The notes under the pieces are model-generated. The model did no database searches, was not told the origin of the DNA, and was given only the letters and a program-made list of their open reading frames with translations. Positions 1 through 64,000 of a stretch of 64,000 bases of DNA are shown in pieces (position 1 is the stretch's first letter; each line of letters opens with the position of its first letter). Made by a program: the position numbers and the translations under genes. The stretch is from Halopseudomonas salina (GTDB taxonomy: Bacteria > Pseudomonadota > Gammaproteobacteria > Pseudomonadales > Pseudomonadaceae): NCBI RefSeq assembly GCF_008641105.1, contig NZ_VTTI01000011.1, positions 99,341 through 163,340 of the forward strand. The letters are read 5' to 3'.

Positions 1-106
1 CCAGCTCTGCGCCTTCGCGGTGCATTGCCGAAGCGATACCCGAGGCAATGGACAATTTGCTGGCTACGCCAACGATGAGTACGCGCTTACCGCTTAAAAA
101 TCCCAT
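1..106 (-). CDS. fabI: Enoyl-ACP reductase FabI, N-terminal fragment (cut by window edge)
   Basis: The first 35 codons of an NADH-dependent enoyl-ACP reductase, which carries out the last step of fatty acid elongation. The translation begins [20 protein letters not shown] and continues with [14 protein letters not shown], which is nearly the E. coli FabI N-terminus including the glycine-rich nucleotide-binding turn. The gene runs off the left end. The start at 106 follows the stop of the transporter ATPase gene by 17 bases on the same strand, so it could be read from the same transcript. In P. aeruginosa fabI sits next to the same transporter operon. Confidence 0.9.
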
Positions 107-123
107 GCTTGTTTCCTGTTTTT

Positions 124-1761
124 CTACTTGGCCTGTGTGTCTTTGGCCGTGTTGACGGATACCGGTCTGGCAAAGGCGGCCTCGAGCAGCTGATGCGTGT
201 ATTCATGCTGCGGTGAGGAAAATATCTCCCTGGCCGAACCCTGTTCGACGATTTCACCCTGACGTATCACCATCAGCTCGTGGCTGAGGGCTCTGACCAC
301 TGCCAGGTCATGGCTGATGAACAAGTAACTCAGATTGTGCCTGTGCTGCAGGTCGCGGAGCAACTCGACTACCTGGCCCTGTACGGTGCGATCAAGCGCC
401 GAGGTGGGCTCATCCAGCAGAATCAGGGATGGTTTGAGTACCAGAGCCCTGGCTATAGCTACCCGCTGCCGCTGCCCACCGGAAAACTCGTGGGGGTAGC
501 GGTGGCGGCTGGCAGGCTCCAGACCCACTTCCTGCAGGGCCTGAATAACCATTTTCTCACGCTCTTCAGCATTGCCAATGCCGTGGATCTCCAACCCTTC
601 ACTGATGATCTGGGCAATCGACATGCGAGGACTGAGGCTGCCGAAAGGATCCTGAAAAACCACCTGAAACTGCCGGCGCATCGGCCTTACCGCATTCTGG
701 CTCAAGCCATCCAGACGTTTGCCGTTGCACTCGATCAGGCCCTGGCTTTCCACCAGCCGCAATAAAGCCAGCCCCAGGGTTGTCTTGCCTGAACCGCTTT
801 CCCCCACAATCCCCAGCGTATGCCCCGTCTTGAGTGTAAATGAGGCATCAGTTACGGCTTTGACATGATCCACTGTGCGCCGTAGCACACCCTTGCGGAT
901 CGGGAACCAGACCCGAAGCTGCTCGGCTCGCAGTATCACCGGTGCATCGGGATTCACCGTTACCGGATCTCCCGTGGGGTCAGCTGCAATCAGCCGCTGG
1001 GTATATTCATGCTGCGGATCGGCAAATAGCCTGGCACATTCATTTTCTTCGACGACACAACCCTGGTACATGACACATACCCGATGGGCAATTCTGCGTA
1101 CCAGGTTCAGGTCGTGGCTGATCAGCAGCAACGCCATACCCAGCTTCTGCTGCAATGATTTGAGCAGTTCGAGGATTTTCAGCTGTACGGTCACGTCGAG
1201 CGCTGTGGTTGGCTCGTCGGCGATCAGCAGCTCGGGCTCATTGGCCAGGGCCATCGCGATCATGACCCGCTGGCGTTGGCCACCGGAAAGCTCATGGGGA
1301 TAGGAGCCCAGACGGCTGGCAGGATCGGGTATGCCAACCAGATCCAGCAATTCCAGGGTTCGCTCGCGGGCAGCAGCCTTGTTCAGGCCCTTGTGCAATA
1401 CCAGTACTTCATTGATCTGTCGCTCTACCGTATGCAACGGGTTGAGCGAGCTCATCGGCTCCTGGAAGATCATCGAAATACGATTGCCACGTACTTGACG
1501 TAGTCGCTTTTCGCCAGCCTGCAGCAGGTCCTCGCCCTTGTACAGAATGCGGCCGCTGGGGTGACGTGCCTGGGGGTAGGGCAGCAGGCGCAATATGGAG
1601 TGCGCGGTGACCGATTTGCCGGAACCGCTTTCGCCGACCAGCGCCAGGGTTTCGCCCGGGCGTATATCGAAGCTGACATCACGCACGGCCATGACTTCTT
1701 CATGTTCGCTGGCAAAAGCCACGCTGAGGTTTTCGATCCGAATCAATGGCTGATCTGACAT
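124..1761 (-). CDS. nppD: Oligopeptide ABC transporter, fused double ATPase subunit (NppD/YejF type)
   Basis: ATP-hydrolysing subunit of a peptide importer, with two complete ABC domains in one 545-residue chain. Domain 1 has Walker A GESGSGKS near residues 43-50, signature LSGGQRQR and Walker B LLIADEP. Domain 2 has a second GESGSGKT, signature FSGGQRQR and LILLDEP. Each domain ends in the short oligopeptide-binding-protein C-terminal region seen in Dpp/Opp ATPases. An upstream start (1785) is possible, but the ATG at 1761 has an AGGAA Shine-Dalgarno about six bases away and lies one base past the nppC stop, so I chose it. Last gene of the five-gene transporter operon. In E. coli (Yej) this system imports microcin C; in P. 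aeruginosa (Npp) peptidyl-nucleoside antibiotics. Confidence 0.9.
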
Positions 1762-1762
1762 G

Positions 1763-2803
1763 TCATTTCCTGGGGTCGAAGGCATCGCGCAGGGCCTCGC
1801 CGATGAACACTAGCAAGCTGAGCATCAGAGACAGCACCACGAAGGCGGTAATGCCCAGCCAGGGTGCCTGCAGGTTGGCCTTGCCCTGGGCAATGAGCTC
1901 GCCCAGTGATGGAGAGCCAGCGGGCAGGCCGAAGCCGAGAAAGTCCAGCGACGTCAGGGTGATAACGCCGCCGGTGAGAATAAACGGAAAGAACGTCAGG
2001 GTTGCGACCATGGCATTGGGCAGAATATGCCGGAACATGATGATCCGGTTGCCTGCTCCCAGGGCCCGGGCAGCGCGCACGTACTCCAGATTGCGGCCGC
2101 GCAGGAATTCGGCGCGGACCACATCAACCAGTGCCATCCACGAGAACAGCAGCATGATGCCCAGCAGCCACCAGAAATTCGGCTGCACGAAGCTGGCCAG
2201 AATGATCAGCAGATAGAGGACTGGCAGCCCGGACCAGACTTCGATGAAACGCTGGCCGAACAGGTCGGTACGCCCGCCATAGAAACCCTGTACCGCACCA
2301 ATAATTACCCCGATGATGGAGCTGAGAATGGTCAGCGTCAGCGCAAAGAGTACCGAAATCCGGAAGCCGTAGATCACTCTGGCGGCAACATCACGTGCCT
2401 GGTCATCGGTGCCCAGCCAGTTATCACCCGAGGGCGGGGCAGGCGCAGGCACCTGGAGGTCGTAATTGATGGTGTCATAGCTGAAGGGTATGGGTGGCCA
2501 GAGCATCCAGCCGTCCCCTTCCTCTTCGATCAGACTGCGAATATAAGGGCTGCGATAATCGGCAGTGATTGGAAATTCGCCGCCGAATTCGGTTTCGGCA
2601 TAGCGTTTGATGACCGGGAAATACAACGCGTCCTGATAGCTGACTACCAACGGCTCGTCGTTGGCAACAAATTCGGCTCCCAGACTCAGCACAAAGAGCA
2701 CCATGAAAATGTGCAGGGACCACCAGCCTCGGCGGTTGGCCTTGAACAGACCGAACCGGCGGCGATTGAGCGGGGAGAGCGTAAATCGGAAACTCATGCT
2801 CAA
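1763..2803 (-). CDS. nppC: Oligopeptide ABC transporter permease (NppC/YejE type)
   Basis: Inner-membrane permease of 346 residues. After a cytoplasmic N-terminus rich in Arg there is a first membrane helix near residues 30-45, a long periplasmic loop, then the BPD_transp_1 region from about residue 150. The EAA-type loop ([20 protein letters not shown]) that contacts the ATPase is near 240-265. The DppC-like OppC N-terminal extension and length fit YejE. The start overlaps the nppB stop by four bases (ATGA), indicating translational coupling. Works as a heterodimer with NppB to move peptides delivered by the NppA binding proteins. Confidence 0.9.
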
Positions 2804-3873
2804 CCCTCCCGGCTTTCGAAGTCGATGCGCGGATCGACCAGGGTGTAGGTGATATCCCCGATCAGTTTCACGATCAGACCCAGCAGAGTGAAGATATACA
2901 GCGTGCCGAACATCACCGGGTAGTCCCGGTTGATTGCGGCTTCAAAGCCTAGCAGGCCCAGGCCGTCCAGGGAAAAGATCACCTCGATCAACAGGGCGCC
3001 GGTGAAGAACACGCTGATCAGCGCTGAAGGAAAGCCGGCGATGATCAACAGCATGGCATTGCGGAATACATGCCCGTAAAGCACACGGCCGGCAGACAGC
3101 CCCTTGGCCTTGGCGGTCACCACGTACTGCTTGCCGATCTCATCCAGGAAGCAGTTCTTGGTCAGCATCGTCAGGGTCGCGAAGCTGCCAATCACCATGG
3201 CTGTGATTGGTAATACCAGGTGCCAGGCGTAATCCTTGATCTGCTCCCAGGTACCCAGCTCTTCGAAATTGTTGGATGTCAGGCCGCGCAAGGGGAACCA
3301 GTCGAAATAACTGCCGCCGGCAAATACCACAATCAGCATGATGGCCAGCAAGAAACCCGGAATCGCGTAGCCGACAATGATTAAAGAGCTGGTCCATATA
3401 TCGAAGGTCGAGCCGTGGCGTACTGCCTTGCGTATACCCAGGGGGATCGAGATCAGGTAGGTAATCAGGGTGGTCCAGAGCCCGAGGGAGATGGATACGG
3501 GCATTTTCTCGATGATCAGGTCGATCACGCTGGCATCGCGGAAGAAGCTGTCACCAAAATCGAAGGTCATGTAACCCTTGATCATCAACCAGAAACGCTC
3601 ATGGGCGGGCTTGTCGAAACCGTACATGCGTTCGATCTCGGCGATGATATCCGGGTCCAGTCCCTGTGCGCCGCGGTAGGTACTGCCGCTGGCTACCTCG
3701 CCCTGCATACTGCCGGAGATACGACTGGTGGCGCCCTCAAAACCCTCCAGATTGGCGATCATTTGTTCGACCGGTCCGCCGGGGGCAGCCTGGATGATCA
3801 GAAAGTTGATCAGCAGGATGCCGAACAGCGTCGGAATAATCAGCAACAGACGGCGAACAATATAAGCCAGCAT
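2800..3873 (-). CDS. nppB: Oligopeptide ABC transporter permease (NppB/YejB type)
   Basis: Partner permease, 357 residues. It opens with the membrane helix [20 protein letters not shown] typical of DppB/OppB/YejB. A YejB-type insertion follows in the first periplasmic loop (about residues 40-90, containing [14 protein letters not shown] sequence), then a BPD_transp_1 domain with the EAA loop [19 protein letters not shown] near 255-275. The long first loop separates YejB from ordinary DppB. It begins two bases after the nppA2 stop and overlaps nppC by four bases, so translation of the block is tightly coupled. Confidence 0.9.
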
Positions 3874-3875
3874 GC

Positions 3876-5717
3876 TCAGTCTTCCTGGACGGTGACGGGG
3901 GCGGGCTTGCCTTTCAGGGCGGTTGCTTTATCGGCATCCACCCACCAGGTATAGAGTCCGAGATCGTAGCGGGGTGAGGTCTCGGGGTGAGCGAACTTGT
4001 CCCAATGGGCTACGCGATACACTGTGGTGTGGAAATTGGGCACCACATAATGTCCTGCAAGCAATACTCGATCCAGGGCGCGGGTGTGATTGATCAGCGA
4101 TTCCCGGGAGTCCGCCCGTATGAGCCCTTCTACCAGGGCATCCACTGCGGGATCCTGCAACCCCATCAGATTGCGGCTACCCGGATTATCGGCACTGGAT
4201 GAATGCCAGTAATCAAGCTGTTCATTGCCGGGAGAGTTGGATTGGCCGAAGCCGGTCACGACCATATCAAAGTCCCGCGAGCGTAGCCGGTTGATGTATT
4301 GCGAGACATCTACCCGGCGCAGGGTCAGTTCGATACCCAGGGACGCAAGATTGCGCTTGTAGGGTAGCAGTACTCGCTCGAAGTCGGCCTGGGCAATCAG
4401 GAACTCGAACTTCAGGTGCTCGCCAGCTTCATTGACCAGACGATCGTCGACTATTTTCCAGCCGGCCTCCTGCAGCAGGCTGTAGGCTTCACGCATCTGT
4501 TCCCGGATGATCCCGCTGCCGTCGGTTTTGGGTGGGCTGTACGCCTGCGCAAATACCGCTGCTGGTACATGCTCTCGCCAGGGTTCGAGCAGGGCTAGCT
4601 CCCCTGGCCCCGGCAGGCCGCTGGCCCCAAGTTCGGAGTTGTCGAAAAAGCTGTCAGTGCGGGTGTAGGCGTTATGGAACAGCGCCGAATTGGACCACTC
4701 GAAATCGAACAGCAGGCTGATCGCCTCGCGGACCCTGTGATCTTCAAACATGGGTCTGCGGACGTTGAATACAAAACCCTGCATCCCCTGAACGTTCAGA
4801 TTGGGTATCTCTTCCTTGATGATTGCACCCTCGCGCAGGGCAGGGCTGTCGTAGCCGGTGGCCCAGTTCTTGGCACTGACCTCCTGGTTGAGGTCGAATT
4901 GGCCAGCCTTGAAGGCTTCCAGTGCAACACCGGTGTCGCGGTAGTAATCAACAATCACGCGATCAAAATTATAAAAACCCTTTTGCACAGGCAAGTCCGC
5001 TGCCCAGTAATCGCTCACCCGTTCATAGGTTATGTTGCGGCCACCGCTCACGTTGCTGATTCGATAGGGGCCACTGCCCAGGGGCGGTTCAAGCGTGGTC
5101 TTGGAAAAGTCTCGCTCGGCCCAGTAATGAGCGGGTAGTACTGGCAGCTGACCGAGTACCAGGGGTAACTCCCGGTTCTCGCCATCGTGAAAGTGAAAGG
5201 TGACGCTCAGGTCCGAGTCGGCCACCACTTCTTTAACGCCACCGTAATACGCTTTATAAAAGGGTGCGCCCTGTTCGATCAGGGTATTGAAGGTAAAGAC
5301 GACATCTGCGGCAGTAACGGCCTTGCCATCGTGAAAGCGTGCCTCGGGGCGCAGGTGAAAGCGTACCCAGGTGTTGTCTTCTGCCCGTTCGATACGCTCT
5401 GCTATCAGACCGTATTCGGTAAAGGGCTCATCCAGGGCATGAAAAGTCAGGGTGTTGTAGATCAGAGATAACTGATCAGCGCTTGCCCCACGGCTGATGA
5501 AGCCATTCAGCGAATCAAAGCTGCCAAAGCCCGATAACCGCAGAGTACCCCCCTTGGGGGCGTCGGGGTTGACGTAGGCGAAGTGGCTGAAGTCTTCGGC
5601 ATAGGCCGGGGGCTCAGCGTACAGAGTCAGAGCGTGATCGCCAGCAGTTGCTGCAATAGCCGCAGCTGCCTGAACGAGCAGGGTTAATCCACAAAACAGC
5701 TTGTTGGTTAAAGACAT
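3876..5717 (-). CDS. nppA2: Periplasmic peptide-binding protein of the Npp/Yej transporter, second copy
   Basis: Extracellular solute-binding protein family 5, 613 residues, with an export signal ([20 protein letters not shown] then IAATAG). The mature part carries the family signature DAPKGGTL near residue 55 and the paired lobes expected of a periplasmic peptide receptor. The start at 5717 is chosen because it gives a clean signal peptide and is preceded by AAGGT; a start at 5774 would add 19 residues overlapping nppA1. It is clearly a paralogue of the gene upstream (shared [21 protein letters not shown] blocks). Two binding proteins in front of one permease set is the arrangement known as nppA1A2BCD in P. 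aeruginosa, so it is not an assembly duplication. Confidence 0.9.
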
Positions 5718-5749
5718 CAGGTGACCTTGTTGTTCTATTGCAAGTTGTC

Positions 5750-7582
5750 TTATTGCAAGTCCGGATCCATCCACCAGCTGCGTATGGCGAGCGAATAGGG
5801 TGGGGTCTCGGGCGATTTCAGCCAGGCACGATGTGCTATGCGGTGGTAGTCAATATACCAGTTCGGAATTATATAGTGTTCCCAAAGTAGCACACGATCC
5901 ATAGCCTTGGCCGCGGCTATTTGCTGATCGCGGGTCTTGGCGCCCAGCAGATGCTCAAGCAGCTCGTCGATGGTCGGGTTGTTTATGCCTGCGTAATTGC
6001 GGCTGCCCTTGACGTCACGCTGGCTGGAATGGAAATAGCCATGCTGTTCGAGTCCCGGAGACAGCCCCTGGGGCAGGGTGGCGAGAATCATGTCGTAGTC
6101 GAATTGGTCCAGTCGTGCCTTGTACTGGGCGCGGTCAACGGTACGGATACGCATATCGATGCCCAGGCGTGCTAGGTTGGAGCGATAAGGCTGGAGGATC
6201 CGCTCAAGACTGGGGTTGACCAGAAGCACTTCAAAGACCAGCTGGTTGCCTTCATGGTTTTCCAGGCGCCCGTTACGCAGCGTCCAACCTGCTTCTTCGA
6301 GCAGTCTTACTGCCTTGCGCAGCGTCTTGCGGGGCACACCCTGTCCGCTAGTCCCCGGGAGGCGGAAGGGCTCGACGAAAAGCTCCGGGGGCAACTGATC
6401 CCGGTGCGGCTCCAGATATAGAAACTCCTGGCCCGCAGGTAGTCCGGTCGCGCTGAACGGGCTGTTGGGGTAGTAGCTCAATGAGCGCTGATAGGCATCA
6501 TAGAACAGCACCCGGTTGGACCACTCAAAGTCGAACATCATGCCCAGGGCCTGGCGCACATTGCGCTCGTCAAAGGGTGTCCGGCGGCCATTGAAGAACA
6601 GTGCCTGGGTGGCGCTGGGTATGGCGTGCTGGATGGCGCGCTTGTGCACAGCGCCGTTGCGCACGGCAGGAAAATCATAGGCATTGGCCCAGTTACTGGC
6701 CTTGTGATCGAAATAGATGTCGAACTCGCCAGCCTTGAATGCTTCGAAGGCGACGTTGTTGTCCCGGTAGAACTCGACCTCCATACGGTCGAAGTTATAT
6801 TTACCGCGATTGATTGGCAGATCCCGCCCCCAGTAGTCCTTGACCCGCTCAAACGCCATGCGCCGCCCGGGCTCGACTGAAGCCACCCGGTAAGGACCAC
6901 TGTTCAGGCCTGGCTCGAAGGTGGTCTGGCCGAACTCGCGACCTTCCCAGTAATGCTTGGGCAGAACCGGCAGTTCGCCCAGACGCAAGATCAACAGGGG
7001 GCTGTCACTGCGACTGAATACGAAGCGAATACGTTTTTTGCCCAGAATATCCACGCGGGAGACGTCCTGAAGCATTGAGCGGTAATTGGGGTGGCCTTTC
7101 TCGCTGAGGGTGCGAAAGCTGAAGGCAACATCTTCGGCGGTCACAGGCTGACCATCATGAAAGCGCGCCTGCTCATGCAGATTGAATACAACCCAGCTGC
7201 GATTGTCGGCGAACTCAATACTTTCGGCGAGCAGGCCGTAGGCGGAATAGGGCTCGTCGCCGGAGGGGTCATAGAGCCCGGTGCCCACCATCAGCGGCTC
7301 GTTCAGCTCGGTGATCCCGTAATGCGGGAAGTTGCCGGTATTGACCGGGCTGGTGCCCTTCAAGGTGTAGGGATTGACCGTGTCAAAAGTGCCTGAGCCC
7401 ATGACCCTCAGGGTGCCGCCCTTTGGCGCATCCGGATTGACGTAGTCCAGATGCTCAAAGTCCTCTGCGTAGTGAGGAAGACCGTAAAGGGAATAGCCAT
7501 GCTGGCGATATACCCCTGCGCTGACGTCAACGACGGTGAGGAGCAGGGCCAGCAAGGTTGCTGAACGCAGAATCTGTTTCAT
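5750..7582 (-). CDS. nppA1: Periplasmic peptide-binding protein of the Npp/Yej transporter, first copy
   Basis: First gene of the transporter operon: a 610-residue family-5 solute-binding protein. Signal peptide MKQILRSATLLALLLTVVDV ending near AG-VYRQHG, then [20 protein letters not shown], the YejA/OppA signature. The ATG at 7582 has AAGGG seven bases upstream; the longer reading from 7621 would spoil the signal sequence. The gene is 32 bases upstream of nppA2. Divergence from NppA2 across the ligand-binding half suggests the two receptors take different peptides but share the NppBCD channel (inference). Confidence 0.9.
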   Translation of the reverse strand: MKQILRSATLLALLLTVVDVSAGVYRQHGYSLYGLPHYAEDFEHLDYVNPDAPKGGTLRVMGSGTFDTVNPYTLKGTSPVNTGNFPHYGITELNEPLMVGTGLYDPSGDEPYSAYGLLAESIEFADNRSWVVFNLHEQARFHDGQPVTAEDVAFSFRTLSEKGHPNYRSMLQDVSRVDILGKKRIRFVFSRSDSPLLILRLGELPVLPKHYWEGREFGQTTFEPGLNSGPYRVASVEPGRRMAFERVKDYWGRDLPINRGKYNFDRMEVEFYRDNNVAFEAFKAGEFDIYFDHKASNWANAYDFPAVRNGAVHKRAIQHAIPSATQALFFNGRRTPFDERNVRQALGMMFDFEWSNRVLFYDAYQRSLSYYPNSPFSATGLPAGQEFLYLEPHRDQLPPELFVEPFRLPGTSGQGVPRKTLRKAVRLLEEAGWTLRNGRLENHEGNQLVFEVLLVNPSLERILQPYRSNLARLGIDMRIRTVDRAQYKARLDQFDYDMILATLPQGLSPGLEQHGYFHSSQRDVKGSRNYAGINNPTIDELLEHLLGAKTRDQQIAAAKAMDRVLLWEHYIIPNWYIDYHRIAHRAWLKSPETPPYSLAIRSWWMDPDLQ

Positions 7583-7649
7583 GGTTACCCTTGCGCGCAC
7601 CCACAGGTTGCACGCAGACACGGATGAAGTTGGCTGTCCGGAACCCGGT

Positions 7650-9236
7650 TCAGTAAAGGTTGAGAGTCAGCTCCTGACCTGGCTGCAGGTGCCTGCCCAG
7701 GTCATTGTGTTCACGGATACGGTCTATGGCGATATTGAACTGCCGGGCAATGCTGAACAGGGAATCACCTGGCTTGACCTTGTAGACAATGGGTTTGCGC
7801 GTGCTCTGCTCTGCCTGTGAGGATCTTGCCTGCCCGGGAATTTTAAGGGTCTGGCCTACCTGTAGAGCCGGTGTATCAAGGAGGTTCTGCTGCTTCAGGG
7901 AGGCCACACTGATACCGTGCTTGCGGGCAATTTCCCAAAGATTGTCGCCAGGCCTGACCCGATAACTGGTGGCCGTGGCGCTGGGTGCCGAACGCGACGC
8001 GCTAACTGCCTGGTCTGAGACTACCTGGGCAGACAGGCTGTTGGCGGACAGAGGCAGCATCAGGACCTGACCTACGCGCAACAGATTGCTGTCGAGTTGA
8101 TTGACTTCGCGCAGCGCAGAGACCTTGACGTTGTGACGGCTGGCGATCTGCGAGAGATTGTCGCCAGCACGGACATTGTAGCGTTGGTATTTCACGTGTT
8201 CGTCTTCGGGCAGCTCGGCGAGCGCAGTACTGAACTGCTCCAGCCGGTCAATGGGTACCAGCAGTTGATAGGCTCCCGGCGCAGTGACCCGCTGCTTGAA
8301 GGCAGGATTCAACTTGATGAAATCTTCAGTGGGTATGTCTGCCAATTCTGCAGCCTTGTGCAGATCCAGTTGGCGTTCGATGGTAACTGCTGCGAAATAG
8401 GGGGAGTCTGCCAGCTCTGGCAGCACGGTGCCGTGCAGCTCGGGTCGTTCGATGATCTGTGACAGGGCCAGCAGCTTGGGCACGTAGTTCATGGTTTCAT
8501 GGGGCAGATCCAGGCTCCAGTAGTCGGCAGGCAGGCCCTTGGCGCGATTAGCCGCGACCGCACGACCCACACAGCCTTCGCCACAGTTATAAGCGGCTAT
8601 CGCGAGCAGCCAGTCACCATCGAACATCTCGTTGAGTTTGCTGAGATAGTCCAGCGCTGCCTGGGTGGAGGCGGTGATGTCACGTCGACCGTCGTACCAG
8701 GAGTCCTGACGCAGGTCGAACACCTTGCCCGTCGATGGGATGAACTGCCAGATACCCGCTGCCTGGGAGCGTGAAAGCGCCATTGGGTTGTAGCCGCTCT
8801 CGACAAAGGGCAGCAGTGCCAGTTCAAGCGGCATGCCACGCTCATCAAGTTGCTCCACGACATAGTGCAGATAGCGTTCGGAGCGTTTGCTGGTCATTTC
8901 GAAATAACGCGACTCGCTGGAGTACGCCAGGCGTTGGCGGTCTATGCGGGGATTGTCGATTGCAGTCGGGTCCAGCATGAAGCCCTGGCGAATCCGGCCC
9001 CACAGAGTGCGAGCGGTGATGGTTTCGATTTCCGACCGGGGACCCTTGGCGTTCTTCAGCAGTATGATGCCGCGGTTGCGTTCGTAGGTGGTCTGAGTCG
9101 GGATGCTCTCGGCCCCGGAGTCACTCCTGTGGGCCTGCTGAGACGGCGAGGTCTGGCAGCCTGCGAGGAACGCCAGCCCTGCAATCAGCAGCAGGGCTCT
9201 GGATGAAAAACGCGGGGTCGAAACAAAAAAAGGCAT
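7650..9236 (-). CDS. mltD: Membrane-bound lytic murein transglycosylase D with three LysM repeats
   Basis: Outer-membrane lipoprotein that cleaves peptidoglycan glycan strands. The signal peptide ends in the lipobox LAGC near residue 27. A family 1 transglycosylase domain occupies about residues 110-250; the catalytic Glu is in LLPFVESGYNP, followed by SRSQAAGIWQFIPSTG and AYNCGEG. Three LysM repeats follow at about 350-395, 420-465 and 484-526, each with the GDxLxxIA pattern. Total 528 residues. E. coli MltD has two LysM repeats, so three is at the long end. The gene has its own sigma-70-type promoter, is read away from gloB, and precedes nppA1 on the same strand after a 67-base gap. Confidence 0.92.
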   Translation of the reverse strand: MPFFVSTPRFSSRALLLIAGLAFLAGCQTSPSQQAHRSDSGAESIPTQTTYERNRGIILLKNAKGPRSEIETITARTLWGRIRQGFMLDPTAIDNPRIDRQRLAYSSESRYFEMTSKRSERYLHYVVEQLDERGMPLELALLPFVESGYNPMALSRSQAAGIWQFIPSTGKVFDLRQDSWYDGRRDITASTQAALDYLSKLNEMFDGDWLLAIAAYNCGEGCVGRAVAANRAKGLPADYWSLDLPHETMNYVPKLLALSQIIERPELHGTVLPELADSPYFAAVTIERQLDLHKAAELADIPTEDFIKLNPAFKQRVTAPGAYQLLVPIDRLEQFSTALAELPEDEHVKYQRYNVRAGDNLSQIASRHNVKVSALREVNQLDSNLLRVGQVLMLPLSANSLSAQVVSDQAVSASRSAPSATATSYRVRPGDNLWEIARKHGISVASLKQQNLLDTPALQVGQTLKIPGQARSSQAEQSTRKPIVYKVKPGDSLFSIARQFNIAIDRIREHNDLGRHLQPGQELTLNLY

Positions 9237-9261
9237 TGGCAGTTCCGGAAAAAATTGACCG

Positions 9262-9290
9262 AGTGTAGAAACTCAGTCCCGGAGGGTCAA
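9262..9290 (-). promoter_or_regulatory. Sigma-70-type promoter of mltD
   Basis: Read on the minus strand: -35 TTGACC (plus-strand 9285-9290), a 17-base spacer, then -10 TACACT (9262-9267). Transcription should start near 9255, giving a leader of about 20 bases before the mltD ATG at 9236, with a GGAA Shine-Dalgarno. Spacing and both hexamers are close to consensus. Seen by eye only. Confidence 0.6.
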
Positions 9291-9309
9291 GGAAACAATG
9301 GACGCCTAC

Positions 9310-10089
9310 TCAGAATCGATCCTTCCATGCCCGTATGGCTGCAAAGGTGTCGACGCCGGCAGAAACTGCACGGCCCAGTTGCTCTCCTGCTGCGTGGATG
9401 ACAGCGGGCTGGCTGGAGCGCATGAAGGGATTGGTGCGTTTCTCCAGTGCCACTGTAGTTGGCAGGGTAATTCTACCCGCCAGTCGCAGGTCATTGACTA
9501 CTTCAAGGCGGACTCGTATGTCATCGTTGGCTGGCTCTACCGTGTGAGCGAAGCGCAGATTTGCCTGGGTATATTCATGGGCGCAGTAGATGCTGGTGTT
9601 GTCGGGCAGTGCGCTGAGGCGCCCGAGTGAGTCGTGCATCTGCTCCGGGGTACCCTCGAAGAGCCGGCCGCAGCCCCCGGCGAAGAGCGTATCGCCACTG
9701 AGCAGCCATGGCCCGTCGGGATCATCGCAGTAGAAGGCGATATGACCCAGGGTATGGCCCGGTACAGCGTAGACCTGTAGTGTCTTGCCAAGTATCTTGA
9801 TCTGATCTCCATCCTTGAGCTGGCGATCCAGGCCGGTAATGGTTTCTGCTGCGGGGCCCCAGATACGGCAATCTGTCGCCGCCTTGAGGGTCGCCAGGCC
9901 GCCCGTGTGGTCACGGTGATGGTGCGTCACCAGTACATGTCGCAGCTGATATTCCGGGTGCCGGCCCAGCCAGGTGATGACCGGAACCGCGTCGCCTGGA
10001 TCGACCACTGCCGCTTCCTGACGTACGGGATCAAGGATCAACCAGATATAATTGTCCTGAAAAGCGGGTAATGCCAGAAATTCGAGCAT
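9310..10089 (-). CDS. gloB: Hydroxyacylglutathione hydrolase (glyoxalase II)
   Basis: Cytosolic metallo-beta-lactamase-fold hydrolase that splits S-D-lactoylglutathione to D-lactate and glutathione, the second step of methylglyoxal detoxification. The metal-binding motif VTHHHRDHTGG is near residue 52, with further ligands in VPGHTLGHIAFY, SGDTLFAGGCGR and YCAHEYT. The C-terminal glutathione-contact segment RTNPFMR is present. The start MLEFLALPAF at 10089 matches GloB proteins; an 18-codon extension to 10143 was rejected. It is divergent from the methyltransferase gene, the same gloB/methyltransferase/rnhA/dnaQ cluster as in E. coli and Pseudomonas. Confidence 0.95.
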   Translation of the reverse strand: MLEFLALPAFQDNYIWLILDPVRQEAAVVDPGDAVPVITWLGRHPEYQLRHVLVTHHHRDHTGGLATLKAATDCRIWGPAAETITGLDRQLKDGDQIKILGKTLQVYAVPGHTLGHIAFYCDDPDGPWLLSGDTLFAGGCGRLFEGTPEQMHDSLGRLSALPDNTSIYCAHEYTQANLRFAHTVEPANDDIRVRLEVVNDLRLAGRITLPTTVALEKRTNPFMRSSQPAVIHAAGEQLGRAVSAGVDTFAAIRAWKDRF

Positions 10090-10193
10090 GTCGCTAATGC
10101 CTTCAAGAGAGTGAAGCCTTATCTTATAGGACTGCGGGCACATGTATAAAGGAGCGGTTGAAAAACCATCACCTGACCAATCACTGGTGGACC

Positions 10194-10967
10194 ATGCGAA
10201 CTGACCTCGAAGCTGGATCGATTAGCCAGGCCGACCTCATGCGGTTGCTGCGCGAGGCGCGCCAGTGGCTGGAAACCCCCGGTGGCCAGATGCTTCTGGA
10301 TCAGCAGCGCCTTGTAGCCCAGGAGTGTCTCGAGCGTTGCTTCGGCCAGCATATGGTGCAGTACGGTCTGGCCCCTGAAATGATGGACGGACAACAGTCG
10401 ACACTGCGCAACCGCTGGCACTTCGACCTGATCGGCGAACCGCCCTCGATACCGCTGGAAGAGAGTCAGTGGCCTTTTGCGCCGCAATCGCTGGACGTCG
10501 TTCTGCTGCACCATGGGCTGGATTTCTGCCTGACGCCAAGCACCCTGTTGCGCGAGGCCGGACAAGCGGTGCGCGCGGGTGGGCATATACTGGTATTCGG
10601 CTTTAATCCCTGGAGCAGTTGGGGCTGGAATCATTTTGCTGGTCGAAGCTGGCTGAGCGAAGCCGGATTTGTAAGCCCGGCGCGGCTGTCCGACTGGCTG
10701 GAAGTCCTCGGTTTTGCGGTAGAGAAACGCATCGATGGATGCTATCTTCCGCCGCTCAAATCGCAACGCGTGCTGAACCGCCTGCGCCCGATAGAGCATT
10801 GGGCCGCTCGGCACAAATTGCCCTGTGGCGGTTTCTACTGCCTGATTGCCCGGCGTCAGATGCTCGGCGCCATGCCGCGCAAACAGACCGCCAGAGCTTT
10901 CCCAGCATTGAGCTTGCCGCCGCTGGTTGCGGGCACCAGACGGACGCAAAAACGGAACACGAAATGA
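10194..10967 (+). CDS. Class I SAM-dependent methyltransferase domain protein (YafS-like)
   Basis: About 257 residues with a methyltransferase type-11 core: [18 protein letters not shown] marks the motif between strands 4 and 5, and [23 protein letters not shown] the following helix and strand. The N-terminal glycine-rich SAM loop usually seen in the family is not obvious, so activity is uncertain. The start is ambiguous: a TTG at 10158 lies only three bases after AAGGAG, the ATG at 10194 has a weak GGTGG, and an in-frame ATG exists at 10239. It overlaps rnhA by four bases (ATGA). Substrate unknown; the E. coli homologue at the same position, YafS, is also uncharacterised. Confidence 0.75.
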
Positions 10968-11425
10968 CCCACACGATTGAAATATTTACCGACGGAGCCT
11001 GCAAGGGTAATCCAGGGCCAGGTGGCTGGGGCGTGTTGTTACGCCTTGGCGAGCATGAAAAGGCGCTGCACGGTGGGGAGCTGATGACCACCAATAATCG
11101 CATGGAGCTGATGGCTGCCATCATGGGACTGCGCGCCCTGAAGAAAGCTGCCAGCGTTACCCTGACTACCGATTCGGAATATGTGATGAAGGGCATTCGC
11201 GAGTGGATGCCCAACTGGAAAAAGCGCGGCTGGAAAACCGCCAGCAAGCAACCGGTTAAAAATGCGGATTTATGGATGCTACTCGACGAGCTGGTAAATC
11301 AGCACCAGGTTGAGTGGCGTTGGGTCAAGGGGCACAGCGGTCATCGCGAGAACGAGATCGCCGACGAGCTGGCCAATCTGGGTGTGCAGGAAGTGTTGGG
11401 AAACAGGGGCAAGAATCATGCGTGA
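10964..11425 (+). CDS. rnhA: Ribonuclease HI
   Basis: Cytosolic endonuclease that degrades the RNA strand of RNA-DNA hybrids such as R-loops and primers. The 153-residue length is the family standard. Catalytic residues are visible: Asp in [16 protein letters not shown], Glu in [10 protein letters not shown], Asp in LTTDSEYVM and Asp in the C-terminal [10 protein letters not shown]. The Lys-rich handle helix ([17 protein letters not shown]) is present. The start overlaps the methyltransferase stop, and the end overlaps dnaQ by eight bases, so the three are translationally linked. A longer in-frame reading from 10619 would run through the methyltransferase gene and was rejected. Confidence 0.96.
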
Positions 11426-12143
11426 AGTTGTACTGGATACTGAAACGACTGGTATCGACCCGCGCAGCGGTCACCGGATCATCGAAATCGGCTGTGTCGA
11501 GCTGGTCGATCGGCGCCTGACTGGCCGTCATTTCCACGTGTATATCAATCCTGAGCGCGAGGTCGAGGAAGGCGCCTTGGCGGTGCACGGTATTACCGAT
11601 GCATTTCTCGCCGACAAACCCCTGTTTGCTGACGTGGTCGAGGGCTTCATGCAGTTTGTGAAGGGCGCGCGCCTGATTATTCACAACGCACCCTTCGATA
11701 TCGGGTTTCTTGATTCCGAATTGCAGCTGATGTCGTCACCCTACGGCAACATGGCCGATCATTGCGGGGTGCTTGACACCCTGATGATGGCGCGGGAAAA
11801 GCACCCGGGGCAGCGCAACAGTCTCGACGCCCTGTGCAAACGCTACATGGTCGACAACTCCCAGCGTGATTTGCACGGGGCATTGCTGGATGCGGAGATT
11901 CTGGCTGACGTCTATCTGATCATGACAGGTGGGCAGACGGCATTGTCGCTGGCCGGGCAGGGCAGTGATCAGGATCAGAGCAGCAACGGGGTTAGCGCAA
12001 TTCGGCGTATCGATCCGAGCAAGCGCCCGGCCCTACGCGTGGTCAGCGCCAGTGAAGGTGAGTTGCAGGCCCATGTCGAGCGTCTTGGCGCCATCCAGAA
12101 GGCCGCCGGCTTTGCCCTGTGGAACGGACGCCCGGCCGACTGA
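11418..12143 (+). CDS. dnaQ: DNA polymerase III epsilon subunit (3'-5' proofreading exonuclease)
   Basis: Proofreading subunit of the replicative polymerase, 241 residues. The three exonuclease motifs are complete: Exo [11 protein letters not shown] at residues 5-14 (catalytic Asp and Glu), Exo [15 protein letters not shown] around 92-104, and Exo [17 protein letters not shown] around 154-167 (DEDDh class). The flexible C-terminal tail that binds the alpha subunit follows (TGGQ...SDQDQSS...). The ATG at 11418 lies inside the end of rnhA, a classic coupled overlap. Confidence 0.95.
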
Positions 12144-12150
12144 CCGGGCG
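12129..12150. terminator. GC-rich hairpin at the convergent dnaQ/nhaB ends
   Basis: CGCCCGG (12129-12135) pairs perfectly with CCGGGCG (12144-12150) around an eight-base loop that contains the dnaQ stop codon. It sits in the 15-base gap between two convergent genes, where a bidirectional terminator is expected. There is no T-run on either side, so termination would be weak or Rho-assisted. Confidence 0.35.
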
Positions 12151-12158
12151 CCAGGGCT

Positions 12159-13664
12159 TCAGATCCAGAGATTGACTGCCAGCAGGCCTACGCCGCCCAT
12201 CACCAGGGTATAAGGCAGGGCCATATACACCATGCGTCCGTAGGATAGCCTCACCAGCGGAGCAACCGCCGAGGTGAGCAGAAACAGGAAGGCTGCCTGG
12301 CCGTTGGGGGTGGCAACGCTGGGCAGGTTGGTCCCGGTGTTGATCGCGATGGCCAGGCGCTCGAACTGCTCGCGACTGATAGCGCCACTGTCCAGGCTTT
12401 GCTTTATCTCGCTGATGTAGACGGTAGCAACGAATACGTTATCGCTGATCATCGACAGTAGTCCGTTGGCGATAAAGAACATGCTTGGCTGCGACTCGGG
12501 AGACATCGTCAGTACAGCGTGGATGATCGGGCTGAACAGATGCTGCTCGTGAATCACCGCCACGATCGCGAAAAAGACAACCAGCAGGGACGTGAAAGGC
12601 AGGGCCTCCTGAAACGCCTTGCCAATCTGATGCTCATCGATGATGCCGTTGAACGAGGCAATCAGAATAATCACCATCAGACCGATGAAACCGACTTCGG
12701 CTACATGCAGTGCCAGCCCGGCAACCAGTAGCACGGCGGCAATCGCTTGTACCGCCAATGCGACTTTTTGCGGAGTCTTGCGCTTGGCCTTTTCTTCGCG
12801 GGCAAATTCTTCCAGAACACGCCTTACCGGTCTGGGCAGGCGTGCCCCGTAGCCAAACCAGCCGGTTTTCTCCAGCAGCAGACAGGTCGTCAGGCCTGCA
12901 GCCAGAACGGGCATGCTGACCGGCGCCATGAGCAGGAAGAATTCCACAAAGTCCCAGTCAGCCACGCGGGCGATCAACAGGTTCTGCGGCTCCCCGACCA
13001 TGGTGCATACGCCGCCCAGAGCCGTACCCACAGCCCCGTGCATCAACAGGCTGCGCAAAAAAGCGCGAAACTCCTCGAGATGTTCGCGGTGCAGAGGCTC
13101 GTCGTCCTCGTCGTCTCCGCTCTCGGTCGGGCTCTCAGGATTCGATCCTGCTGAAGCGACCTTGTGATAGACACCATAAAATCCTACCGCCACGCTGATG
13201 ATCACGGCGGTGACAGTAAGCGCATCAAGGAATGCCGAAAGCACCGCCGCGACAAGACAGAAAGACAGCCCCATCAGCGACTTTGATCGTATTCCAAGAA
13301 TCAGCCGAGTGAAGGTTACCAGCAACAGCTCTTTCATGAAGTAGATGCCGGCAACCATGAATATGAGCAGCAAAATGACCGGAAAGTTGGTCAGAACCTC
13401 TGCATACAGGGCGTCGGTACTGGTCATGCCGATGGCCAGGGCTTCCAGCGCCAGCAGGCCGCCTGGCAGCAACGGATAGCACTTGAGCGCCATGGCCAGC
13501 GTAAAGATGAATTCGAGCACCAGGATCCAGCCCGTTATGTAAGGGCCGGCCACCCATAGGAGCAGGGGGTTCAGAATCAGAAAAGCAACAATAGTGCGCT
13601 TGTACCATCCGGGGGCTTGCCCCAGAAAGTTGTTTGCCAGCGCAGGCAAGACGGAGGTGGTCAT
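12159..13664 (-). CDS. nhaB: Na+/H+ antiporter NhaB
   Basis: Inner-membrane sodium/proton exchanger of 501 residues, about twelve hydrophobic segments. The N-terminus ([20 protein letters not shown], then [20 protein letters not shown]) and the central block [20 protein letters not shown] are characteristic of NhaB, as is the late [20 protein letters not shown] segment. An acidic cytoplasmic stretch ([14 protein letters not shown]) occurs around residue 180. It contributes to sodium tolerance at neutral to alkaline pH. Convergent with dnaQ, divergent from the crotonase gene; a strong inverted repeat lies 29 bases upstream of its start. Confidence 0.95.
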
Positions 13665-13692
13665 CGGGAAATCCTGTTTAAAGGGAGGGGAA

Positions 13693-13759
13693 GAATGCTC
13701 TGAATGGCGTCTCCTCCAGTCACATGAAGGGTATTCCCGAGACGTTATTCAGAGTGTTC
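13693..13759 (+). ncRNA. Candidate structured RNA: 21-bp hairpin between nhaB and the crotonase gene
   Basis: The left arm at 13693-13713 (begins GAATGCTCTG) pairs with the right arm at 13739-13759 (ends CAGAGTGTTC) over all 21 positions when read as plus-strand RNA: 17 Watson-Crick and four G-U pairs, no bulge, 25-base loop. Read on the minus strand the same four positions would be A-C mismatches, so the folding RNA should come from the plus strand. The loop has the sequence CTCCAGTCACATGAAGGG, which could be a Shine-Dalgarno-like target or a protein site. It could instead be a DNA operator for nhaB, since it lies in the nhaB 5' region. No promoter was firmly identified. Confidence 0.35.
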
Positions 13760-13972
13760 CTCGATCCTGGCGGCCTGTAACCGTGCGCCTGGATGGATTT
13801 TCCGCACGCAATCATACAGCAGACGTCGTCATTGAGCAGTTAGTAACCTCTCGCGTCAGAATGATCGGCTATGCCGTTGATCCATATACTTGTTATATTC
13901 AGCCTTTTGTAACAGTCTTGAGTTATACGCCGTTGCCCCAGTGTGGCAATACCACTGCCGGAGTACATATAT

Positions 13973-14785
13973 ATGCCCGAGTACCAAACGTTACTGGTTG
14001 AACAGCATGCCAGCGTTGCGCACGTCCAGATCAATCGCCCGGAAAAGATCAATGCGATGAACGCGTTGTTCTGGGAAGAGATCATTGCAGCGTTTGATTG
14101 GATAGATCAGACAGATAGTGTACGGGTGGTGGTAGTTTCGGGCGCCGGCAAGCATTTTTCTGCAGGTATTGATCTGATGATGCTGGCTGGCGCATCGCAC
14201 AAGATGACCACGGACATTGGCCGCAACGCTGAAATTATCCGCCGCAACGTCCTGCGCCTTCAGGCTTCCTTCAATGCGGTCGATCAGTGCCGAAAGCCGG
14301 TCATTGCCGCAATCCATGGCTATTGTATTGGCGGCGCGATCGATCTGATTTCTGCCTGCGACATGCGTTATTCCACTGCCGACGCGCATTTTTCAATCAA
14401 GGAAATCGACATGGGCATGGCTGCAGATGTAGGCACCTTGCAGAGATTGCCGCACCTCATAGGGGATGGCATGATGCGGGAGCTGGCCTATACCGGGCGC
14501 GCCTTTGACGGTAATGAGGCTGCGGCAATGGGCCTGGTCAACAGTATTCAGCCTGACCATGAAAAACTGATGAGCTCAGTCATGGCCATCGCCAACGAGA
14601 TTGCCAGCAAATCGCCGCTGGCCATTCGGGGCACCAAGGAAATGATTCGCTATAGTCGTGATCACAGTGTCGAAGACGGCCTCAACTACATTGCCACCTG
14701 GAACGCAGCCATGCTTCAGTCAGAAGACATGAAGCTGGCAATGGCAGCCCACATGGCCAAGAAAACAGCTGAATTCGCTGATTGA
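13973..14785 (+). CDS. Delta(3,5)-delta(2,4)-dienoyl-CoA isomerase-like enoyl-CoA hydratase family protein
   Basis: Crotonase-fold enzyme of 270 residues. The oxyanion-hole segments are AGKHFSAGIDLMML and HGYCIGGAIDLI. The block FSIKEIDMGMAADVGTLQRLP is almost identical to the active-site region of ECH1-type dienoyl-CoA isomerases, with the catalytic acidic residues in KEID and AAD positions, so isomerisation of dienoyl-CoA intermediates of odd double-bond fatty acids is the likely reaction rather than hydration. The start at 13973 has GGAG nine bases upstream; a start at 13943 is less likely. It sits 42 bases before fimL, the same order as in P. aeruginosa. Confidence 0.85.
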   Translation: MPEYQTLLVEQHASVAHVQINRPEKINAMNALFWEEIIAAFDWIDQTDSVRVVVVSGAGKHFSAGIDLMMLAGASHKMTTDIGRNAEIIRRNVLRLQASFNAVDQCRKPVIAAIHGYCIGGAIDLISACDMRYSTADAHFSIKEIDMGMAADVGTLQRLPHLIGDGMMRELAYTGRAFDGNEAAAMGLVNSIQPDHEKLMSSVMAIANEIASKSPLAIRGTKEMIRYSRDHSVEDGLNYIATWNAAMLQSEDMKLAMAAHMAKKTAEFAD

Positions 14786-14827
14786 TAAGGCGTCTGGCTG
14801 ACGGCAGGGAAGTTAGGAGAAAACGCG

Positions 14828-16498
14828 ATGCTAACGGGTGCCACATCACTGGATCTTGTCAGGGAAGAACTTTTTGCCAGCATGGGCGAGGTCGAGGATC
14901 TGCTGCAGCAGTTTCTCGAGGATCGACATAACGGCAGTCTGCTGCAGCAGGCGATCGAAGGCCTGCACCAGTTGCGCGGCACTCTGCAGCTCATCGAACT
15001 TCGCGGTGCGGCGCTGCTGCTGACAGAGATGATCGCTCTTGCAACCGATATTCCCGAGCACGAGGGCGATGATCGCAACGAGCCTCTTTCTGCCCTGTGT
15101 GATGGTCTTTTCCTGCTGGAGCGCTATCTTCAGCAGTGCCGTCATCAGGGTTTCGAACGCCCTGAATTATTGTTGCCGGCCATCAATCAACTCCGCTCAC
15201 ACCGTTCTGGCGTTGCGCCTTATCCGGAAAGTCACTTCTACGCGCTTTCCGCTGCCGAGCTACCCCTTGATCTACGTGGCAGTGACTCGGCAGAGCCCCT
15301 GGACAAACGCACCTTCAATCGCCTGCGACAGATGTATCAACTGGGTCTGCTGGGCATTATCCGCGGAGAGGGGGTAGCTGGCTCGGCCCCGCTGATGCTG
15401 CGTGCCTTGCAGCGTTGGGAAAACCGCCTTGATCGCGAGGCCGCTACTCTGTGCTGGGCCGCTGCTGCCGCCCTGGAAGCGATTGAACAGACCCCTCTAC
15501 AGCTGACTGCGTCGCGCAAGAAACTTTTTGCACGGATCGATCGTGTTATCCGGGAACGGAGCGCAGGCTCCTCCGCAGGGCTGGAATCTCATCCGCATCT
15601 GCTACGCGAGCTGCTCTACCTGGTCGCCATGGGTGATGCCAGCTGTGAGCGCTGCAACGAGGCCAGGCAAGCTCTGAACCTGCCAGACACCGGCTACACC
15701 GAAGTGGAGCTGGAGTCAGCCTTTCTGCGTTTGCGGGGGCCGGGTGTGGATGTGATGCGCTCGGTTGCCGATGCCCTGCGTGAGGAGATCACTGCGATCA
15801 AGGATCTGCTGGACCTTCTGGCACGCAATGCAGGCGACGCCGAGCAATCCCTGGACACCCTGGCTGCTGCGTTGCAACGCTTGTGGAAAACCCTAGCCAT
15901 GCTTGACCTCAAAGAGGTCGCCAGTGGCATAGAGGATGCCGCTCTGCAGTTGCGGAGCTGGCAAGCCAACGATATGCCGTTGCTGGAAAAGGTCGCCGAC
16001 GCGGTGTTGCAGGCCGAGACAGCCGTCAATCGCCTGGATGAAAAGGGCAGTGACGTGGGGCCGGCGCCGGGTGCCGGGCCGGCCTCCAGCGGCGAGCCGG
16101 TAGAGCTGCGGGAGGCGCGTATCGTCTTGATCGAGGAGTCCCAGGCGGGGCTGTCTCTGGCCAAGCGCGCCATCACCGCTTATATGGAATCAGGCAACGA
16201 CCTGATGCACCTGATGAACGTGCCCTCTACGCTGGAATCGGTGCGCGGCGGTCTGATTTTCCTCGGCATGAGTCGAGCGGGCAATATCATTCACCAGTCG
16301 GCATGTTTTGTTCAGAAAAACATGCTGGAACAGCAGGCGCCACCTCAGGCGCAGCAGTTGGAGGTGTTGGCAGACGCCCTCACCGGTATTGAATTTTATC
16401 TTGAATCAGCCGAGCGTTCGGTCGTCGCCAACACCGAGGTTCTGGCCATGGCGGAAGAGAGCCTGGCTGAACTCGGTTACCAGGTTGCGGGAGCTTGA
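14828..16498 (+). CDS. fimL: Twitching motility and cAMP regulatory protein FimL
   Basis: A 556-residue soluble protein related to the N-terminal, Hpt-like part of the chemosensor kinase ChpA. Blocks such as GLHQLRGTLQLIELRGAALL and LEQQAPPQAQQLEVLADAL resemble Hpt helices in ChpA/PilL. In ChpA Hpt domains a His sits in HxxKG, and here the matching spot reads HQLRG, so histidine phosphotransfer competence is unclear; P. aeruginosa FimL is thought not to be phosphorylated. FimL works at the pole with FimV and the Pil-Chp system to raise cAMP made by CyaB. Shine-Dalgarno TTAGGAG lies eight bases before the ATG. Gene order echA-fimL-nudC supports the call. Confidence 0.85.
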   Translation: MLTGATSLDLVREELFASMGEVEDLLQQFLEDRHNGSLLQQAIEGLHQLRGTLQLIELRGAALLLTEMIALATDIPEHEGDDRNEPLSALCDGLFLLERYLQQCRHQGFERPELLLPAINQLRSHRSGVAPYPESHFYALSAAELPLDLRGSDSAEPLDKRTFNRLRQMYQLGLLGIIRGEGVAGSAPLMLRALQRWENRLDREAATLCWAAAAALEAIEQTPLQLTASRKKLFARIDRVIRERSAGSSAGLESHPHLLRELLYLVAMGDASCERCNEARQALNLPDTGYTEVELESAFLRLRGPGVDVMRSVADALREEITAIKDLLDLLARNAGDAEQSLDTLAAALQRLWKTLAMLDLKEVASGIEDAALQLRSWQANDMPLLEKVADAVLQAETAVNRLDEKGSDVGPAPGAGPASSGEPVELREARIVLIEESQAGLSLAKRAITAYMESGNDLMHLMNVPSTLESVRGGLIFLGMSRAGNIIHQSACFVQKNMLEQQAPPQAQQLEVLADALTGIEFYLESAERSVVANTEVLAMAEESLAELGYQVAGA

Positions 16499-16503
16499 GC
16501 AGC

Positions 16504-17343
16504 ATGAGTTTGACTTCAAAACGTTTTGTGCCAGCTACTCGAACGTCGAGGATAGACGATCAGGACTGGGTAGTGATCTACCATGAACAGCAGTTCGGAA
16601 TGCTGCAGGGGCGTTTCCTGCTTGAGCCTGACGCTGTGCGATTTCTCGGCAATGTTGAACATCAGTTGTTGCTCGGGCACCTTGATGACAAGCCCTGTCA
16701 TATGCTGCGTATCAGCGATCCGGCACAGGTGCCGGGTCTCACCTGGCACGGTCTGCGTGGTTTGATCGGCCAGGTTGATGATGACCTGTTCCGCTTGCTC
16801 GGCCTGGCCCAGCAGCTTGACGCCTGGTATGACAGTCATCGGTTCTGTGGCCGCTGCTCCGCCCCCATGCAACCGCGGGGCGAAGAACGCGCCATGGAAT
16901 GCACGCAGTGTGACCTACGCCAGTATCCCAAACTGGCGCCCTGTATCATCGTGCTCATTCACCGCGATAACGAAGTTCTACTGGCCCGCGCCCCGCACTT
17001 TCGTCCGGGCTTCTTCAGCACTCTGGCAGGCTTCATCGAGCCGGGCGAGTCGGTCGAAGAATGTTTGCACCGTGAGGTCATGGAGGAGGTGGGCCTTGAG
17101 GTCGATCAGCTGGAATATCTGGGCAGCCAGAACTGGCCTTTTCCGAACTCGTTGATGATGGGCTTCCATGCTCGCTATGTCGGCGGTCAGATAGTGCCCC
17201 AGCCGGGCGAGATAGAGGAAGCTGAATGGTGGCCGGTTGATCAGTTGCCGGGGATCCCACCCCAGGGAACCATATCCCGCTGGCTGATCGACTGTCACCT
17301 GGCCCGTCTTGACGGTCAACCCCTCCCGCCCGTTCCGGCCTGA
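16504..17343 (+). CDS. nudC: NADH pyrophosphatase NudC (NAD-capped RNA decapping)
   Basis: Nudix hydrolase of 279 residues that cleaves NAD(H) and removes NAD caps from RNA. The zinc ribbon CGRCSAPMQPRG...CTQCDLRQYP supplies four Cys near residues 114-135. The Nudix box GFIEPGESVEECLHREVMEEVG follows near 176-198 with the catalytic EExxE intact, and SQNWPFPNSLMMGF is the NudC-specific signature. It starts six bases after the fimL stop; the TTG at 16495 that overlaps fimL is an alternative start. Confidence 0.93.
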   Translation: MSLTSKRFVPATRTSRIDDQDWVVIYHEQQFGMLQGRFLLEPDAVRFLGNVEHQLLLGHLDDKPCHMLRISDPAQVPGLTWHGLRGLIGQVDDDLFRLLGLAQQLDAWYDSHRFCGRCSAPMQPRGEERAMECTQCDLRQYPKLAPCIIVLIHRDNEVLLARAPHFRPGFFSTLAGFIEPGESVEECLHREVMEEVGLEVDQLEYLGSQNWPFPNSLMMGFHARYVGGQIVPQPGEIEEAEWWPVDQLPGIPPQGTISRWLIDCHLARLDGQPLPPVPA

Positions 17344-17361
17344 GAAAACACAGGAGCTACC

Positions 17362-18015
17362 ATGCAGTACTACGGTCTGGCCGGTCTGGTACTGGTCATT
17401 GTTGCGCTCATGCTGTTTGCCGTTGTTCGAGCCGGCTGGCGTCTTTCCTGGCTATTGCCCTGGCTCAAGGGCAATCTGCTTCTGCTGGGTGTTCTGTTCG
17501 CCTGCGCCCTGGGGATCGTGGCCTGGGAGATTCAACAGTTTAAGACGCTCGACCCCGGCGCCAACGTAGCTACCCTGGAGTTTCGCAAGGTGGGGCCCCA
17601 GCAGTACGAGCTGCTTTTTTCGGCGGGTACCGAGCCTCGGTCGATTGTCCTCGAGGGTGACCTGTGGCAGCTTGACGCCCAGGTCCTGCGGTGGAGTGGT
17701 CTGGCCCATGCCATTGGCCTGCAGGACGGTTACCGGCTGCACCGGCTTACGGGCCGTTATCTGACCCTTGAACAGCAGCGGGGGCTGGCTTCTGCAGAGT
17801 ACACCGGCGTGTTGCATGAAACACCCGCCTGGCGCGATGCCTGGCAATGGCTGGATAGACTCGATAGTGGGGCGCTGCTTGAAACTGACGCATTTGTGGT
17901 GCGTTTCATACCCATGGCTGAGGGCGCTCGTTTCGGGATCGAGATTGGTGAAACGGGATTGACCCCGGTACCCATGAATCGGCAGGCAATGAACGCCATG
18001 CAGCGTTCACAGTAG
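17362..18015 (+). CDS. Conserved Pseudomonas membrane protein of unknown function
   Basis: 217 residues. Two hydrophobic helices near residues 5-23 and 32-52 are followed by a soluble domain of about 160 residues with a run of beta-prone strands (TLEFRKVGPQQYELLFSAG, RSIVLEGDLWQLDAQ). No catalytic motif is recognised. Homologues at this place in pseudomonads are sometimes labelled multidrug efflux, but two helices and no transporter signature do not support that. AGGAG lies seven bases before the ATG, and the gene follows nudC by 18 bases, so it is probably the last gene of the crotonase-fimL-nudC unit. Confidence 0.75.
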   Translation: MQYYGLAGLVLVIVALMLFAVVRAGWRLSWLLPWLKGNLLLLGVLFACALGIVAWEIQQFKTLDPGANVATLEFRKVGPQQYELLFSAGTEPRSIVLEGDLWQLDAQVLRWSGLAHAIGLQDGYRLHRLTGRYLTLEQQRGLASAEYTGVLHETPAWRDAWQWLDRLDSGALLETDAFVVRFIPMAEGARFGIEIGETGLTPVPMNRQAMNAMQRSQ

Positions 18016-18025
18016 AAGGAACGCC

Positions 18026-18045
18026 GGTCCGGCGGGCGCCGGACC
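18026..18045. terminator. GC-rich hairpin between convergent genes
   Basis: GGTCCGGC (18026-18033) and GCCGGACC (18038-18045) form a perfect 8-bp stem with a four-base loop, in the 40-base gap between a plus-strand and a minus-strand gene. No U-run follows on either strand; it may act as a bidirectional terminator or RNA 3'-end stabiliser. Confidence 0.45.
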
Positions 18046-18055
18046 AGCCAACGAC

Positions 18056-18823
18056 TCAGGCGAGCATGCCGCCGTCAACATTGATAGCTGCACCGGTGGT
18101 GTAGCTTGAGGCTTCGCTTACCAGATACAACACAGTGCCGGCCATTTCGCTCGGATCCGCTGCGCGGCGCAGCGGGATACGCTGCAGTGCCATTTTCAGA
18201 ATCGAGTCATTGGTGGTCAGCGCCGAAGCAAACTTGGTATCAGTCAGACCTGGCAACAGGGCGTTGCAGCGAATGCCGAACTGGGCGCATTCCTTGGCAA
18301 ACACCTGGGTCATGTTGATGACGGCTGCCTTGGTGATCGAGTAGATCCCCTGCATGTCGCCAGGCACTCTGCCGTTCACTGAGGCTACGTTGAGGATAGT
18401 GCCGCTGCCGTTTTCACGCATCAGCTTGCCTGCCTCTACAGACATGAAGAAGTAGCCGCGGATGTTCACATCTACGGTCTTCTGGAATGCGGTCAGATCG
18501 GTGTCCAGCACGTTGCCGAAGTAGGGGTTGGTGGCAGCGTTGTTGACCAGAATATCCAGCTTGCCGAAATCAGCGCGAATTTTCTCGATGGCCGCGGTGA
18601 TCTGCGCCATTTCACCGATGTGACAGGCAACGGCTGTTGCCTTGCCGCCGGCGGCAACGATGGAATCAGCCACTTCCTGGCAACCTTCAATCTTGCGGCT
18701 GGAAACGATGACATGGGCGCCCTGCTGAGCCAGCAGTCGGGCGATGGACTCGCCGATTCCGCGGCTGGCACCGGTGACCAGTGCTACCTTGCCATCCAGA
18801 TCAAACAGTTGTGTCTTCTGCAT
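18056..18823 (-). CDS. Short-chain dehydrogenase/reductase (FabG-like)
   Basis: NAD(P)-dependent oxidoreductase of 255 residues with the classical SDR layout: cofactor loop TGASRGIGES near residue 18, NNAATNP near 92, and the catalytic YSITK near 164, with the Ser in NVASVNG. A C-terminal NVDGGMLA is typical of FabG-like enzymes. It lies 22 bases downstream of the aminoglycoside-phosphotransferase-like gene; the pair recurs in Pseudomonas next to acyl-CoA enzymes, suggesting a role in acyl-CoA or hydroxy-acid metabolism. Substrate cannot be read from the sequence. Confidence 0.88.
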   Translation of the reverse strand: MQKTQLFDLDGKVALVTGASRGIGESIARLLAQQGAHVIVSSRKIEGCQEVADSIVAAGGKATAVACHIGEMAQITAAIEKIRADFGKLDILVNNAATNPYFGNVLDTDLTAFQKTVDVNIRGYFFMSVEAGKLMRENGSGTILNVASVNGRVPGDMQGIYSITKAAVINMTQVFAKECAQFGIRCNALLPGLTDTKFASALTTNDSILKMALQRIPLRRAADPSEMAGTVLYLVSEASSYTTGAAINVDGGMLA

Positions 18824-18844
18824 ATTAGCGTCCTCTTCAAAGGG

Positions 18845-19912
18845 TTAGAGAGTGGATTTGGCGATCACAGCCAGGCTGGTCTGTTCCAGCAGCTTGTTCA
18901 TGTGAATGAAGCTGCCGAAACGCTTGTCCTTGGTCTGGCCATGGTAAAAACGGTAGTAGATCTGCTGCATGATGCCGGCTAACCGGAACAGCCCGTAGGT
19001 ATAGTAGTAATCCAGATTCGGGATCTCGATGCCGGCTTTTTCTGCGTAGTAATCAGCAAACTCCTGACGGGTCAGCATGCCGGGCGCATGGCTTGGCTGG
19101 CGGCGCATCAGCTGCACAGGCTGCGGATCATCGGCCTGAATCCAGTAGGCCAGGGTGTTGCCCAGATCCATCAGAGGATCACCGATGGTGGTCATTTCCC
19201 AGTCCAGCACGCCGATGATCTCCATCGGGTTGTTCGGGTCGAGGATGACGTTGTCGAAGCGGTAATCGTTATGCACCAGGCCAGGCTTGTGGTGGTCGGC
19301 AGGCATCTTGTCGCGCAGCCATTGCATTACGGCTTTCCAGTCCGGGGCATCCGGCGTGGCGGCTTTCTGATAGCGGTCGATCCAGCCTTCAATCTGACGC
19401 TTCACGTAGCCCTCGGGCTTGCCCAGGTCGCCCAGGCCACAGGCCTCGTAATCGAGATTGTGCAGATCGACGAACTTGTCGATAAAGCTCTTGCACAGCT
19501 CCCGCGTCTTTGTCTCATCCAGGCCCAGGTCGTCTGGCAGCTCGGAGCGCAGAATCACGCCTTCGATGCGCTCCATCACGTAGAACTCGTCGCCGATCAC
19601 GCTATCGTCTGTGCAGTAGGCATAGACCTTGGGGCAATAGGGGAAGCCTTCGCCCAGCTGCTTGAGAATCCGGTATTCGCGGCCCATGTCGTGGGCGGAT
19701 TTGGCTTTTTTGCCAAACGGTGGACGACGCAGTACAAATTCCTGATCGGGGTAGGCGACCAGATAGGTCAGGTTGGACGCGCCGCCGGGAAACTGGGTGA
19801 TGGTCGGGGTGCCTTCAAGACCCGGGATCTGGCTCTTGAGGTACTGGTCTACGGCCTGTACGTCGAGCTCTTCGCCTTCGCGGATCTGGGTAGCCTGGTC
19901 TGTTGCGCTCAT
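18845..19912 (-). CDS. Phosphotransferase family protein (ACAD10/APH-like kinase)
   Basis: 355-residue protein with a choline/aminoglycoside kinase fold. ITQFPGGASNLTYLV and EFVLRRPPFG give the nucleotide-binding loop and Lys/Arg strand, LVHNDYRFDNVILD is the Brenner catalytic loop with Asp and Asn, and IGVLDWEMTTIGDPLMDLG holds the metal-binding Asp. This subtype resembles the N-terminal kinase domain of human ACAD10/11, which phosphorylates 4-hydroxyacyl-CoAs before dehydration. Context with an SDR, SCP2 and acyl-CoA reductase fits such a role (inference). The start at 19912 has AAGGA eight bases upstream; 19942 is less likely. Confidence 0.85.
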   Translation of the reverse strand: MSATDQATQIREGEELDVQAVDQYLKSQIPGLEGTPTITQFPGGASNLTYLVAYPDQEFVLRRPPFGKKAKSAHDMGREYRILKQLGEGFPYCPKVYAYCTDDSVIGDEFYVMERIEGVILRSELPDDLGLDETKTRELCKSFIDKFVDLHNLDYEACGLGDLGKPEGYVKRQIEGWIDRYQKAATPDAPDWKAVMQWLRDKMPADHHKPGLVHNDYRFDNVILDPNNPMEIIGVLDWEMTTIGDPLMDLGNTLAYWIQADDPQPVQLMRRQPSHAPGMLTRQEFADYYAEKAGIEIPNLDYYYTYGLFRLAGIMQQIYYRFYHGQTKDKRFGSFIHMNKLLEQTSLAVIAKSTL

Positions 19913-20218
19913 GGCTTTCCTTATAATGGTGGTCATGGACAATCAGCTAATCTAATGCAGGCCGCGGTTTGTAACAAGCCAAACGCTCGTTTGAATGGGG
20001 TTATCAGGGTTCGTGTTGTTGGGGGATTGGTTGGGGCTATTTTGCGGGGTTGTTTTCGGCTAGCACGGTGTCTGTGCACCCCGGTTGGGCAGGGTTGCGA
20101 AAGACGCCGTGAATACGTCCTTGTAGGCTTGTCAGAAACGTCCCTGTTTCAGACACTTTCTCCACCCTGACCAGCCGGGACGCTTCTTGGGCTTTTGCGT
20201 GGCTGATAGCGTGCTGTC
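19913..20218. other. Intergenic region without recognised gene
   Basis: No open frame with a ribosome site or recognisable product was found. A 360-residue open frame on the plus strand (19088-20170) mostly mirrors the phosphotransferase gene and is judged an artefact of GC-rich codons. The segment forms the left part of a 726-base gap whose right part carries short repeats. Confidence 0.6.
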
Positions 20219-20242
20219 CAAGTTCAAGTTCAAGTTCAAGTT
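20219..20242. repeat. Short tandem repeat (CAAGTT)x4
   Basis: Four perfect head-to-tail copies of the hexamer CAAGTT in intergenic DNA, 20219-20242. The unit could change number by replication slippage, but no coding frame or promoter spans it, so no phase-variable function is suggested. Confidence 0.85.
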
Positions 20243-20291
20243 CAGAAGATTGAGTCAGCTATCAGGATGCGCGGTTAGTACCGAGACCGCT

Positions 20292-20317
20292 TGGATTCGC
20301 GCCTTCGCGGGAATGAC
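20292..20317 (-). repeat. dRS3-like palindromic repeat, inverted copy
   Basis: On the minus strand this reads GTCATTCCCGCGAAGGCGCG and then AATCCA. It is the widespread short palindrome around ATTCCCGCGAAGGCGGGAAT known as dRS3 in Neisseria and found in many pseudomonads and xanthomonads. It is inverted relative to the three copies downstream. Confidence 0.7.
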
Positions 20318-20394
20318 GGTTTTTCGTTAGGCGCCATCTTCGCGAGTGCCGGACCCAAACGGTGCCTCAGGGAAATACCAGCTTCTCCCCAATC

Positions 20395-20550
20395 GTCATC
20401 CTCGCGAAGGCGGGGATCCAGGCGGAGTGTCAGAAAACAGCTGAGCTCTCGCCCAAACGTCATCCTCGCGAAGGCGGGGATCCAGTCGGAGTGTCAGAAA
20501 ACAGCCGAGCTCTCCCCCAAACGTCATCCTCGCGAACGCGGGGATCCATT
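20395..20550 (+). repeat. 64-bp tandem repeat array containing the dRS3-like palindrome
   Basis: Three direct copies begin at 20395, 20459 and 20523 with exact 64-base spacing; the third is cut after about 28 bases. Each starts GTCATCCTCGCGAAGGCGGG followed by GATCCA (copy three has one A-to-C change near the centre), and the first two continue with a shared CGGAGTGTCAGAAAACAGC tail. Each head is an imperfect hairpin. Only two full units and unequal tails argue against CRISPR. Such palindromes are often targets for filamentous phage or IS insertion. Confidence 0.85.
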
Positions 20551-20593
20551 TAGAGTTTCAGGACACTTCGCAGCTTGAACAAACCCCGAACAT

Positions 20594-20616
20594 AAAAAAC
20601 CGGAGCTGGGCTCCGG
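20594..20616 (-). terminator. Rho-independent terminator of the SCP2 gene
   Basis: On the minus strand CCGGAGC-CCA-GCTCCGG (20600-20616, extendable by two A-T pairs) is followed directly by six T residues. It starts 23 bases past the stop of the SCP2-domain gene, a textbook intrinsic terminator. On the plus strand there is only a TTT, so it works mainly in one direction. Confidence 0.85.
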
Positions 20617-20638
20617 TTTCTTGTGCTGCTTTTGCTTC

Positions 20639-20953
20639 TTACGCGGGGAAGAGTTCGCCCAGTTTCAGAGCCAGCATCATGTCGCCTTCGGCGCGCAGCT
20701 TGCCAGCCATGAAAGCTTGCATGCCGTCGGTCTCACCGGTCATTACACCGTTCAGGGTGTCGCTATCCATGATCAGGGTAACGTTGGGTGCAGAGGCATC
20801 GCCCTGGGCGATGGCGCAGGTGCCGTCCTTGATGGTGACGTTGAAGTTGCTGTCGTCTTCGATGTTGAACTGGAAAACCAGGTCCAGACCGGCAGCGGCG
20901 GACGGGTTAAACTTCTCTTCCATCTTCTGGGTAATTTCTGCAACGTTGCTCAT
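20639..20953 (-). CDS. SCP2 sterol-binding domain protein
   Basis: Small cytosolic lipid-carrier-like protein of 104 residues made almost entirely of one SCP2 domain. Recognisable pieces are LDLVFQFNIEDDSNFNVTIKDG, NVTLIMDSDTLNGVMTGE and MAGKLRAEGDMMLALKLGELF, the last being the usual end of the fold. It may bind fatty acyl-CoA in a hydrophobic tunnel. It is the last gene after a histidine phosphatase gene 56 bases upstream, within the same acyl-CoA-related neighbourhood as in P. aeruginosa, and it is closed by a strong terminator. Confidence 0.88.
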   Translation of the reverse strand: MSNVAEITQKMEEKFNPSAAAGLDLVFQFNIEDDSNFNVTIKDGTCAIAQGDASAPNVTLIMDSDTLNGVMTGETDGMQAFMAGKLRAEGDMMLALKLGELFPA

Positions 20954-21009
20954 GTCTAAGTCCTTGTTTTGATGCTTGAAAGCAGCAGGTAGAAACCTGG
21001 CGCCATTGG

Positions 21010-21711
21010 TTATCTGTAAGTGACCCAGTCTGGCTGCTGGTGTACGTCAAGGTGCGCCTGGCTGTTGAACGAGGCCAGACTGACTTTGCTTCTACCATAT
21101 TGTAGACGGCTTACAGAGGTATTCACTATTTGCCAGTTCAGCTCGAAAGCGCTGGTGGCTGGCATATCCGTGATCAGTTGCAGGGCAGCGGTAATGGTGC
21201 CGCCCGAAGTAAAAATGGCAATATTCTCGCCGCGGCCTGCCTGCTCCATGACACGACTCAAGCCTGCCTTCACGCGAGCAACAAAAGCGGACCAGGGCTC
21301 ACAACCAGGCACTTCGTTCTGCTCGGTAATCCACATGGTGATTACCTTGCTGAATACTTTCTGGAACTCCTTGCGGTACTCGCCGGCGTTCTCGACAAAG
21401 TAACGGGCCTTGGGTTCGCTTTGCTCAAGGTGCGGCAAGTAGGTGCGCATGACCTCGTCGGCGGCATACTCGTTGAATGCCGGCTCGATCAGAATGTCTG
21501 TTCCAGAGCCGGGCATTTCCGCGAGGGCGTGGCGGCCGGTATCGATCTGGCGCTGCATCTCGCCCGAATAGGAGCGGTCGAACTTGAGGCCGCTGGAATG
21601 CGCGAACTGACCGAGTAATTTGGACTGTTTTATGCCCATATCGGAGAGTACGTCGTAGTTTGCTGCACCCAGGGAAGCCTGGCCGTGCCGAATCAGATAG
21701 ATGCTACCCAC
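21010..21711 (-). CDS. Histidine phosphatase family protein (phosphoglycerate-mutase-like)
   Basis: 233 residues beginning MGSIYLIRHGQASLGAANYD: the RHG motif at residues 8-10 carries the phospho-accepting His. The second catalytic His is not in the usual GHGG-like form; the corresponding strand reads IAIFTSGGTITAAL, so the canonical His appears replaced by Ser or Thr, as in several bacterial members. The start codon is GTG at 21711 with AGGTGA just upstream. A perfect 18-bp palindrome lies 9 bases before the start. Substrate unknown. Confidence 0.82.
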   Translation of the reverse strand: MGSIYLIRHGQASLGAANYDVLSDMGIKQSKLLGQFAHSSGLKFDRSYSGEMQRQIDTGRHALAEMPGSGTDILIEPAFNEYAADEVMRTYLPHLEQSEPKARYFVENAGEYRKEFQKVFSKVITMWITEQNEVPGCEPWSAFVARVKAGLSRVMEQAGRGENIAIFTSGGTITAALQLITDMPATSAFELNWQIVNTSVSRLQYGRSKVSLASFNSQAHLDVHQQPDWVTYR

Positions 21712-21720
21712 GATGTCACC

Positions 21721-21738
21721 TGTCTTGTTAACAAGACA
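21721..21738. promoter_or_regulatory. Perfect 18-bp palindromic operator candidate
   Basis: TGTCTTGTTAACAAGACA is a perfect dyad with no spacer. It lies 9 bases upstream of the histidine phosphatase GTG and abuts its Shine-Dalgarno, and is also in the divergent sohB upstream region. The size and symmetry suit a dimeric repressor of TetR or GntR type. No matching regulator gene is in the immediate neighbourhood. Confidence 0.5.
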
Positions 21739-21886
21739 CGAGGGTATGGGGCGGCGTGGAGTGTGTCAACAGAAAACCATACGCTTGTTTGAATCATCTT
21801 GTGGTACCTCAGCGCCCCCGCATCGGTTCATCCTGTATGCTTGTTTATATTATTTTCAACCCCCTGTTATTGGCTGGAGTGCGCTT

Positions 21887-22906
<1,020 letters not shown>

Positions 22907-22915
22907 GAGAAAAAC

Positions 22916-23902
22916 ATGTCTGAATTCAAGGCTCTGGTCGTCAGTGAAGAAGACGGCAAGTATGTTTCCAAGGTGACCACTCGGCATGTCGATGACCTGC
23001 CCGCCGGCGAAGTGCTGATTCGCGTCAAGTATTCCTCGCTGAACTTCAAGGATGCGCTTTCTGCCTCTGGCAACAAGGGGGTCACCAAAAGCTTCCCGCA
23101 CACGCCAGGCATTGATGCCGCTGGAGTCGTCGAGGCTTCGGCGGTCCCGGAGATAAACGTAGGCGATGAGGTGATAGTAACGGGCTATGACCTGGGCATG
23201 AACACCTCTGGTGGCTACGGTCAGTACATTCGCGTACCCGCAGCCTGGGTACTCAAGCGTCCCGAAGGCCTGTCGCTGCGCGACAGCATGCTGCTGGGTA
23301 CCGCAGGCCTGACAGCGGCGCTGTGCATCGACAAGCTCGAACAGGCTGGGCTGGCGCCCGATCAGGGGCCGGTGCTTGTTACCGGTGCCACCGGCGGGGT
23401 GGGGAGTATTGCCGTATCCATGCTGGCGGGTCTGGGTTATGAGGTTGCTGCATCTACCGGCAAGGCTCTGCAGGCAGACTTTCTGCGCAAGCTCGGCGCC
23501 AGTCAGATCGTTGATCGTACAGCGCTCGAAGCTGGCAAGGAAAAACCCATGCTCAAGGAGCAGTGGGCTGGTGCAGTGGATACAGTAGGCGGCGACATTC
23601 TGTTCAACGTGGTCAAATCACTACGTTACGGCGCCAGCGTCGTCACCTGCGGTCTGACCGCTGGCACCCAGTTCCAGGGCAGCGTACTGCCGTTCATCCT
23701 GCGGAACGTGAATCTGCTGGGCGTGGACTCGGTAGAGCAGCCCCTGGTCGTCAAGGCTTCCATGTGGGATCGTCTTTCCGTGCAATGGAAAACTGATCTG
23801 CACGCTCTTGAGCACGAAGTCGGTCTGGATGACTTGCCAGCCGAGATTGAACGCATCCTGGGTGGCAAGATGGTCGGGCGTGTGGTGGTCAGGCTGGACT
23901 AG
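22916..23902 (+). CDS. acuI: Acrylyl-CoA reductase family oxidoreductase (AcuI/YhdH)
   Basis: Medium-chain dehydrogenase of 328 residues that reduces acryloyl-CoA to propionyl-CoA with NADPH, protecting against a reactive intermediate. Typical YhdH/AcuI blocks are SSLNFKDALSASGNKGVTKSFP, HTPGIDAAGVV, the Rossmann loop VTGATGGVGSIAVSML, and GLTAGTQFQGSVLPFILRNV. No structural zinc Cys cluster is present, as expected for the zinc-free branch. It starts 10 bases after sohB with a GGAG site, so the two are probably co-transcribed. Confidence 0.88.
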   Translation: MSEFKALVVSEEDGKYVSKVTTRHVDDLPAGEVLIRVKYSSLNFKDALSASGNKGVTKSFPHTPGIDAAGVVEASAVPEINVGDEVIVTGYDLGMNTSGGYGQYIRVPAAWVLKRPEGLSLRDSMLLGTAGLTAALCIDKLEQAGLAPDQGPVLVTGATGGVGSIAVSMLAGLGYEVAASTGKALQADFLRKLGASQIVDRTALEAGKEKPMLKEQWAGAVDTVGGDILFNVVKSLRYGASVVTCGLTAGTQFQGSVLPFILRNVNLLGVDSVEQPLVVKASMWDRLSVQWKTDLHALEHEVGLDDLPAEIERILGGKMVGRVVVRLD

Positions 23903-23969
23903 GTTTCACCTCTTTCCAGGCTGGGCGCATCTGACTGAAGGGGTCAGATGCGCAGGTTGGCTACCAGCC

Positions 23970-24368
23970 TCAAGAGGGGAATCGCTCGAACTCGGGCAGC
24001 TCCTGAACCTGCAACATCCAGTGAAGCCGCTCGGCCGTCTGTATCTGTACCGCCGGAGGCAGCGCCTCTGGATCGTCCAGAGTCGCAATCTGTACGTCAA
24101 CGATCTCTGGCAGCACCGCCGCATTGCGGTAAAACAATCCACTGCCACAATCGGGGCAGAAGCTGCGCATTGCGGTACCTGAAGAGTTAATTGTCTTGGG
24201 CTGGCCCTGTGTGAGAGTCAACGCGCTCTCCGCAAACATGGCCCAGGCCACCATCGGCGCGCCGGCGCTTCGCTGACAATCTCGGCAATGGCAAAGGGCT
24301 GCCGTCTGGGGCTCCCCGTCAAGTTGATAGCGGATGGCACCGCACAAGCATTGTCCTGAATAGAGCAT
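23970..24368 (-). CDS. GFA family protein (glutathione-dependent formaldehyde-activating enzyme/CENP-V fold)
   Basis: 132 residues with the zinc-binding Cys pattern of the GFA fold: CLCGAIRY near residue 6, CHCRDCQRSAGA near 30, and FCPDCGSGLFYR near 72. The start MLYSGQCLCG at 24368 fits the family; a start 25 codons upstream adds unrelated sequence. Enzymatic function in this family is mostly unproven, so the name is structural. It is convergent with acuI. Confidence 0.85.
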   Translation of the reverse strand: MLYSGQCLCGAIRYQLDGEPQTAALCHCRDCQRSAGAPMVAWAMFAESALTLTQGQPKTINSSGTAMRSFCPDCGSGLFYRNAAVLPEIVDVQIATLDDPEALPPAVQIQTAERLHWMLQVQELPEFERFPS

Positions 24369-24607
24369 GGCTAATTTCCCTGATATTGAATTGACTGGTG
24401 AGAGCAGCCTATTGCTATTAAAGCTACCAATGCAGTTCAGCACAATGGCATCGATGCGTTGTATTTTTTGCGGTAGATCTACGGAGGTAAAGGCACCTGA
24501 ACGGGTCGAGGTATGCGCTTTGACTGGCGACAGGTTAACCTATCGGATATTGCCAGCAGATACATGAATCTGCTTCTTTGCCAACACCGCCAACCCGGGA
24601 AATACAG

Positions 24608-24979
24608 ATGCTCATATACCTTCTCATCGCATGTGATCGCCTTGATGAAAAGCAGGAGAAGAAACTGAAGCAGAATTTGTCAGAGCTGCTAGCGGCTCTG
24701 ACGGCTTATGTTGACGCCAACGAAGCCAACGATGTGACCCTGATCAATGAGTGCGATAGCGACGACTGCGAGCAATGGCAGTTGGGTATCAGCCAGCCGG
24801 TAAAGAAAAATATCCACCTCAACTTTCCGGTGAATCTGTTTAACAGCCTGGCCAGAAAGTACGACATTGATTGCGAGGTGGGTTATATAGAGGACGATAC
24901 ACGCGAGCCGGTCAGCTACTTCGGGAAGCAGGAAGGCGCCGGAGAGGCATTCTTGATAGCGGAGTATCTGGGCTTGTAG
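24608..24979 (+). CDS. Hypothetical protein
   Basis: 123 residues, not recognised. It opens MLIYLLIACDRLDEKQEKKL, then an acidic middle (NECDSDDCEQWQLG) and a C-terminal segment with alternating charged and hydrophobic residues ending EAFLIAEYLGL. It has no signal peptide beyond a short hydrophobic start and no membrane helix, so it is probably cytosolic. The ATG at 24608 has GGGAAA nine bases upstream; a TTG at 24578 is a weaker option. Its neighbours, GFA and a cyclic-di-GMP protein, give no clue. Confidence 0.55.
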   Translation: MLIYLLIACDRLDEKQEKKLKQNLSELLAALTAYVDANEANDVTLINECDSDDCEQWQLGISQPVKKNIHLNFPVNLFNSLARKYDIDCEVGYIEDDTREPVSYFGKQEGAGEAFLIAEYLGL

Positions 24980-25222
24980 CGGGGCATTTCCAATAAAGCG
25001 GCATGCGACTGAACGCCGTCAAGGTAGCTGAGATGATGCTGCGGCACCCTATCGTATGGCGCCGCGCGGTGAGATTGATAGAGTCTCAATGCTGATCTGA
25101 CTCCGGTTTTCTTCTTGTCTGGTTAATGGTCTATATTGATATCATTGCGCAGTCGCTCTCGATCGATAGGCACTGCTCACTGACAACGCGTAGCCATAAA
25201 AGACAAGGACAAGGCGCGATGT

Positions 25223-27739
25223 ATGAATCATAAGGTCAGGCAAGCTATCGCAGACCTGTTCGAGCTTTCCGCGAGCACTACCAATGATAAGTGGCTTGCT
25301 CTGGTGCTGGGTGAGTCCCTTGAGCCGGTCATACACACGCCTGCCGATACCGCAGAAATCAGATCCTATCTCCAGGCCGCCGAAGACCTGATTGACAGAA
25401 GCTCGAAAGAACTTATCAAGGTTGAATTGCGGGAAACGGTCGCTGTACTGAGCGGTGAGACTACCGGATCCACCTTCATGACGGCCCGCACGCTCAAGGC
25501 CGTCAATCTGTTCAATGGCAGGGGAGACCACCAGGGGCTACTGGTGGCTCTCAGCGTTTCTCCAAAACCGACCGATACGCCAAAAGAGGAGATCCTTCCC
25601 CGTATTGCTCTGCTGGCCGAACAGATTATCTCCGCCGGGACTTCGGAGGATCAGAGCCAGCAAGCGCTTGAGCACAGCTTCAATATTAATCGCGCGATCC
25701 TTGACACGCTCTATGACGCGGTTGTCATGACTGATCTCAAGGGGCGAATCCAGAGCGTGAATCCCGCGCTTGTTAAGATGTTTGGATACCCCGAAAACGA
25801 ACTGGTCGGCGAATTCATCACCAAACTCATGCCACCAGAAGTTGCGCATCATCATCCTGGTTACATGCAGGCCCATGCTGAAGGCAAAACCACCGGCAAA
25901 ATCATGGGTAATTTGCGTGCGGTCCAGGGTTTGAGGGCCGACGGCACGCGTTTTACGCTTCAGATCGCGATTACAGAAACCAGGGTCGGGTCTGAACGCT
26001 TGCTGGTCGCCGCTTTGCAAGACATCACAGAAAGCGAGGAGGCCAGGTTGAACCTCAAACGCTTTCGCAAGACACTCGACAGCACGCTCGATTGCGTATT
26101 CATGTTTGATGCTCAGACCCTGCAGTTCTTCTACGTGAACCAGGGTGCGGTTGACCAGCTTGGTTACACCCAGAGCGAACTTCTGGAGTTACACCCCTAC
26201 GACCTAAAACCCCTCTACCCCGAACCTGAATTCAGAAAGATCATCGCGCCCCTGATGGAAGGCAAGGTACCCCGTTTGAATTTCCAGACTTTTCATCGTC
26301 ACAAGAACGGCCACAACCTGCCAGTGGATATCTCCATGCAGCTCGTCAAGCTGGAAGACGAGCCTGCCCGTTTCATCGCTATAGTCAGGGACATTTCGGA
26401 GCAGAAGCGGCATCAGGAAAAAATCGAGAATCTGGCCTACTTCGATCCGCTGACCAAGCTACCAAACCGCAGCCTGATCGCCTTGAGACTGGAGAGTTGC
26501 CTGCGCAACTGCGCTGAAACCGGTTATTTTGGCGCCGTGATGCTCACCGATCTGGATGATTTCAAAGCGATAAACGATACGCTGGGCCATCATGATGGTG
26601 ATCAGCTATTGATCGAAATTTCTGGCCGATTTGTCAGCGTCCTGGCAGATCACCATTCGATCTCAAGATTGGGAGGCGATGAGTTCCTGATGGTTATCAA
26701 TACGTCGCACAGGCAGTACAGCGCGGCCCTTGGAGAGGTCAGTAACACCGCTCAGCAACTTCTCACAGCGGCAGCGCAACCATCGGACACTCTGGGCCAT
26801 GGTCCGCCCATCTCGACCAGTCTCGGCTTCGTGCTTTTCAACGATGACTCAATCAGCGCGAGCGAGTTGATGAGGATGGCCGACATAGCGATGTATGACG
26901 CCAAGAAAAAAGGCAAAAACAACTTCAGTCTCTTTGACGACATCATGCATAAAGAGCTGCTAGAGGAACACCAGCTCACGGCGGATTTGAACCGAGCTCT
27001 CAATGCAGGGGACGAGATTGTTCCCTGGTTCCAGCCCAAGGTGGATAGCAGTGGCAGATTGATCGGATTTGAAGCGCTGGCCCGTTGGCACCATCCCGAA
27101 CGCGGGATACTCAACCCCGTCAGCTTTATTGAGTTGGCGGAAAAGAAGAACCTGATAGTGCCCATGAGCGATCAGATACTGATGAAAGCCTGCAGCCAAA
27201 TGAGCAGCTGGCGCAAAGAGTTCTCGATAGAGAGCTGGACGCTCTCTGTGAACATCAGCCAAAGCCAGTTGGCGATGGGCAACTTCCCCGAAAAGGTAGC
27301 CAATACCCTGGCTGAAACCGGCCTGCCGGCATCGGTACTGATGCTTGAGGTTACCGAAAGCGTTATTGCCGAGAGCATTGAAACCAGTATTCAGCAGATG
27401 TCCCGAATCCGGGCTATGGGCGTGCGCTTTTCCCTTGATGACTTTGGCACGGGGTACTCCTCCTTATCTTACATACGACAGCTACCCATCGATGAACTGA
27501 AGATAGATATCAGCTTTGTGAGGACCCTTTTGAGCAATCCGGAAACCCGCTCGATAGTAAAAGTCATTCTGCTCTTGGCCGATGCCCTGAGCCTGGACGT
27601 CATCGCGGAAGGTATCGAACAGGAGGAACAATTACAGGCTCTGGGGGAACTGGGGTGCACAAGATTCCAGGGCTATTTCTTCGGCCGCCCGCAACCGCCT
27701 GAACTAATTATCGAAAAGCTGCATGCGGGCTACGAGTAA
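25223..27739 (+). CDS. PAS-PAS-GGDEF-EAL cyclic-di-GMP turnover protein
   Basis: 838-residue soluble signalling protein. After about 145 residues with no recognised motif come PAS 1 (about 155-275) and PAS 2 (about 280-395), a GGDEF domain (about 405-565) with intact RLGGDEF, and an EAL domain (about 575-830). The EAL part keeps GFEALARW, NISQ, LEVTES, DDFGTGYSS, LKID, AEGIE and a late QGYFFGRP, so phosphodiesterase activity is likely. The GGDEF motif is complete, but the inhibitory RxxD site is absent (the spot reads ADHH). It could make or degrade c-di-GMP, with degradation most likely. No membrane helices. Confidence 0.92.
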   Translation: MNHKVRQAIADLFELSASTTNDKWLALVLGESLEPVIHTPADTAEIRSYLQAAEDLIDRSSKELIKVELRETVAVLSGETTGSTFMTARTLKAVNLFNGRGDHQGLLVALSVSPKPTDTPKEEILPRIALLAEQIISAGTSEDQSQQALEHSFNINRAILDTLYDAVVMTDLKGRIQSVNPALVKMFGYPENELVGEFITKLMPPEVAHHHPGYMQAHAEGKTTGKIMGNLRAVQGLRADGTRFTLQIAITETRVGSERLLVAALQDITESEEARLNLKRFRKTLDSTLDCVFMFDAQTLQFFYVNQGAVDQLGYTQSELLELHPYDLKPLYPEPEFRKIIAPLMEGKVPRLNFQTFHRHKNGHNLPVDISMQLVKLEDEPARFIAIVRDISEQKRHQEKIENLAYFDPLTKLPNRSLIALRLESCLRNCAETGYFGAVMLTDLDDFKAINDTLGHHDGDQLLIEISGRFVSVLADHHSISRLGGDEFLMVINTSHRQYSAALGEVSNTAQQLLTAAAQPSDTLGHGPPISTSLGFVLFNDDSISASELMRMADIAMYDAKKKGKNNFSLFDDIMHKELLEEHQLTADLNRALNAGDEIVPWFQPKVDSSGRLIGFEALARWHHPERGILNPVSFIELAEKKNLIVPMSDQILMKACSQMSSWRKEFSIESWTLSVNISQSQLAMGNFPEKVANTLAETGLPASVLMLEVTESVIAESIETSIQQMSRIRAMGVRFSLDDFGTGYSSLSYIRQLPIDELKIDISFVRTLLSNPETRSIVKVILLLADALSLDVIAEGIEQEEQLQALGELGCTRFQGYFFGRPQPPELIIEKLHAGYE

Positions 27740-27810
27740 ATCGTTACGCGAGTGTCTGCAAATGCGAGAATAATAGGGTCATCCGTTTTTTGTAGACTCA
27801 GGGTAACAAC

Positions 27811-28134
27811 ATGGCTATCGATAATAATCGCTTACTTCTGGAACTGGAAAAGCAGCGCCGGGAAATCAATCGCAGCATCATCAATCCAGCCATCCCGGAA
27901 TTGAGCCTTGAAGAGCTCAACCCGCTGCTGACAATGGTTGCTCAGGCACGTAAGAACTATCTCTGTTGCCTCGCCGATATGGCTAAGGTCTGTCAGGGCA
28001 AGGCGCCTGATAGCCGACAAGTAGCCACCTTGCGTGGGTTCAGAGAAACCTATGACGAGCTGGTCAGCGCCGTCAATGCGCTGGAAACGGCAATCCAGCG
28101 TGATTACCTGGACGTGCGCACTTCACGACGCTGA
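27811..28134 (+). CDS. Hypothetical small helical protein
   Basis: 107 residues, strongly charged and helix-prone (LLELEKQRREINRSI, LETAIQRDYLD), with a CC pair in NYLCCLADMAKVCQGK. No family recognised and no signal peptide. It starts 71 bases after the GGDEF-EAL gene on the same strand, so it may be co-transcribed with it. Codon composition resembles the neighbours, supporting a real gene. Confidence 0.6.
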   Translation: MAIDNNRLLLELEKQRREINRSIINPAIPELSLEELNPLLTMVAQARKNYLCCLADMAKVCQGKAPDSRQVATLRGFRETYDELVSAVNALETAIQRDYLDVRTSRR

Positions 28135-28227
28135 AGCGGAGCGAAGCCGCCTCATTTCGGGTAAAAGAAATTGCTAAGCCAGACTCCGAGCGCTGTGCGT
28201 CGCGCTCTTGGGGTTGGATTCGTTGAA

Positions 28228-30063
28228 TCAGTTTTTCTGCCATTCGATTGTGTTTCGACCATTTTCCTTGGCGAGATACAGTTGGCGGTCAGCCTCCCGC
28301 AAAAGAGCCTCCTGATCAGTGAGCTCTTTGGGCACCCCAGAGGCAACGCCAATGCTGGCAGAGACTCTCAGTTGGTGCTGTTCGTCAGTCACGAGGCTCC
28401 GACTCAAGGCGTCCATGATCAGTTGCGCCACGGCTACGGCATTCTCGATGTCTGTCTCGGGGAGAAGAACAATAAATTCCTCACCACCATAGCGGGCAGC
28501 AATATCGGCGGAATGCCGTAGACAGGCGCGAATGACTTCGGCCGTTCTGACCAGGCAAAGGTCTCCGAAGGAGTGGCCGTAATTATCATTGATGCGCTTG
28601 AAGTGGTCGAGGTCGATCATAAGGACGGCAAGCGGCCGTTGGCAGCGGTGGGCGTTTCGGTATTCAGTCAGAAAAACATCGTCAAAGGCGCGCCGATTGA
28701 GCAATCGAGTCAGGCCATCAGTGGTACTGATCTCCCTGAGCTTGGCATGGGTTTTCTCCAGCTCCAGTGTCCGCTCAAGGACGATTCGATCAAGGTTTTC
28801 ATTAGCCTGTATCTGATGTTCAAGCATCTTTTGCTGCGCTTTGGCTGCATCCTGCCGAGCCAACGCCGCCATGCGTTTTTCGAAACGCATGCGATGAGCC
28901 AGGGCAAAGGACAAAAGAACGGCCTGCAGACCAGCGCCTATCTGCGTGATCCGCATGGAAAACCACTCGAGCGGAAGGATACCCAGGGATGTAAGTGCCA
29001 GCAGCATGCCCACGACCAGTAGACAGCCCCATGCCAGGTTGAATACCCAGGCGCCATGGAAGCCGTCAAGCCAGCGTGCGAACCCGGCCCATACAGCACA
29101 GATGATCCCGCCAATGGCTAGCAGGACCGCAAGCATCATCATCTGTTGATAAGGCAAGATGAATGCACCGGCCATGATGAGTGCGGAGGCATACACAAAA
29201 CCCAGAGCCAGGCGGCCCAGAAATGGGCGCGTCTGTGGAAGCAGAAGGAAGCTACGGAAAAACAGTGCGGCAAAAGCGACCAGGCTGGCGACTGACATGA
29301 TCGGCACCACGTCGTTCAGCCAGGTAGCATCAGGCCAGAGATATTTGAACGAGATGCCCTCGATGCCCCCAAACACCACGGCAGTGGACAGCACCATCAT
29401 GGCGTAATAGAAATAGCTGACATCGCGGATCGACTTGAGTATCAGCAGATTGTATAGGGCCATGACCAGCATGGCGCCATAGAACAATGCCTGTGCCACA
29501 GCTCTCTCGTAACTGCGCTCCACCAGGTGCTGATTGCTGTAGATATGCAGAGGGATAAGTACTGAAGAGCTGCTGCGAACCCTCAGGTACACGGTAGTGG
29601 TGTCGCTCTGCTGCAGTTTCAGCGGGACGGCAAAGTGGGGGTAATCCAGGAGGCGCTGAGCATGGGGAAGCTTGTCGCCTAACGAATGATGCGCAGCCAA
29701 GGAGCCGTTCTCGTAGATATACACATCTACCCAATCGAGAATTGCGTTGCCGATCACCAGAACATAGGGTGTTGCGGGGCTGTTATCCGTTAATTCCCGG
29801 GAGACGGTGAACCGAACCCAGTAGGTTGAGCTGGTGAAACCGAAGCTGAGCACCTCTCGTTTGGGGGGTTGCCACTCAAGCCCGCTTGCGAGCAGCGCGT
29901 CGATGCCTAGCTGGCCCTCCTTGTCCTCCAGGTATTCTATATGGGTGTTGAGGGAGAACAATGACTGACCGGGAGAGAGTATCAGCGGTTGAGGGGGCTC
30001 CGCGGCCAGTGGCGCAGTCGAGAGTGCCAGCAGCCAATACAGAATAAGCCGTATCCATCTCAT
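28228..30063 (-). CDS. 7TMR-DISM membrane diguanylate cyclase, second of a tandem pair
   Basis: 611 residues. A signal peptide (MRWIRLILYWLLALSTAPLA) leads into a periplasmic 7TMR-DISMED2 sensor domain (about 30-160, with STYWVRFTV and VYIYENG) and then seven membrane helices (about 180-385), a short coiled coil (KAQQKMLEHQIQANENLDRI) and a C-terminal GGDEF domain with ARYGGEEF. The inhibitory site that should read RxxD reads HSAD, so product feedback is probably lost. The start overlaps the upstream paralogue by four bases (ATGA), indicating coupling. The sensor domain family is thought to bind carbohydrates. Confidence 0.9.
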   Translation of the reverse strand: MRWIRLILYWLLALSTAPLAAEPPQPLILSPGQSLFSLNTHIEYLEDKEGQLGIDALLASGLEWQPPKREVLSFGFTSSTYWVRFTVSRELTDNSPATPYVLVIGNAILDWVDVYIYENGSLAAHHSLGDKLPHAQRLLDYPHFAVPLKLQQSDTTTVYLRVRSSSSVLIPLHIYSNQHLVERSYERAVAQALFYGAMLVMALYNLLILKSIRDVSYFYYAMMVLSTAVVFGGIEGISFKYLWPDATWLNDVVPIMSVASLVAFAALFFRSFLLLPQTRPFLGRLALGFVYASALIMAGAFILPYQQMMMLAVLLAIGGIICAVWAGFARWLDGFHGAWVFNLAWGCLLVVGMLLALTSLGILPLEWFSMRITQIGAGLQAVLLSFALAHRMRFEKRMAALARQDAAKAQQKMLEHQIQANENLDRIVLERTLELEKTHAKLREISTTDGLTRLLNRRAFDDVFLTEYRNAHRCQRPLAVLMIDLDHFKRINDNYGHSFGDLCLVRTAEVIRACLRHSADIAARYGGEEFIVLLPETDIENAVAVAQLIMDALSRSLVTDEQHQLRVSASIGVASGVPKELTDQEALLREADRQLYLAKENGRNTIEWQKN

Positions 30064-31931
30064 AGGGATGGCGCCCCAGGTTGCCATTCAACGCGGTTCC
30101 GGCCGTTGCCCTTGGCGAGGTAGAGATGCTGGTCTGCTTCTTTTAACAACGTCTCTCGGTCTGATGTGCTCCGGGGGATGTGGGCGGCGACCCCGATACT
30201 TGCGGTAAGGGTGACGGTATATTGCCCATCATCGACGATCATGCATGCCAGGGCGTCCAGGATGGCCTGACCGATGGAGGCTGCACCCTGGGTATCCGTA
30301 TCAGGCAGCATGACGATGAACTCCTCGCCCCCATAGCGTGCGACGACATCGGAGGCGCGGCTGAGACTGTTCTTGATTGCCTGGGCCGCATGGGTCAGAC
30401 AGACGTCGCCGAACAGATGCCCGTAGCTGTCATTGATGTGCTTGAAGTGATCAAGATCGACCATCAAAACAGCGAGAGAGGATTGATTCCGGTAAGCCCG
30501 CTCATATTCGACAAGAAAGCGATCTTCAAAGGCACGCCGGTTGAGTAGGAGAGTCAGACTGTCTGTCGCGCCAAGTGCCTCCAATCTCTCGTTTGCTTCC
30601 TGCAGCTCAGCAGCGCGGTGTTGCACTAGCCGATCAAGATCTTCATTGGCCTTGATCTGCTGGTCCAGCAATGCTTTTTGCGCGGCTGTAGATTCTTGTT
30701 CGGCTTTCTCCCGCAGATCGCGCTCTGAGTTCATTCGGTAGGCCAGCGCGAATGATAGAAGAAGCGCCTGCATGCCAGTCGCGAGCTGCATGACATTCTC
30801 GGTAAACAGGTTGCGCGGGAGAATGCCGAGCTTGTTGAACGCGAAAACAATCCCTCCAGCGAGTACGAAGGTCCAGGCAAGGTTAAGGTACTTGGCAGCT
30901 TCAAACCCATCTCGCCAGCGGACAATGGCAGCCCAGAAACCCGCTACTATCCCGACTACCGCGAGCACTATGGTTGTTTGAACCAGCGGCCGATAGGGCA
31001 GGTAAAACGCGGTGGCCATCGTGAACAGGGGCAGGATCGCGATCAACAGCATTACCCTGTCCAGTACTGGTCGGGTATTTGGGGTATCCAGAAATCTGCG
31101 AAAAAGCAGAGCGGAAAAAATGACCAGACTGCTAAGTGCCACGATCAAAATGGAATCATTCAGCTCAGTTGTATTTGGCCATAGGTATTTGAACGTCAGC
31201 CCCTGAATACCACCCAGTAACGTCATGATCGATACGACTACCAGAACGTAATACAGATAATTGACGTCGCGAATGGAGAAGAAAACCAACAGGTTGTATA
31301 CCGCCATTATCAGCATGGCCCCGTAGTAAAGAGCCTTTATCATTCCCTGGTTGTAATTGATCTCGACCATGGTTAGTTCCTGAGTCAGGTTCAGAGGGAC
31401 CTGGACCGCTGATGTGCTCAGGACACGCAAGTAGACGCTGGTCATCACAGTGGGGTGTAGCGCTATCGGCACGAGAAAATGGGTGTGGTCGATCGGGCGC
31501 TGAAAGTAGGGCTGCTGATCACCCATTGAGTGGTACGCCACCTGTGCGCCGTTCTCGAAAATATAGACTTCGACATGGTCCAGCACCGGATAGGCTATCT
31601 CCAGCAGATAGGTCTCGGGTAGGGCCTCGGCCTGAGTGAGTCCGACCCGAAGCCAATAGGCGGAGGCCGAATAACCGAAGTTGAGAATGTCCTGATCGGA
31701 ATTGAGCCAGCGGGAGGAGGGGGCTCGAGCCTGGTCGATCGTCAATGTGCCGCTAGGATCTTCCATGTAATCTACATAGGGTCCCAACTGAACGCGGGTA
31801 AGGTCAGAGGTGAGGGACAGGGCATCGGCATATACTGGAAACGCATGGCAAAACAGGAACGCCAGCAAGGCGCGGCGGACAAGGTGAGAGTACTTGCTGT
31901 TCAAACGAAACAAACCCGTGTGACTCGACAT
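30060..31931 (-). CDS. 7TMR-DISM membrane diguanylate cyclase, first of a tandem pair
   Basis: 623 residues with the same architecture as the downstream gene: cleavable or anchoring N-terminal helix near residues 18-36, DISMED2 domain (SAYWLRVGL, VEVYIFENGAQVAYHSMGDQ), seven-helix region, coiled coil (QKALLDQQIKANEDLDRL) and GGDEF with ARYGGEEF. Here the I-site RASD is intact, unlike its neighbour. The two proteins align throughout and clearly arose by tandem duplication followed by substantial divergence. Both make c-di-GMP in response to periplasmic signals (family knowledge). Confidence 0.9.
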   Translation of the reverse strand: MSSHTGLFRLNSKYSHLVRRALLAFLFCHAFPVYADALSLTSDLTRVQLGPYVDYMEDPSGTLTIDQARAPSSRWLNSDQDILNFGYSASAYWLRVGLTQAEALPETYLLEIAYPVLDHVEVYIFENGAQVAYHSMGDQQPYFQRPIDHTHFLVPIALHPTVMTSVYLRVLSTSAVQVPLNLTQELTMVEINYNQGMIKALYYGAMLIMAVYNLLVFFSIRDVNYLYYVLVVVSIMTLLGGIQGLTFKYLWPNTTELNDSILIVALSSLVIFSALLFRRFLDTPNTRPVLDRVMLLIAILPLFTMATAFYLPYRPLVQTTIVLAVVGIVAGFWAAIVRWRDGFEAAKYLNLAWTFVLAGGIVFAFNKLGILPRNLFTENVMQLATGMQALLLSFALAYRMNSERDLREKAEQESTAAQKALLDQQIKANEDLDRLVQHRAAELQEANERLEALGATDSLTLLLNRRAFEDRFLVEYERAYRNQSSLAVLMVDLDHFKHINDSYGHLFGDVCLTHAAQAIKNSLSRASDVVARYGGEEFIVMLPDTDTQGAASIGQAILDALACMIVDDGQYTVTLTASIGVAAHIPRSTSDRETLLKEADQHLYLAKGNGRNRVEWQPGAPSL

Positions 31932-32308
31932 GGCAGTTGATCAGCCTCGATATACTTCTGATCTTATCGTTCATTCATCGAGCCGAACAAACGATGCGAC
32001 AAATACAGTTACAATGCTGAGAGCCTTTGCGAGCGGATAACGGCCAAACACAGACAGGTTCACAAAAGGGTTTATAGCCGCAATTTTGCAAGCCAGAGTA
32101 TCTGCTGAAATGCCAGTTGGCTTTTTGACGCTGCTTTTCGGTGGGGAGACACACTTGGCAAAGAGCCTCATCATTGCTGACATCCAATACTATTGTCGGC
32201 CAGGTGACGTCATTCTTGAAATGCTCTTTTGGTAGCAAGAACACATGCCGGTTAATATTTTCGCCGGGGCTTTACGCGGGCCCCGAGATTAAGTCTTATC
32301 CGACAGCC
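31932..32308. other. Intergenic region without convincing gene
   Basis: Between two minus-strand genes. Short open frames of 70-89 codons exist on the minus strand (31971-32244), but they overlap each other in different frames, have no clear ribosome site and no recognisable product. They may be remnants. No hairpin terminator with a T-run was seen. Confidence 0.5.
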
Positions 32309-32530
32309 TCATGACTGACTCCAACTTCGGCTGAGACCCATGACAGCGGTGATTAGCAGCCAGCTGTGATAGCCGGACTGAGTTATGCGCTCGAATCCAC
32401 CGACCCAATCCAGTCCCAGCTTGTGTGCAAGCGCAGCCCCCATCCCACCCAGCAGCATCGCGCCAAGCGCAAGCCATGTCAGACCTCGGTACCAGCGGTT
32501 AGCTTTGCAGGCCTGCGTTGCGGCCAGCAT
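32309..32530 (-). CDS. Putative small membrane protein
   Basis: 73 residues with one clear hydrophobic helix (WLALGAMLLGGMGAALA, about residues 19-37) and a second weaker one near the C-terminus (WLLITAVMGL). Not recognised. The ATG has AAAGGA five bases upstream, the main reason for listing it. It lies downstream of the DUF389 gene on the same strand, 114 bases after its stop. Confidence 0.4.
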   Translation of the reverse strand: MLAATQACKANRWYRGLTWLALGAMLLGGMGAALAHKLGLDWVGGFERITQSGYHSWLLITAVMGLSRSWSQS

Positions 32531-32644
32531 TTAGTCCTTTGGCAGCGCTTGAGTTTCAAGAAGGTATCAAACCCCGGTTTCCCTAACTGTTCACAAGTTG
32601 GAGGCTACTCCACACGGCTATCACACCATTTGGCGTTTCTCGAT

Positions 32645-34717
32645 TCAGGGGTCTTGTGACATGTGCTGCACGCTCAGGCGGGTGCCAAGTTCCAGAGTAA
32701 CGGGGCGATCCCATTTTTCTTCCAGTTGGTCGCGCAGCTGTTCGAGATCCTCACGCTGCAGCCATTGCTCGGCAACCAGGTCGCCACGCACCAGCAGGCT
32801 GCCGCCCTGGCGACTGACTTGCAGGTTGCTCAGGTTGACGGGCTTGCCATTGATCAGCAGGCCATAGCGGCTAAGGTCGCGTTCGATCTGCCAGTGGCTG
32901 TTCATGTCGATAAAAGCCAGTGTCAGCGGAATCGATACGGCCAGTAGCAGTACGCCGGAAATCGCCAGCCCGCGCTTGGCACGCACCAGCGGGGCATAGC
33001 CCAGCACCAGAAAGGTCAGCGCCGCACTAAGGGCAATGCCGACCAGGTTGGTAAGAAACAACAGCATGGCGCCGCTGAACACTTCCCATTGCCACCAGCC
33101 AATGCCGATGCCGGCCACCGACAGCGGTGGCACCAGGGCTACGGCAATGGCGACTCCGGGCAGACTTTTCATGATGCTTTCGCGAGCATGCGCATAGCCG
33201 CCAGCAATACCCGAAGCAATGGCAACCCCGAGATCCAGCAGATTGGGGTGAAGGCGCCCGGCCATCTCCGGGGTGATGCGATCAATCGGGATAATCAGGG
33301 CGATGATGGCTGCCGTACCCAGCGCCAGCAGAACGCCGATACCAATGGTCAACAGCGAACGGTCCAGCAGGGTCCTGTCACCTCGCAGCAAGCCCATGGC
33401 CAAAGAGATGATCGGCGCCATAAGCGGTGCCAGGACCATGGCACCAATGATCACCGCAGCGCTGGAGAGAAACAGACCGAAGCTGGCCACAACAACGCTG
33501 AGCGCCATCAGCGCAATGTAGTGCGCAGGAGCCTGGGCATTATCGCGCAAGAGCAGAAACAGATCCTTGAAATCATCCTCCAGCGCGCGAGTGAACAGCG
33601 GCAGGTGACTCTGGATCATTTTCAGGCGTGTTTCATTGGTCGGCAGATTCTCGACCCTCATGGTGTCCTTGCTCTGGCGGTTGCCTTGCTGGCTGGCCTG
33701 AAGAATCTCACCGGTATTGATGCGCACTGCCTCGGGATAGAGCTCAAGTTCAATCACGCTGGCCTGTCGGCGCCGGCCGTCAACGAAGTAGGTCAGCTGT
33801 TGCGATGACTCCAGCTTGAGGTGCTGGCTCTTGATATAACTGACCGCGGCTGGCAAACGTTTTACCCCGGCTTCGCCCTTGAATACGGCGGCCAGTAGAA
33901 AGGCCAGGTATTCGGTCACTGATTTTGGCGCAACCAGGATTGTCGAGATCTTGCGATCCTGCGCCGATATGCTGGTGTTGATCAGTTTGGCAGCGGCGCT
34001 GTTGACGTCATTCTCGATGGCTACCAGTCCGGTAATCGCGGTTTTCAGCGTGACGTCCTTGCCGGTGGTCAGGGTGATCGGGAAGGGCTTGATCACCAGC
34101 AAGTTGCGCAGGCTGTTCCAGACCAGTGCCAGCCAGTAGAGCAGGTGCTGCCAGTTCGAGGCCTTGCGGTTTTGGTAAGTCTTGCTGCGCTGGTCGAGGA
34201 ACGGGGTTTCGCCAAGCATCAGCATGCCCAGCACTACCTCGTTATTGCAACGCACCACATCCAGTGCGGTGGCATTGCCAGCGAACGCCAGTGCCAGCGC
34301 GTCATCGCGTTTGCCCGGGATGCCAAACCAACGGTGCAGGCGGCTTTTCGGATTGGCCGGGATGATGCCCAGCGAGAAGTTCAGGGTTTTGGCCTGGTTA
34401 ACGTATTCGCTTATGTCATCGTCCTCGACAATCACCACCACATGCTCGGCGTGGTCCAGGCAGAGCCCCGGTTGGCTGAGAAAAGTGTTCTTGTCGAATT
34501 CATGGAGAAGAATGTTGCGTTCTGCGGCAAAGGCGCGAATATCCGGCAAGCGAGCCTGGTGTGCGACTGGGCAGACGAGCAGTACCTGTTGATGAAATGT
34601 CACGTGCGAGGATTTCCGATTGGTATGCAAGGCGTCAATTGTGCGTGATCGATGCTTGTCGGAAAAGGGCTGGGTGACAAGAACCTGATTTACTCCTGGC
34701 ATCTCGCTTCTGCGCAT
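32645..34717 (-). CDS. DUF389 / TIGR00341-type membrane protein
   Basis: Up to 690 residues. The N-terminal half is soluble, with a kinase/esterase-like alpha/beta region (VVVIVEDDDISEYVNQA) and a USP-like segment. The C-terminal half has about seven membrane helices starting near residue 400, with the conserved DUF389 segments SAAVIIGAMVLAPLMAPIISLAMGLLRGD and SGIAGGYAHARESIMKSLPGVAIAVALVPPL. The true start may be a GTG at 34603 (VTFHQQVLLV), because the first 38 residues do not look like the family. Function unknown; no operon partner. Confidence 0.8.
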   Translation of the reverse strand: MRRSEMPGVNQVLVTQPFSDKHRSRTIDALHTNRKSSHVTFHQQVLLVCPVAHQARLPDIRAFAAERNILLHEFDKNTFLSQPGLCLDHAEHVVVIVEDDDISEYVNQAKTLNFSLGIIPANPKSRLHRWFGIPGKRDDALALAFAGNATALDVVRCNNEVVLGMLMLGETPFLDQRSKTYQNRKASNWQHLLYWLALVWNSLRNLLVIKPFPITLTTGKDVTLKTAITGLVAIENDVNSAAAKLINTSISAQDRKISTILVAPKSVTEYLAFLLAAVFKGEAGVKRLPAAVSYIKSQHLKLESSQQLTYFVDGRRRQASVIELELYPEAVRINTGEILQASQQGNRQSKDTMRVENLPTNETRLKMIQSHLPLFTRALEDDFKDLFLLLRDNAQAPAHYIALMALSVVVASFGLFLSSAAVIIGAMVLAPLMAPIISLAMGLLRGDRTLLDRSLLTIGIGVLLALGTAAIIALIIPIDRITPEMAGRLHPNLLDLGVAIASGIAGGYAHARESIMKSLPGVAIAVALVPPLSVAGIGIGWWQWEVFSGAMLLFLTNLVGIALSAALTFLVLGYAPLVRAKRGLAISGVLLLAVSIPLTLAFIDMNSHWQIERDLSRYGLLINGKPVNLSNLQVSRQGGSLLVRGDLVAEQWLQREDLEQLRDQLEEKWDRPVTLELGTRLSVQHMSQDP

Positions 34718-34730
34718 GGGAGTGAAAAGT

Positions 34731-34775
34731 TGGGGTCAGATAAACATTTTTCTTTAAGCCCAATTGGTCAAGGTT
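34731..34775 (+). repeat. Decayed GGGGTCAG-type palindromic repeat
   Basis: The left arm TTGGGGTCAGATAAA at 34730-34744 is the same as in the intact hairpin at 62482-62543. The right arm is degenerate (TTAAGCCCAATT, 34754-34765). It lies 15 bases upstream of the DUF389 frame's first possible start. It is one member of the repeat family concentrated in the right end of the window. Confidence 0.5.
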
Positions 34776-34841
34776 TGCTATTGCGAGATAAGTTACACTG
34801 TTTGCTTTTCACAAGTGCTCAGTCAGCGCCAAGTTAATCAA

Positions 34842-35483
34842 TTACCAGCGAATTAACTTTGGTACTGCAAAACGCCCCGCCAGCGCGCAAAAGCCCACCG
34901 GAATACAGTGCCATATGGCGAGATGGCCCAGGCTATCGAACGGGCAGGACAGACCGTAGGCAAAGCTGCCAATGGCACCGGCGGCGAAGCCGGTCAGGGT
35001 GCCCGCCGCCACAAGTGACACAGGCGCACCACGGCGCAACCAAAAAATCAGAGCGCCGGCAGTAATCATACCGAACGCTATGCCCTGCATGGCGCAGGCA
35101 AAACCGTGAACGTCCGTTATAACCTCATCCATCCGGCCGTGTGCGGTCTCTGTGATGATCGCGCTTGCCGGTATGATGGCCAGTAGCAAGGTGCTCCAGA
35201 GGGTGGGGCGGGCGGAGTTGCCGACCTGAGGGTTGGCCATATGTACCACGGTCCATGCTGCGCCGCCGCCGAGGGCGGCCAACATGCCGTTGGTGATAAA
35301 GAAAAATGCCGAGGCCCTCCCGGAGGTTACCCCCTCCCATACGCCCAATAGCAAAACCACTAGAACAAGAGTCGCAAGCGCGGCTGCAGCCACCCAAAGT
35401 AACCCTTGTCGCGGCAGAACCGGGTGGATGGGTTGCAGGTCTTCAGTTAAGTCATCGATCAGAGATTGGTTCGTTTTTTTCAT
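34842..35483 (-). CDS. nrsF: NrsF-type anti-sigma factor (DUF1109)
   Basis: 213-residue inner-membrane protein with about six helices. Conserved features of NrsF are visible: a Cys in GFACAMQGIAFG and another in YGLSCPFDSLGHLAIWH, the pair proposed to sense metal or redox. In Caulobacter NrsF holds the ECF factor SigF inactive until copper, chromate or cadmium stress. The gene starts one base downstream of the sigma-factor gene, the standard sigF-nrsF order. It closes the minus-strand arm bufA1-doxX-sigF-nrsF, so the sensor is made together with a bufferin. Confidence 0.88.
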   Translation of the reverse strand: MKKTNQSLIDDLTEDLQPIHPVLPRQGLLWVAAAALATLVLVVLLLGVWEGVTSGRASAFFFITNGMLAALGGGAAWTVVHMANPQVGNSARPTLWSTLLLAIIPASAIITETAHGRMDEVITDVHGFACAMQGIAFGMITAGALIFWLRRGAPVSLVAAGTLTGFAAGAIGSFAYGLSCPFDSLGHLAIWHCIPVGFCALAGRFAVPKLIRW

Positions 35484-35484
35484 A

Positions 35485-36015
35485 TTAATTTGCCTTTTCC
35501 ACCAGTGAGGTCAGTCGTTTTAGCCCACGGTGAACGTTGATTTTGACCAGGCTTTCGCTTTGCCCAGTTCGTGCCGCTGCCTCAGCAACGGAAAGCCCGC
35601 TGATTTTAACCAAGTCAATCACGCTTCGCTGTTTATCGGGCAACTGTGCCAGCAGGCGATCCAGGCTTAAACGGGCGTGCAATGCATCTTCTTCACCAGG
35701 TGCAGCGTAGTCGGCATCATCCAATGGCTTCTCTGGCGCGCGATAATGGCCGCGCAAATGGTCCAGCCACCGATAGCGAGCAATGGCCGCTAACCAGGGT
35801 AGAAACGCACGCGATGAGTCCCAGGTCGCGCGTTTGTTGTGCATGGCCAACATCACCTCCTGCACCAGGTCATCAAGCTGCTGCGGCGCTACCCGGCGGC
35901 GGAAATAACGTTCCAGCCAACGCTGCACTTCCTTGAGGAGGGTGCGGTAGGCCGCTCGGTCTCCCATCTGGGCGGCTGCCATCAAGCCTGCAAGTGTGGG
36001 TTCATCCTGCTGCAT
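35485..36015 (-). CDS. sigF: ECF sigma factor of the SigF type controlling the bufferin locus
   Basis: 176-residue sigma-70 family factor with regions 2 and 4 only. Region 2: LDDLVQEVMLAMHNKRATW and AFLPWLAAIARYRWLDHLR. Region 4: LPDKQRSVIDLVKISGLSVAEAAARTGQSESLVKINVHRGLKRL, the helix-turn-helix that reads the -35. The start MQQDEPTLAG at 36015 is seven bases past the doxX stop; a longer reading from 36093 would overlap doxX and lacks family similarity. Paired with NrsF. The identical TGTAAC-N17-CGAA elements at 36928-36954 and 36976-37002 are its likely targets, so it would be autoregulated. Confidence 0.85.
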   Translation of the reverse strand: MQQDEPTLAGLMAAAQMGDRAAYRTLLKEVQRWLERYFRRRVAPQQLDDLVQEVMLAMHNKRATWDSSRAFLPWLAAIARYRWLDHLRGHYRAPEKPLDDADYAAPGEEDALHARLSLDRLLAQLPDKQRSVIDLVKISGLSVAEAAARTGQSESLVKINVHRGLKRLTSLVEKAN

Positions 36016-36022
36016 TGTGTGA

Positions 36023-36565
36023 TTACTCAACCTGTGCAGGTGGCCGCTTGGCAGCTTCAAGCGGTGCAGATGTAACAAGGCGCTTACGTGCAATCATCTC
36101 CATCATGCGAGCCAAAGCTGCATCCAGCGTCAACCAGCCACCTCCGCGCACCATCAGCACAAGGGCCATAGCGGACCATAGGCTGTGGGTCGCCCACCAA
36201 GCCTCCGGGTAGACAAAAATCTGAATGACCAGAGTCATGATCAACAATGCCATCGCCGAGAAGCGTGTGGCCAGACCCAGAACCAACAGAACCGGGAACA
36301 CATGCTCGGCGTAAGTGGCCAGAGGTGTCGCCAGTTCCGCCGGCAGAGGCAGGCCAGTGTATTCATACTCGAACAGTGTATAGGCGCTGTCCTTTATCGT
36401 GATCAAAGTTTCCGCTTCTACCTTGGTGCGCCCGGAGCGCCAGAACACGCCCGCCAGGGCTACACGGACCAGAAGCAGTGCCAGCCCCTCGGTGAAGGGC
36501 GTGGTTAGCGGACGAAGTAACGCGTGGTAAACCGTGCTCGCCCTTTGCCATTGAATAAATAGCAT
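36023..36565 (-). CDS. DoxX family membrane protein
   Basis: 180 residues, four membrane helices (LALLLVRVALAGVFWRSG, HVFPVLLVLGLATRF, MALLIMTLVIQIFVY, SAMALVLMVRGGGW). The FWRSGRTKVE segment after helix 1 is typical of DoxX proteins that accompany bufferin genes (GigT in the gold-induced gig operon). The role is unproven; quinone or redox chemistry is often suggested. It lies nine bases downstream of bufA1 and seven upstream of sigF, so the four genes form one transcript. Confidence 0.88.
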   Translation of the reverse strand: MLFIQWQRASTVYHALLRPLTTPFTEGLALLLVRVALAGVFWRSGRTKVEAETLITIKDSAYTLFEYEYTGLPLPAELATPLATYAEHVFPVLLVLGLATRFSAMALLIMTLVIQIFVYPEAWWATHSLWSAMALVLMVRGGGWLTLDAALARMMEMIARKRLVTSAPLEAAKRPPAQVE

Positions 36566-36573
36566 GGGTTGGA

Positions 36574-36861
36574 TTACCCCTCTATAGGCGCAAGCGAGCC
36601 CATGCCATTGGGCGTATCAATACTTTCACATGTGCCGGCTTCCACCAGTGTCCAGGCGTTGCCCTGGTAATCCGTGGTGGAGGTTCCTGCGCAACTGGTA
36701 CCGGCACCGGCAGCGCAGTCGTTCTCTCCGGCTTTCGCGACACCGTAGCATTTCTCCATGGGGGTTTTTTCCTCGGCACCGGCCGTCGCAGCCATCAGGC
36801 CGCTTGCCAGAGTGGCAGTAAGGGTCAGCCCCGCAAGGCGGGCAATTGTTCGCGTGTTCAT
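36574..36861 (-). CDS. bufA1: Bufferin precursor, BufA1 family (DUF2282)
   Basis: 95-residue exported RiPP precursor. The signal peptide ([20 protein letters not shown]) ends near ATAGA. The mature part carries four Cys in the BufA1 pattern: [22 protein letters not shown] and AGTCESI. In studied bufferins a DUF692 (MNIO) enzyme converts core Cys to thiooxazole or oxazolone groups that bind copper in the periplasm. The ATG at 36861 has GGTGA upstream; a GTG at 36870 would add three residues. It is the first gene of the minus-strand arm, directly behind the SigF-type promoter. No maturase gene is on this strand; BufB from the divergent arm must serve it. Confidence 0.88.
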
Positions 36862-36927
36862 AGCAGTCACCGTTGTTCATAAGTTGAAGGTTTAGTGCGC
36901 CACTTTCCTCGCGGGCACATCTGCTAA

Positions 36928-36954
36928 TTCGTTGGGCGTGTTCATTGGGTTACA
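36928..36954 (-). promoter_or_regulatory. SigF-type promoter of bufA1-doxX-sigF-nrsF
   Basis: Minus strand: -35 GGTGTAAC with core TGTAAC at 36954-36949, 17-base spacer, -10 CGAA at 36931-36928. The same two elements at the same distance occur on the plus strand 22 bases away. The core resembles the GTAAC/CGAA-type promoters of SigF-like ECF factors. It gives a leader of about 60 bases before bufA1. Confidence 0.7.
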
Positions 36955-36975
36955 CCTGAAAAATAAAAAATCGGG

Positions 36976-37002
36976 TGTAACTTCTGATCGGGCGTGAGCG
37001 AA
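36976..37002 (+). promoter_or_regulatory. SigF-type promoter of bufA2-bufB-bufC
   Basis: Plus strand: -35 GGTGTAAC with core TGTAAC at 36976-36981, 17-base spacer, -10 CGAA at 36999-37002. It mirrors the divergent promoter exactly in core sequence and spacing. The DNA between the two -35 cores (36955-36975) is an A-rich tract. Transcription would start near 37008, giving a leader of about 60 bases before the bufA2 ATG. Confidence 0.7.
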
Positions 37003-37069
37003 CCAGTTAGTGCGCGCCTAACGCGTACTTCCTTCACTTGAAAACACACTGTTTGAAAAGGACCTGAGC

Positions 37070-37360
37070 ATGAAAACATTTTCTCAAAAAGCGACCATGA
37101 CCGCCGCCACCGCCGCTGCCTTCGCCATCCTCTCTTTGACGGCAAGCGCAGCAGAGCTCCCTGCTGGCAGCAAAGGCGTGGCCATTAACGCCGCAGACAA
37201 GGTGCATTGCTATGACGTGCACAGTTGTAAGGGTATGTCCGATTGCGCGACCACCGAGCACGACTGTAAAGCCCAGAACGCCTGCAAAGGGCACGGCTTC
37301 AAAGCGATGGAAGCCGGTGCATGTCTGAGCAAAGGCGGCACCATCGGTGACCTGGGCTGA
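37070..37360 (+). CDS. bufA2: Bufferin precursor, BufA2 family
   Basis: 96-residue exported RiPP precursor with signal peptide (MKTFSQKATMTAATAAAFAI, cleavage near SASA-AEL). The mature region has six Cys: KVHCYDVHSCKGMSDC, EHDCKAQNACKG and GACLSKGG. The repeated CKG motifs mark it as BufA2, distinct from the BufA1 gene on the other strand. An AAAGGA site lies before the ATG. It heads bufA2-bufB-bufC. Modification of the core Cys by BufB with help from BufC is the established chemistry of the family; which Cys are modified here cannot be read from sequence. Confidence 0.88.
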   Translation: MKTFSQKATMTAATAAAFAILSLTASAAELPAGSKGVAINAADKVHCYDVHSCKGMSDCATTEHDCKAQNACKGHGFKAMEAGACLSKGGTIGDLG

Positions 37361-37421
37361 TTGGCCAAAGGCTAAATCTGGATTGAACGCCACCAACCTA
37401 TGTATCTACCCAGTTTGACCG

Positions 37422-37445
37422 CCTGCATTCCCCCGGGAGTGCAGG
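37422..37445 (+). promoter_or_regulatory. Intercistronic stem-loop between bufA2 and bufB
   Basis: CCTGCATTCC (37422-37431) pairs with GGAGTGCAGG (37436-37445) over ten positions including one G-U, around a four-base loop. It is followed by TTCTAAAAC, not a T-run, so it is more likely a partial terminator or RNA-stabilising hairpin. It would favour many copies of the small precursor over the maturase, a common design in RiPP operons. Confidence 0.5.
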
Positions 37446-37475
37446 TTCTAAAACTCACAGCTTCGGAGCAGAAAT

Positions 37476-38312
37476 ATGTCCAAACCCATAACCTTTCCCG
37501 GCTACGGGCTGGGCCTTCGCTCGCCCCACTATCAGAACTTTCTTGAGCATCAAGTGCCTGTGGATTTTGTGGAGGTGATTTCCGAAAACTTTATGATCGA
37601 GGGCGGCAAGCCACTGCGTATTCTCGAGCAAGTTCGCCAGAAACACGAAGTCAGCTTACATGGCGTATCCATGTCGGTTGGCTCTGCCCAGGGCTTGGAT
37701 CAAGGCTATTTGGCCCGCCTCAGAACACTTGTCACGCGTATAGAGCCCTTGTGGGTTTCAGACCATCTCTGCTGGACACGAACCACCGCCCACAACAGTC
37801 ATGATCTTCTCCCTTTGCCCTTGACTATGGAGGCACTGGAAATCGTTTGTGCCAATATTCATCATGCACAGGAATACTTGGGTCGCGCCATGCTGTTTGA
37901 AAATCCCTCGAGTTACCTGTCCTTTCCCGAAGACGAAATGACCGAGGCGCGTTTCCTGAAGGAGATGGTCTCGCGTACTGGTTGCTACCTGTTGCTGGAC
38001 GTTAATAACCTGTGCGTTAACGCCCACAATCATAACTTTGACCCGCTGGAGTATCTGGAGCAGTTGCCGCTTTCGCGAGTCCGCGAAATTCACCTGGCCG
38101 GGCACACGCCTGGCGATATTCGCATCGACACCCACGATCGACCAGTATGCGGGGAGGTTTGGGCGTTGTACGAGAAGGTAGTGAACCGGGTTGACGGAGT
38201 GGGCACTTTGCTGGAGCGCGACGATGCCATACCGCCGCTGCCGGAATTGCTGGCGGAGCTGGACTGTGCACGGGACTGCGCGCGCAAGGTGAAACAGGAG
38301 ACAGCGGCATGA
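37476..38312 (+). CDS. bufB: Bufferin maturase BufB (MNIO, DUF692)
   Basis: 278-residue multinuclear non-heme iron oxygenase with a TIM-barrel fold. Metal-ligand regions typical of DUF692 are present: VDFVEVISENFM, SLHGVSMSVGSAQGLD, WVSDHLCW, FENPSSYLSF, LLLDVNNLCVNAHNH, REIHLAGHT and THDRPVCGEVW. It oxidises Cys in the bufferin core peptides, probably in the cytosol before export. It is the only maturase in the locus and so must handle both BufA1 and BufA2. It starts 115 bases after bufA2, beyond the stem-loop, and overlaps bufC by four bases. Confidence 0.92.
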   Translation: MSKPITFPGYGLGLRSPHYQNFLEHQVPVDFVEVISENFMIEGGKPLRILEQVRQKHEVSLHGVSMSVGSAQGLDQGYLARLRTLVTRIEPLWVSDHLCWTRTTAHNSHDLLPLPLTMEALEIVCANIHHAQEYLGRAMLFENPSSYLSFPEDEMTEARFLKEMVSRTGCYLLLDVNNLCVNAHNHNFDPLEYLEQLPLSRVREIHLAGHTPGDIRIDTHDRPVCGEVWALYEKVVNRVDGVGTLLERDDAIPPLPELLAELDCARDCARKVKQETAA

Positions 38313-39079
38313 CCTCGCTCGCAACCATGCAAAACCAAATGATAGCCAGCCTGGTTGGTGAGGACGCTATTGTTTCCGGGTACTGGAGCAAGCAGCAACA
38401 GGCAGGATTGGCGGTGTACCGTAATAATTATCGCACCGCGACAATTGAGGCTCTGCACAACACCTTTGGGCGCACCTGTCGGCTGGTAGGCGAAGCGACA
38501 TTTACCCGGGCGGCTATTCATCACCTTGTTCAACATCCACCGCACAGTTGGTCGTTGGATCATGTTGGCCAAGACTTTTGCTCGACCTGTGCGGCTCTTT
38601 TTCAAAACGATCCCGAGGTGTCGGAACTGGCGTGGCTGGAATGGGCCATGCATTGTGCGTTTACTGCACCTGATGTTGACGCTATGCAGGTGACCGCCTT
38701 TGCCGAGGCCACCGCTTCTTTTGAGTCAGACGCCTGGTATGAACTGCGCTTGCGATTCACCCCGGAACTCACCGCGCGCGTCGTTACTCATGATCTGATA
38801 GCACTATGGCAACAAACGGCAACGGCACAAGCCGCACTGCCGGTCGGCAAACTGAGCGCATCACACTCGGCCATCGTTTGGCGTGAAGGAGAGCTCCCGG
38901 TGTTCCGCCTTTTAGATAACTACGAGGCAGGCGCACTGCAAGCGATGATGGGCGGTGCGAGTTACGGCGATGCCTGTGAGATAGTCCTGGCTGCATGCCC
39001 TGCAGACGAAGCAGCAGCCGCTGCAGGAACCATGCTTAGTCGCTGGCTAACCGACGGGCTGGTTGTCAGCATCGGTTAA
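38309..39079 (+). CDS. bufC: BufC, putative bufferin maturase partner (DUF2063)
   Basis: 256 residues with the HvfC/BufC N-terminal domain: LATMQNQMIASLVG, then GLAVYRNNYRTATIEALHNTFGRTCRLVGE, which is the DUF2063 hallmark. The C-terminal half is winged-helix-like and less conserved. BufC is thought to bind the precursor leader and present it to BufB. The ATG overlaps the bufB stop (ATGA), so the two are made together in near equal amounts. No terminator with a T-run was seen downstream. Confidence 0.88.
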   Translation: MTSLATMQNQMIASLVGEDAIVSGYWSKQQQAGLAVYRNNYRTATIEALHNTFGRTCRLVGEATFTRAAIHHLVQHPPHSWSLDHVGQDFCSTCAALFQNDPEVSELAWLEWAMHCAFTAPDVDAMQVTAFAEATASFESDAWYELRLRFTPELTARVVTHDLIALWQQTATAQAALPVGKLSASHSAIVWREGELPVFRLLDNYEAGALQAMMGGASYGDACEIVLAACPADEAAAAAGTMLSRWLTDGLVVSIG

Positions 39080-39231
39080 GGATTATTTATCGAGCTATAG
39101 GTACCGCATAGCCAGGCCTAAAGGGTGGTCCGTTCTCTGACTTTTGGAATCACACAGGAGGCTGGATCGTAGATACGTTTACCGACAGGCAAGACCTGAC
39201 AGCTCTTCCTATGAATTTTGGCTTTCCGCTT

Positions 39232-40179
39232 TCAGCGGCAGTTGCCCGCCTTGCGGAAACCCTGGGTAATGGCTTCCTGTTCAGAGCCAAATTCGATCCG
39301 GTTTTTCTTGCCAATCTGCGTGTAGCCCGGGCAGCCATTTGGCAAGTGATACAGCTGACTGCGACTGTTACCTCGCACTCCAGCGCTCGCCTCCGGTGCT
39401 TCTGACATTGTGTTGACTCCTACGCTTTTAAGCCCGCCGGCCTGATTGCGATGGTGCAAGGTCCAGTAACGCGTGCCTGTGACGAAGGGGTTGTCGTGGC
39501 CCATCAGGCTGCTGACACGTCGGTTGCGCAGCTGCTCCCATTCGCTGGCCGGGAACTGCTTGTCCCAGGCCATCAACAGGCGTTGCTGTTGCTCTGCCAG
39601 CCGCAAGTCGTAATGATCGTGCATATAAAAGTAGGTGCGGGCGATTTGCCCTTTGACCGCGTTACGTGGCTCGGCCACACGCCCTTTGAAGTCCACCTTG
39701 AAGTCGCAGCGTCCATGCTGCCGTGGCGCCGACGGCAACACACCAAAGCGGTAGTTACTGCGGTCTGCATTAACTTCGCCGACGGTCGGGGTGAGGTTAT
39801 GCAGATCGGCCTCCATGCGATTGAACAGCGGATCGGTGCGCTTGCAGTTGCTGCGTCCACCTTGCTGCCAGCATTGGCGCTGTTGTCCGAACAGCGAGGC
39901 CGGGACGATGTGCTCCCACTCAATGCGCTGGGCACGGTTGGGCTGGGCGCGTATCTGGTAATCGCAAGCTTGCAGATCAGGGCGACCGCCGGAGCGACCG
40001 GTCCACTCCCAGTTGCAGCCACAGTAGAGGCTGCCGAGTGTATTGCGATCATGATAGACCTGTTCGCGGGCCTGGTTTTTTGCGGCCTCGAATGAGACTG
40101 GAGCGGCAAGCAGCGTACTACTGAGTAACCACAGCGCCAGCAGGGAGGCGCCAAGCCCGTAACGGCTAAATCGATACAT
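39232..40179 (-). CDS. endA: Periplasmic or secreted endonuclease I family protein
   Basis: 315 residues with a signal peptide (MYRFSRYGLGASLLALWLL, cleavage near LLAAPV). Endonuclease I core: FEAAKNQAREQVY, TLGSLYCGCNWEW, the active-site His in RIEWEHIVPASLFG, and ADLHNLTPTVGEVNADRSNYRFG with metal-binding Asn. Several Cys pairs suit a disulfide-bonded periplasmic enzyme. About 85 residues after the usual EndoI end (from about 230) form an extension of unknown role (GYTQIGKKNRIEFG). The start at 40179 is preferred over 40203 for the signal peptide. Confidence 0.9.
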   Translation of the reverse strand: MYRFSRYGLGASLLALWLLSSTLLAAPVSFEAAKNQAREQVYHDRNTLGSLYCGCNWEWTGRSGGRPDLQACDYQIRAQPNRAQRIEWEHIVPASLFGQQRQCWQQGGRSNCKRTDPLFNRMEADLHNLTPTVGEVNADRSNYRFGVLPSAPRQHGRCDFKVDFKGRVAEPRNAVKGQIARTYFYMHDHYDLRLAEQQQRLLMAWDKQFPASEWEQLRNRRVSSLMGHDNPFVTGTRYWTLHHRNQAGGLKSVGVNTMSEAPEASAGVRGNSRSQLYHLPNGCPGYTQIGKKNRIEFGSEQEAITQGFRKAGNCR

Positions 40180-40395
40180 TGAACGGCTTATAGCAATGTA
40201 CAACCGGGGTCCCGGCTACTTCTGGGCGGGAGTATACGTGATCTGTCTGATAATGCAGGTGCTGTTGAGGCACCAGATAAATGCTCACACATTTCGGGGT
40301 CTTATACCTGTATTCGGCTGCTAAGCTGTTTTACAAATGTCGTGAAATTCACGGCGAAATAACGGATCTGATTTCCCAACCACTCAGGAGCAACC

Positions 40396-41655
40396 ATGGT
40401 CCCCTTCAGACATTCACTGATTTTTCTCGCCACCCTTGGGCTGTTGACCGCCTGCGATAACTCATCGAATCCGGGTAACCAGGAGCAGCTTTCAGCACCT
40501 ACCAGCGCTGTCGAGGCAGCGCCGGAAGAGGCGGCTCCCGTTGCTACCGACACAGAAACTGCCGAAACGATGGCGGCACCTGATCAGGACGAAATGGAAA
40601 CAACTGACTCTGGTTCGTCTTTTTCGATGACCGAGATCGCGCAGTTCGAGTCACCCTGGGCCATGACATTCCTGCCAGACGGTCGCCTTCTGGTGACGGA
40701 GATGGCAGGCAACCTGCGTCTGCATGATCTGGGGGCAGGCGAAACCGAGAGTATTGAGGGCGTGCCCGACGTCGTTCATGCCGGGCAGGGCGGATTGGGT
40801 GATGTGCTGTTGCACCCGCAATTTGCAAGTAACCAGCAGATCTATATCAGCTATGTCGAGGCTGGTGACGGTGGCTCCGGTGCTGCGGTAGCCCGGGCCC
40901 GGCTGGTATTGGACGAGAATGGTGGTGGCTCGCTTGAGGATCTGGAAGTGATCTGGCGGCAGACGCCGAAGATGTCTGGCGATGGTCATTTCGGCCACCG
41001 TCTTGCATTTGATGATGAGGGAATGCTCTGGATCAGCTCCAGCGAACGTCAGGAGTTTGATCCTGCCCAGGACATGACGGGCAACCTGGGCAAGATGGTC
41101 AGACTGAACGACGATGGTAGCGTGCCTGAGGGTAATCCCTTTACCGATCAGAGCGAGGTCGCGGCCCAGGTCTGGTCATTGGGGCACCGAAATATCCTGG
41201 GCATGGTCTTCGATGCTGAAGGCAGGTTGTGGGCCCATGAAATGGGTCCCAAAGGTGGCGATGAGCTGAATCTGATCGAAAAAGGTGCCAATTACGGTTA
41301 CCCAATAGTATCCAATGGCGAGCACTATGACGGCAGGCCCATCCCCGATCACGATACTCGTCCAGAGTTTGAAGCGCCCGTTATCAGCTGGACGCCGGTT
41401 ATCTCACCAGCGGGCTTCATCATCTATGACGGAGAGCTTTTTCCTGAGTGGCAAGGCAGCGGCTTTATCGGTGGCCTTTCGTCTCAATCCCTCGTGCGTG
41501 TCGAGTTCGATGGAGAGAGTGCGCGGGAGGCAGAACGTTTTGACTTGCAACAACGTGTGCGTGAGGTTGAGCAAGGTCCGGACGGGGCGATCTGGCTACT
41601 GGAAGATGGTAAACGGGGAGGCAACGGCTCGCTGCTGAAGTTGACGCCCCAGTAG
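40396..41655 (+). CDS. PQQ-dependent aldose sugar dehydrogenase-like lipoprotein (YliI type)
   Basis: 419 residues. The lipobox LLTAC near residue 20 marks a lipoprotein. A low-complexity Ala/Glu/Thr linker runs to about residue 75. The soluble quinoprotein six-blade propeller follows: SPWAMTFLPDGRLLVTEM, GQGGLGDVLLHPQF, the metal/PQQ region GHFGHRLAFDDEGMLWISS, GHRNILGMVFD and HEMGPKGGDELN. Such enzymes oxidise aldose sugars in the periplasm; substrate range is not readable. It stands alone with its own terminator. Confidence 0.87.
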   Translation: MVPFRHSLIFLATLGLLTACDNSSNPGNQEQLSAPTSAVEAAPEEAAPVATDTETAETMAAPDQDEMETTDSGSSFSMTEIAQFESPWAMTFLPDGRLLVTEMAGNLRLHDLGAGETESIEGVPDVVHAGQGGLGDVLLHPQFASNQQIYISYVEAGDGGSGAAVARARLVLDENGGGSLEDLEVIWRQTPKMSGDGHFGHRLAFDDEGMLWISSSERQEFDPAQDMTGNLGKMVRLNDDGSVPEGNPFTDQSEVAAQVWSLGHRNILGMVFDAEGRLWAHEMGPKGGDELNLIEKGANYGYPIVSNGEHYDGRPIPDHDTRPEFEAPVISWTPVISPAGFIIYDGELFPEWQGSGFIGGLSSQSLVRVEFDGESAREAERFDLQQRVREVEQGPDGAIWLLEDGKRGGNGSLLKLTPQ

Positions 41656-41665
41656 TAGGTCTGCG

Positions 41666-41692
41666 GCAGAGCCAGCTTATTTCTGGCTCTGC
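41666..41692 (+). terminator. Hairpin terminator of the sugar dehydrogenase gene
   Basis: GCAGAGCCAG (41666-41675) pairs perfectly with CTGGCTCTGC (41683-41692), ten base pairs with a seven-base loop, 11 bases after the stop. Only TACTAAGTTTT follows, so the T-run is offset, but stem strength and position favour termination. Confidence 0.65.
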
Positions 41693-41855
41693 TACTAAGT
41701 TTTAAGCATCACCTCTGCGCCGTATCTGTGCCGTGCTGAATAAAGTTGGTGGTTGTAAACAACAGACACACATTTTACTTGAATTGATTTGAAATGGTCA
41801 TGGCGTGATTTATTGTATTACCAGTAACAATGAACTGCCCGCATAGAGTATCGCC

Positions 41856-43643
41856 ATGATCAGAACACTGATAGCTCGTTTAGTTGGGCGCAGCTCGAGC
41901 CAGAACCAGATTCTGGAGCAAGCACTTGACGCCGTTGTATCGATTGACGCAAGAAACAATGTGACTTTTTTCAACGCTGCGGCTGAACGACTCTGGGGTA
42001 TATCGAGGCGAGAGATCCTTGGCCAGAATGTTAACAAACTGGTCCCGATGTCGATTCGTGCAAGCCATGACGATCTGGTTAACGCTAACCGGATCACCGG
42101 TCAGGACAAAATAGTCGGCACATCCAGGGACGTACTTATCGAACGCGCCGACGGCGGCAAGATATGGGCAAACCTTTCGCTGTCGAAAGTCAGAATGGGC
42201 CGAGAGATTACCTACACTGCGTTTGTCAAGGACATCAGCGCGGAGCGCAATAACCGGGAAAGTATTCGACAGATACTCGAGCAGAGTATTGATGCGGTTG
42301 TCAGTATTGACGAGTTGAACTGCGTAACATTTTACAACGCCGCCGCTGAACGCTTGTGGGGTTACGCGGCTGGTGAGGTCATTGGTAAGAATGTTCGTAT
42401 GTTGGTACCTCGAGTTATCCAACATCAACATGATGACTTGGTTAACGCCAACCGGCGCACCGGAGTCGACAAGATTGTCGGCACCTCCAGGGAAGTTGAA
42501 ATTGAACGCAAGGATGGCAGTAAACTCTGGGGTAGCCTGTCTCTTTCAAAGGTACAGCTTGAAGGTAAAACACTGTACACCGCCTTCATCAAGGACGTTA
42601 CCGCTCAAGTTATGCAACGCGAAAGAGTCCGACTTCTCTCGCTTGTGGCAGACGAAACGGACAATGCAGTCATCATTACCTGCCCCGAGGGTCTTATTGA
42701 TTATGTCAATCCAGGGTTTGAGCGCCTGACCGGATATAAGTTGTTTGAGGTGCAGGGTAAAAGGCCTGGCCCACTGTTGCAGGGTCCTCATACAGATAGT
42801 GTAACGGTCGCGAATATCCGGTCAAAACTTCATGCCCAGGAGCCATTTTATGATGAAATCCTCAACTATGATCGCCATGGCAAACCCTACTGGATTTCGT
42901 TAGCCATCAACCCGGTTTTTGATGAATCAGGACAACTCAAACAGTTCATATCCATTCAGGCCAACATTACAGATACTAAACTCAAGGCGCTGGACTTTAC
43001 CGTCAAGCTCCACGCTATAGGTGCTACTAACGCGATACTCGAGTGGAATGCTCAGGAAAAGGTGGTAGATGCCAACCCCTTCTTGCTCGAACTGCTCGGT
43101 TACTCCTCGGTCAAGGACCTGCCAGGCACTCAGTTCGACCTGGAAAACTTTGTAGATCGGGCCGGATTGACGCAGCTCAAGCAAGGCCAACCTGTACAAA
43201 TGGACAAGACCGTTTTCGACAAACAGGGCAAAACCCACTGGTTGTCAGCTACCATCAGCCCAGCGCGGGGATTTGATGGGGCGATCCACAAATATGTGAT
43301 GTTCGGGACTGACTCGTCTGTACGCATGCAAACCATCGAAAAAACCAAGGAGGCCATGCAACAGGTGGTCGACTCGAGCCAGCGGATAGGCGCTATTGTT
43401 TCCACCATCAACGGGATTGCTGCACAAACCAACTTGCTATCCTTGAATGCCGCTATCGAAGCCGCAAGGGCCGGAGAAGCGGGTCGAGGGTTTGCCGTTG
43501 TTGCGGATGAAGTGCGACAACTGGCCATGCGATCAGGCGCCTCGGCAAAGGAAATCAATGAGCTACTGAGTGAAACGGTGTCGCGCATTGACGGTTTGGC
43601 AGATACCCTCAGCCGTTTGTCCAACAGAGGAGGCAGTGGCTAG
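41856..43643 (+). CDS. Soluble multi-PAS chemoreceptor with minimal signalling tip
   Basis: 595 residues without membrane helices. PAS 1 (about 16-134) and PAS 2 (about 135-258) are close internal duplicates, each with [26 protein letters not shown] and KIVGTSR blocks. PAS 3 (about 262-375) and PAS 4 (about 378-490) are more distant. The C-terminus is only about 100 residues of MCP signalling domain containing the conserved tip [24 protein letters not shown] and [15 protein letters not shown]. It lacks the long methylation helices and any C-terminal CheR/CheB pentapeptide. It resembles cytosolic BdlA- or Aer2-like receptors; signal unknown (redox, oxygen or light through PAS). Confidence 0.88.
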
Positions 43644-43663
43644 CTTCCAAACCCCAGTTACAC

Positions 43664-44839
43664 CTAGTACTTCGTGTCTGCATCCACCAACTCGCGACCA
43701 GCTAACCGCACTGTATTTCGTCCTGCCGCTTTGCATTCATACAGCGCGGCATCTGCCTGAGCGATGAGGCTGTTGCCGTTGTCTTTGGCGTTTGGCACAC
43801 CGACCCACACGCCGGCACTGAAGCTCTGGGGAATGCTTTGCTCGCCAAACTGGGTGTGATTCTCTGAAATGGCAAGGCGCAGATCTTCTGCCGCTTTCAT
43901 GGCCCCCTCCACGGTGACGCCGGGCATCATCAGCAGGAACTCTTCTCCGCCGTAGCGGCCCAGACGGTCGGTCTGTCGCAGTCTATTTTTCATCTGTTCA
44001 ACGCAGTGCCGCAACACCTCGTCGCCAGCCAGGTGTCCATGCTGGTCGTTGATATTCTTGAAATGATCCAGGTCGATTATGACGATGGCCAGGTTCGTCT
44101 CAGTCCTTCGCGCACGTTCTATTTCACGCTCAAGCTCTTCCAGAATGGCGCGTCGGTTGGGTATGCCGGTGAGGGCATCGCGCAGGGCAAGATACTTGAG
44201 CGCTGCCTCACTGCGCTCCTTGGACATCAGCACCAATCCCAGCGAAAGCATCATCACCGTCACCGTACCCAGGCTGATGGAAATGGATTGCCTGAGGTTA
44301 CTGACGTCATAGCGCATTTCCACTGCGCTGCCCCCAACAATGGAGACAACTCGGATAAGGACGCCTATCAGACTGATACCAGCGCCGACAATCAGCAGAA
44401 TATGAGCGCGTCCGCCCGGCTGGGCGAAATGTGCTGCCCAGCGGATGATGAATGCGCACTGGATCATGAGTATTACCGACGCCACCAGTGTTCGCGGCTC
44501 CAGCGTATTGAGCAGTAGGGTCAGCAGGAGTATCTGGCAGACCGGCAGGCTGAACAGCCAGAACCAGGGTACGCGGTGCTCGGCGATACGGAAAATACTC
44601 GCGGTGTAGAAGGCCACTGCGACTGAAAGCAGTGAGTTGGGCACCGCGTAGGTAATCCACAGGGAGGCATGGCCGAACAGGGTGAAGCACACGTAGGCCA
44701 GAGCGTGTGCCAGCAACCCGGCCCCTACCGTCAGCATGCCGTCGCGTTGGTTGAAGCGCCCGACAACCAGCAGACAAAAGGCCATGATCAATGCCACCCA
44801 GGCCACAGAGGCGAAGATGGTTGGCGTGTGAGCGATCAT
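43664..44839 (-). CDS. Membrane-anchored diguanylate cyclase
   Basis: 391 residues. Six or so membrane helices fill residues 5-210 (MASE-like, family not recognised). The GGDEF domain spans about 215-385 with DALTGIPNRR at its start, IIDLDHFKNINDQHGH and the active site GRYGGEEFLLMMPG. The inhibitory RQTD I-site is intact in the correct position. It synthesises c-di-GMP at the inner membrane. It is convergent with the PAS chemoreceptor gene, 20 bases apart. Confidence 0.9.
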   Translation of the reverse strand: MIAHTPTIFASVAWVALIMAFCLLVVGRFNQRDGMLTVGAGLLAHALAYVCFTLFGHASLWITYAVPNSLLSVAVAFYTASIFRIAEHRVPWFWLFSLPVCQILLLTLLLNTLEPRTLVASVILMIQCAFIIRWAAHFAQPGGRAHILLIVGAGISLIGVLIRVVSIVGGSAVEMRYDVSNLRQSISISLGTVTVMMLSLGLVLMSKERSEAALKYLALRDALTGIPNRRAILEELEREIERARRTETNLAIVIIDLDHFKNINDQHGHLAGDEVLRHCVEQMKNRLRQTDRLGRYGGEEFLLMMPGVTVEGAMKAAEDLRLAISENHTQFGEQSIPQSFSAGVWVGVPNAKDNGNSLIAQADAALYECKAAGRNTVRLAGRELVDADTKY

Positions 44840-45184
44840 GGGTAAAGCACCGCGCAGGCCGGGCGGCCCGGATGGTTTGTAACTGGAAGAGAGAAGGGCG
44901 CCGGTACGTTTATTTTTTTGCCTATACCAAGTACATCTGACGTCTAGCTCGCAGATTGTTCACGTGTGTTGCCGTCAAAGTGTCTTGTCGTGGTTTTTGG
45001 TTTCCTTGTCTAGGAAATATAGCAGGTCAGCACGCGGTTGCAGAGGCTTATGCCGCAGAATAATGGATAAAGATAGTGCTGTACCGACAGTGCAGATCCG
45101 GCGCACATTGCAGCCATCTAGTATCAGCTGCCCGATTCTACCGATTTGTGAGCAGATCGCGGCGAGCACCAAAAGGAGCGGGAA
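44840..45184. other. Intergenic region between divergent genes
   Basis: 345 bases upstream of both a diguanylate cyclase gene (minus) and an SDR gene (plus). No gene, repeat or strong hairpin seen. It probably holds both promoters, but no convincing -35/-10 pair could be fixed. A GGAG site at 45175-45180 belongs to the SDR gene. Confidence 0.5.
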
Positions 45185-46072
45185 ATGAATGATTTTGCAG
45201 GCAAGACCGTTGTTGTCAGCGGCGGCGCCGAGGGCATTGGTTTAAGTATTGCTCTGGCGATGGGCAAGCAGGGCATGAACGTCGTCTTGGGGGATATAGA
45301 TGCGCATCAGTTGCAGCTCGCAGAACAGGAACTGCGCCAGGCGGGCATCCAGGTACTGACCGTGCAGATGGACGTAACCCAGATTGATCAGTGGCAAGCG
45401 CTTGCTGCACAAGCCATTGAACGCTTTGGCAAGATTCACATGCTGGTCAACAACGCTGGCGTGGGCGGCGGTACCGGCAGCATCGAGCAAATGGACAACA
45501 CCGAGTGGCGTTGGGTAGTGGACGTTAACCTCATGGGCGTTATCAACGGCACCCAGGTTATGATCCCCCACATCAAGCAGCACGGCGAAGGCGGCTGGCT
45601 GCTGAATGTTGCCTCCATGGCCGGTATGGGCGGCGTGCCCTACGGCGGAGCCTACACGGCCACCAAGGTCGCCGTTGTGGGTATGTCGGAAAGCTGGTTT
45701 GCCGAATTGAAGCCACACAACATTCAGGTGTCTGTGCTGTGCCCGGCATTTGTAAAAACGCGCATCAATTTGTCCGCGCGTAACAAGCAAAGCAGCTACA
45801 AAGGCCAGAGCGCCAAGCGCGAAGCCTCGCCACAGCAGGCAGCAATGGCGGCGCAGATGCAAAAGATCATCGATAACGGTTTGCCGGTTGAGATTGTGGG
45901 AGAGCGCGTGGTGGAGGCCCTGAACGCCAAGGAGCTGTACATCTTCACTCATCCCAACTATCGCCCAACAACTCAAGCCCGTGCCAAAGCCATCGATGAG
46001 GCATTTGAGCGTGCCGCTGCCAGCCCGTTGCTGGCTGATGTGGCGGGTCAGGAAGTTATCAGCTTCGGTTGA
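45185..46072 (+). CDS. Short-chain dehydrogenase/reductase, extended C-terminus
   Basis: 295-residue NAD(P)-dependent oxidoreductase. Cofactor loop SGGAEGIGLS near residue 14 (replacing the usual GASxGIG), NNAGVGGGTGS near 90, Ser in NVASMAGMGG and catalytic YTATK near 158-162. After CPAFVKTRI there is a Lys/Gln-rich insert and a tail that lacks the FabG DGG end. It resembles the group that acts on alcohols or hydroxy-ketones of larger substrates. It follows the long upstream gap with AAAAGGAG as ribosome site. Confidence 0.85.
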   Translation: MNDFAGKTVVVSGGAEGIGLSIALAMGKQGMNVVLGDIDAHQLQLAEQELRQAGIQVLTVQMDVTQIDQWQALAAQAIERFGKIHMLVNNAGVGGGTGSIEQMDNTEWRWVVDVNLMGVINGTQVMIPHIKQHGEGGWLLNVASMAGMGGVPYGGAYTATKVAVVGMSESWFAELKPHNIQVSVLCPAFVKTRINLSARNKQSSYKGQSAKREASPQQAAMAAQMQKIIDNGLPVEIVGERVVEALNAKELYIFTHPNYRPTTQARAKAIDEAFERAAASPLLADVAGQEVISFG

Positions 46073-46102
46073 GGGGTGAGGGGAGTTGGGCGGCTAAGAG
46101 AT

Positions 46103-46125
46103 CAGGGTCAGGCCTTGCTTTTTGC
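46103..46125 (+). repeat. Fragment of the GGTCAGGTCTTGC repeat
   Basis: CAGGGTCAGGCCTTGCTTTTTGC matches the second motif of the dispersed repeat family (reverse of GCAAAAGGCAAGACCTGACC) seen at 60931-60956 and 62713-62734. A shorter relative lies at 39186-39200 and a weak one at 48348-48366. Confidence 0.5.
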
Positions 46126-46278
46126 TCTGCTGGCGATCCGAATTACCTGGAAATAGTGCAAGCCAAAGTGGTTGTCGATGAATTTATCGCCGTGCAACCA
46201 CTGATGCGGGGGAGGGTAAGAGGCAAGGCCAGACTCCTGGTTTTCAACGAACCCTGGTTTTGCCTAGTTGGATATCCA

Positions 46279-46608
46279 TCATGGCCGTATCTCCAGCGAT
46301 TGAATCCGGTCATTTTTAAGAACGAACAGGTGATCGAGCTCAAGCGGGCTCCCGGGGAAGTCTCCAACGATCCGCGCTTCGACAGTGAGGTGATTTCCCG
46401 CACTGGAGGCACTAAGCGGCGTTACCGTGAATGAGAAGGCCTCCCGGACCTGGCGTTGCCAGGACTCGATGGCCTTGATCCCCTGGTGCTTCTTTTCTTC
46501 GTCGATGACGTTGGCGTCCACCGCAAAGCAATCAGCCACTCGCGACGGATCAGCTCCATTGGAAATTTCAAAAAAGAGGGTTACTGCATCAGGTAGCTGG
46601 ATGTTCAT
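46279..46608 (-). CDS. SnoaL/NTF2-like protein
   Basis: 109 residues with a cone-shaped NTF2-like fold: N-terminal helix AVTLFFEISNGADPSRVADCF, short VDANVIDEEKKHQGIKAIESW segment, then three strands ending HLFVLKNDRIQSLEIRP. Such proteins include steroid isomerases and small hydrolases; the residues here do not define a reaction. It is divergent from the LysR gene and 206 bases from the SDR gene. Confidence 0.78.
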   Translation of the reverse strand: MNIQLPDAVTLFFEISNGADPSRVADCFAVDANVIDEEKKHQGIKAIESWQRQVREAFSFTVTPLSASSAGNHLTVEARIVGDFPGSPLELDHLFVLKNDRIQSLEIRP

Positions 46609-46733
46609 CGCCTATCTCCTATAACGGTTGGAAAGTCCCGCCGGGGCAGCTGAAACGTCATGCCGCCCTTACCAACAGGTCTTGCAACTATATTAAGGCT
46701 AGGGAATAAGTTCGACAATTAGGATAAAGTGCA

Positions 46734-47669
46734 ATGACCTATCCCGAAAAACAGGATGGTCTTATGTCACGTTATCGACCAACTCTGCTGGAGCTGGAAG
46801 CTGCCCTGGCCGTTGCGAGCCGTGGCTCGTTTCGTGCAGCAGCGATTGATGTGGATATGTCGGCCACCGCACTCAGCAACACCATTGCCAGACTCGAAGG
46901 CGGATTGGACACGCGGCTGTTCAATCGAACTACGCGCAGCGTGGCGTTGACCGAAGCTGGAGGGATATTCGTCGACCGAGTTGGGCCGGTATTACAAGAC
47001 ATGCACAGCGCTCTCGACTATGTGCGCTCGCATAGCACAATCCCCTCAGGCACATTGCGCATCAATACATTCGCAAGCGCGGCGAGGGAAATCCTCTCGC
47101 CCCTCGTGCTGAACTTTATGCGGCAACACCCGAAGGTGGAAATTGACCTAATGACCGAAGGTCGCCTGGTGGACATCGTCGCTGAAGGGTTTGATCTGGG
47201 GGTACGAGCGCGGCACCTGGTTCCCCGCGACATGATCGCTATTCCACTCGGGCGGCCGCAGGGCAATGCTGTGGTTGCCTCGCCCGCCTTTCTGGAAAAA
47301 TACGGCTTACCTGAAACGCCTGCGGATCTGCTGTACTTCCCCTGCATCCGTATCCGTCTGCCCAACGGCGCCTCCTATCCGTGGTTGTTCGAGGGCAACG
47401 GCGAGGCGCTTAGAATCGATGTCACCGGACAATTGACCCTCGACGAACCGAGCCTGGCGAAAGCGGCCGTTCTGGAGAGCGTGGGGCTTGGCTTTTTTAT
47501 GGCGTGCGACGTCCGGACCGAGATCGAGACGGGACAGTTCGTCCAGGTGCTGAGAGACTGGACGCCGCCGCGGGACTCGCTCTGCCTGTACTACCCCAAC
47601 CGGCGCAATCCTTCCGCCGCACTCAAGGCCTTTACTGAATTCGCCCGATGCCAGGTTAGCAACTTATAG
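46734..47669 (+). CDS. LysR family transcriptional regulator
   Basis: 311 residues. N-terminal winged helix with [40 protein letters not shown] and [15 protein letters not shown], then a substrate-binding domain ([19 protein letters not shown]...) of the CrgA-like subgroup. Two possible starts, 46734 (AGGA nine bases upstream) and 46764 (AGGATGG seven bases upstream). Divergent from the SnoaL-like gene, so it probably controls that gene and itself. Confidence 0.88.
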
Positions 47670-47722
47670 ACCTGCCCCGCTTTTTTATCAGCTTCGGCCT
47701 GGCGGTGATGGTAATGAAGAGC

Positions 47723-48307
47723 TCATATCTTCTCGTCCGGGCGTAAAATATGCGGGCTAGCCAGCGGCTCCCCTTTGGTGTTGAACAAGGGGTTGGGTCG
47801 CCCTTGACCGCTGAGTTTCCAGCCAATGATTTTCATCAGGAGCTTGCCAACATAGCCACGTGCGGGTGCCGCATCCAACTGGCTTTTGGGTATTTGACCA
47901 GTCGCCCCACGCAGATTGACACAAGCGCGTACCGGACCAAGCTTGGCTTCGCGTTCAGGATCGACAATAAAGCTGTGGATTAACCCAATCATCGGCACCC
48001 GAGGCGCCAGGCTATTGCACAGGGGAGTGTTACAGCAGCCGGCATACCAGCGATAAAGACCTTTTTCGCTCAGGCGCAGGCAGCGAATCTGTTCCAGGCC
48101 CTGTTGAATTTGCACGCGTGCAGGCGGCAACTGGTAGATGTCGGTACCGCCTTGCTCGTCGAGAACCTCTGCGCCCGCCTTGAGGGCGTGGGCAAAGGCC
48201 TGGCAGTCCTTGCAGTAACAGATGACGCGGGTACCGTCCGCTGGATTCACTTTGATAGCGCGGCCTTTTATCTGGCCACAACGACACTGAAGTGCCAGGT
48301 TATCCAT
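47723..48307 (-). CDS. DUF6151 family protein (GFA-like zinc fold)
   Basis: 194 residues with a GFA-type Cys arrangement: LQCRCGQIKG near residue 6, ICYCKDCQAFAH near 30 and YAGCCNTPLCNSL near 88. A conserved ARGYVGKLLMKIIGWKL segment and tail separate it from true GFA enzymes. The start at 48307 has AAGGAG eight bases upstream. Function unknown. It is convergent with the LysR gene. Confidence 0.75.
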   Translation of the reverse strand: MDNLALQCRCGQIKGRAIKVNPADGTRVICYCKDCQAFAHALKAGAEVLDEQGGTDIYQLPPARVQIQQGLEQIRCLRLSEKGLYRWYAGCCNTPLCNSLAPRVPMIGLIHSFIVDPEREAKLGPVRACVNLRGATGQIPKSQLDAAPARGYVGKLLMKIIGWKLSGQGRPNPLFNTKGEPLASPHILRPDEKI

Positions 48308-48422
48308 TATCTTGCTCCTTGCAGTGTTTATCCGACGGGTGTTCACGGACAGGTCTTGCTTTGCACTGACAATCCAACTTACCCGGGAATAGACCCGGCC
48401 GTGCTGTCGGGTGCGGTCCCGT

Positions 48423-49655
48423 TCAGGGGCGGTGCGCGGTCAGCAGGATGTTATCCTCTGGTCCTCCGATCAGAAGCAACGCGCCCGCATCATCGATGTC
48501 GAAACGCCGCACCTGTTCCAGTGCATCCAGCACTCCCTGCTCTTGCGTCATTAGTGCGTCTCGGCATGCCATCATCGTCGAGCCCACCTGCCTGAAGGTC
48601 AGTCCCTCTCCGGTCAGGTCATACCCGCCCATGAATCGATTGCACCCCGTACCACCCGATACGCGGCCACCCTCGCTGAACTCGATGGTGACGGTTGTGC
48701 TGTCTATGACCTCCTTGTTAGCTACTTCTTGGATCTGCCATACAACCCCGGTCAGCAGACTGCTCGGGTCGCCGCCGCAGCCATGCAACTCGCGATCGTC
48801 CAGTTTCAGCATTGCCCTGTGCGGATGAGGCATGCCGGTGGCGTTGTCGCGACAAAGCTGCTCCCTCAATGTCAGACTTGCATTGATTCCCGGCATATCG
48901 AACAGATAGGTTCCGGGTGCGACCAGCACCTCGGGGCGCGGAGCCGTGCGCGTCAAGGCCCCGTAATCTGCCACAACGTCAACCTGGGTCTCTGTAATCT
49001 CAAGATTCCAGCCCGGCTCGTTCCCAGACGCGTTATATGGCTCGGCGCTTTTGTCTATCAGTGTGCATTCAGGCAGTTCGTCTCCCGCGACGATGACCAT
49101 GGCCGACTTGCCCTTGGACCATAACTCGGTCCTGTCATCACCTTCGGCTACATACCGCGCGCCGGACGCTGCGATGGTTTCAACCATCCTGTAGTCCTGT
49201 CCGTGCACACGCATGATGGCGTCATTGTCGATGACTCCGAAGAGAGCCTCGGTTCCGTCACAGTCGAATCGGCTGGCGAAGGACAGCGGTGTAACGCTTT
49301 CGAGACGCATAGCACCCAAATCGACAGGTTCCGCTCCGCGAGCGAATCCGACATCCTCCGCGAGCCACAAGGGCTGACCGTTGACGCTAATGACCGCACG
49401 TAAACTGCCCGAGATATCACTTGGCACCTCTAGGGAAAAGGGTAGCGGCACCTGCTGGCCTTCGGTCTTGTAACGCTTGAAGCCTAACTGCGTACCAAAT
49501 GCACCTTGGGCGGCTACAGACACCTCCGCATCCAGCGGTAAGGCGATCCTTGGAAGATAAATGAGCTGCCCGGAAATTTGCCGGCTGTGATCTTGGGCAT
49601 GAGATGCCGTCGATACGCTGACAGTCAATATGAGGAAAAGCGAAAAAAGACGCAT
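48423..49655 (-). CDS. Exported envelope protein with lipoprotein-like, lysozyme-inhibitor-like and META domains
   Basis: 410 residues with signal peptide (MRLFSLFLILTVSVSTASHA). Domain 1 (about 25-120) resembles YbaY/DUF4377-like beta sheets. Domain 2 (about 130-200) resembles MliC: FDCDGTEALFGV, AASGARYVAEGD and LWSKGKSAMVI with two Cys. Domain 3 (about 205-300) is like COG3650 (NASGNEPGWNLEIT). Domain 4 (about 305-408) is a META/HslJ domain: LTGVVWQIQEV, GGTGCNRFMGGYDL, GSTMMACRDALM. The chain suggests a periplasmic stress or lysozyme-defence protein; function is inferred. Confidence 0.8.
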   Translation of the reverse strand: MRLFSLFLILTVSVSTASHAQDHSRQISGQLIYLPRIALPLDAEVSVAAQGAFGTQLGFKRYKTEGQQVPLPFSLEVPSDISGSLRAVISVNGQPLWLAEDVGFARGAEPVDLGAMRLESVTPLSFASRFDCDGTEALFGVIDNDAIMRVHGQDYRMVETIAASGARYVAEGDDRTELWSKGKSAMVIVAGDELPECTLIDKSAEPYNASGNEPGWNLEITETQVDVVADYGALTRTAPRPEVLVAPGTYLFDMPGINASLTLREQLCRDNATGMPHPHRAMLKLDDRELHGCGGDPSSLLTGVVWQIQEVANKEVIDSTTVTIEFSEGGRVSGGTGCNRFMGGYDLTGEGLTFRQVGSTMMACRDALMTQEQGVLDALEQVRRFDIDDAGALLLIGGPEDNILLTAHRP

Positions 49656-49767
49656 CAGGTTTCTCCGAAGTAATCATGCGACGTACCTGAGCCTTTATTT
49701 TATTCACGCAGATGTCAATATTTCCGCGCTCGCTCCGGCTGCACACTGAACCCGGCTCTGTTGCTGG

Positions 49768-50865
49768 TCAGGGCTTAATCGCCACTTTCAATACGCCGTC
49801 GCGCTGGTGGCCAAACAGTTCGTAAGCATCCACAATCTTATCCAACGCGTACTCGTGGGTCACCAGCGGCGCGAGGTCCAGCCGGCTTGATTCAAGCACA
49901 TTCATCAGGCGCCGCATGCGTTCCTTGCCACCCGGGCACAGGGCGGTATTGATCTTGTGATCGCCGAGCCCGGCTGCGAATGCGCCCAGCGGGATGATCA
50001 GATTCTCGGAGTACACCCCCAGACTGGAGAGCGTGCCGCCGGGTTTGAGTACCTGCAGTGACTGGGCGAACGTCTGCTGGGTGCCGAGCGCTTCGATTGA
50101 CGCGTCTGCGCCTCGCCCGCCGGTGAGCTTCATGACTTCTTCCACTACATCGCAGTTGCGGTAATCAAGGGTGATGTCGGCGCCGAGTTGGCGGGCAATG
50201 CCAAGGCGGTGGTCGTTGCCGTCCACTGCGATGATGGTGGTGGCGCCCAGTAGTCGAGCGCCGGCGGTGGCACACAGACCGATCGGGCCCTGGGCGAAGA
50301 CCACGACAGTATCACCGATTCTGATATTGGCGTTCTCCGCGCCCTTGAAGCCGGTGGACATAATGTCCGGGCACATCAGCACCTGTTCGTCAGTCAGGCC
50401 ATCCGGGATGGGCGCCAGGTTGGCCTGCGCATCGGGCACCAGTACGTACTCGGCCTGGGTGCCGTCGATGATATTGCCGAAGCGCCAGCCGGCTGTAGCC
50501 TTGTAACCGTGGCAGCCGCACTTGCCCTCAGCGGTCAGGTAGCTTCCATCCTGTGAAGCGAGGCCATCCTGCGCGGCATAGGAGTTGAAGTTCGGACAAA
50601 TGGCGCCGGCAATCACGCGCTGGCCTTCGCGGTAACCCTGCACGGCGCTGCCCAGTTTCTCGATCACACCGACAGGCTCGTGCCCGATAGTCAGGCCTTT
50701 CGCTACCGGGTACTCGCCCTTGAGGATGTGAATGTCCGTGCCGCAGATCGTGGTGGTGGTAATACGTACCAGCGCATCGTTAGGGCCTACGCCTGGAATG
50801 GGCTTGTCAGCCAGTTCGATTCGTCCGGGCTCAATAAAGATCGCCGCCCTCATCATCTCAGCCAT
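49768..50865 (-). CDS. Zinc-dependent secondary alcohol dehydrogenase
   Basis: 365-residue medium-chain dehydrogenase. Catalytic zinc ligands: Cys in TTTICGTDIH near residue 38, His-Glu in TIGHEPVGVIE near 61, and Asp in MCPDIMSTGFKGAE. The last, together with GGKERMRRLMN, is a hallmark of the thermophilic-type (TBADH-like) secondary-alcohol dehydrogenases. The Rossmann loop VFAQGPIGLCATAGARLLGA follows. NAD or NADP preference is unclear. The start at 50865 has GGAG eight bases upstream. The LysR gene ends 168 bases away on the same strand. Confidence 0.87.
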   Translation of the reverse strand: MAEMMRAAIFIEPGRIELADKPIPGVGPNDALVRITTTTICGTDIHILKGEYPVAKGLTIGHEPVGVIEKLGSAVQGYREGQRVIAGAICPNFNSYAAQDGLASQDGSYLTAEGKCGCHGYKATAGWRFGNIIDGTQAEYVLVPDAQANLAPIPDGLTDEQVLMCPDIMSTGFKGAENANIRIGDTVVVFAQGPIGLCATAGARLLGATTIIAVDGNDHRLGIARQLGADITLDYRNCDVVEEVMKLTGGRGADASIEALGTQQTFAQSLQVLKPGGTLSSLGVYSENLIIPLGAFAAGLGDHKINTALCPGGKERMRRLMNVLESSRLDLAPLVTHEYALDKIVDAYELFGHQRDGVLKVAIKP

Positions 50866-51033
50866 GGCAGTTTCTCCAGATAGTGGATGGCGAATCACGG
50901 TCGTAATTCACCTGAGCCCTCAAAGCCTAGTTCGCTTAGGCTTTTAGAAGCTTGACCTGGGTCATGAAACCGATAGGGGGCGTCGTGACCTCCGCAATTT
51001 TCTCTGATCCCATTTAGTCTCCATTCAGTCCAT

Positions 51034-51954
51034 TTATCTCATGGTTGGCAGATCAATGCTGCGTAACCGCGACACCAGAAAATCAACGGCCACTTTGACC
51101 TTCGGCACATGGTAGCGTTGCTTCTGATATAGAAGAAATATCGCCAGTCGGGGATTCTGTGTCACATGCAAGGGGTGATCGAGAATTACCTCACACAGCG
51201 ATCCGTCTTCCAGCGAGGGGGCGAGCGACCAGCGCGGCGCCATCATGATCCCTTTCCCGGCAACCGCTTGTTGTCCTAGCCAGTTCCCGTTGTTGGAAAT
51301 CGCGAATGCCGGCGCCGACACATCGCGCCACTCCTCTTCGATTTTACAAAGCCAGGGGTTTGGGCCGGTGGGCGTTCGAAAATACAGCCCTTTGTGGTGG
51401 CGTAGTTCCAATACGGATTCCGGGGCCCCCATCTGCTCGATGTAGGAGGGCGCCGCCACCAGAATGAATTCATTGTCCATGAGTCGGATTGCCTGCACCC
51501 GCTCATTCGGCGCATACCCACCCCGGATGGCGATGTCGACCTCATCCCTGCCCAGGGTCATCACTTCATCGGTGAGACTTACATCCAGGATGACCTCCGG
51601 AAAAAGGGTCCTGAATTCGTCCAGTAAGGGAAGCACCTTGCTTTCACCAAAGCCGGCCATCGCGCTAATGCGCAGCTGGCCCATGGGTCTTGCCTGGTAG
51701 CTACGCACGGCTTCGTCAATCTGGTCCAGTTGATGCAGAATGTCCTGCACCTGCTCGTAGTACATCTTGCCGATCTCGGTAGGCTGCACCACGCGAGTCG
51801 TCCGCTTCAACAAGTTTGCTCCCAGGCTACCCTCCAGGTCGGCAACACGCCTCGACAACGACGACGGTGGGACTGAGTAGGCCTTTGCTGCTTGGGTAAA
51901 ACTGCTGGTTTCCACTACTTTGCAGAAGTAGCGCAGCGCTTTGAGCTGATCCAT
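51034..51954 (-). CDS. LysR family transcriptional regulator
   Basis: 306 residues: winged helix MDQLKALRYFCKVVETSSFT and SVPPSSLSRRVADLEGSLG, followed by LLKRTTRVVQPTEIGKMYY, then the CrgA-type effector domain (RISAMAGFGESKVLPLLDEF). It is divergent from the cytochrome b gene, with a LysR-type inverted repeat between the two. That makes the cytochrome gene the most likely target. Confidence 0.9.
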   Translation of the reverse strand: MDQLKALRYFCKVVETSSFTQAAKAYSVPPSSLSRRVADLEGSLGANLLKRTTRVVQPTEIGKMYYEQVQDILHQLDQIDEAVRSYQARPMGQLRISAMAGFGESKVLPLLDEFRTLFPEVILDVSLTDEVMTLGRDEVDIAIRGGYAPNERVQAIRLMDNEFILVAAPSYIEQMGAPESVLELRHHKGLYFRTPTGPNPWLCKIEEEWRDVSAPAFAISNNGNWLGQQAVAGKGIMMAPRWSLAPSLEDGSLCEVILDHPLHVTQNPRLAIFLLYQKQRYHVPKVKVAVDFLVSRLRSIDLPTMR

Positions 51955-51987
51955 GGGGCTTCCCGGGTTTGATCCGTCACATCGGTT

Positions 51988-52008
51988 CTATTGCTTTTAT
52001 AGCAATAG
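51988..52008. promoter_or_regulatory. LysR-type operator between lysR and the cytochrome b gene
   Basis: CTATTGCT-TTTAT-AGCAATAG: two 8-base arms form a perfect dyad with a five-base spacer, containing the T-N11-A pattern that LysR proteins recognise. It lies 34 bases upstream of the LysR start and 86 bases upstream of the cytochrome gene. Confidence 0.55.
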
Positions 52009-52093
52009 TATTACCCAGAATGGGCCGTTTTTATACGTGAATAGGTCAGGAATACTGCTTACCTCACGCTCAAGATAAAAACTGGAGACGCCC

Positions 52094-53230
52094 ATGAGCA
52101 CTTTTATAAAAATCCAACCCGTTGCCCATCCTTCCGGCAACTCTATCGGGCCAGATCTGTTCATACCCTTGAACAAGAAGCGCGGCAATATTCACGGTTT
52201 AGCGATACCAGAGCACCTGGTTCAGGCGCCTGAACTGCTGAAAAAGCTCACGCCTTACGTAATGGCTTCCCTCTTATTGTTAACGACTCTGGTGTGGCCG
52301 AGCATCGGCCATGCTGAAAATGCTCTCAATTTGGCGGCAGGTGGCCATGGACCTTCGCCACGAATAGCCGGAGATATAGACAGCTGGACGGCCCTGGCAA
52401 TTCTTCTGCTATCGGTTTCCACCGCCTGGGCATTAAATTATCAAGCTCCAATAGTGCGAGGGTTTGGGAGCATCTTGTCAGCATCCGGTTGTCTGGCTGT
52501 TGCTGCCTGGTTTTTCTGGTTTGTGATTGGCTCAGGGTTCCTGGAAAACCCCAAACCGAACCAAACACCCCTGGACTCAGCCAAACCGGCTTTGCTCTGG
52601 ATACAAGGCAGTATTGCCTTGCTGGCTGGATTGTTTTTACTGCTTGTGGCCCGCAGGCAGTTTGCCAGTAACAAGACACTGATTTTATCAATGGAAAATG
52701 AGCAACAGCGCTACGGACGCGTATCTCGCTTCCTGCACTGGACGATAGCAATACTCTTTCTGGCGCTTATACCGATGGGGATTTTCGCGTCTATCATTCC
52801 CGAAGGCACCGAGTATCGGAACGCCTACTATGTGGTGCATAAAACTCTGGGCGTCGTTGTCTTTGCTTTGCTGCTCACGCGCCTGGTCTGGAATCGGATA
52901 TCGAAACGCCCCGAACTGGACCCGTCGCTCAAGCCCTACGAGCGTAAACTCGCGCACGGGGTGCATATCGCTTTGTACGGCATGATGATTGCGATACCGG
53001 TCACCGGATTTGTCATGACCAGCTTCCATGGTTATCCCACCTTCTTTTTTATCTGGGAATTGCCGCCGCTGTGGGCACCCAGCGATACCGCGACCATCAT
53101 TTGGGGCACCCTGCACAAGTACCTGCTGCCTTACTTGCTGTATATCATTCTAGGTGCGCATATCCTGGGCGCTTTAAAGCATCACTTTGTGGACAAGCAT
53201 AGCGCTGCGTTCAAACGCATGGTGGGCTGA
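52094..53230 (+). CDS. Cytochrome b561-type membrane protein fused to an N-terminal multi-helix domain
   Basis: 378 residues. The C-terminal part (about 213-378) is a four-helix cytochrome b561: RVSRFLHWTIAILFLALIPMG, VVHKTLGVVVFALLLTRLVW, KLAHGVHIALYGMMIAIPVTG and LHKYLLPYLLYIILGAHILGAL, each with a His suited to bind heme. The N-terminal half has about four further helices (near 52-70, 98-115, 122-146 and 166-186) and lacks obvious heme His pairs. Such b561 proteins pass electrons from quinol to periplasmic partners; the extra half is unusual for the family. GGAG lies seven bases before the ATG. Confidence 0.8.
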   Translation: MSTFIKIQPVAHPSGNSIGPDLFIPLNKKRGNIHGLAIPEHLVQAPELLKKLTPYVMASLLLLTTLVWPSIGHAENALNLAAGGHGPSPRIAGDIDSWTALAILLLSVSTAWALNYQAPIVRGFGSILSASGCLAVAAWFFWFVIGSGFLENPKPNQTPLDSAKPALLWIQGSIALLAGLFLLLVARRQFASNKTLILSMENEQQRYGRVSRFLHWTIAILFLALIPMGIFASIIPEGTEYRNAYYVVHKTLGVVVFALLLTRLVWNRISKRPELDPSLKPYERKLAHGVHIALYGMMIAIPVTGFVMTSFHGYPTFFFIWELPPLWAPSDTATIIWGTLHKYLLPYLLYIILGAHILGALKHHFVDKHSAAFKRMVG

Positions 53231-53234
53231 CGGC

Positions 53235-54104
53235 TCACTCCACCAGTCTGATCAGGCCTTCCTGTGCTACCGAGGCGACCAACTGCCCATCCCGGGTAAA
53301 GATACTGCCTCGGTTCAGTCCGCGCGAGGCACCGGACCAGGGGCTGTCCATGACATACAGCAGCCAGTCCTCGGTTCGAATCTCGGCGGCGTGGAACCAG
53401 ACCGCGTGGTCGATGCTGGCAGAACGTATTTGAGAATGGCGCCAGGTCATTCCATGGGGTCGCAAGCAGGTGCTGAGCAAGGACAGATCCGACGCATAGG
53501 CCAGAATGGCTCGCTGCAATGCCGCGTCGCTCCCTATCGACTCGCGACAGCGAAACCACGTCTTTTGCTGGTCCATGGGCTCGACAGTCATAAAGCTCGC
53601 CTCACCGCTGACTGGGCGGACCTCGAAGGGGCGCTCCCGGATCAGAGCATGGTAAAGCTTCTCGGGGAGTTGCTCTGCGTGCGCCCGGGCCAGATCCTGC
53701 TCATTAGGCAAGCCTTCGGGCCCCTGCGCCTCTGGCCGCGGTTGTTGATGGGCCAGTCCTGGCTCGAGCGCTTGAAACGAAGCCGTCAGGCTGAAGATCG
53801 GTTTGTCATTCTGACGGGCAACGACTCGGCGGTTGCTGAAGCTACGACCGTCCAGGTCGGCGAAGACTTCATAGTGGATCGGCAGGTCGCTGTCGCCGGG
53901 ACGCATGAAATAGTTGTGGGCCGAATGGACCTGTTTCTCAGGAGCCACCGTGTTAGAGGCCGCCATCAGCGCCTGGGCCAGTACCTCTCCGCCGAAGATG
54001 CGGCCGTGATCGCCCTCACGGCGATGTCCAATAAAGCGGGTCTCGTCGATCTGGTCTACGCCCAGCAGATCGGACAGCAGGGTCTTGCGTTTCGGTTCGT
54101 TCAT
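53235..54104 (-). CDS. tesB: Acyl-CoA thioesterase II (TesB family)
   Basis: 289-residue double hot-dog thioesterase that hydrolyses acyl-CoA to free acid and CoA. TesB signatures: HGRIFGGEVLAQALMAA with the N-terminal hot-dog, PVHYEV/SDLPIHYEV-like block, ARQNDKPIFSLTASFQ, DHAVWFHA with the catalytic Asp and the C-terminal FTRDGQLVASVAQEGLIR. The start at 54104 (MNEPKRKTLLSD) fits the family; a TTG at 54125 is less likely. It is convergent with the cytochrome gene four bases away. Confidence 0.9.
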   Translation of the reverse strand: MNEPKRKTLLSDLLGVDQIDETRFIGHRREGDHGRIFGGEVLAQALMAASNTVAPEKQVHSAHNYFMRPGDSDLPIHYEVFADLDGRSFSNRRVVARQNDKPIFSLTASFQALEPGLAHQQPRPEAQGPEGLPNEQDLARAHAEQLPEKLYHALIRERPFEVRPVSGEASFMTVEPMDQQKTWFRCRESIGSDAALQRAILAYASDLSLLSTCLRPHGMTWRHSQIRSASIDHAVWFHAAEIRTEDWLLYVMDSPWSGASRGLNRGSIFTRDGQLVASVAQEGLIRLVE

Positions 54105-54158
54105 GGGGGCAGGGTCTCGTGCCAATGGGGGAGAGGGCCAAGGCCGAGCAGGACTTTA

Positions 54159-54857
54159 TCACAGACCGCCGGTGCTGATTGTGACCGCGCGATAAGCATC
54201 AATAGCCTCTCGCGCATTGTCTGCACTGCCCTTTTGGCTGTTCTGATAGTGCTTCAGCGTCTTGTGCAGGTAACGCCTTGCAATGCTCTCCTGCGCGGGA
54301 GTACCTGCCTGCCAGATCTTATCGCCCACGGGGCTGATCTTATGCCACTCGGCAATTCCCTTCTGGTCTGCCGAGACGAGCAATACCTCATAAAAACGCT
54401 GGTTGTCGCTCAGCAGCACTTCCTCTTTTAGCCTGAAATCCAGAGCAATTAATTGCTGGCGCAGATCGTATTCCTGATGAACCGGGCAGAGCAGGAAATC
54501 GAGCTGGGCGCCGGGATGCGTGCGATGAATCTCCTGAATAAAGCGCGTAATCAGCTCTCCACCCACGCCGGCAATGATGATCAGGTGTTTGCCGGGATAG
54601 TGCTCCAGCGGCAATGCGGCAGTGTCCAGGCAGTGGGTATGCCAGCTGTAATCTGCTACTGGATAAAAGCGCTGGAGTTTTTCGTTCAACTGATTGATCA
54701 GCCCGGGCAGCACGTCAACAAAGTGGATGTGCGGTGCCGCCTGATCGAAGAGCAGCGCTGCCCCTAGCAAGCCGTGATCACAACAGCAGTCCCATATGTG
54801 GGTATAACCGGGCGGGACCATGGATCTGATTTGTTTGAGGCGTTTGCTGAGTTTCAC
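54159..54857 (-). CDS. trmK: tRNA (adenine(22)-N1)-methyltransferase TrmK family protein
   Basis: 232 residues. SAM-binding motif I is IWDCCCDHGLLGAALL near residue 20-36 (cysteine-rich compared with the usual DxGxDHxxL), then IHFVDVLPGLI and the TrmK-type IIAGVGGELITRFI, LLCPVHQEYDLRQ and DFRLKEEVLL. It probably methylates A22 N1 in the D-loop of some tRNAs, as in Bacillus; in gammaproteobacteria the role is little studied. Start codon GTG. A GGGG/CCCC hairpin repeat lies 43 bases upstream. Confidence 0.82.
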   Translation of the reverse strand: MKLSKRLKQIRSMVPPGYTHIWDCCCDHGLLGAALLFDQAAPHIHFVDVLPGLINQLNEKLQRFYPVADYSWHTHCLDTAALPLEHYPGKHLIIIAGVGGELITRFIQEIHRTHPGAQLDFLLCPVHQEYDLRQQLIALDFRLKEEVLLSDNQRFYEVLLVSADQKGIAEWHKISPVGDKIWQAGTPAQESIARRYLHKTLKHYQNSQKGSADNAREAIDAYRAVTISTGGL

Positions 54858-54900
54858 GATGGGGCCTGGGGCGCATGGCGGGAAAGTGCGCGGGGTGATT

Positions 54901-54941
54901 GGGGGCAGATAAAGTTTCCGGTAAAAGCTTATCTGACCCCA
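54901..54941. repeat. GGGGTCAG-type palindromic repeat (hairpin)
   Basis: GGGGGCAGATAA (54901-54912) and TTATCTGACCCC (54929-54940) are inverted arms with 11 of 12 matching positions and a 16-base loop. It is the same family as 62482-62543, lying between trmK and the DUF1330 gene, both on the minus strand. Confidence 0.7.
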
Positions 54942-54949
54942 GTTACTGA

Positions 54950-55240
54950 TTATTCCAATCCCTTCACTAATATAGAGTTCGCTGTACTTCCGGCGTTACG
55001 GTGCTTCGATATAGCTTGATACTCAGCCGATGTCATCCAGGCTAAAGCCGACTTTTTCGATGGGAACTCAATAATAACCGACCGAGTATCATCCCATTCG
55101 CCCATTAATACCGTTGGATCTTCATCGACACTCAATAGCTTCCCGTCGAATTTCTTGAAGACCTCTGCGAAGCCGGCTTCATATTGATCGTACTCGCTAC
55201 GATCATGAATTTTAAATCTGGCAATTATATAAACGGACAT
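54950..55240 (-). CDS. DUF1330 family protein
   Basis: 96 residues starting MSVYIIARFKIHDRSEYDQY. The alpha/beta ferredoxin-like DUF1330 pattern is clear: YDQYEAGFAEVFKKFDGKLL, VLMGEWDDTRSVIIEFPSKKSALAW, EYQAISKHRNAGSTANSILV. The ATG at 55240 has CAGGAG eight bases before it; reading further upstream gives 49 unrelated residues. Such proteins may trim or bind small aromatic or antibiotic molecules; function here is unknown. Confidence 0.85.
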   Translation of the reverse strand: MSVYIIARFKIHDRSEYDQYEAGFAEVFKKFDGKLLSVDEDPTVLMGEWDDTRSVIIEFPSKKSALAWMTSAEYQAISKHRNAGSTANSILVKGLE

Positions 55241-55387
55241 GGTGTTTTTCTCCTGAATTTGCTTGGATTTTAGCGTAAGCAGGTCCAGAAGAACATTGGC
55301 CCGATGTGTGCGGGTTTGTCTGGTTCCTTGCTGGTCGTCCTGATTTTCCTGCACTGGCGGCAAGGACTGAGTTGCCAGGCACGGCAC

Positions 55388-56728
55388 TTAATTGCTCGGC
55401 GCATCCTCGCGCCAGTTGTCTGCTACCTGTGTACCCCGGGCTTCATTGACCGGCAACACACAGATGATCGCAATCACGAACAGTACCAGGCAGAACAGAA
55501 TGGCGTCGGCCAGACCAAAGGCCCATTGAATCAACCCCAGCCCGACGATGCCGAACACCGCTGCCAGTTTCGACGACATGCCCCAGAAACCGAAAAACTC
55601 GGCTGATTTGCCATTGGGCGTCAGCACGCCAACCAGGGCGCGCCCGGCAGACTGGGAGGAGCCCAGGCTGGTGCCCGCCAGAACGCCCGCGAACAGGAAC
55701 ACATACTGCGCCTGCCAATCCACACCAAACCAGCGGCCGAGCAGGGCGGTGAAGGCGGGCGTCTGCCAGATCGCCACAATGGCCAACAGCCAGAGCAGCA
55801 GCGAAATGATGTAGGTGGTGCGTGCGCCTATGCGGCTTTGGATGAAGCCAAAGCCGATAGCACCGATGGCCGCAGTGACCTGTACCGTCACGAACATGTA
55901 ATTGCGTACCGCTTCGTCCCAGCCGATAACCTGGGCGCCGTAGATGAACGAGAAGGCGATGATGATGTAGATGCCGGCCATGGCGAAAAAAATCGATATC
56001 AGCAAGGTGCGCAGATCGCGAAACTGCTGAATCTCTGCCAGGGTGCGCTTGATGCGGGCCACGCCCACTTCCATCAGACCTTGGCCAGGCGGAAGCTTTT
56101 GCGCTGTTCCTCGCTCGCGTACCCAGAGGAAGGTCGGAATAGCCGCCAGCAGAAAAAAGATCCCGGCAAAAGGGCCGACCCAGCGAATGGTGTTGTAGTT
56201 TTCAAGAGTCACGTCGCCGAGAAAGAACAAGGTGAAAGCGGTGGCGATCAAGCCGCCGATATAACCCATGCCCCAGCCAAGGCCGGAGATCCAGCCCAAT
56301 GCCTGGCGTGGGCCAAGGTCAGTCAGAAAACTGGAAATGAAACCTTCGCCCATTGAATAGGCGAAGTTCGACAGCAGGATCAGCAGCATTGCTACTGCAA
56401 TCCAGCCAGGTTCGACGAAATAGAGCAGGGCGGTGGTAAATACCGTGAGCAGGTAGCTGGCAAACAGAAAGCGTTTGCGACTGGCCGAATAATCCATGAT
56501 CGCGCCGCAGAGCGGGTTGGCGACCACCACCATCAGATAGCTGGCGGCCAGAGCCAAACTCCAGAACAGATTGCCCAGACGGTAGTCCGGCGCATCGCCG
56601 ACAATGACGCGGGTAAAGAGGTCGCCGTAGATCACGGTAATGATCAGCAGGGTATAACCCTGGTTGGCGAAGTCGAACATTCCCCAGCCGAAAATTTCGC
56701 TTTTAGGAGCCAGTTCAGTCGTTTGCAT
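55388..56728 (-). CDS. UMF1-type MFS transporter
   Basis: 446 residues with about twelve membrane helices. N-terminal WGMFDFANQGYTLLIITVIYGD is the UMF1/ATG22-like signature, and ADFSASRKRF-type loop (MDYSASRKRFLFAS) lies after helix 2. Later segments AGTSLGSSQSAGRALVG and FGFWGMSSKLAAVFG fit the same group. The solute is not known. It faces the cold-shock gene across a 292-base divergent region that contains the csp promoter. Confidence 0.85.
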   Translation of the reverse strand: MQTTELAPKSEIFGWGMFDFANQGYTLLIITVIYGDLFTRVIVGDAPDYRLGNLFWSLALAASYLMVVVANPLCGAIMDYSASRKRFLFASYLLTVFTTALLYFVEPGWIAVAMLLILLSNFAYSMGEGFISSFLTDLGPRQALGWISGLGWGMGYIGGLIATAFTLFFLGDVTLENYNTIRWVGPFAGIFFLLAAIPTFLWVRERGTAQKLPPGQGLMEVGVARIKRTLAEIQQFRDLRTLLISIFFAMAGIYIIIAFSFIYGAQVIGWDEAVRNYMFVTVQVTAAIGAIGFGFIQSRIGARTTYIISLLLWLLAIVAIWQTPAFTALLGRWFGVDWQAQYVFLFAGVLAGTSLGSSQSAGRALVGVLTPNGKSAEFFGFWGMSSKLAAVFGIVGLGLIQWAFGLADAILFCLVLFVIAIICVLPVNEARGTQVADNWREDAPSN

Positions 56729-56832
56729 TATGGAGTCCTTGGCGGCGGAGCAGCGTTGTTGCCAAGCGTACCTGATTAGACAGCTTCAGGCTGCATCCTT
56801 ACCCAGGTTATGTTTATCTTGAAATATAAATA

Positions 56833-56860
56833 TTGACACAAACGGTATGTGCTGTACGAT
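56833..56860 (+). promoter_or_regulatory. Sigma-70 promoter of the cold-shock gene
   Basis: TTGACA (56833-56838), 16-base spacer, TACGAT (56855-56860). A-T-rich sequence (AAATATAAATAT) upstream can act as an UP element. Transcription near 56867 would give a leader of about 150 bases, the size typical of cspA-type mRNAs that refold in the cold. Confidence 0.7.
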
Positions 56861-57020
56861 TGGCCGCGTTAGGAAGTTATGATTTATATTGTAAAACCGC
56901 TCGATCCCTGCCAGTAGTTAACAACTCCGCAGCATGTAATCGTCCCGTCTTTTAGTAATAGAATCTTTCCGGCAGCATCGGTCCAACTGGACCATCAATA
57001 ATATATTTGTAGGTACGATA

Positions 57021-57227
57021 ATGTCAGCAGTAACTGGTACGGTTAAGTGGTTCAACGAAGCAAAAGGTTTCGGTTTTATTGAGCAAGAGTCTGGAGCAGA
57101 CGTTTTTGCTCACTTCAGCGCCATCGTCGGCTCAGGTTTCAAAACCCTGAACGAAGGCCAAAGTGTTAGCTTCAACGTGACTCAAGGCCAGAAAGGCCTT
57201 CAGGCAGAGAACATTCAAGCTATTTAA
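57021..57227 (+). CDS. Cold-shock protein (CspA family)
   Basis: 68-residue OB-fold RNA chaperone. RNP1 KGFGFIEQ and RNP2 DVFAHFSAI are both present, with the usual N-terminal [11 protein letters not shown]. These proteins melt RNA structure during cold shock or transcription antitermination. It has its own promoter, a long leader and a strong terminator. Highly conserved and the right length, so the call is secure; which paralogue it is cannot be told. Confidence 0.95.
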
Positions 57228-57265
57228 GATAGTTTGGCGCGGCGCCCTGGCGCTGATGTTCTAAA

Positions 57266-57299
57266 AAAGGCGGCTCCCTGACGGGAGCTGCCTTTTTTT
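57266..57299 (+). terminator. Rho-independent terminator of the cold-shock gene
   Basis: AGGCGGCTCCC (57268-57278), loop TGAC, GGGAGCTGCCT (57283-57293) with one G-T pair, then a run of seven T. The left flank has A6, so it can also work on the opposite strand. About 40 bases after the csp stop. Confidence 0.92.
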
Positions 57300-57516
57300 G
57301 TGGGTACGGCGCAGTTCTTCAGTCATTACCGTCTGAGCCCTGTTACCAAGGACAGAAATTGAGAGGCTTTCGGGCGCTTTGGCGATTGTTGAATACGTGG
57401 GACTGTTGCGCGGGTGGCCTGTCATGCAACTGGACAGCACCCTGGTTTGAAGATAACTTCTTTGCTTCCTGTAGATCTTCTTAAACACCTTCCCATACAC
57501 ATCATCAGAGGCATCA

Positions 57517-57651
57517 ATGGCTCGATTTCCGCTCCGCGTCCTCGGACTGCTTCTGCTGACGGCTACCATCACCGTGGCGAGCTGCCAGGCGGTGTTCCAT
57601 GGGGCCGAGCTGCCGTCGCTACCGGCGGCTCTGGAATTCACGGAAGATTGA
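57517..57651 (+). CDS. Putative 44-residue lipoprotein leading the xpaC-telA operon
   Basis: A short frame (44 codons) begins MARFPLRVLGLLLLTATITV and has the lipobox VASC at residues 20-23, followed by QAVFHGAELPSLPAAL. AGAGG lies six bases before the ATG, and the stop is seven bases upstream of xpaC, so the three genes form one operon. Small lipoproteins are seen in some toxic-anion operons, but no family was recognised. It is below usual annotation length. Confidence 0.5.
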   Translation: MARFPLRVLGLLLLTATITVASCQAVFHGAELPSLPAALEFTED

Positions 57652-57658
57652 CCAAACC

Positions 57659-58492
57659 ATGAAAGAATTGCTACGCCAGAGCCGGGCCTGGGTACCGGTG
57701 TTGAAATCGGCGGCTCTGTTCCTGCTGCCGTTTCCGCTGTTGATTGCCTTCTTTGTGGCTCTCATCGACGGCGATGTCGGTCGGCTCGCCGCTATCAGCG
57801 GAGCCATCTTTGCATTCTTCGGCGCCGGTGTGCTCACCTGGCGAGGTCTGGTCGCTCAGGCGCGCTTCTTTCTCGGACAACAGCTCGATCCGCCGACAGT
57901 GCCGCTGAAGACCGTGAGCGCGATCCTCACCGCGCTCGGCACCGGTCTCGCGGCTGCCGCCGGGGGGCACGGTCTGGCCGGCGTCGGCGCTTTTGCTGCG
58001 CTGGCGGCGGTGGGCTACTTCTGCTTCTATGGCCGCGACCCCAAGCGCAAGCGCATCGATCTGCCGGAGGTGGCCGGAGTAGACCGTGACGCCGTCATCG
58101 TCCAACTCAAGCAGGCCTACGGGCGGCTGCAGGGCATCGAGGCTGCCGCTCGCTCCATTGCCGTGCCGGAGTTCGTCGAGCGCTTGAAACGGATCATCGG
58201 CATCGGCAGGCAAATCCTCGCGGAGATCGAGCGGGATCCGCGCGATGCCGCCCGGGCGCGGCGATTCCTGCACCTGTACCTCGACAGCGCCGAGAAGGTT
58301 ACGGTGGAGTATGCGCGCACTCACCGCCAGATCCGTAGTCGCCCGCTTGAGCAAAACTTCCGGCAACTGCTGGTCGACATGGAACAGACTTTCGAGGCGC
58401 AGCACCAGAAGCTGCTGGAAAACGACGTGCTCACACTGGATGTCGAGATCGAGGTTTTAAACGCGCGGCTCAAGCGTGAAGGCATAAACTGA
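57659..58492 (+). CDS. XpaC-like membrane protein (5-bromo-4-chloroindolyl phosphate hydrolysis family)
   Basis: 277 residues. Four hydrophobic segments (LKSAALFLLPFPLLIAFFVAL, AAISGAIFAFFGAGVLTW, VSAILTALGTGLAAAAGG, LAGVGAFAALAAVGYFCFY) fill residues 13-140, followed by a charged helical C-terminal domain (IVQLKQAYGRLQGIE, LEQNFRQLLVDMEQTFEAQHQKLLEN). This is the XpaC layout; the chemical name comes from an old Bacillus screen and does not prove enzymatic function. The start at 57659 fits. TelA is 12 bases downstream with GAGGAGG, the usual partner. Confidence 0.82.
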   Translation: MKELLRQSRAWVPVLKSAALFLLPFPLLIAFFVALIDGDVGRLAAISGAIFAFFGAGVLTWRGLVAQARFFLGQQLDPPTVPLKTVSAILTALGTGLAAAAGGHGLAGVGAFAALAAVGYFCFYGRDPKRKRIDLPEVAGVDRDAVIVQLKQAYGRLQGIEAAARSIAVPEFVERLKRIIGIGRQILAEIERDPRDAARARRFLHLYLDSAEKVTVEYARTHRQIRSRPLEQNFRQLLVDMEQTFEAQHQKLLENDVLTLDVEIEVLNARLKREGIN

Positions 58493-58504
58493 GGAGGTCA
58501 TGAC

Positions 58505-59641
58505 ATGAACGAATCCACGCCCAGCGCAAACGGCTCCAGTGTAAGCGTAGGGCTGCCGCTGCCCGATACCGCGATCACGACCTACCAAGCCGCCACGGGT
58601 ACCGAGCTTGCCAATATCGAGCGTGCACTGGCCGAGATCGACCTCAACGACAGCAACTCCATCCTGTTCTTCGGCACGGCCGCCCAGGGTGAAGTCACCA
58701 TGGTGGCCGACGAAATGCTGGAGGGCGTGCGCAACAAGGACACCGGGCCGGCCGGTCAGGCGCTGAACGAGATGGTGACGACCTTGCGCGGCTTTCCGTT
58801 GGAGGAGCTCGATCCGAAACGCAAGCGCGGCTTTCTGGCGCGCCTGCTTGGCCGGGCCCGGCCCATCGCCCGCATCCTGCAGCAGTACGAAGAGGTGCGC
58901 GGCCACATCGACGCCATCAGCAATCGCCTCGATGACCACACGAGCGCGCTGATGAAGGACATCGGCATGCTCGATCGGCTCTATGACAAAACGCTGGCGT
59001 ACTTCCAGACGCTAGCGGTGTACATCGCCGCCGGAGAGGAATCGCTTCGCCGCCTTGACGAAGATACCCTGCCGGCTCTGGCTCGTGACGCTGAGAGCAG
59101 CGGCGAAATGCTGCAGGCTCAGGCACTGCGTGATCTGCGCGCCAAGCGCGACGATCTGGAACGCCGCGTCCACGACCTGAAACTCACCCGCCAGGTGACT
59201 ATGCAGAGCCTGCCGTCCATCCGCCTGGTGCAGGAGAACGACAAGGCCCTGGTGAGCAAGATCGGCTCGACCATGGCCAACACCATACCGCTGTGGCGCC
59301 AGCAGCTGGCCATGGCCGTGACCATCGCGCGCTCAATGGAATCTGGCACCACCTTGAAGCAGGCCACCGACCTTACCAACGAGCTGCTGACGTCGAATGC
59401 CGACGCGCTGCGAACCTCCAGTGAAGTCATTCGCACCCAGGTCGAGCGCGGCGTCGTCGACATCGGGTCTGTAAAGCAGGCCAACGACGCACTCATCGCC
59501 ACCATCGACGACGCACTGCGCATCGCCAACGAGGGCCGACTTCAGCGCGTCGAGGCTGAGAAGCAGCTGATCACGTGCGAGACCGAGTTGAAACAGGCGC
59601 TGCGGGCGGCGCAGGCAAGCAGCACACAGCAGCCGGGCTAG
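58505..59641 (+). CDS. telA: Toxic anion resistance protein TelA
   Basis: 378 residues of the TelA/KlaA family linked to tellurite, colicin and phage resistance in several plasmids and chromosomes. Typical features: FFGTAAQGEVTMVADEMLEGV, an RKRGFLARLLGRARPIARILQQY segment, and long helical repeats ending with QTLAVYIAAGEESLRRL and TNELLTSNADALRTSS. No membrane helix; thought to be cytosolic or peripheral and to act with XpaC. Strong GAGGAGG ribosome site. This and xpaC appear more GC-rich than the genes that follow, in line with acquisition. Confidence 0.9.
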   Translation: MNESTPSANGSSVSVGLPLPDTAITTYQAATGTELANIERALAEIDLNDSNSILFFGTAAQGEVTMVADEMLEGVRNKDTGPAGQALNEMVTTLRGFPLEELDPKRKRGFLARLLGRARPIARILQQYEEVRGHIDAISNRLDDHTSALMKDIGMLDRLYDKTLAYFQTLAVYIAAGEESLRRLDEDTLPALARDAESSGEMLQAQALRDLRAKRDDLERRVHDLKLTRQVTMQSLPSIRLVQENDKALVSKIGSTMANTIPLWRQQLAMAVTIARSMESGTTLKQATDLTNELLTSNADALRTSSEVIRTQVERGVVDIGSVKQANDALIATIDDALRIANEGRLQRVEAEKQLITCETELKQALRAAQASSTQQPG

Positions 59642-59677
59642 GGTATCTGACCCTGGTGTCCTATGGTGCCCTGCTGC

Positions 59678-60160
59678 TCAATCGGAGTAAGGCGCTGCAT
59701 CCGGTTTGGCAACGCGGGGTACGCGGTCTGGCTCAGCCACCAGTTGATTCAGCCGGCGGAGTACCGTCAGTGACACCTGAAACTGCCCATTGCTAGGCAA
59801 ACGCTTGCCTTTGAACTGCTCCCAGACTCTTGCCCCTGGCCCGTTGTAAATCTCTTCAAATGTGCCGTCGGGCAGAATCTTGATGATAATGGCATGCTCG
59901 GGCTTGCTTCGGAACGCCACTGACTTACCTTGCGTCGCTTTGATTTCCACTTGCCGGTCATCCTCAGCTACAGCGTCATAGCCTTTGTTCGAAGCCCCCC
60001 TAAGCTGCAGGCAGTAAGCATCGGCCACCAGACACTCACCCAGGCTGCCCACCATATGGCCATCAGGCGTGAAGTGCCTGCCAGGAAACATCGCCTCCAG
60101 CTCATGGACGGTTGCATAAAGCTGTTTGACCAGGCTCTGGAGTTTGTTGTGATCAATCAT
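59678..60160 (-). CDS. DUF6998 protein, nuclease-like fold
   Basis: 160 residues with a restriction-endonuclease-like core: an Asp in YDAVAEDDRQ, then VEIKATQGKSVAF (the E-x-K pair), a later RVWEQFKG. N-terminal GHMVGSLGECLVADAYCLQL matches DUF6998. Active-site spacing (D...ExK) is compatible with a nuclease, but activity is untested. It is read away from telA with a hairpin-like CTGACCC fragment between, and sits 38 bases from the UDG-like gene, same strand. Confidence 0.75.
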   Translation of the reverse strand: MIDHNKLQSLVKQLYATVHELEAMFPGRHFTPDGHMVGSLGECLVADAYCLQLRGASNKGYDAVAEDDRQVEIKATQGKSVAFRSKPEHAIIIKILPDGTFEEIYNGPGARVWEQFKGKRLPSNGQFQVSLTVLRRLNQLVAEPDRVPRVAKPDAAPYSD

Positions 60161-60198
60161 TGAGGTTTACGGCTCGGCTGGGGTGAAGTGGGGTGTCA

Positions 60199-60825
60199 TC
60201 AGACCTGGCTGTCACTATGTCGCAGAAAGGCCCCCACGTCGCGCCAGCACCCGAGCAGCTTTTCGCGGTTTTCAGGCTTTCGATTAACGAACATCGGGCT
60301 TGGATGCGGGCTCAAGAATACTTTAAGGTGCGGCGCGTTATTTTGGATATGCGTGAGAGCTTTCTGCGCCTTGCTACCGATCAGTACGATGGCGCGCAAC
60401 TGCGGGAGAAGCTGGAGCAGTTCGTTGAGGGACGGAATGCCTGCGGCAATGTCGGCTGAATTGGCAGGGCGAATTTTTCGGCCTGAGCCTATATACCAAG
60501 GCACCGTATTCCACAGAAGGATTCGCTTGCGTACCACTCCTGCGTCTTGAACAGTAATGAAGATATTCTTCGCTGTTTCATCCGGGTTATTCATCGAGAC
60601 AAACCCGGAATTTCTGGCTTTGGGCCCTGGTGCTTCCAGCAAAAACAAGACTTCAGCATCAACGCCAGCGTCCCATGGATCCATATACGGAATGGCTGCT
60701 TCAGGTCCCATGCTTGAGCGAAGACGATGAACGAAGCTCGTGAGTGGAGCCATGTGTGCATCGTGGACCTGCGATAACCGTGCTTGCACAGCCATGACGT
60801 CACTTAATAGCTTCGGGCAGTCCAT
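60199..60825 (-). CDS. Uracil-DNA glycosylase superfamily protein
   Basis: 208 residues. UDG-like motifs: LFLLEAPGPKARNSGFVSM (motif 1 region with Gly-Pro), ILLWNTVPWYIG, ALVLIGSKAQKAL-type strand and the late SPHPSP that resembles the HPSP motif binding DNA. The first-motif Asp or Asn that activates water in classic UDGs is not obvious, so substrate is uncertain. The start at 60825 has CAGGAG eight bases upstream; 40 extra upstream codons would run through a repeat element and are rejected. Same strand as DUF6998. Confidence 0.75.
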   Translation of the reverse strand: MDCPKLLSDVMAVQARLSQVHDAHMAPLTSFVHRLRSSMGPEAAIPYMDPWDAGVDAEVLFLLEAPGPKARNSGFVSMNNPDETAKNIFITVQDAGVVRKRILLWNTVPWYIGSGRKIRPANSADIAAGIPSLNELLQLLPQLRAIVLIGSKAQKALTHIQNNAPHLKVFLSPHPSPMFVNRKPENREKLLGCWRDVGAFLRHSDSQV

Positions 60826-60887
60826 TGCTTCTCCTGAGGATGAATCAAAATTACCCGATATCGCTGCTAGGAAGCGATTAAATAAAT

Positions 60888-60957
60888 CTGTCCCCTTTTC
60901 CTTAAAAAAGGGGCAGCCACCGGTTCGGGGGAGGACAAAAGGCAAGACCTGACCCCA
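60888..60957. repeat. Palindromic repeats of the GGGGTCAG family
   Basis: CTGTCCCCTTTT (60888-60899) and AAAAGGGGCAG (60905-60915) form a hairpin. Next to it is TTCGGGGGAGGACAAAAGGC continuing AAGACCTGACCCC (60924-60956), of which 32 of 33 bases recur at 62702-62734. Two motifs of the family side by side. Confidence 0.8.
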
Positions 60958-61000
60958 GTTTTCGTGCCTCTACAGCGAGCGCCATGCAGATTCCGCGGAT

Positions 61001-61966
61001 TCAATTTATGGGCGTCCCGGGGATGTTTTTCAGTAGCTCGGCATTTGAGGGGTACTTTTCCAGCAGCTCAACCAGCTTTTTTGTGCCCTCTAGCGGTTTG
61101 AGACCGCCAAGCGCCCGGCGCAACGCTCTTGTTTTATCTAAATCTTTCGGATCCAATAGCAGCTCTTCGCGGCGTGTACTGCTTTTCGAAATGTCCAGCG
61201 CGGGAAAGACTCGCTGATTCGCAACGTCTCTTGATAACACCAGCTCCATGTTCCCCGTACCCTTGAATTCCTCAAATATAACCTGGTCCATACGGCTGCC
61301 GGTATCAACCAAAACGGTTGCCAGAATGGTAAGCGAGCCGCCATTCTCAATGTTTCGTGCAGCGCCAAACAACCTCCGCGGAATCTCCATGGCTCGGGCA
61401 TCAACCCCGCCAGACATAGTACGACCGCTGCTCTTTTGCTGTGCGTTATGCACACGCGAAAGCCTGGTGAGGGAATCAATCACAATCATGACGTTGTGAC
61501 CCTCGCCAGCTTGCTGGCGGGCGATATCAAGAAGCTCATCGGCAACGCGAACGTGATGAGCATAGCTTTCATCCGAAGAAGAAGCGTGTACCTCAGCCGG
61601 GACGCTACGCTTGAAATCAGTGACCTCTTCGGGTCGCTCATCTATCAATAGCGCGTAAAGTTTTATCTCGGGATACGCCTTTCCTACCGCCTGGCAAATA
61701 TCTTTTAATATCGTCGATTTTCCAGATCCCGGCGGTGCAACGATCAAACCACGCTGCCCCATTCCAATCGGCGTGATCAAATCCATCGCACGCACCGTGA
61801 GTTTTTCTGAACCTGACTCCAAGCGAATCCCCGGCGCTGGATTGATAACCACACCGTTTAAAAAACGTTTTTTTGGATCAGCCTCAAACACAGCTTCGGC
61901 TTCCTTGGCCACTGGTTCAGCGTCTTTATTTCGTTTGCGGGTTAAACCTAATGTCGTTCTCGTCAT
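61001..61966 (-). CDS. Rho-like hexameric ATPase lacking the N-terminal RNA-binding domain
   Basis: 321 residues, compared with about 419 for E. coli Rho. After about 33 charged residues it enters the Rho ATPase domain directly: [21 protein letters not shown], then the P-loop [10 protein letters not shown] (about 77-84), [12 protein letters not shown], Walker [13 protein letters not shown]-loop [18 protein letters not shown] and the R-loop [10 protein letters not shown]. The cold-shock RNA-binding domain (primary site) is missing. The P-loop reads PPGSGKS where Rho has PPKAGKT, so the Lys at E. coli position 181 is Gly. The secondary RNA site residues (Q-loop, KGTG, R-loop) are kept. It probably forms a ring ATPase; whether it ends transcription is unknown. 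Separated from ppiC by a repeat cluster. Confidence 0.88.
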
Positions 61967-62052
61967 GGCAGTCTGAAGCTCTTTTTTGATAGATATTTTT
62001 CGAAACGGCCATCTAACGCTCCGGCTCGAGACGTATAACGTGAGTGGTGATC

Positions 62053-62124
62053 AAGGTCAGGTCTGGCTTTTTGCCATACCGGCCGTCCCGGCATTGCAAA
62101 AGGCAAGAGGGTATCTGACCCCCG
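62053..62124. repeat. Palindromic repeat of the GGTCAGGTCT family
   Basis: AAGGTCAGGTCTGGCTTTTTGCC at 62053-62075 faces GCAAAAGGCAAGAGGGTATC followed by TGACCCC (62096-62122), giving a loose long hairpin between the Rho-like and parvulin genes. Confidence 0.65.
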
Positions 62125-62143
62125 TTTGTGGGGGTAGCGACTC

Positions 62144-62422
62144 TCAGTCGCGGTAAAAAACCTGTACCAGGTGATAGCCAAACTGGGTTTTCACAGGCCC
62201 GTGTACCACTTTCATTGGCTTTTTGAAAATGATCTGGTCAATCGCCTTGGTCATCTGCCCCGGTCTTACTTCACCTAGATCGCCGCCACGTTTCTTTGAT
62301 GGGCAGGTGGAGTGCTTCTTTGCCAGCACATCAAAGGCTTCGCCTGCGGCAATACGCTGCTTGAGTGCGGCGGCTTCGGCTTCGGTTTTTACCAGAATAT
62401 GGCGAGCCATGGCGACGGGCAT
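62144..62422 (-). CDS. ppiC: Small parvulin peptidyl-prolyl isomerase (PpiC type)
   Basis: 92 residues, one rotamase domain with no signal peptide, so cytosolic. Matches PpiC throughout: ARHILVKTEAEAAALKQRI, STCPSKKRGGDLGEVRPGQM, and GPVKTQFGYHLVQVFYRD. The active-site His (ARHILV) and Cys (STCPS) are both kept, as is the terminal FGYH. Start at 62422 has GAGG upstream; 62410 would remove four residues. It works on prolyl bonds in folding proteins. Confidence 0.92.
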   Translation of the reverse strand: MPVAMARHILVKTEAEAAALKQRIAAGEAFDVLAKKHSTCPSKKRGGDLGEVRPGQMTKAIDQIIFKKPMKVVHGPVKTQFGYHLVQVFYRD

Positions 62423-62985
62423 GGGGGCATCCTCAAAGGTAACAGGCAGTGAATTATGCCTGATCAGAGCGCCGCTAGAGAAATTGGGGTCAGATAAAGA
62501 TTTTAAATAAAGATTTTCGGTAAATTTTCATCTGACCCCAATTAGCCAAACGCGATCAACAACTCTGACCCCATTGATTACTGACAGATGTCGCCAAGAT
62601 TACTGATGCTAACAAACTGAGAAATAAGCAAAAATTAAATGCATACTCATAAAATAATTGCATTTTTATCCCTCGGGAAATGTTCATCTGACCCCATTTG
62701 TTTCGGGGGAGGGCAAAAGGCAAGACCTGACCCCCGGGTTCGCTTAACCAAAGCCTAGCTTCCAAAACCTTAGAATCGCGTTCCTGATGCAAGAAGTGAG
62801 ATGCCCCTTTATTTGGGCGTTTCTGATCTAGGAGCACAGGCCCTAATTGTCCGGGTACATATCGGGGGCTGGGTCGCCACCGCCCGGATGTTCGGAGGCC
62901 TTTACTTTACTGCATATGAATACCGACAGCGACGTATATCGTGGGGAGGCTAAGATGGCAGCCAGTTCAGATAAATCGTATGCCT
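62423..62985. other. Long intergenic region with a cluster of GGGGTCAG repeats
   Basis: 563 bases. Holds an intact hairpin (62482-62543), a half-site CTCTGACCCCATTGATT (62563-62579), a half-site ATCTGACCCCATTTG (62686-62700) and TTCGGGGGAGGGCAAAAGGC then AAGACCTGACCCC (62702-62734). The rest has no gene found: a 93-codon minus-strand frame (62556-62837) runs through the repeats. A-T-rich sequence occurs at 62610-62670. Confidence 0.6.
62482..62543. repeat. Intact GGGGTCAG palindromic element (MITE/REP-like)
   Basis: AATTGGGGTCAGAT (62482-62495) and ATCTGACCCCAATT (62530-62543) are perfect 14-base inverted arms with a 34-base A-T-rich loop. Best preserved copy of the family in this window. 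REP-like elements with related arms are mobilised by RAYT (IS200-like) transposases in other bacteria (inference); no RAYT gene is in this window. Confidence 0.8.
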
Positions 62986-63267
62986 TCATCTAAGTAAGTA
63001 CTTCGCTAACACGGTAGCAATTGCCCCGCTGCAAGCCAACGGTACAGCTACATACCGAATCCACCAATGTAACTTACCTTCGCCATACTTAGTTGAGCCT
63101 TCGCTTGAAGGGTTGACTGCCAATATGTTCCGATAAGAACGCTCTAATTCACTCTCTTTCTTCGAGTAAAATTCGTATATATCTTCTGTCGGAAGCAAGT
63201 CAAATATGCAATGCAAAAAATACCCGTATTCCGTCCTGACAGGGGTGACTATAGGCGTTATAGCTTC
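62986..63267 (-). pseudogene. Possible remnant open frame behind the IS110 transposase
   Basis: An open frame of 93 codons, with no ATG, lies directly after and in the same frame as the IS110 transposase stop. A TTG at 63216 would give 76 residues. The end has a membrane helix (IRYVAVPLACSGAIATVLAKYLL). No family recognised, base content is lower in GC than neighbours. It may be the tail of a gene cut by IS insertion, or non-coding IS 3' sequence. Confidence 0.3.
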
Positions 63268-63936
63268 CTAAGAAACACCTTCAACAGCCTGTAATGTGAA
63301 TCCAAACTCAGCTGCACGCCGATGTAACCCTTTCACTACACGCTCACGATATTTTTGTTCATAGTGATCAGCGCCAGGATCCTTGTAGTCCATGCCGAAG
63401 CGCATGGCGTTATAGAACAGAATGGCGATCTTTCTGGCAGTGGCGGTTACGGCCTTCGCCTTGCCTATTCGCGCTGACAAGCGCCGGTAGAAAGCGCCCA
63501 AAGCTGTGTTGGTTCTGCCGACTGTCACTGCTGCTAACCGCAAATGCGCTGTTACTCGGTTTTTGGTCTTGCGCGTATGCGCTGAAAGCACTTTTCCACC
63601 GCTAATTCGACAGCCAGGCGCCAGGGTTAGCCAAGAAGTGAAGTGATGCGCTGTCGGCCAACGGCTCAGATCAGTGCCGCACTCCGCCACCAAGCGCAGC
63701 GCCAAATAGGGTCCAACACCGTGAATCTGCGTCAGGTCCACACCGACTAACTGATAGAGCATAGTACGGACATCAAAGTTGAGCGCATTCGGCTGCCGGG
63801 TGCGATGGCGGGGCTTAGGCAGTGGCTCACGAGGAGGAACATTTTGCTGAGACAGTCGCAGTAGACTATGAGCAATTTGCTGATCGCAGAGCTCAAGCTG
63901 AGCTTGATAGGCATCGTACATGGTGGTCCTGCCCAC
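63268..63936 (-). mobile_element. IS110-family transposase, N-terminally truncated
   Basis: 222 residues of the C-terminal part of an IS110/IS1111-type transposase. HGVGPYLALRLVAECG and SWLTLAPGCRISGGK mark the Transposase_20 domain, and RKIAILFYNAMRFGMDYKD is the typical end. The N-terminal DEDD RuvC-like domain is absent: the sequence upstream (63937-64000) belongs to another element. IS110 enzymes are guided by a bridge RNA from the element's non-coding end; this copy should be inactive. Confidence 0.85.
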
Positions 63937-64000
63937 AAAAAGTAGACACTGTTATGCGCATCTGCGCTCAAACTCTGCTGGACTGATATTGCCGAGAGCA
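63937..64000 (-). mobile_element. End of an IS3-family element, transposase C-terminus (cut by window edge)
   Basis: On the minus strand the last codons of a second transposase read ALGNISPAEFERRCA then stop (TAA at 63952-63954), the usual C-terminus of IS3-family OrfB (NISPxEFE). The sequence that follows, TGTCTACTTTTTGTGG, looks like its terminal inverted repeat and abuts the broken IS110 gene at about 63937. So an IS3-type element inserted into, or recombined with, the IS110 copy. Confidence 0.6.

Follow-up and report, generated by a model that had tools for sequence, protein, structure and literature searches.

A divergent bufferin locus of Halopseudomonas salina with paired SigF-type promoters and one maturase pair that probably serves two precursor families

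The bufferin locus described here raises the question of how two precursors of different families can be matured when only one maturase pair is encoded beside them. In the window, the whole 64-kb stretch of DNA that was analysed, nrsF-sigF-doxX-bufA1 on the minus strand and bufA2-bufB-bufC on the plus strand occupy positions 34842-39079 and diverge from a 208-base region. The original prediction had called this locus complete. All seven genes were found intact and in the order it gave, and the common region is exactly 36862-37069 once the bufA1 start is placed at ATG 36861. However, bufB and bufC are absent from the bufA1 arm, and calling the locus complete is justified only on the assumption that BufA1, too, is served by the single bufB-bufC pair. 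That one MNIO would have to serve two precursors, on which the prediction was silent, is the more interesting point. The features of the locus are as follows.

34842..35483, minus: nrsF, anti-sigma factor (PF06532, 134 bits)
35485..36015, minus: sigF, ECF sigma factor of 176 aa, ATG at 36015 (PF04542 and PF08281, regions 2 and 4)
36023..36565, minus: doxX, membrane protein (DoxX PF07681, 61 bits)
36574..36861, minus: bufA1, Buf1/DUF2282 bufferin precursor of 95 aa with 4 Cys (PF10048, 88 bits, cut-off 22.4)
36928..36953, minus: SigF promoter of the bufA1-doxX-sigF-nrsF arm, GTAACC-N16-CGAA, exact to the consensus (PMC3511200)
36954..36976, strandless: A-tract spacer of 23 bp that separates the back-to-back -35 boxes and may act as a shared UP element
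36977..37002, plus: SigF promoter of the bufA2-bufB-bufC arm, GTAACT-N16-CGAA, which departs from the consensus only in the sixth base of the -35 box
37070..37360, plus: bufA2, Buf2 bufferin precursor of 96 aa with 6 Cys (NF050166, 94 bits, cut-off 60)
37476..38312, plus: bufB, Buf2-type MNIO maturase (PF05114, 352 bits; NF050167, 368 bits, cut-off 310)
38309..39079, plus: bufC, DUF2063 partner protein of 256 aa, putatively PME type 1 (PF09836, 64 bits)

Gene families were assigned with Pfam and NCBIfam profiles. BufA2 scored above the NF050166 cut-off, has six Cys and is followed by the MNIO gene, as a Buf2 precursor should be. BufA1 combines a DUF2282 match with four conserved Cys, which were kept in every correctly read locus. 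Its gene departs from the bufABC order, as doxX-sigF-nrsF come next and bufB-bufC belong to the opposite arm; since precursors of bufferins have also been reported with no MNIO gene linked to them (PMC12452194), the gene order is compatible with Buf1 membership. The N-termini of both precursors resemble signal peptides as judged by eye. The identity of BufB as an MNIO rests on the NF050167 score, on a relative (3bww, E 1e-38) and on residues E37, H62, H97, E142, D175, H206, D218, H220, E247 and D249, each of them shared by 97% or more of the 37 aligned rows. Most of these acidic and histidine residues are presumably metal ligands. D249 coincides with the proposed catalytic base and D250 with the Buf2-type selectivity Asp (PMC12668002), both matched to FonB by motif and residue number. 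Scores below cut-off were obtained with HvfX NF050144 for DoxX (53 of 80), HvfC NF050145 for BufC (19 of 142) and the NrsF equivalog NF042994 (43.7 bits against 300), so that NrsF belongs to the same Pfam family but to a different equivalog. A PDB sequence search with bufC gave no convincing relative (best E 0.32). BufC has the DUF2063 domain and, at 256 aa, a length within the 250-260 aa or so of PME type 1 partners, which are further defined by an RRE domain. The gaps of 1 base (nrsF/sigF), 7 (sigF/doxX) and 8 (doxX/bufA1) and the 4-base overlap of bufB and bufC fit two operons. Between 34600 and 39300, no sigma-70-type site was found, and terminator-like sites did not exceed their frequency in shuffled sequence; the 64-kb window contained no tRNA.

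The regulation of the two arms could be read from their common region. GTAACC-N16-CGAA is the SigF promoter mapped in Caulobacter (PMC3511200), and it is present on both arms, on one of them with a single mismatch. A search with GTAAC-N17-CGAA revealed just these two matches in 64 kb, where 0.22 were expected, and none of 100 shuffles contained two. As the paired promoters, one per arm, stand alone in the 64 kb, it is very probable that both arms, sigF itself included, are driven by a single SigF/NrsF pair, and the original prediction is supported by sequence on this point. Further support came from loci in which the units are dispersed: SigF promoters were present at both bufA2-B-C and bufA1-doxX in L007 and L010, and sigF-nrsF of the L007 genome (L062) likewise has one. 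Both promoters were also present in 12/12 two-armed loci that had been found by bufB and not by promoter. In a genome-wide search of the order to which G001 (Qipengyuania) belongs, 36 of 246 genomes had a divergent promoter pair, against 1/246 for a reversed-pattern control. Elsewhere, the pair was matched in 7/385 genomes of G001's class (spacers 20-50) and in 2/369 genomes of the class of NORP330, the closest relative of the window, where the second match (G204) was a Buf1-type sigF locus. Judged by profiles, 10 of 81 distinct pooled promoter pairs were flanked by neither a buf nor a sig gene, and the same holds for the pairs L114 and L115. The spacer was richer in A+T than its flanks in 30/30 loci examined. 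In L009, the longest A/T run of the spacer was unremarkable.

Spacer lengths in 64 buf loci fell into classes of 22-25 (30 loci), 32-37 (21), 43-47 (12) and 60 (1), and the ranges 26-31 and 38-42 were empty; for loci detected through the promoter, the search admitted spacers of 15-45 only. The spacers of the loci L113 (36) and L111 (46) fit these clusters. On the SigF tree, whose joins are weak, 12 changes of spacer class were needed for 59 of the 64 loci. Helical phasing of the -35 boxes was not borne out by a tree-thinned test (11 contrasts, p = 0.17; p = 0.24 when the period was left free), and L112, a bufA1|bufA2 locus found later, has a spacer of 30, off the clusters. Conserved phasing can be kept as a lead only.

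The sigma factor was 88% identical to SigF of NORP330, and it adjoins a PF06532 anti-sigma factor with two conserved Cys, in agreement with an ECF16-like SigF/NrsF pair. C130 and C180 of NrsF sit in two columns that are Cys in 19/19 aligned rows and match C131 and C181 of Caulobacter NrsF by residue position. The sigF gene was located on the bufA1 arm in 40/44 bufA1|bufA2 loci, the window included. It was not seen there in L008 and L070, which start near a contig end, nor within the available stretches of L064, L090 and the later L112, and the genome of L008 (G006) gave no NrsF match. The sigma link to two-armed loci is not universal.

In Caulobacter, copper induces the SigF regulon, to which sigF, nrsF and the two buf operons belong, as part of the core copper response, and a sigF::Tn5 mutant is copper-sensitive (PMC8224329). 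By this analogy, copper would be the main signal in the present locus. Another reading is that the primary signal is periplasmic thiol oxidation, caused by hypochlorous acid, chromate or cadmium, and that the regulon responds to envelope stress more broadly, with copper buffering among its outputs. It draws on the induction of the Caulobacter regulon by chromate and cadmium (PMC3511200), on the msrPQ-like pair within that regulon (PMC8224329) and on a Brucella ECF sigma/anti-sigma system, from an ECF16 search, linked to hypochlorous acid resistance (PMC8315932). We consider it possible but rather doubtful: apart from the copper data, loss of sigF did not affect chromium or cadmium survival in Caulobacter (PMC3511200), neither S. 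meliloti rpoE7 nor its target was induced by H2O2, cadmium or chromate (PMC6180224), and besides doxX the two arms carry bufferin genes and the sigma pair only. The self-amplifying response that had been proposed agrees with the SigF promoter on sigF's own arm; strong amplification is unproven, as Caulobacter sigF showed no strong auto-regulation under chromium or cadmium (PMC3511200).

The number of maturases was counted in 50 two-armed genomes besides that of the host (44 with bufA2 and 6 without), the host being represented by the 64-kb window; the completeness of these relatives' genomes is not stated and several are MAGs. Exactly one PF05114 match was found in 44/50, and in four more a single MNIO gene appeared to be in pieces, as overlapping contigs in G013 (96.9% over 802 bp), adjacent frames in G767 and G803, and two contigs covering model positions 1-125 and 97-261 in G640. 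One MNIO was also found in G559, G560, G592 and G605, where bufA1-doxX lies apart from bufA2-B-C. These counts bear on the idea that the host genome encodes, at another place, a second MNIO that matures BufA1, the locus being two systems side by side. Caulobacter offers a precedent, with a DUF692/DUF2063 pair in each of its two operons (PMC3511200), and two MNIO genes were present in the two-armed genomes G009 and G828 and in G005, which has dispersed units. Such an arrangement is nevertheless quite improbable here, given the single gene in nearly all relatives and the fact that NORP330 shows this locus alone.

One subclade lacks bufA2. In L013, L014, L023, L026 and L027, the plus promoter runs straight into bufB. 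A BufA2 profile search gave no match in any of these five genomes (0 in 5/5) and matched all 8 bufA2-bearing two-armed genomes; each of the five has one MNIO and two DUF2282 (BufA1-type) copies. The five loci form one clade (95/81) among bufA2-bearing loci in the tree, and the same Buf2-type enzyme lineage was kept beside BufA1 after bufA2 loss, with Asp at BufB residue 250 in 2/5 and Glu in 3/5. Loss of bufA2 with retention of BufB beside BufA1 supports a BufB-BufC pair that serves BufA1.

It could still be that SigF controls both arms while BufB-BufC modifies BufA2 alone, BufA1 being exported unmodified as a plain cysteine peptide or for another task. Residue 250 makes BufB a Buf2-type enzyme (PMC12668002), the window BufB groups with other Buf2 maturases in the tree, and unmodified precursors are named as a possibility (PMC12452194). 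Yet BufB was kept in 5/5 tested bufA2-less genomes, where DUF2282 precursors alone were found, although an unrecognised precursor may be present in these, and BufA1 has kept its central Cys motif; modification of BufA2 alone is accordingly judged unlikely. The best reading of the sequences is that one BufB-BufC pair serves both bufferin families, the action of BufB on BufA1 being deduced by elimination. We put at about 0.68 the probability that the locus buffers periplasmic copper under SigF/NrsF control, with one BufB-BufC maturase pair serving BufA1 and BufA2.

By analogy with Caulobacter, SigF would be kept at the inner membrane by NrsF until copper in excess, or some other metal or oxidant that reacts with thiols, acts via the two conserved cysteines of NrsF. 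The freed SigF would then bring RNA polymerase to both back-to-back promoters, so that one arm yields BufA1, DoxX and more SigF/NrsF and the other BufA2, BufB and BufC. Ahead of Sec export, BufB-BufC may oxidise cysteines to thiooxazoles in both precursors, and the modified bufferins would bind copper in the periplasm; bufferins are periplasmic (PMC12452194), and their earlier description as secreted was mistaken.

A search for the same gene order in related genomes had been suggested, and the design was said to deserve description in pseudomonads. The order was found, mostly in sphingomonads rather than pseudomonads: the two-armed layout occurred in 10/18 bufB-seeded loci, nine from sphingomonads and one from a "Pseudomonas" MAG pairing with the window, and the genome-wide promoter-pair search pointed the same way. 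The window and NORP330 were nested in a sphingomonad BufB clade (branch 96/88). The window BufB was 64-69% identical to L002-L014, but did not exceed 52% identity with the remaining genomes of the order of NORP330, in which 102/145 genomes (NORP330 included) had a BufB match at 1e-20. When the window and NORP330 were forced together with 11 gammaproteobacterial rows, the AU test gave p 0.058; horizontal transfer from a distant bacterial group is thus likely rather than proven. GC and GC3 of the locus were unremarkable, so that composition gives no sign of a recent arrival. As an evolutionary course, it seems about an even bet that a Buf2-lineage MNIO-partner pair became, or always was, able to modify both families; that one sphingomonad lineage, exploiting this, dispensed with a Buf1 maturase and set both precursors under paired back-to-back SigF promoters with a shared A-tract; that BufA2 was later dropped and a lipoprotein-type BufA1 added; and that the whole unit moved into gammaproteobacteria.

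Compared with known systems, the Caulobacter SigF-NrsF regulon has the same sigma factor, anti-sigma factor, promoter and precursor families, and one SigF drives Buf1 (CC3254-3257), Buf2 (CC2907-2905) and sigF (PMC3511200, PMC8224329). Its buf operons are separate, each with its own MNIO and DUF2063 partner, whereas here they stand back to back with one pair. Sinorhizobium meliloti provides an already described case of a SigF-type factor that is encoded divergently from a Buf1-type operon and drives it: rpoE7-ecfR7 (an ECF16 sigma) diverges from the bufferin-type operon SMb20530-20527 with divergent promoters of the same consensus (PMC6180224); that single operon has its own DUF692 and DUF2063 genes, and the parts of the paper covered describe no second precursor arm. 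Gammaproteobacterial Buf2 clusters share the bufA2-bufB-bufC order and a Buf2-type MNIO, but their BufB is at most 52% identical to that of the window, and sigF, nrsF, bufA1 or GTAAC-N17-CGAA occurred in 0/11 of L100-L110 within the 3.8 kb stretches available. Antoine et al. 2025 count DUF2282, DUF2063, DoxX, sigma-70 and NrsF as parts of bufferin clusters, and report precursors in tandem as well as genomes in which a single MNIO/partner pair accompanies several precursors (PMC12452194). They suggest that one complex may modify several precursors, which is still an open question there (PMC12452194). They place sigma/NrsF genes in Buf1 and not Buf2 clusters, whereas here Buf1 and Buf2 are SigF-linked; a SigF-linked Buf1/Buf2 locus with a common maturase is undescribed in the portion of the text covered (PMC12452194). 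No description of such a shared locus was found in the literature searched, the founding bufferin paper lying outside that coverage. The parts are known, and the shared arrangement appears to be undescribed.

The locus would represent a compact copper-response unit with its own switch, which is apparently transferable. Its divergent ECF promoter pair with a common A-tract offers a testable case for coupling between the arms, and two precursor families with a single maturase, together with the precursor-loss subclade, make the shared-enzyme question a simple matter of co-expression.

All seven genes of the original prediction were found to be present and intact by gene coordinates and Pfam/NCBIfam matches, and the 208-base region said to be shared by the two divergent arms was located at 36862-37069. 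The arms were organized as follows:

36574-36861, minus strand, bufA1 (Buf1/DUF2282 precursor)
35485-36015, minus strand, sigF (ECF sigma factor)
minus strand, doxX and nrsF (anti-sigma factor), the other two genes of the bufA1/sigF arm
plus strand, bufA2 (Buf2 precursor), bufB (MNIO maturase) and bufC (DUF2063 partner), the other arm

The shared region contained a minus-arm promoter (GTAACC-N16-CGAA) and a plus-arm promoter (GTAACT-N16-CGAA); their -35 boxes lie back to back across a 23-bp spacer, and CGAA is 66 and 67 bases from the start codons of the two arms. No match beyond this pair was found in the 64 kb (chance expectation 0.22), and two matches occurred in 0/100 shuffles of the sequence. 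In Caulobacter, 5' RACE and primer extension identified the same motif as the SigF site (PMC3511200). The core between the -35 boxes was A/T-rich, and the A+T content of the spacer exceeded that of the flanks in all 30 loci examined (means 0.58 and 0.38), which suggests a candidate UP element common to both promoters. The alpha-CTD positions of E. coli are -43 and -53; with a 23-bp spacer, the proximal alpha-CTD site of one promoter would be the distal site of the other. A spacing-phase test of the -35 boxes was not significant.

The genes flanking the locus were unremarkable and encode a DUF389 fusion protein, endonuclease I and a glucose/sorbosone dehydrogenase. The N-terminal part of the DUF389 membrane protein (32645-34717) matches YegS-type lipid-kinase models below the cut-off, an apparent fusion, and two adjacent overlapping genes of the same build at 28228-31931 (7TMR-DISM sensor plus GGDEF) are probably a tandem duplication.

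Species genomes were scanned with the window's BufB, and the 18 resulting loci were read using the window's proteins and promoter pattern. Both precursors and two arms were present in ten (L002-L006, L008, L009, L011, L012 and L015, whose genome also contributed the overlapping contig L001); the L008 contig ends after bufA1, and its genome gave no NrsF match. L013 and L014 were two-armed without bufA2, the units were dispersed in L007 and L010, and L016-L018 were other MNIO loci. Divergent promoters occurred on both arms in 12/12 two-armed loci, which had been selected by BufB and not by promoter. Promoter-pair matches, which include non-bufferin loci, were obtained in 36/246 genomes of the order of G001, a Qipengyuania (reversed-pattern control, 1/246), 50/298 of its family and 7/385 of its class, and in 2/369 genomes of the class of the "Pseudomonas" MAG NORP330. 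The 81 distinct pooled pairs comprised 44 bufA1/bufA2 (including the window), 6 bufA1/bufB, 14 bufA1/sigF and 17 other or unassigned. The bufA1 arm carried sigF in 40 of these 44 (exceptions L008, L064, L070 and L090); sigF was not seen in L112, a later bufA1/bufA2 locus outside the 44.

Other layouts were also observed. L058, L059 and L060 have three SigF promoters, with bufA1-doxX divergent from sigF-nrsF, then a further promoter and bufA2-bufB-bufC, and a single MNIO in each genome (G592, G605, G559). Some Erythrobacter-type loci (L005, L006, L009, L011, L035) carry an additional SigF promoter within or just past doxX, immediately before sigF. In L032, L085, L086 and L113, sigF (with nrsF) is divergent from a gene matching none of the buf profiles; G578, the genome of L032, matched neither MNIO nor DUF2282, so its SigF/NrsF seems to control something else.

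In L007 and L010, SigF promoters precede both bufA2-bufB-bufC and bufA1-doxX, and sigF-nrsF of the L007 genome (L062) has one too. Because each unit has a SigF promoter where dispersed, the three can be argued to form one regulon. The proposed control of both arms by a single sigma factor is well supported by comparison, through the conserved promoter pairs and these dispersed units. NrsF C130 and C180, both Cys in 19/19 aligned rows, correspond by position to the two Caulobacter cysteines whose replacement frees SigF (PMC3511200). The Caulobacter SigF regulon was Cu-induced under all conditions tested, and sigF::Tn5 was Cu-sensitive (PMC8224329); a copper signal and thiooxazole formation may apply to the window's locus by analogy, both being borrowed from Caulobacter.

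The window's BufB was 86% identical to that of NORP330, its closest relative, 64-69% to those of L002-L014 and at most 52% to those elsewhere in NORP330's order. The 11 top-ranking other loci there consisted of bufA2-bufB-bufC, with doxX added in one, and no SigF promoter was found within their 3.8-kb stretches. The locus was likely transferred from sphingomonads, but the AU test bearing on transfer gave p = 0.058. L002-L014 are presumably Sphingomonadales, by their genera. Gammaproteobacterial Buf2 precursors of L100, L101, L106, L108, L109 and L110 each gave two matches to the BufA2 profile, which would fit a duplicated 12-Cys type.

The bufA1 arm of the window contains neither bufB nor bufC. 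Of the 50 genomes with two-armed loci other than the window's, 44 had exactly one MNIO match. G013, G640, G767 and G803 had two each, apparently pieces of one gene: overlapping contigs (G013, 802 bp at 96.9%), two contigs with different parts of the model (G640) or adjacent frames (G767, G803). Two MNIO genes were present in G009 and G828 (2/50). Residue 250 of the window's BufB is Asp, at the place of the Buf2-type residue described beside the proposed catalytic base (PMC12668002). The simplest reading is that a Buf2-type BufB also accepts BufA1; alternatively, BufA1 may remain unmodified. The available text of the MNIO landscape survey (PMC12452194) leaves undecided whether one MNIO serves several precursors, and states sigma/NrsF genes for Buf1, not Buf2, clusters.

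In L013, L014, L023, L026 and L027, bufB lies directly after the plus-strand promoter. No BufA2 was detected by NF050166 in these genomes (5/5), each of which has one MNIO and two DUF2282 genes. Since the five BufB sequences group as a single clade (95/81) among loci that carry bufA2, bufA2 was probably lost with the enzyme retained. L089, identified later, brings the bufA2-less loci to six, and its genome (G473) has one MNIO. The second DUF2282 protein of the five genomes is lipoprotein-like, and a separate SigF promoter precedes its gene in three (L051-L053, not L054 or L055). Across L051-L057, the second DUF2282 precursor shows a lipoprotein-like signal and linker, GTAAC-N17-CGAA lies upstream of its gene in 5/7 (L051, L052, L053, L056, L057), and no MNIO was found beside it within 2-kb stretches. 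The available main text of PMC12452194 makes no mention of a membrane-anchored Buf1. The new part of the finding is the proposed shared maturase together with the natural-loss evidence.
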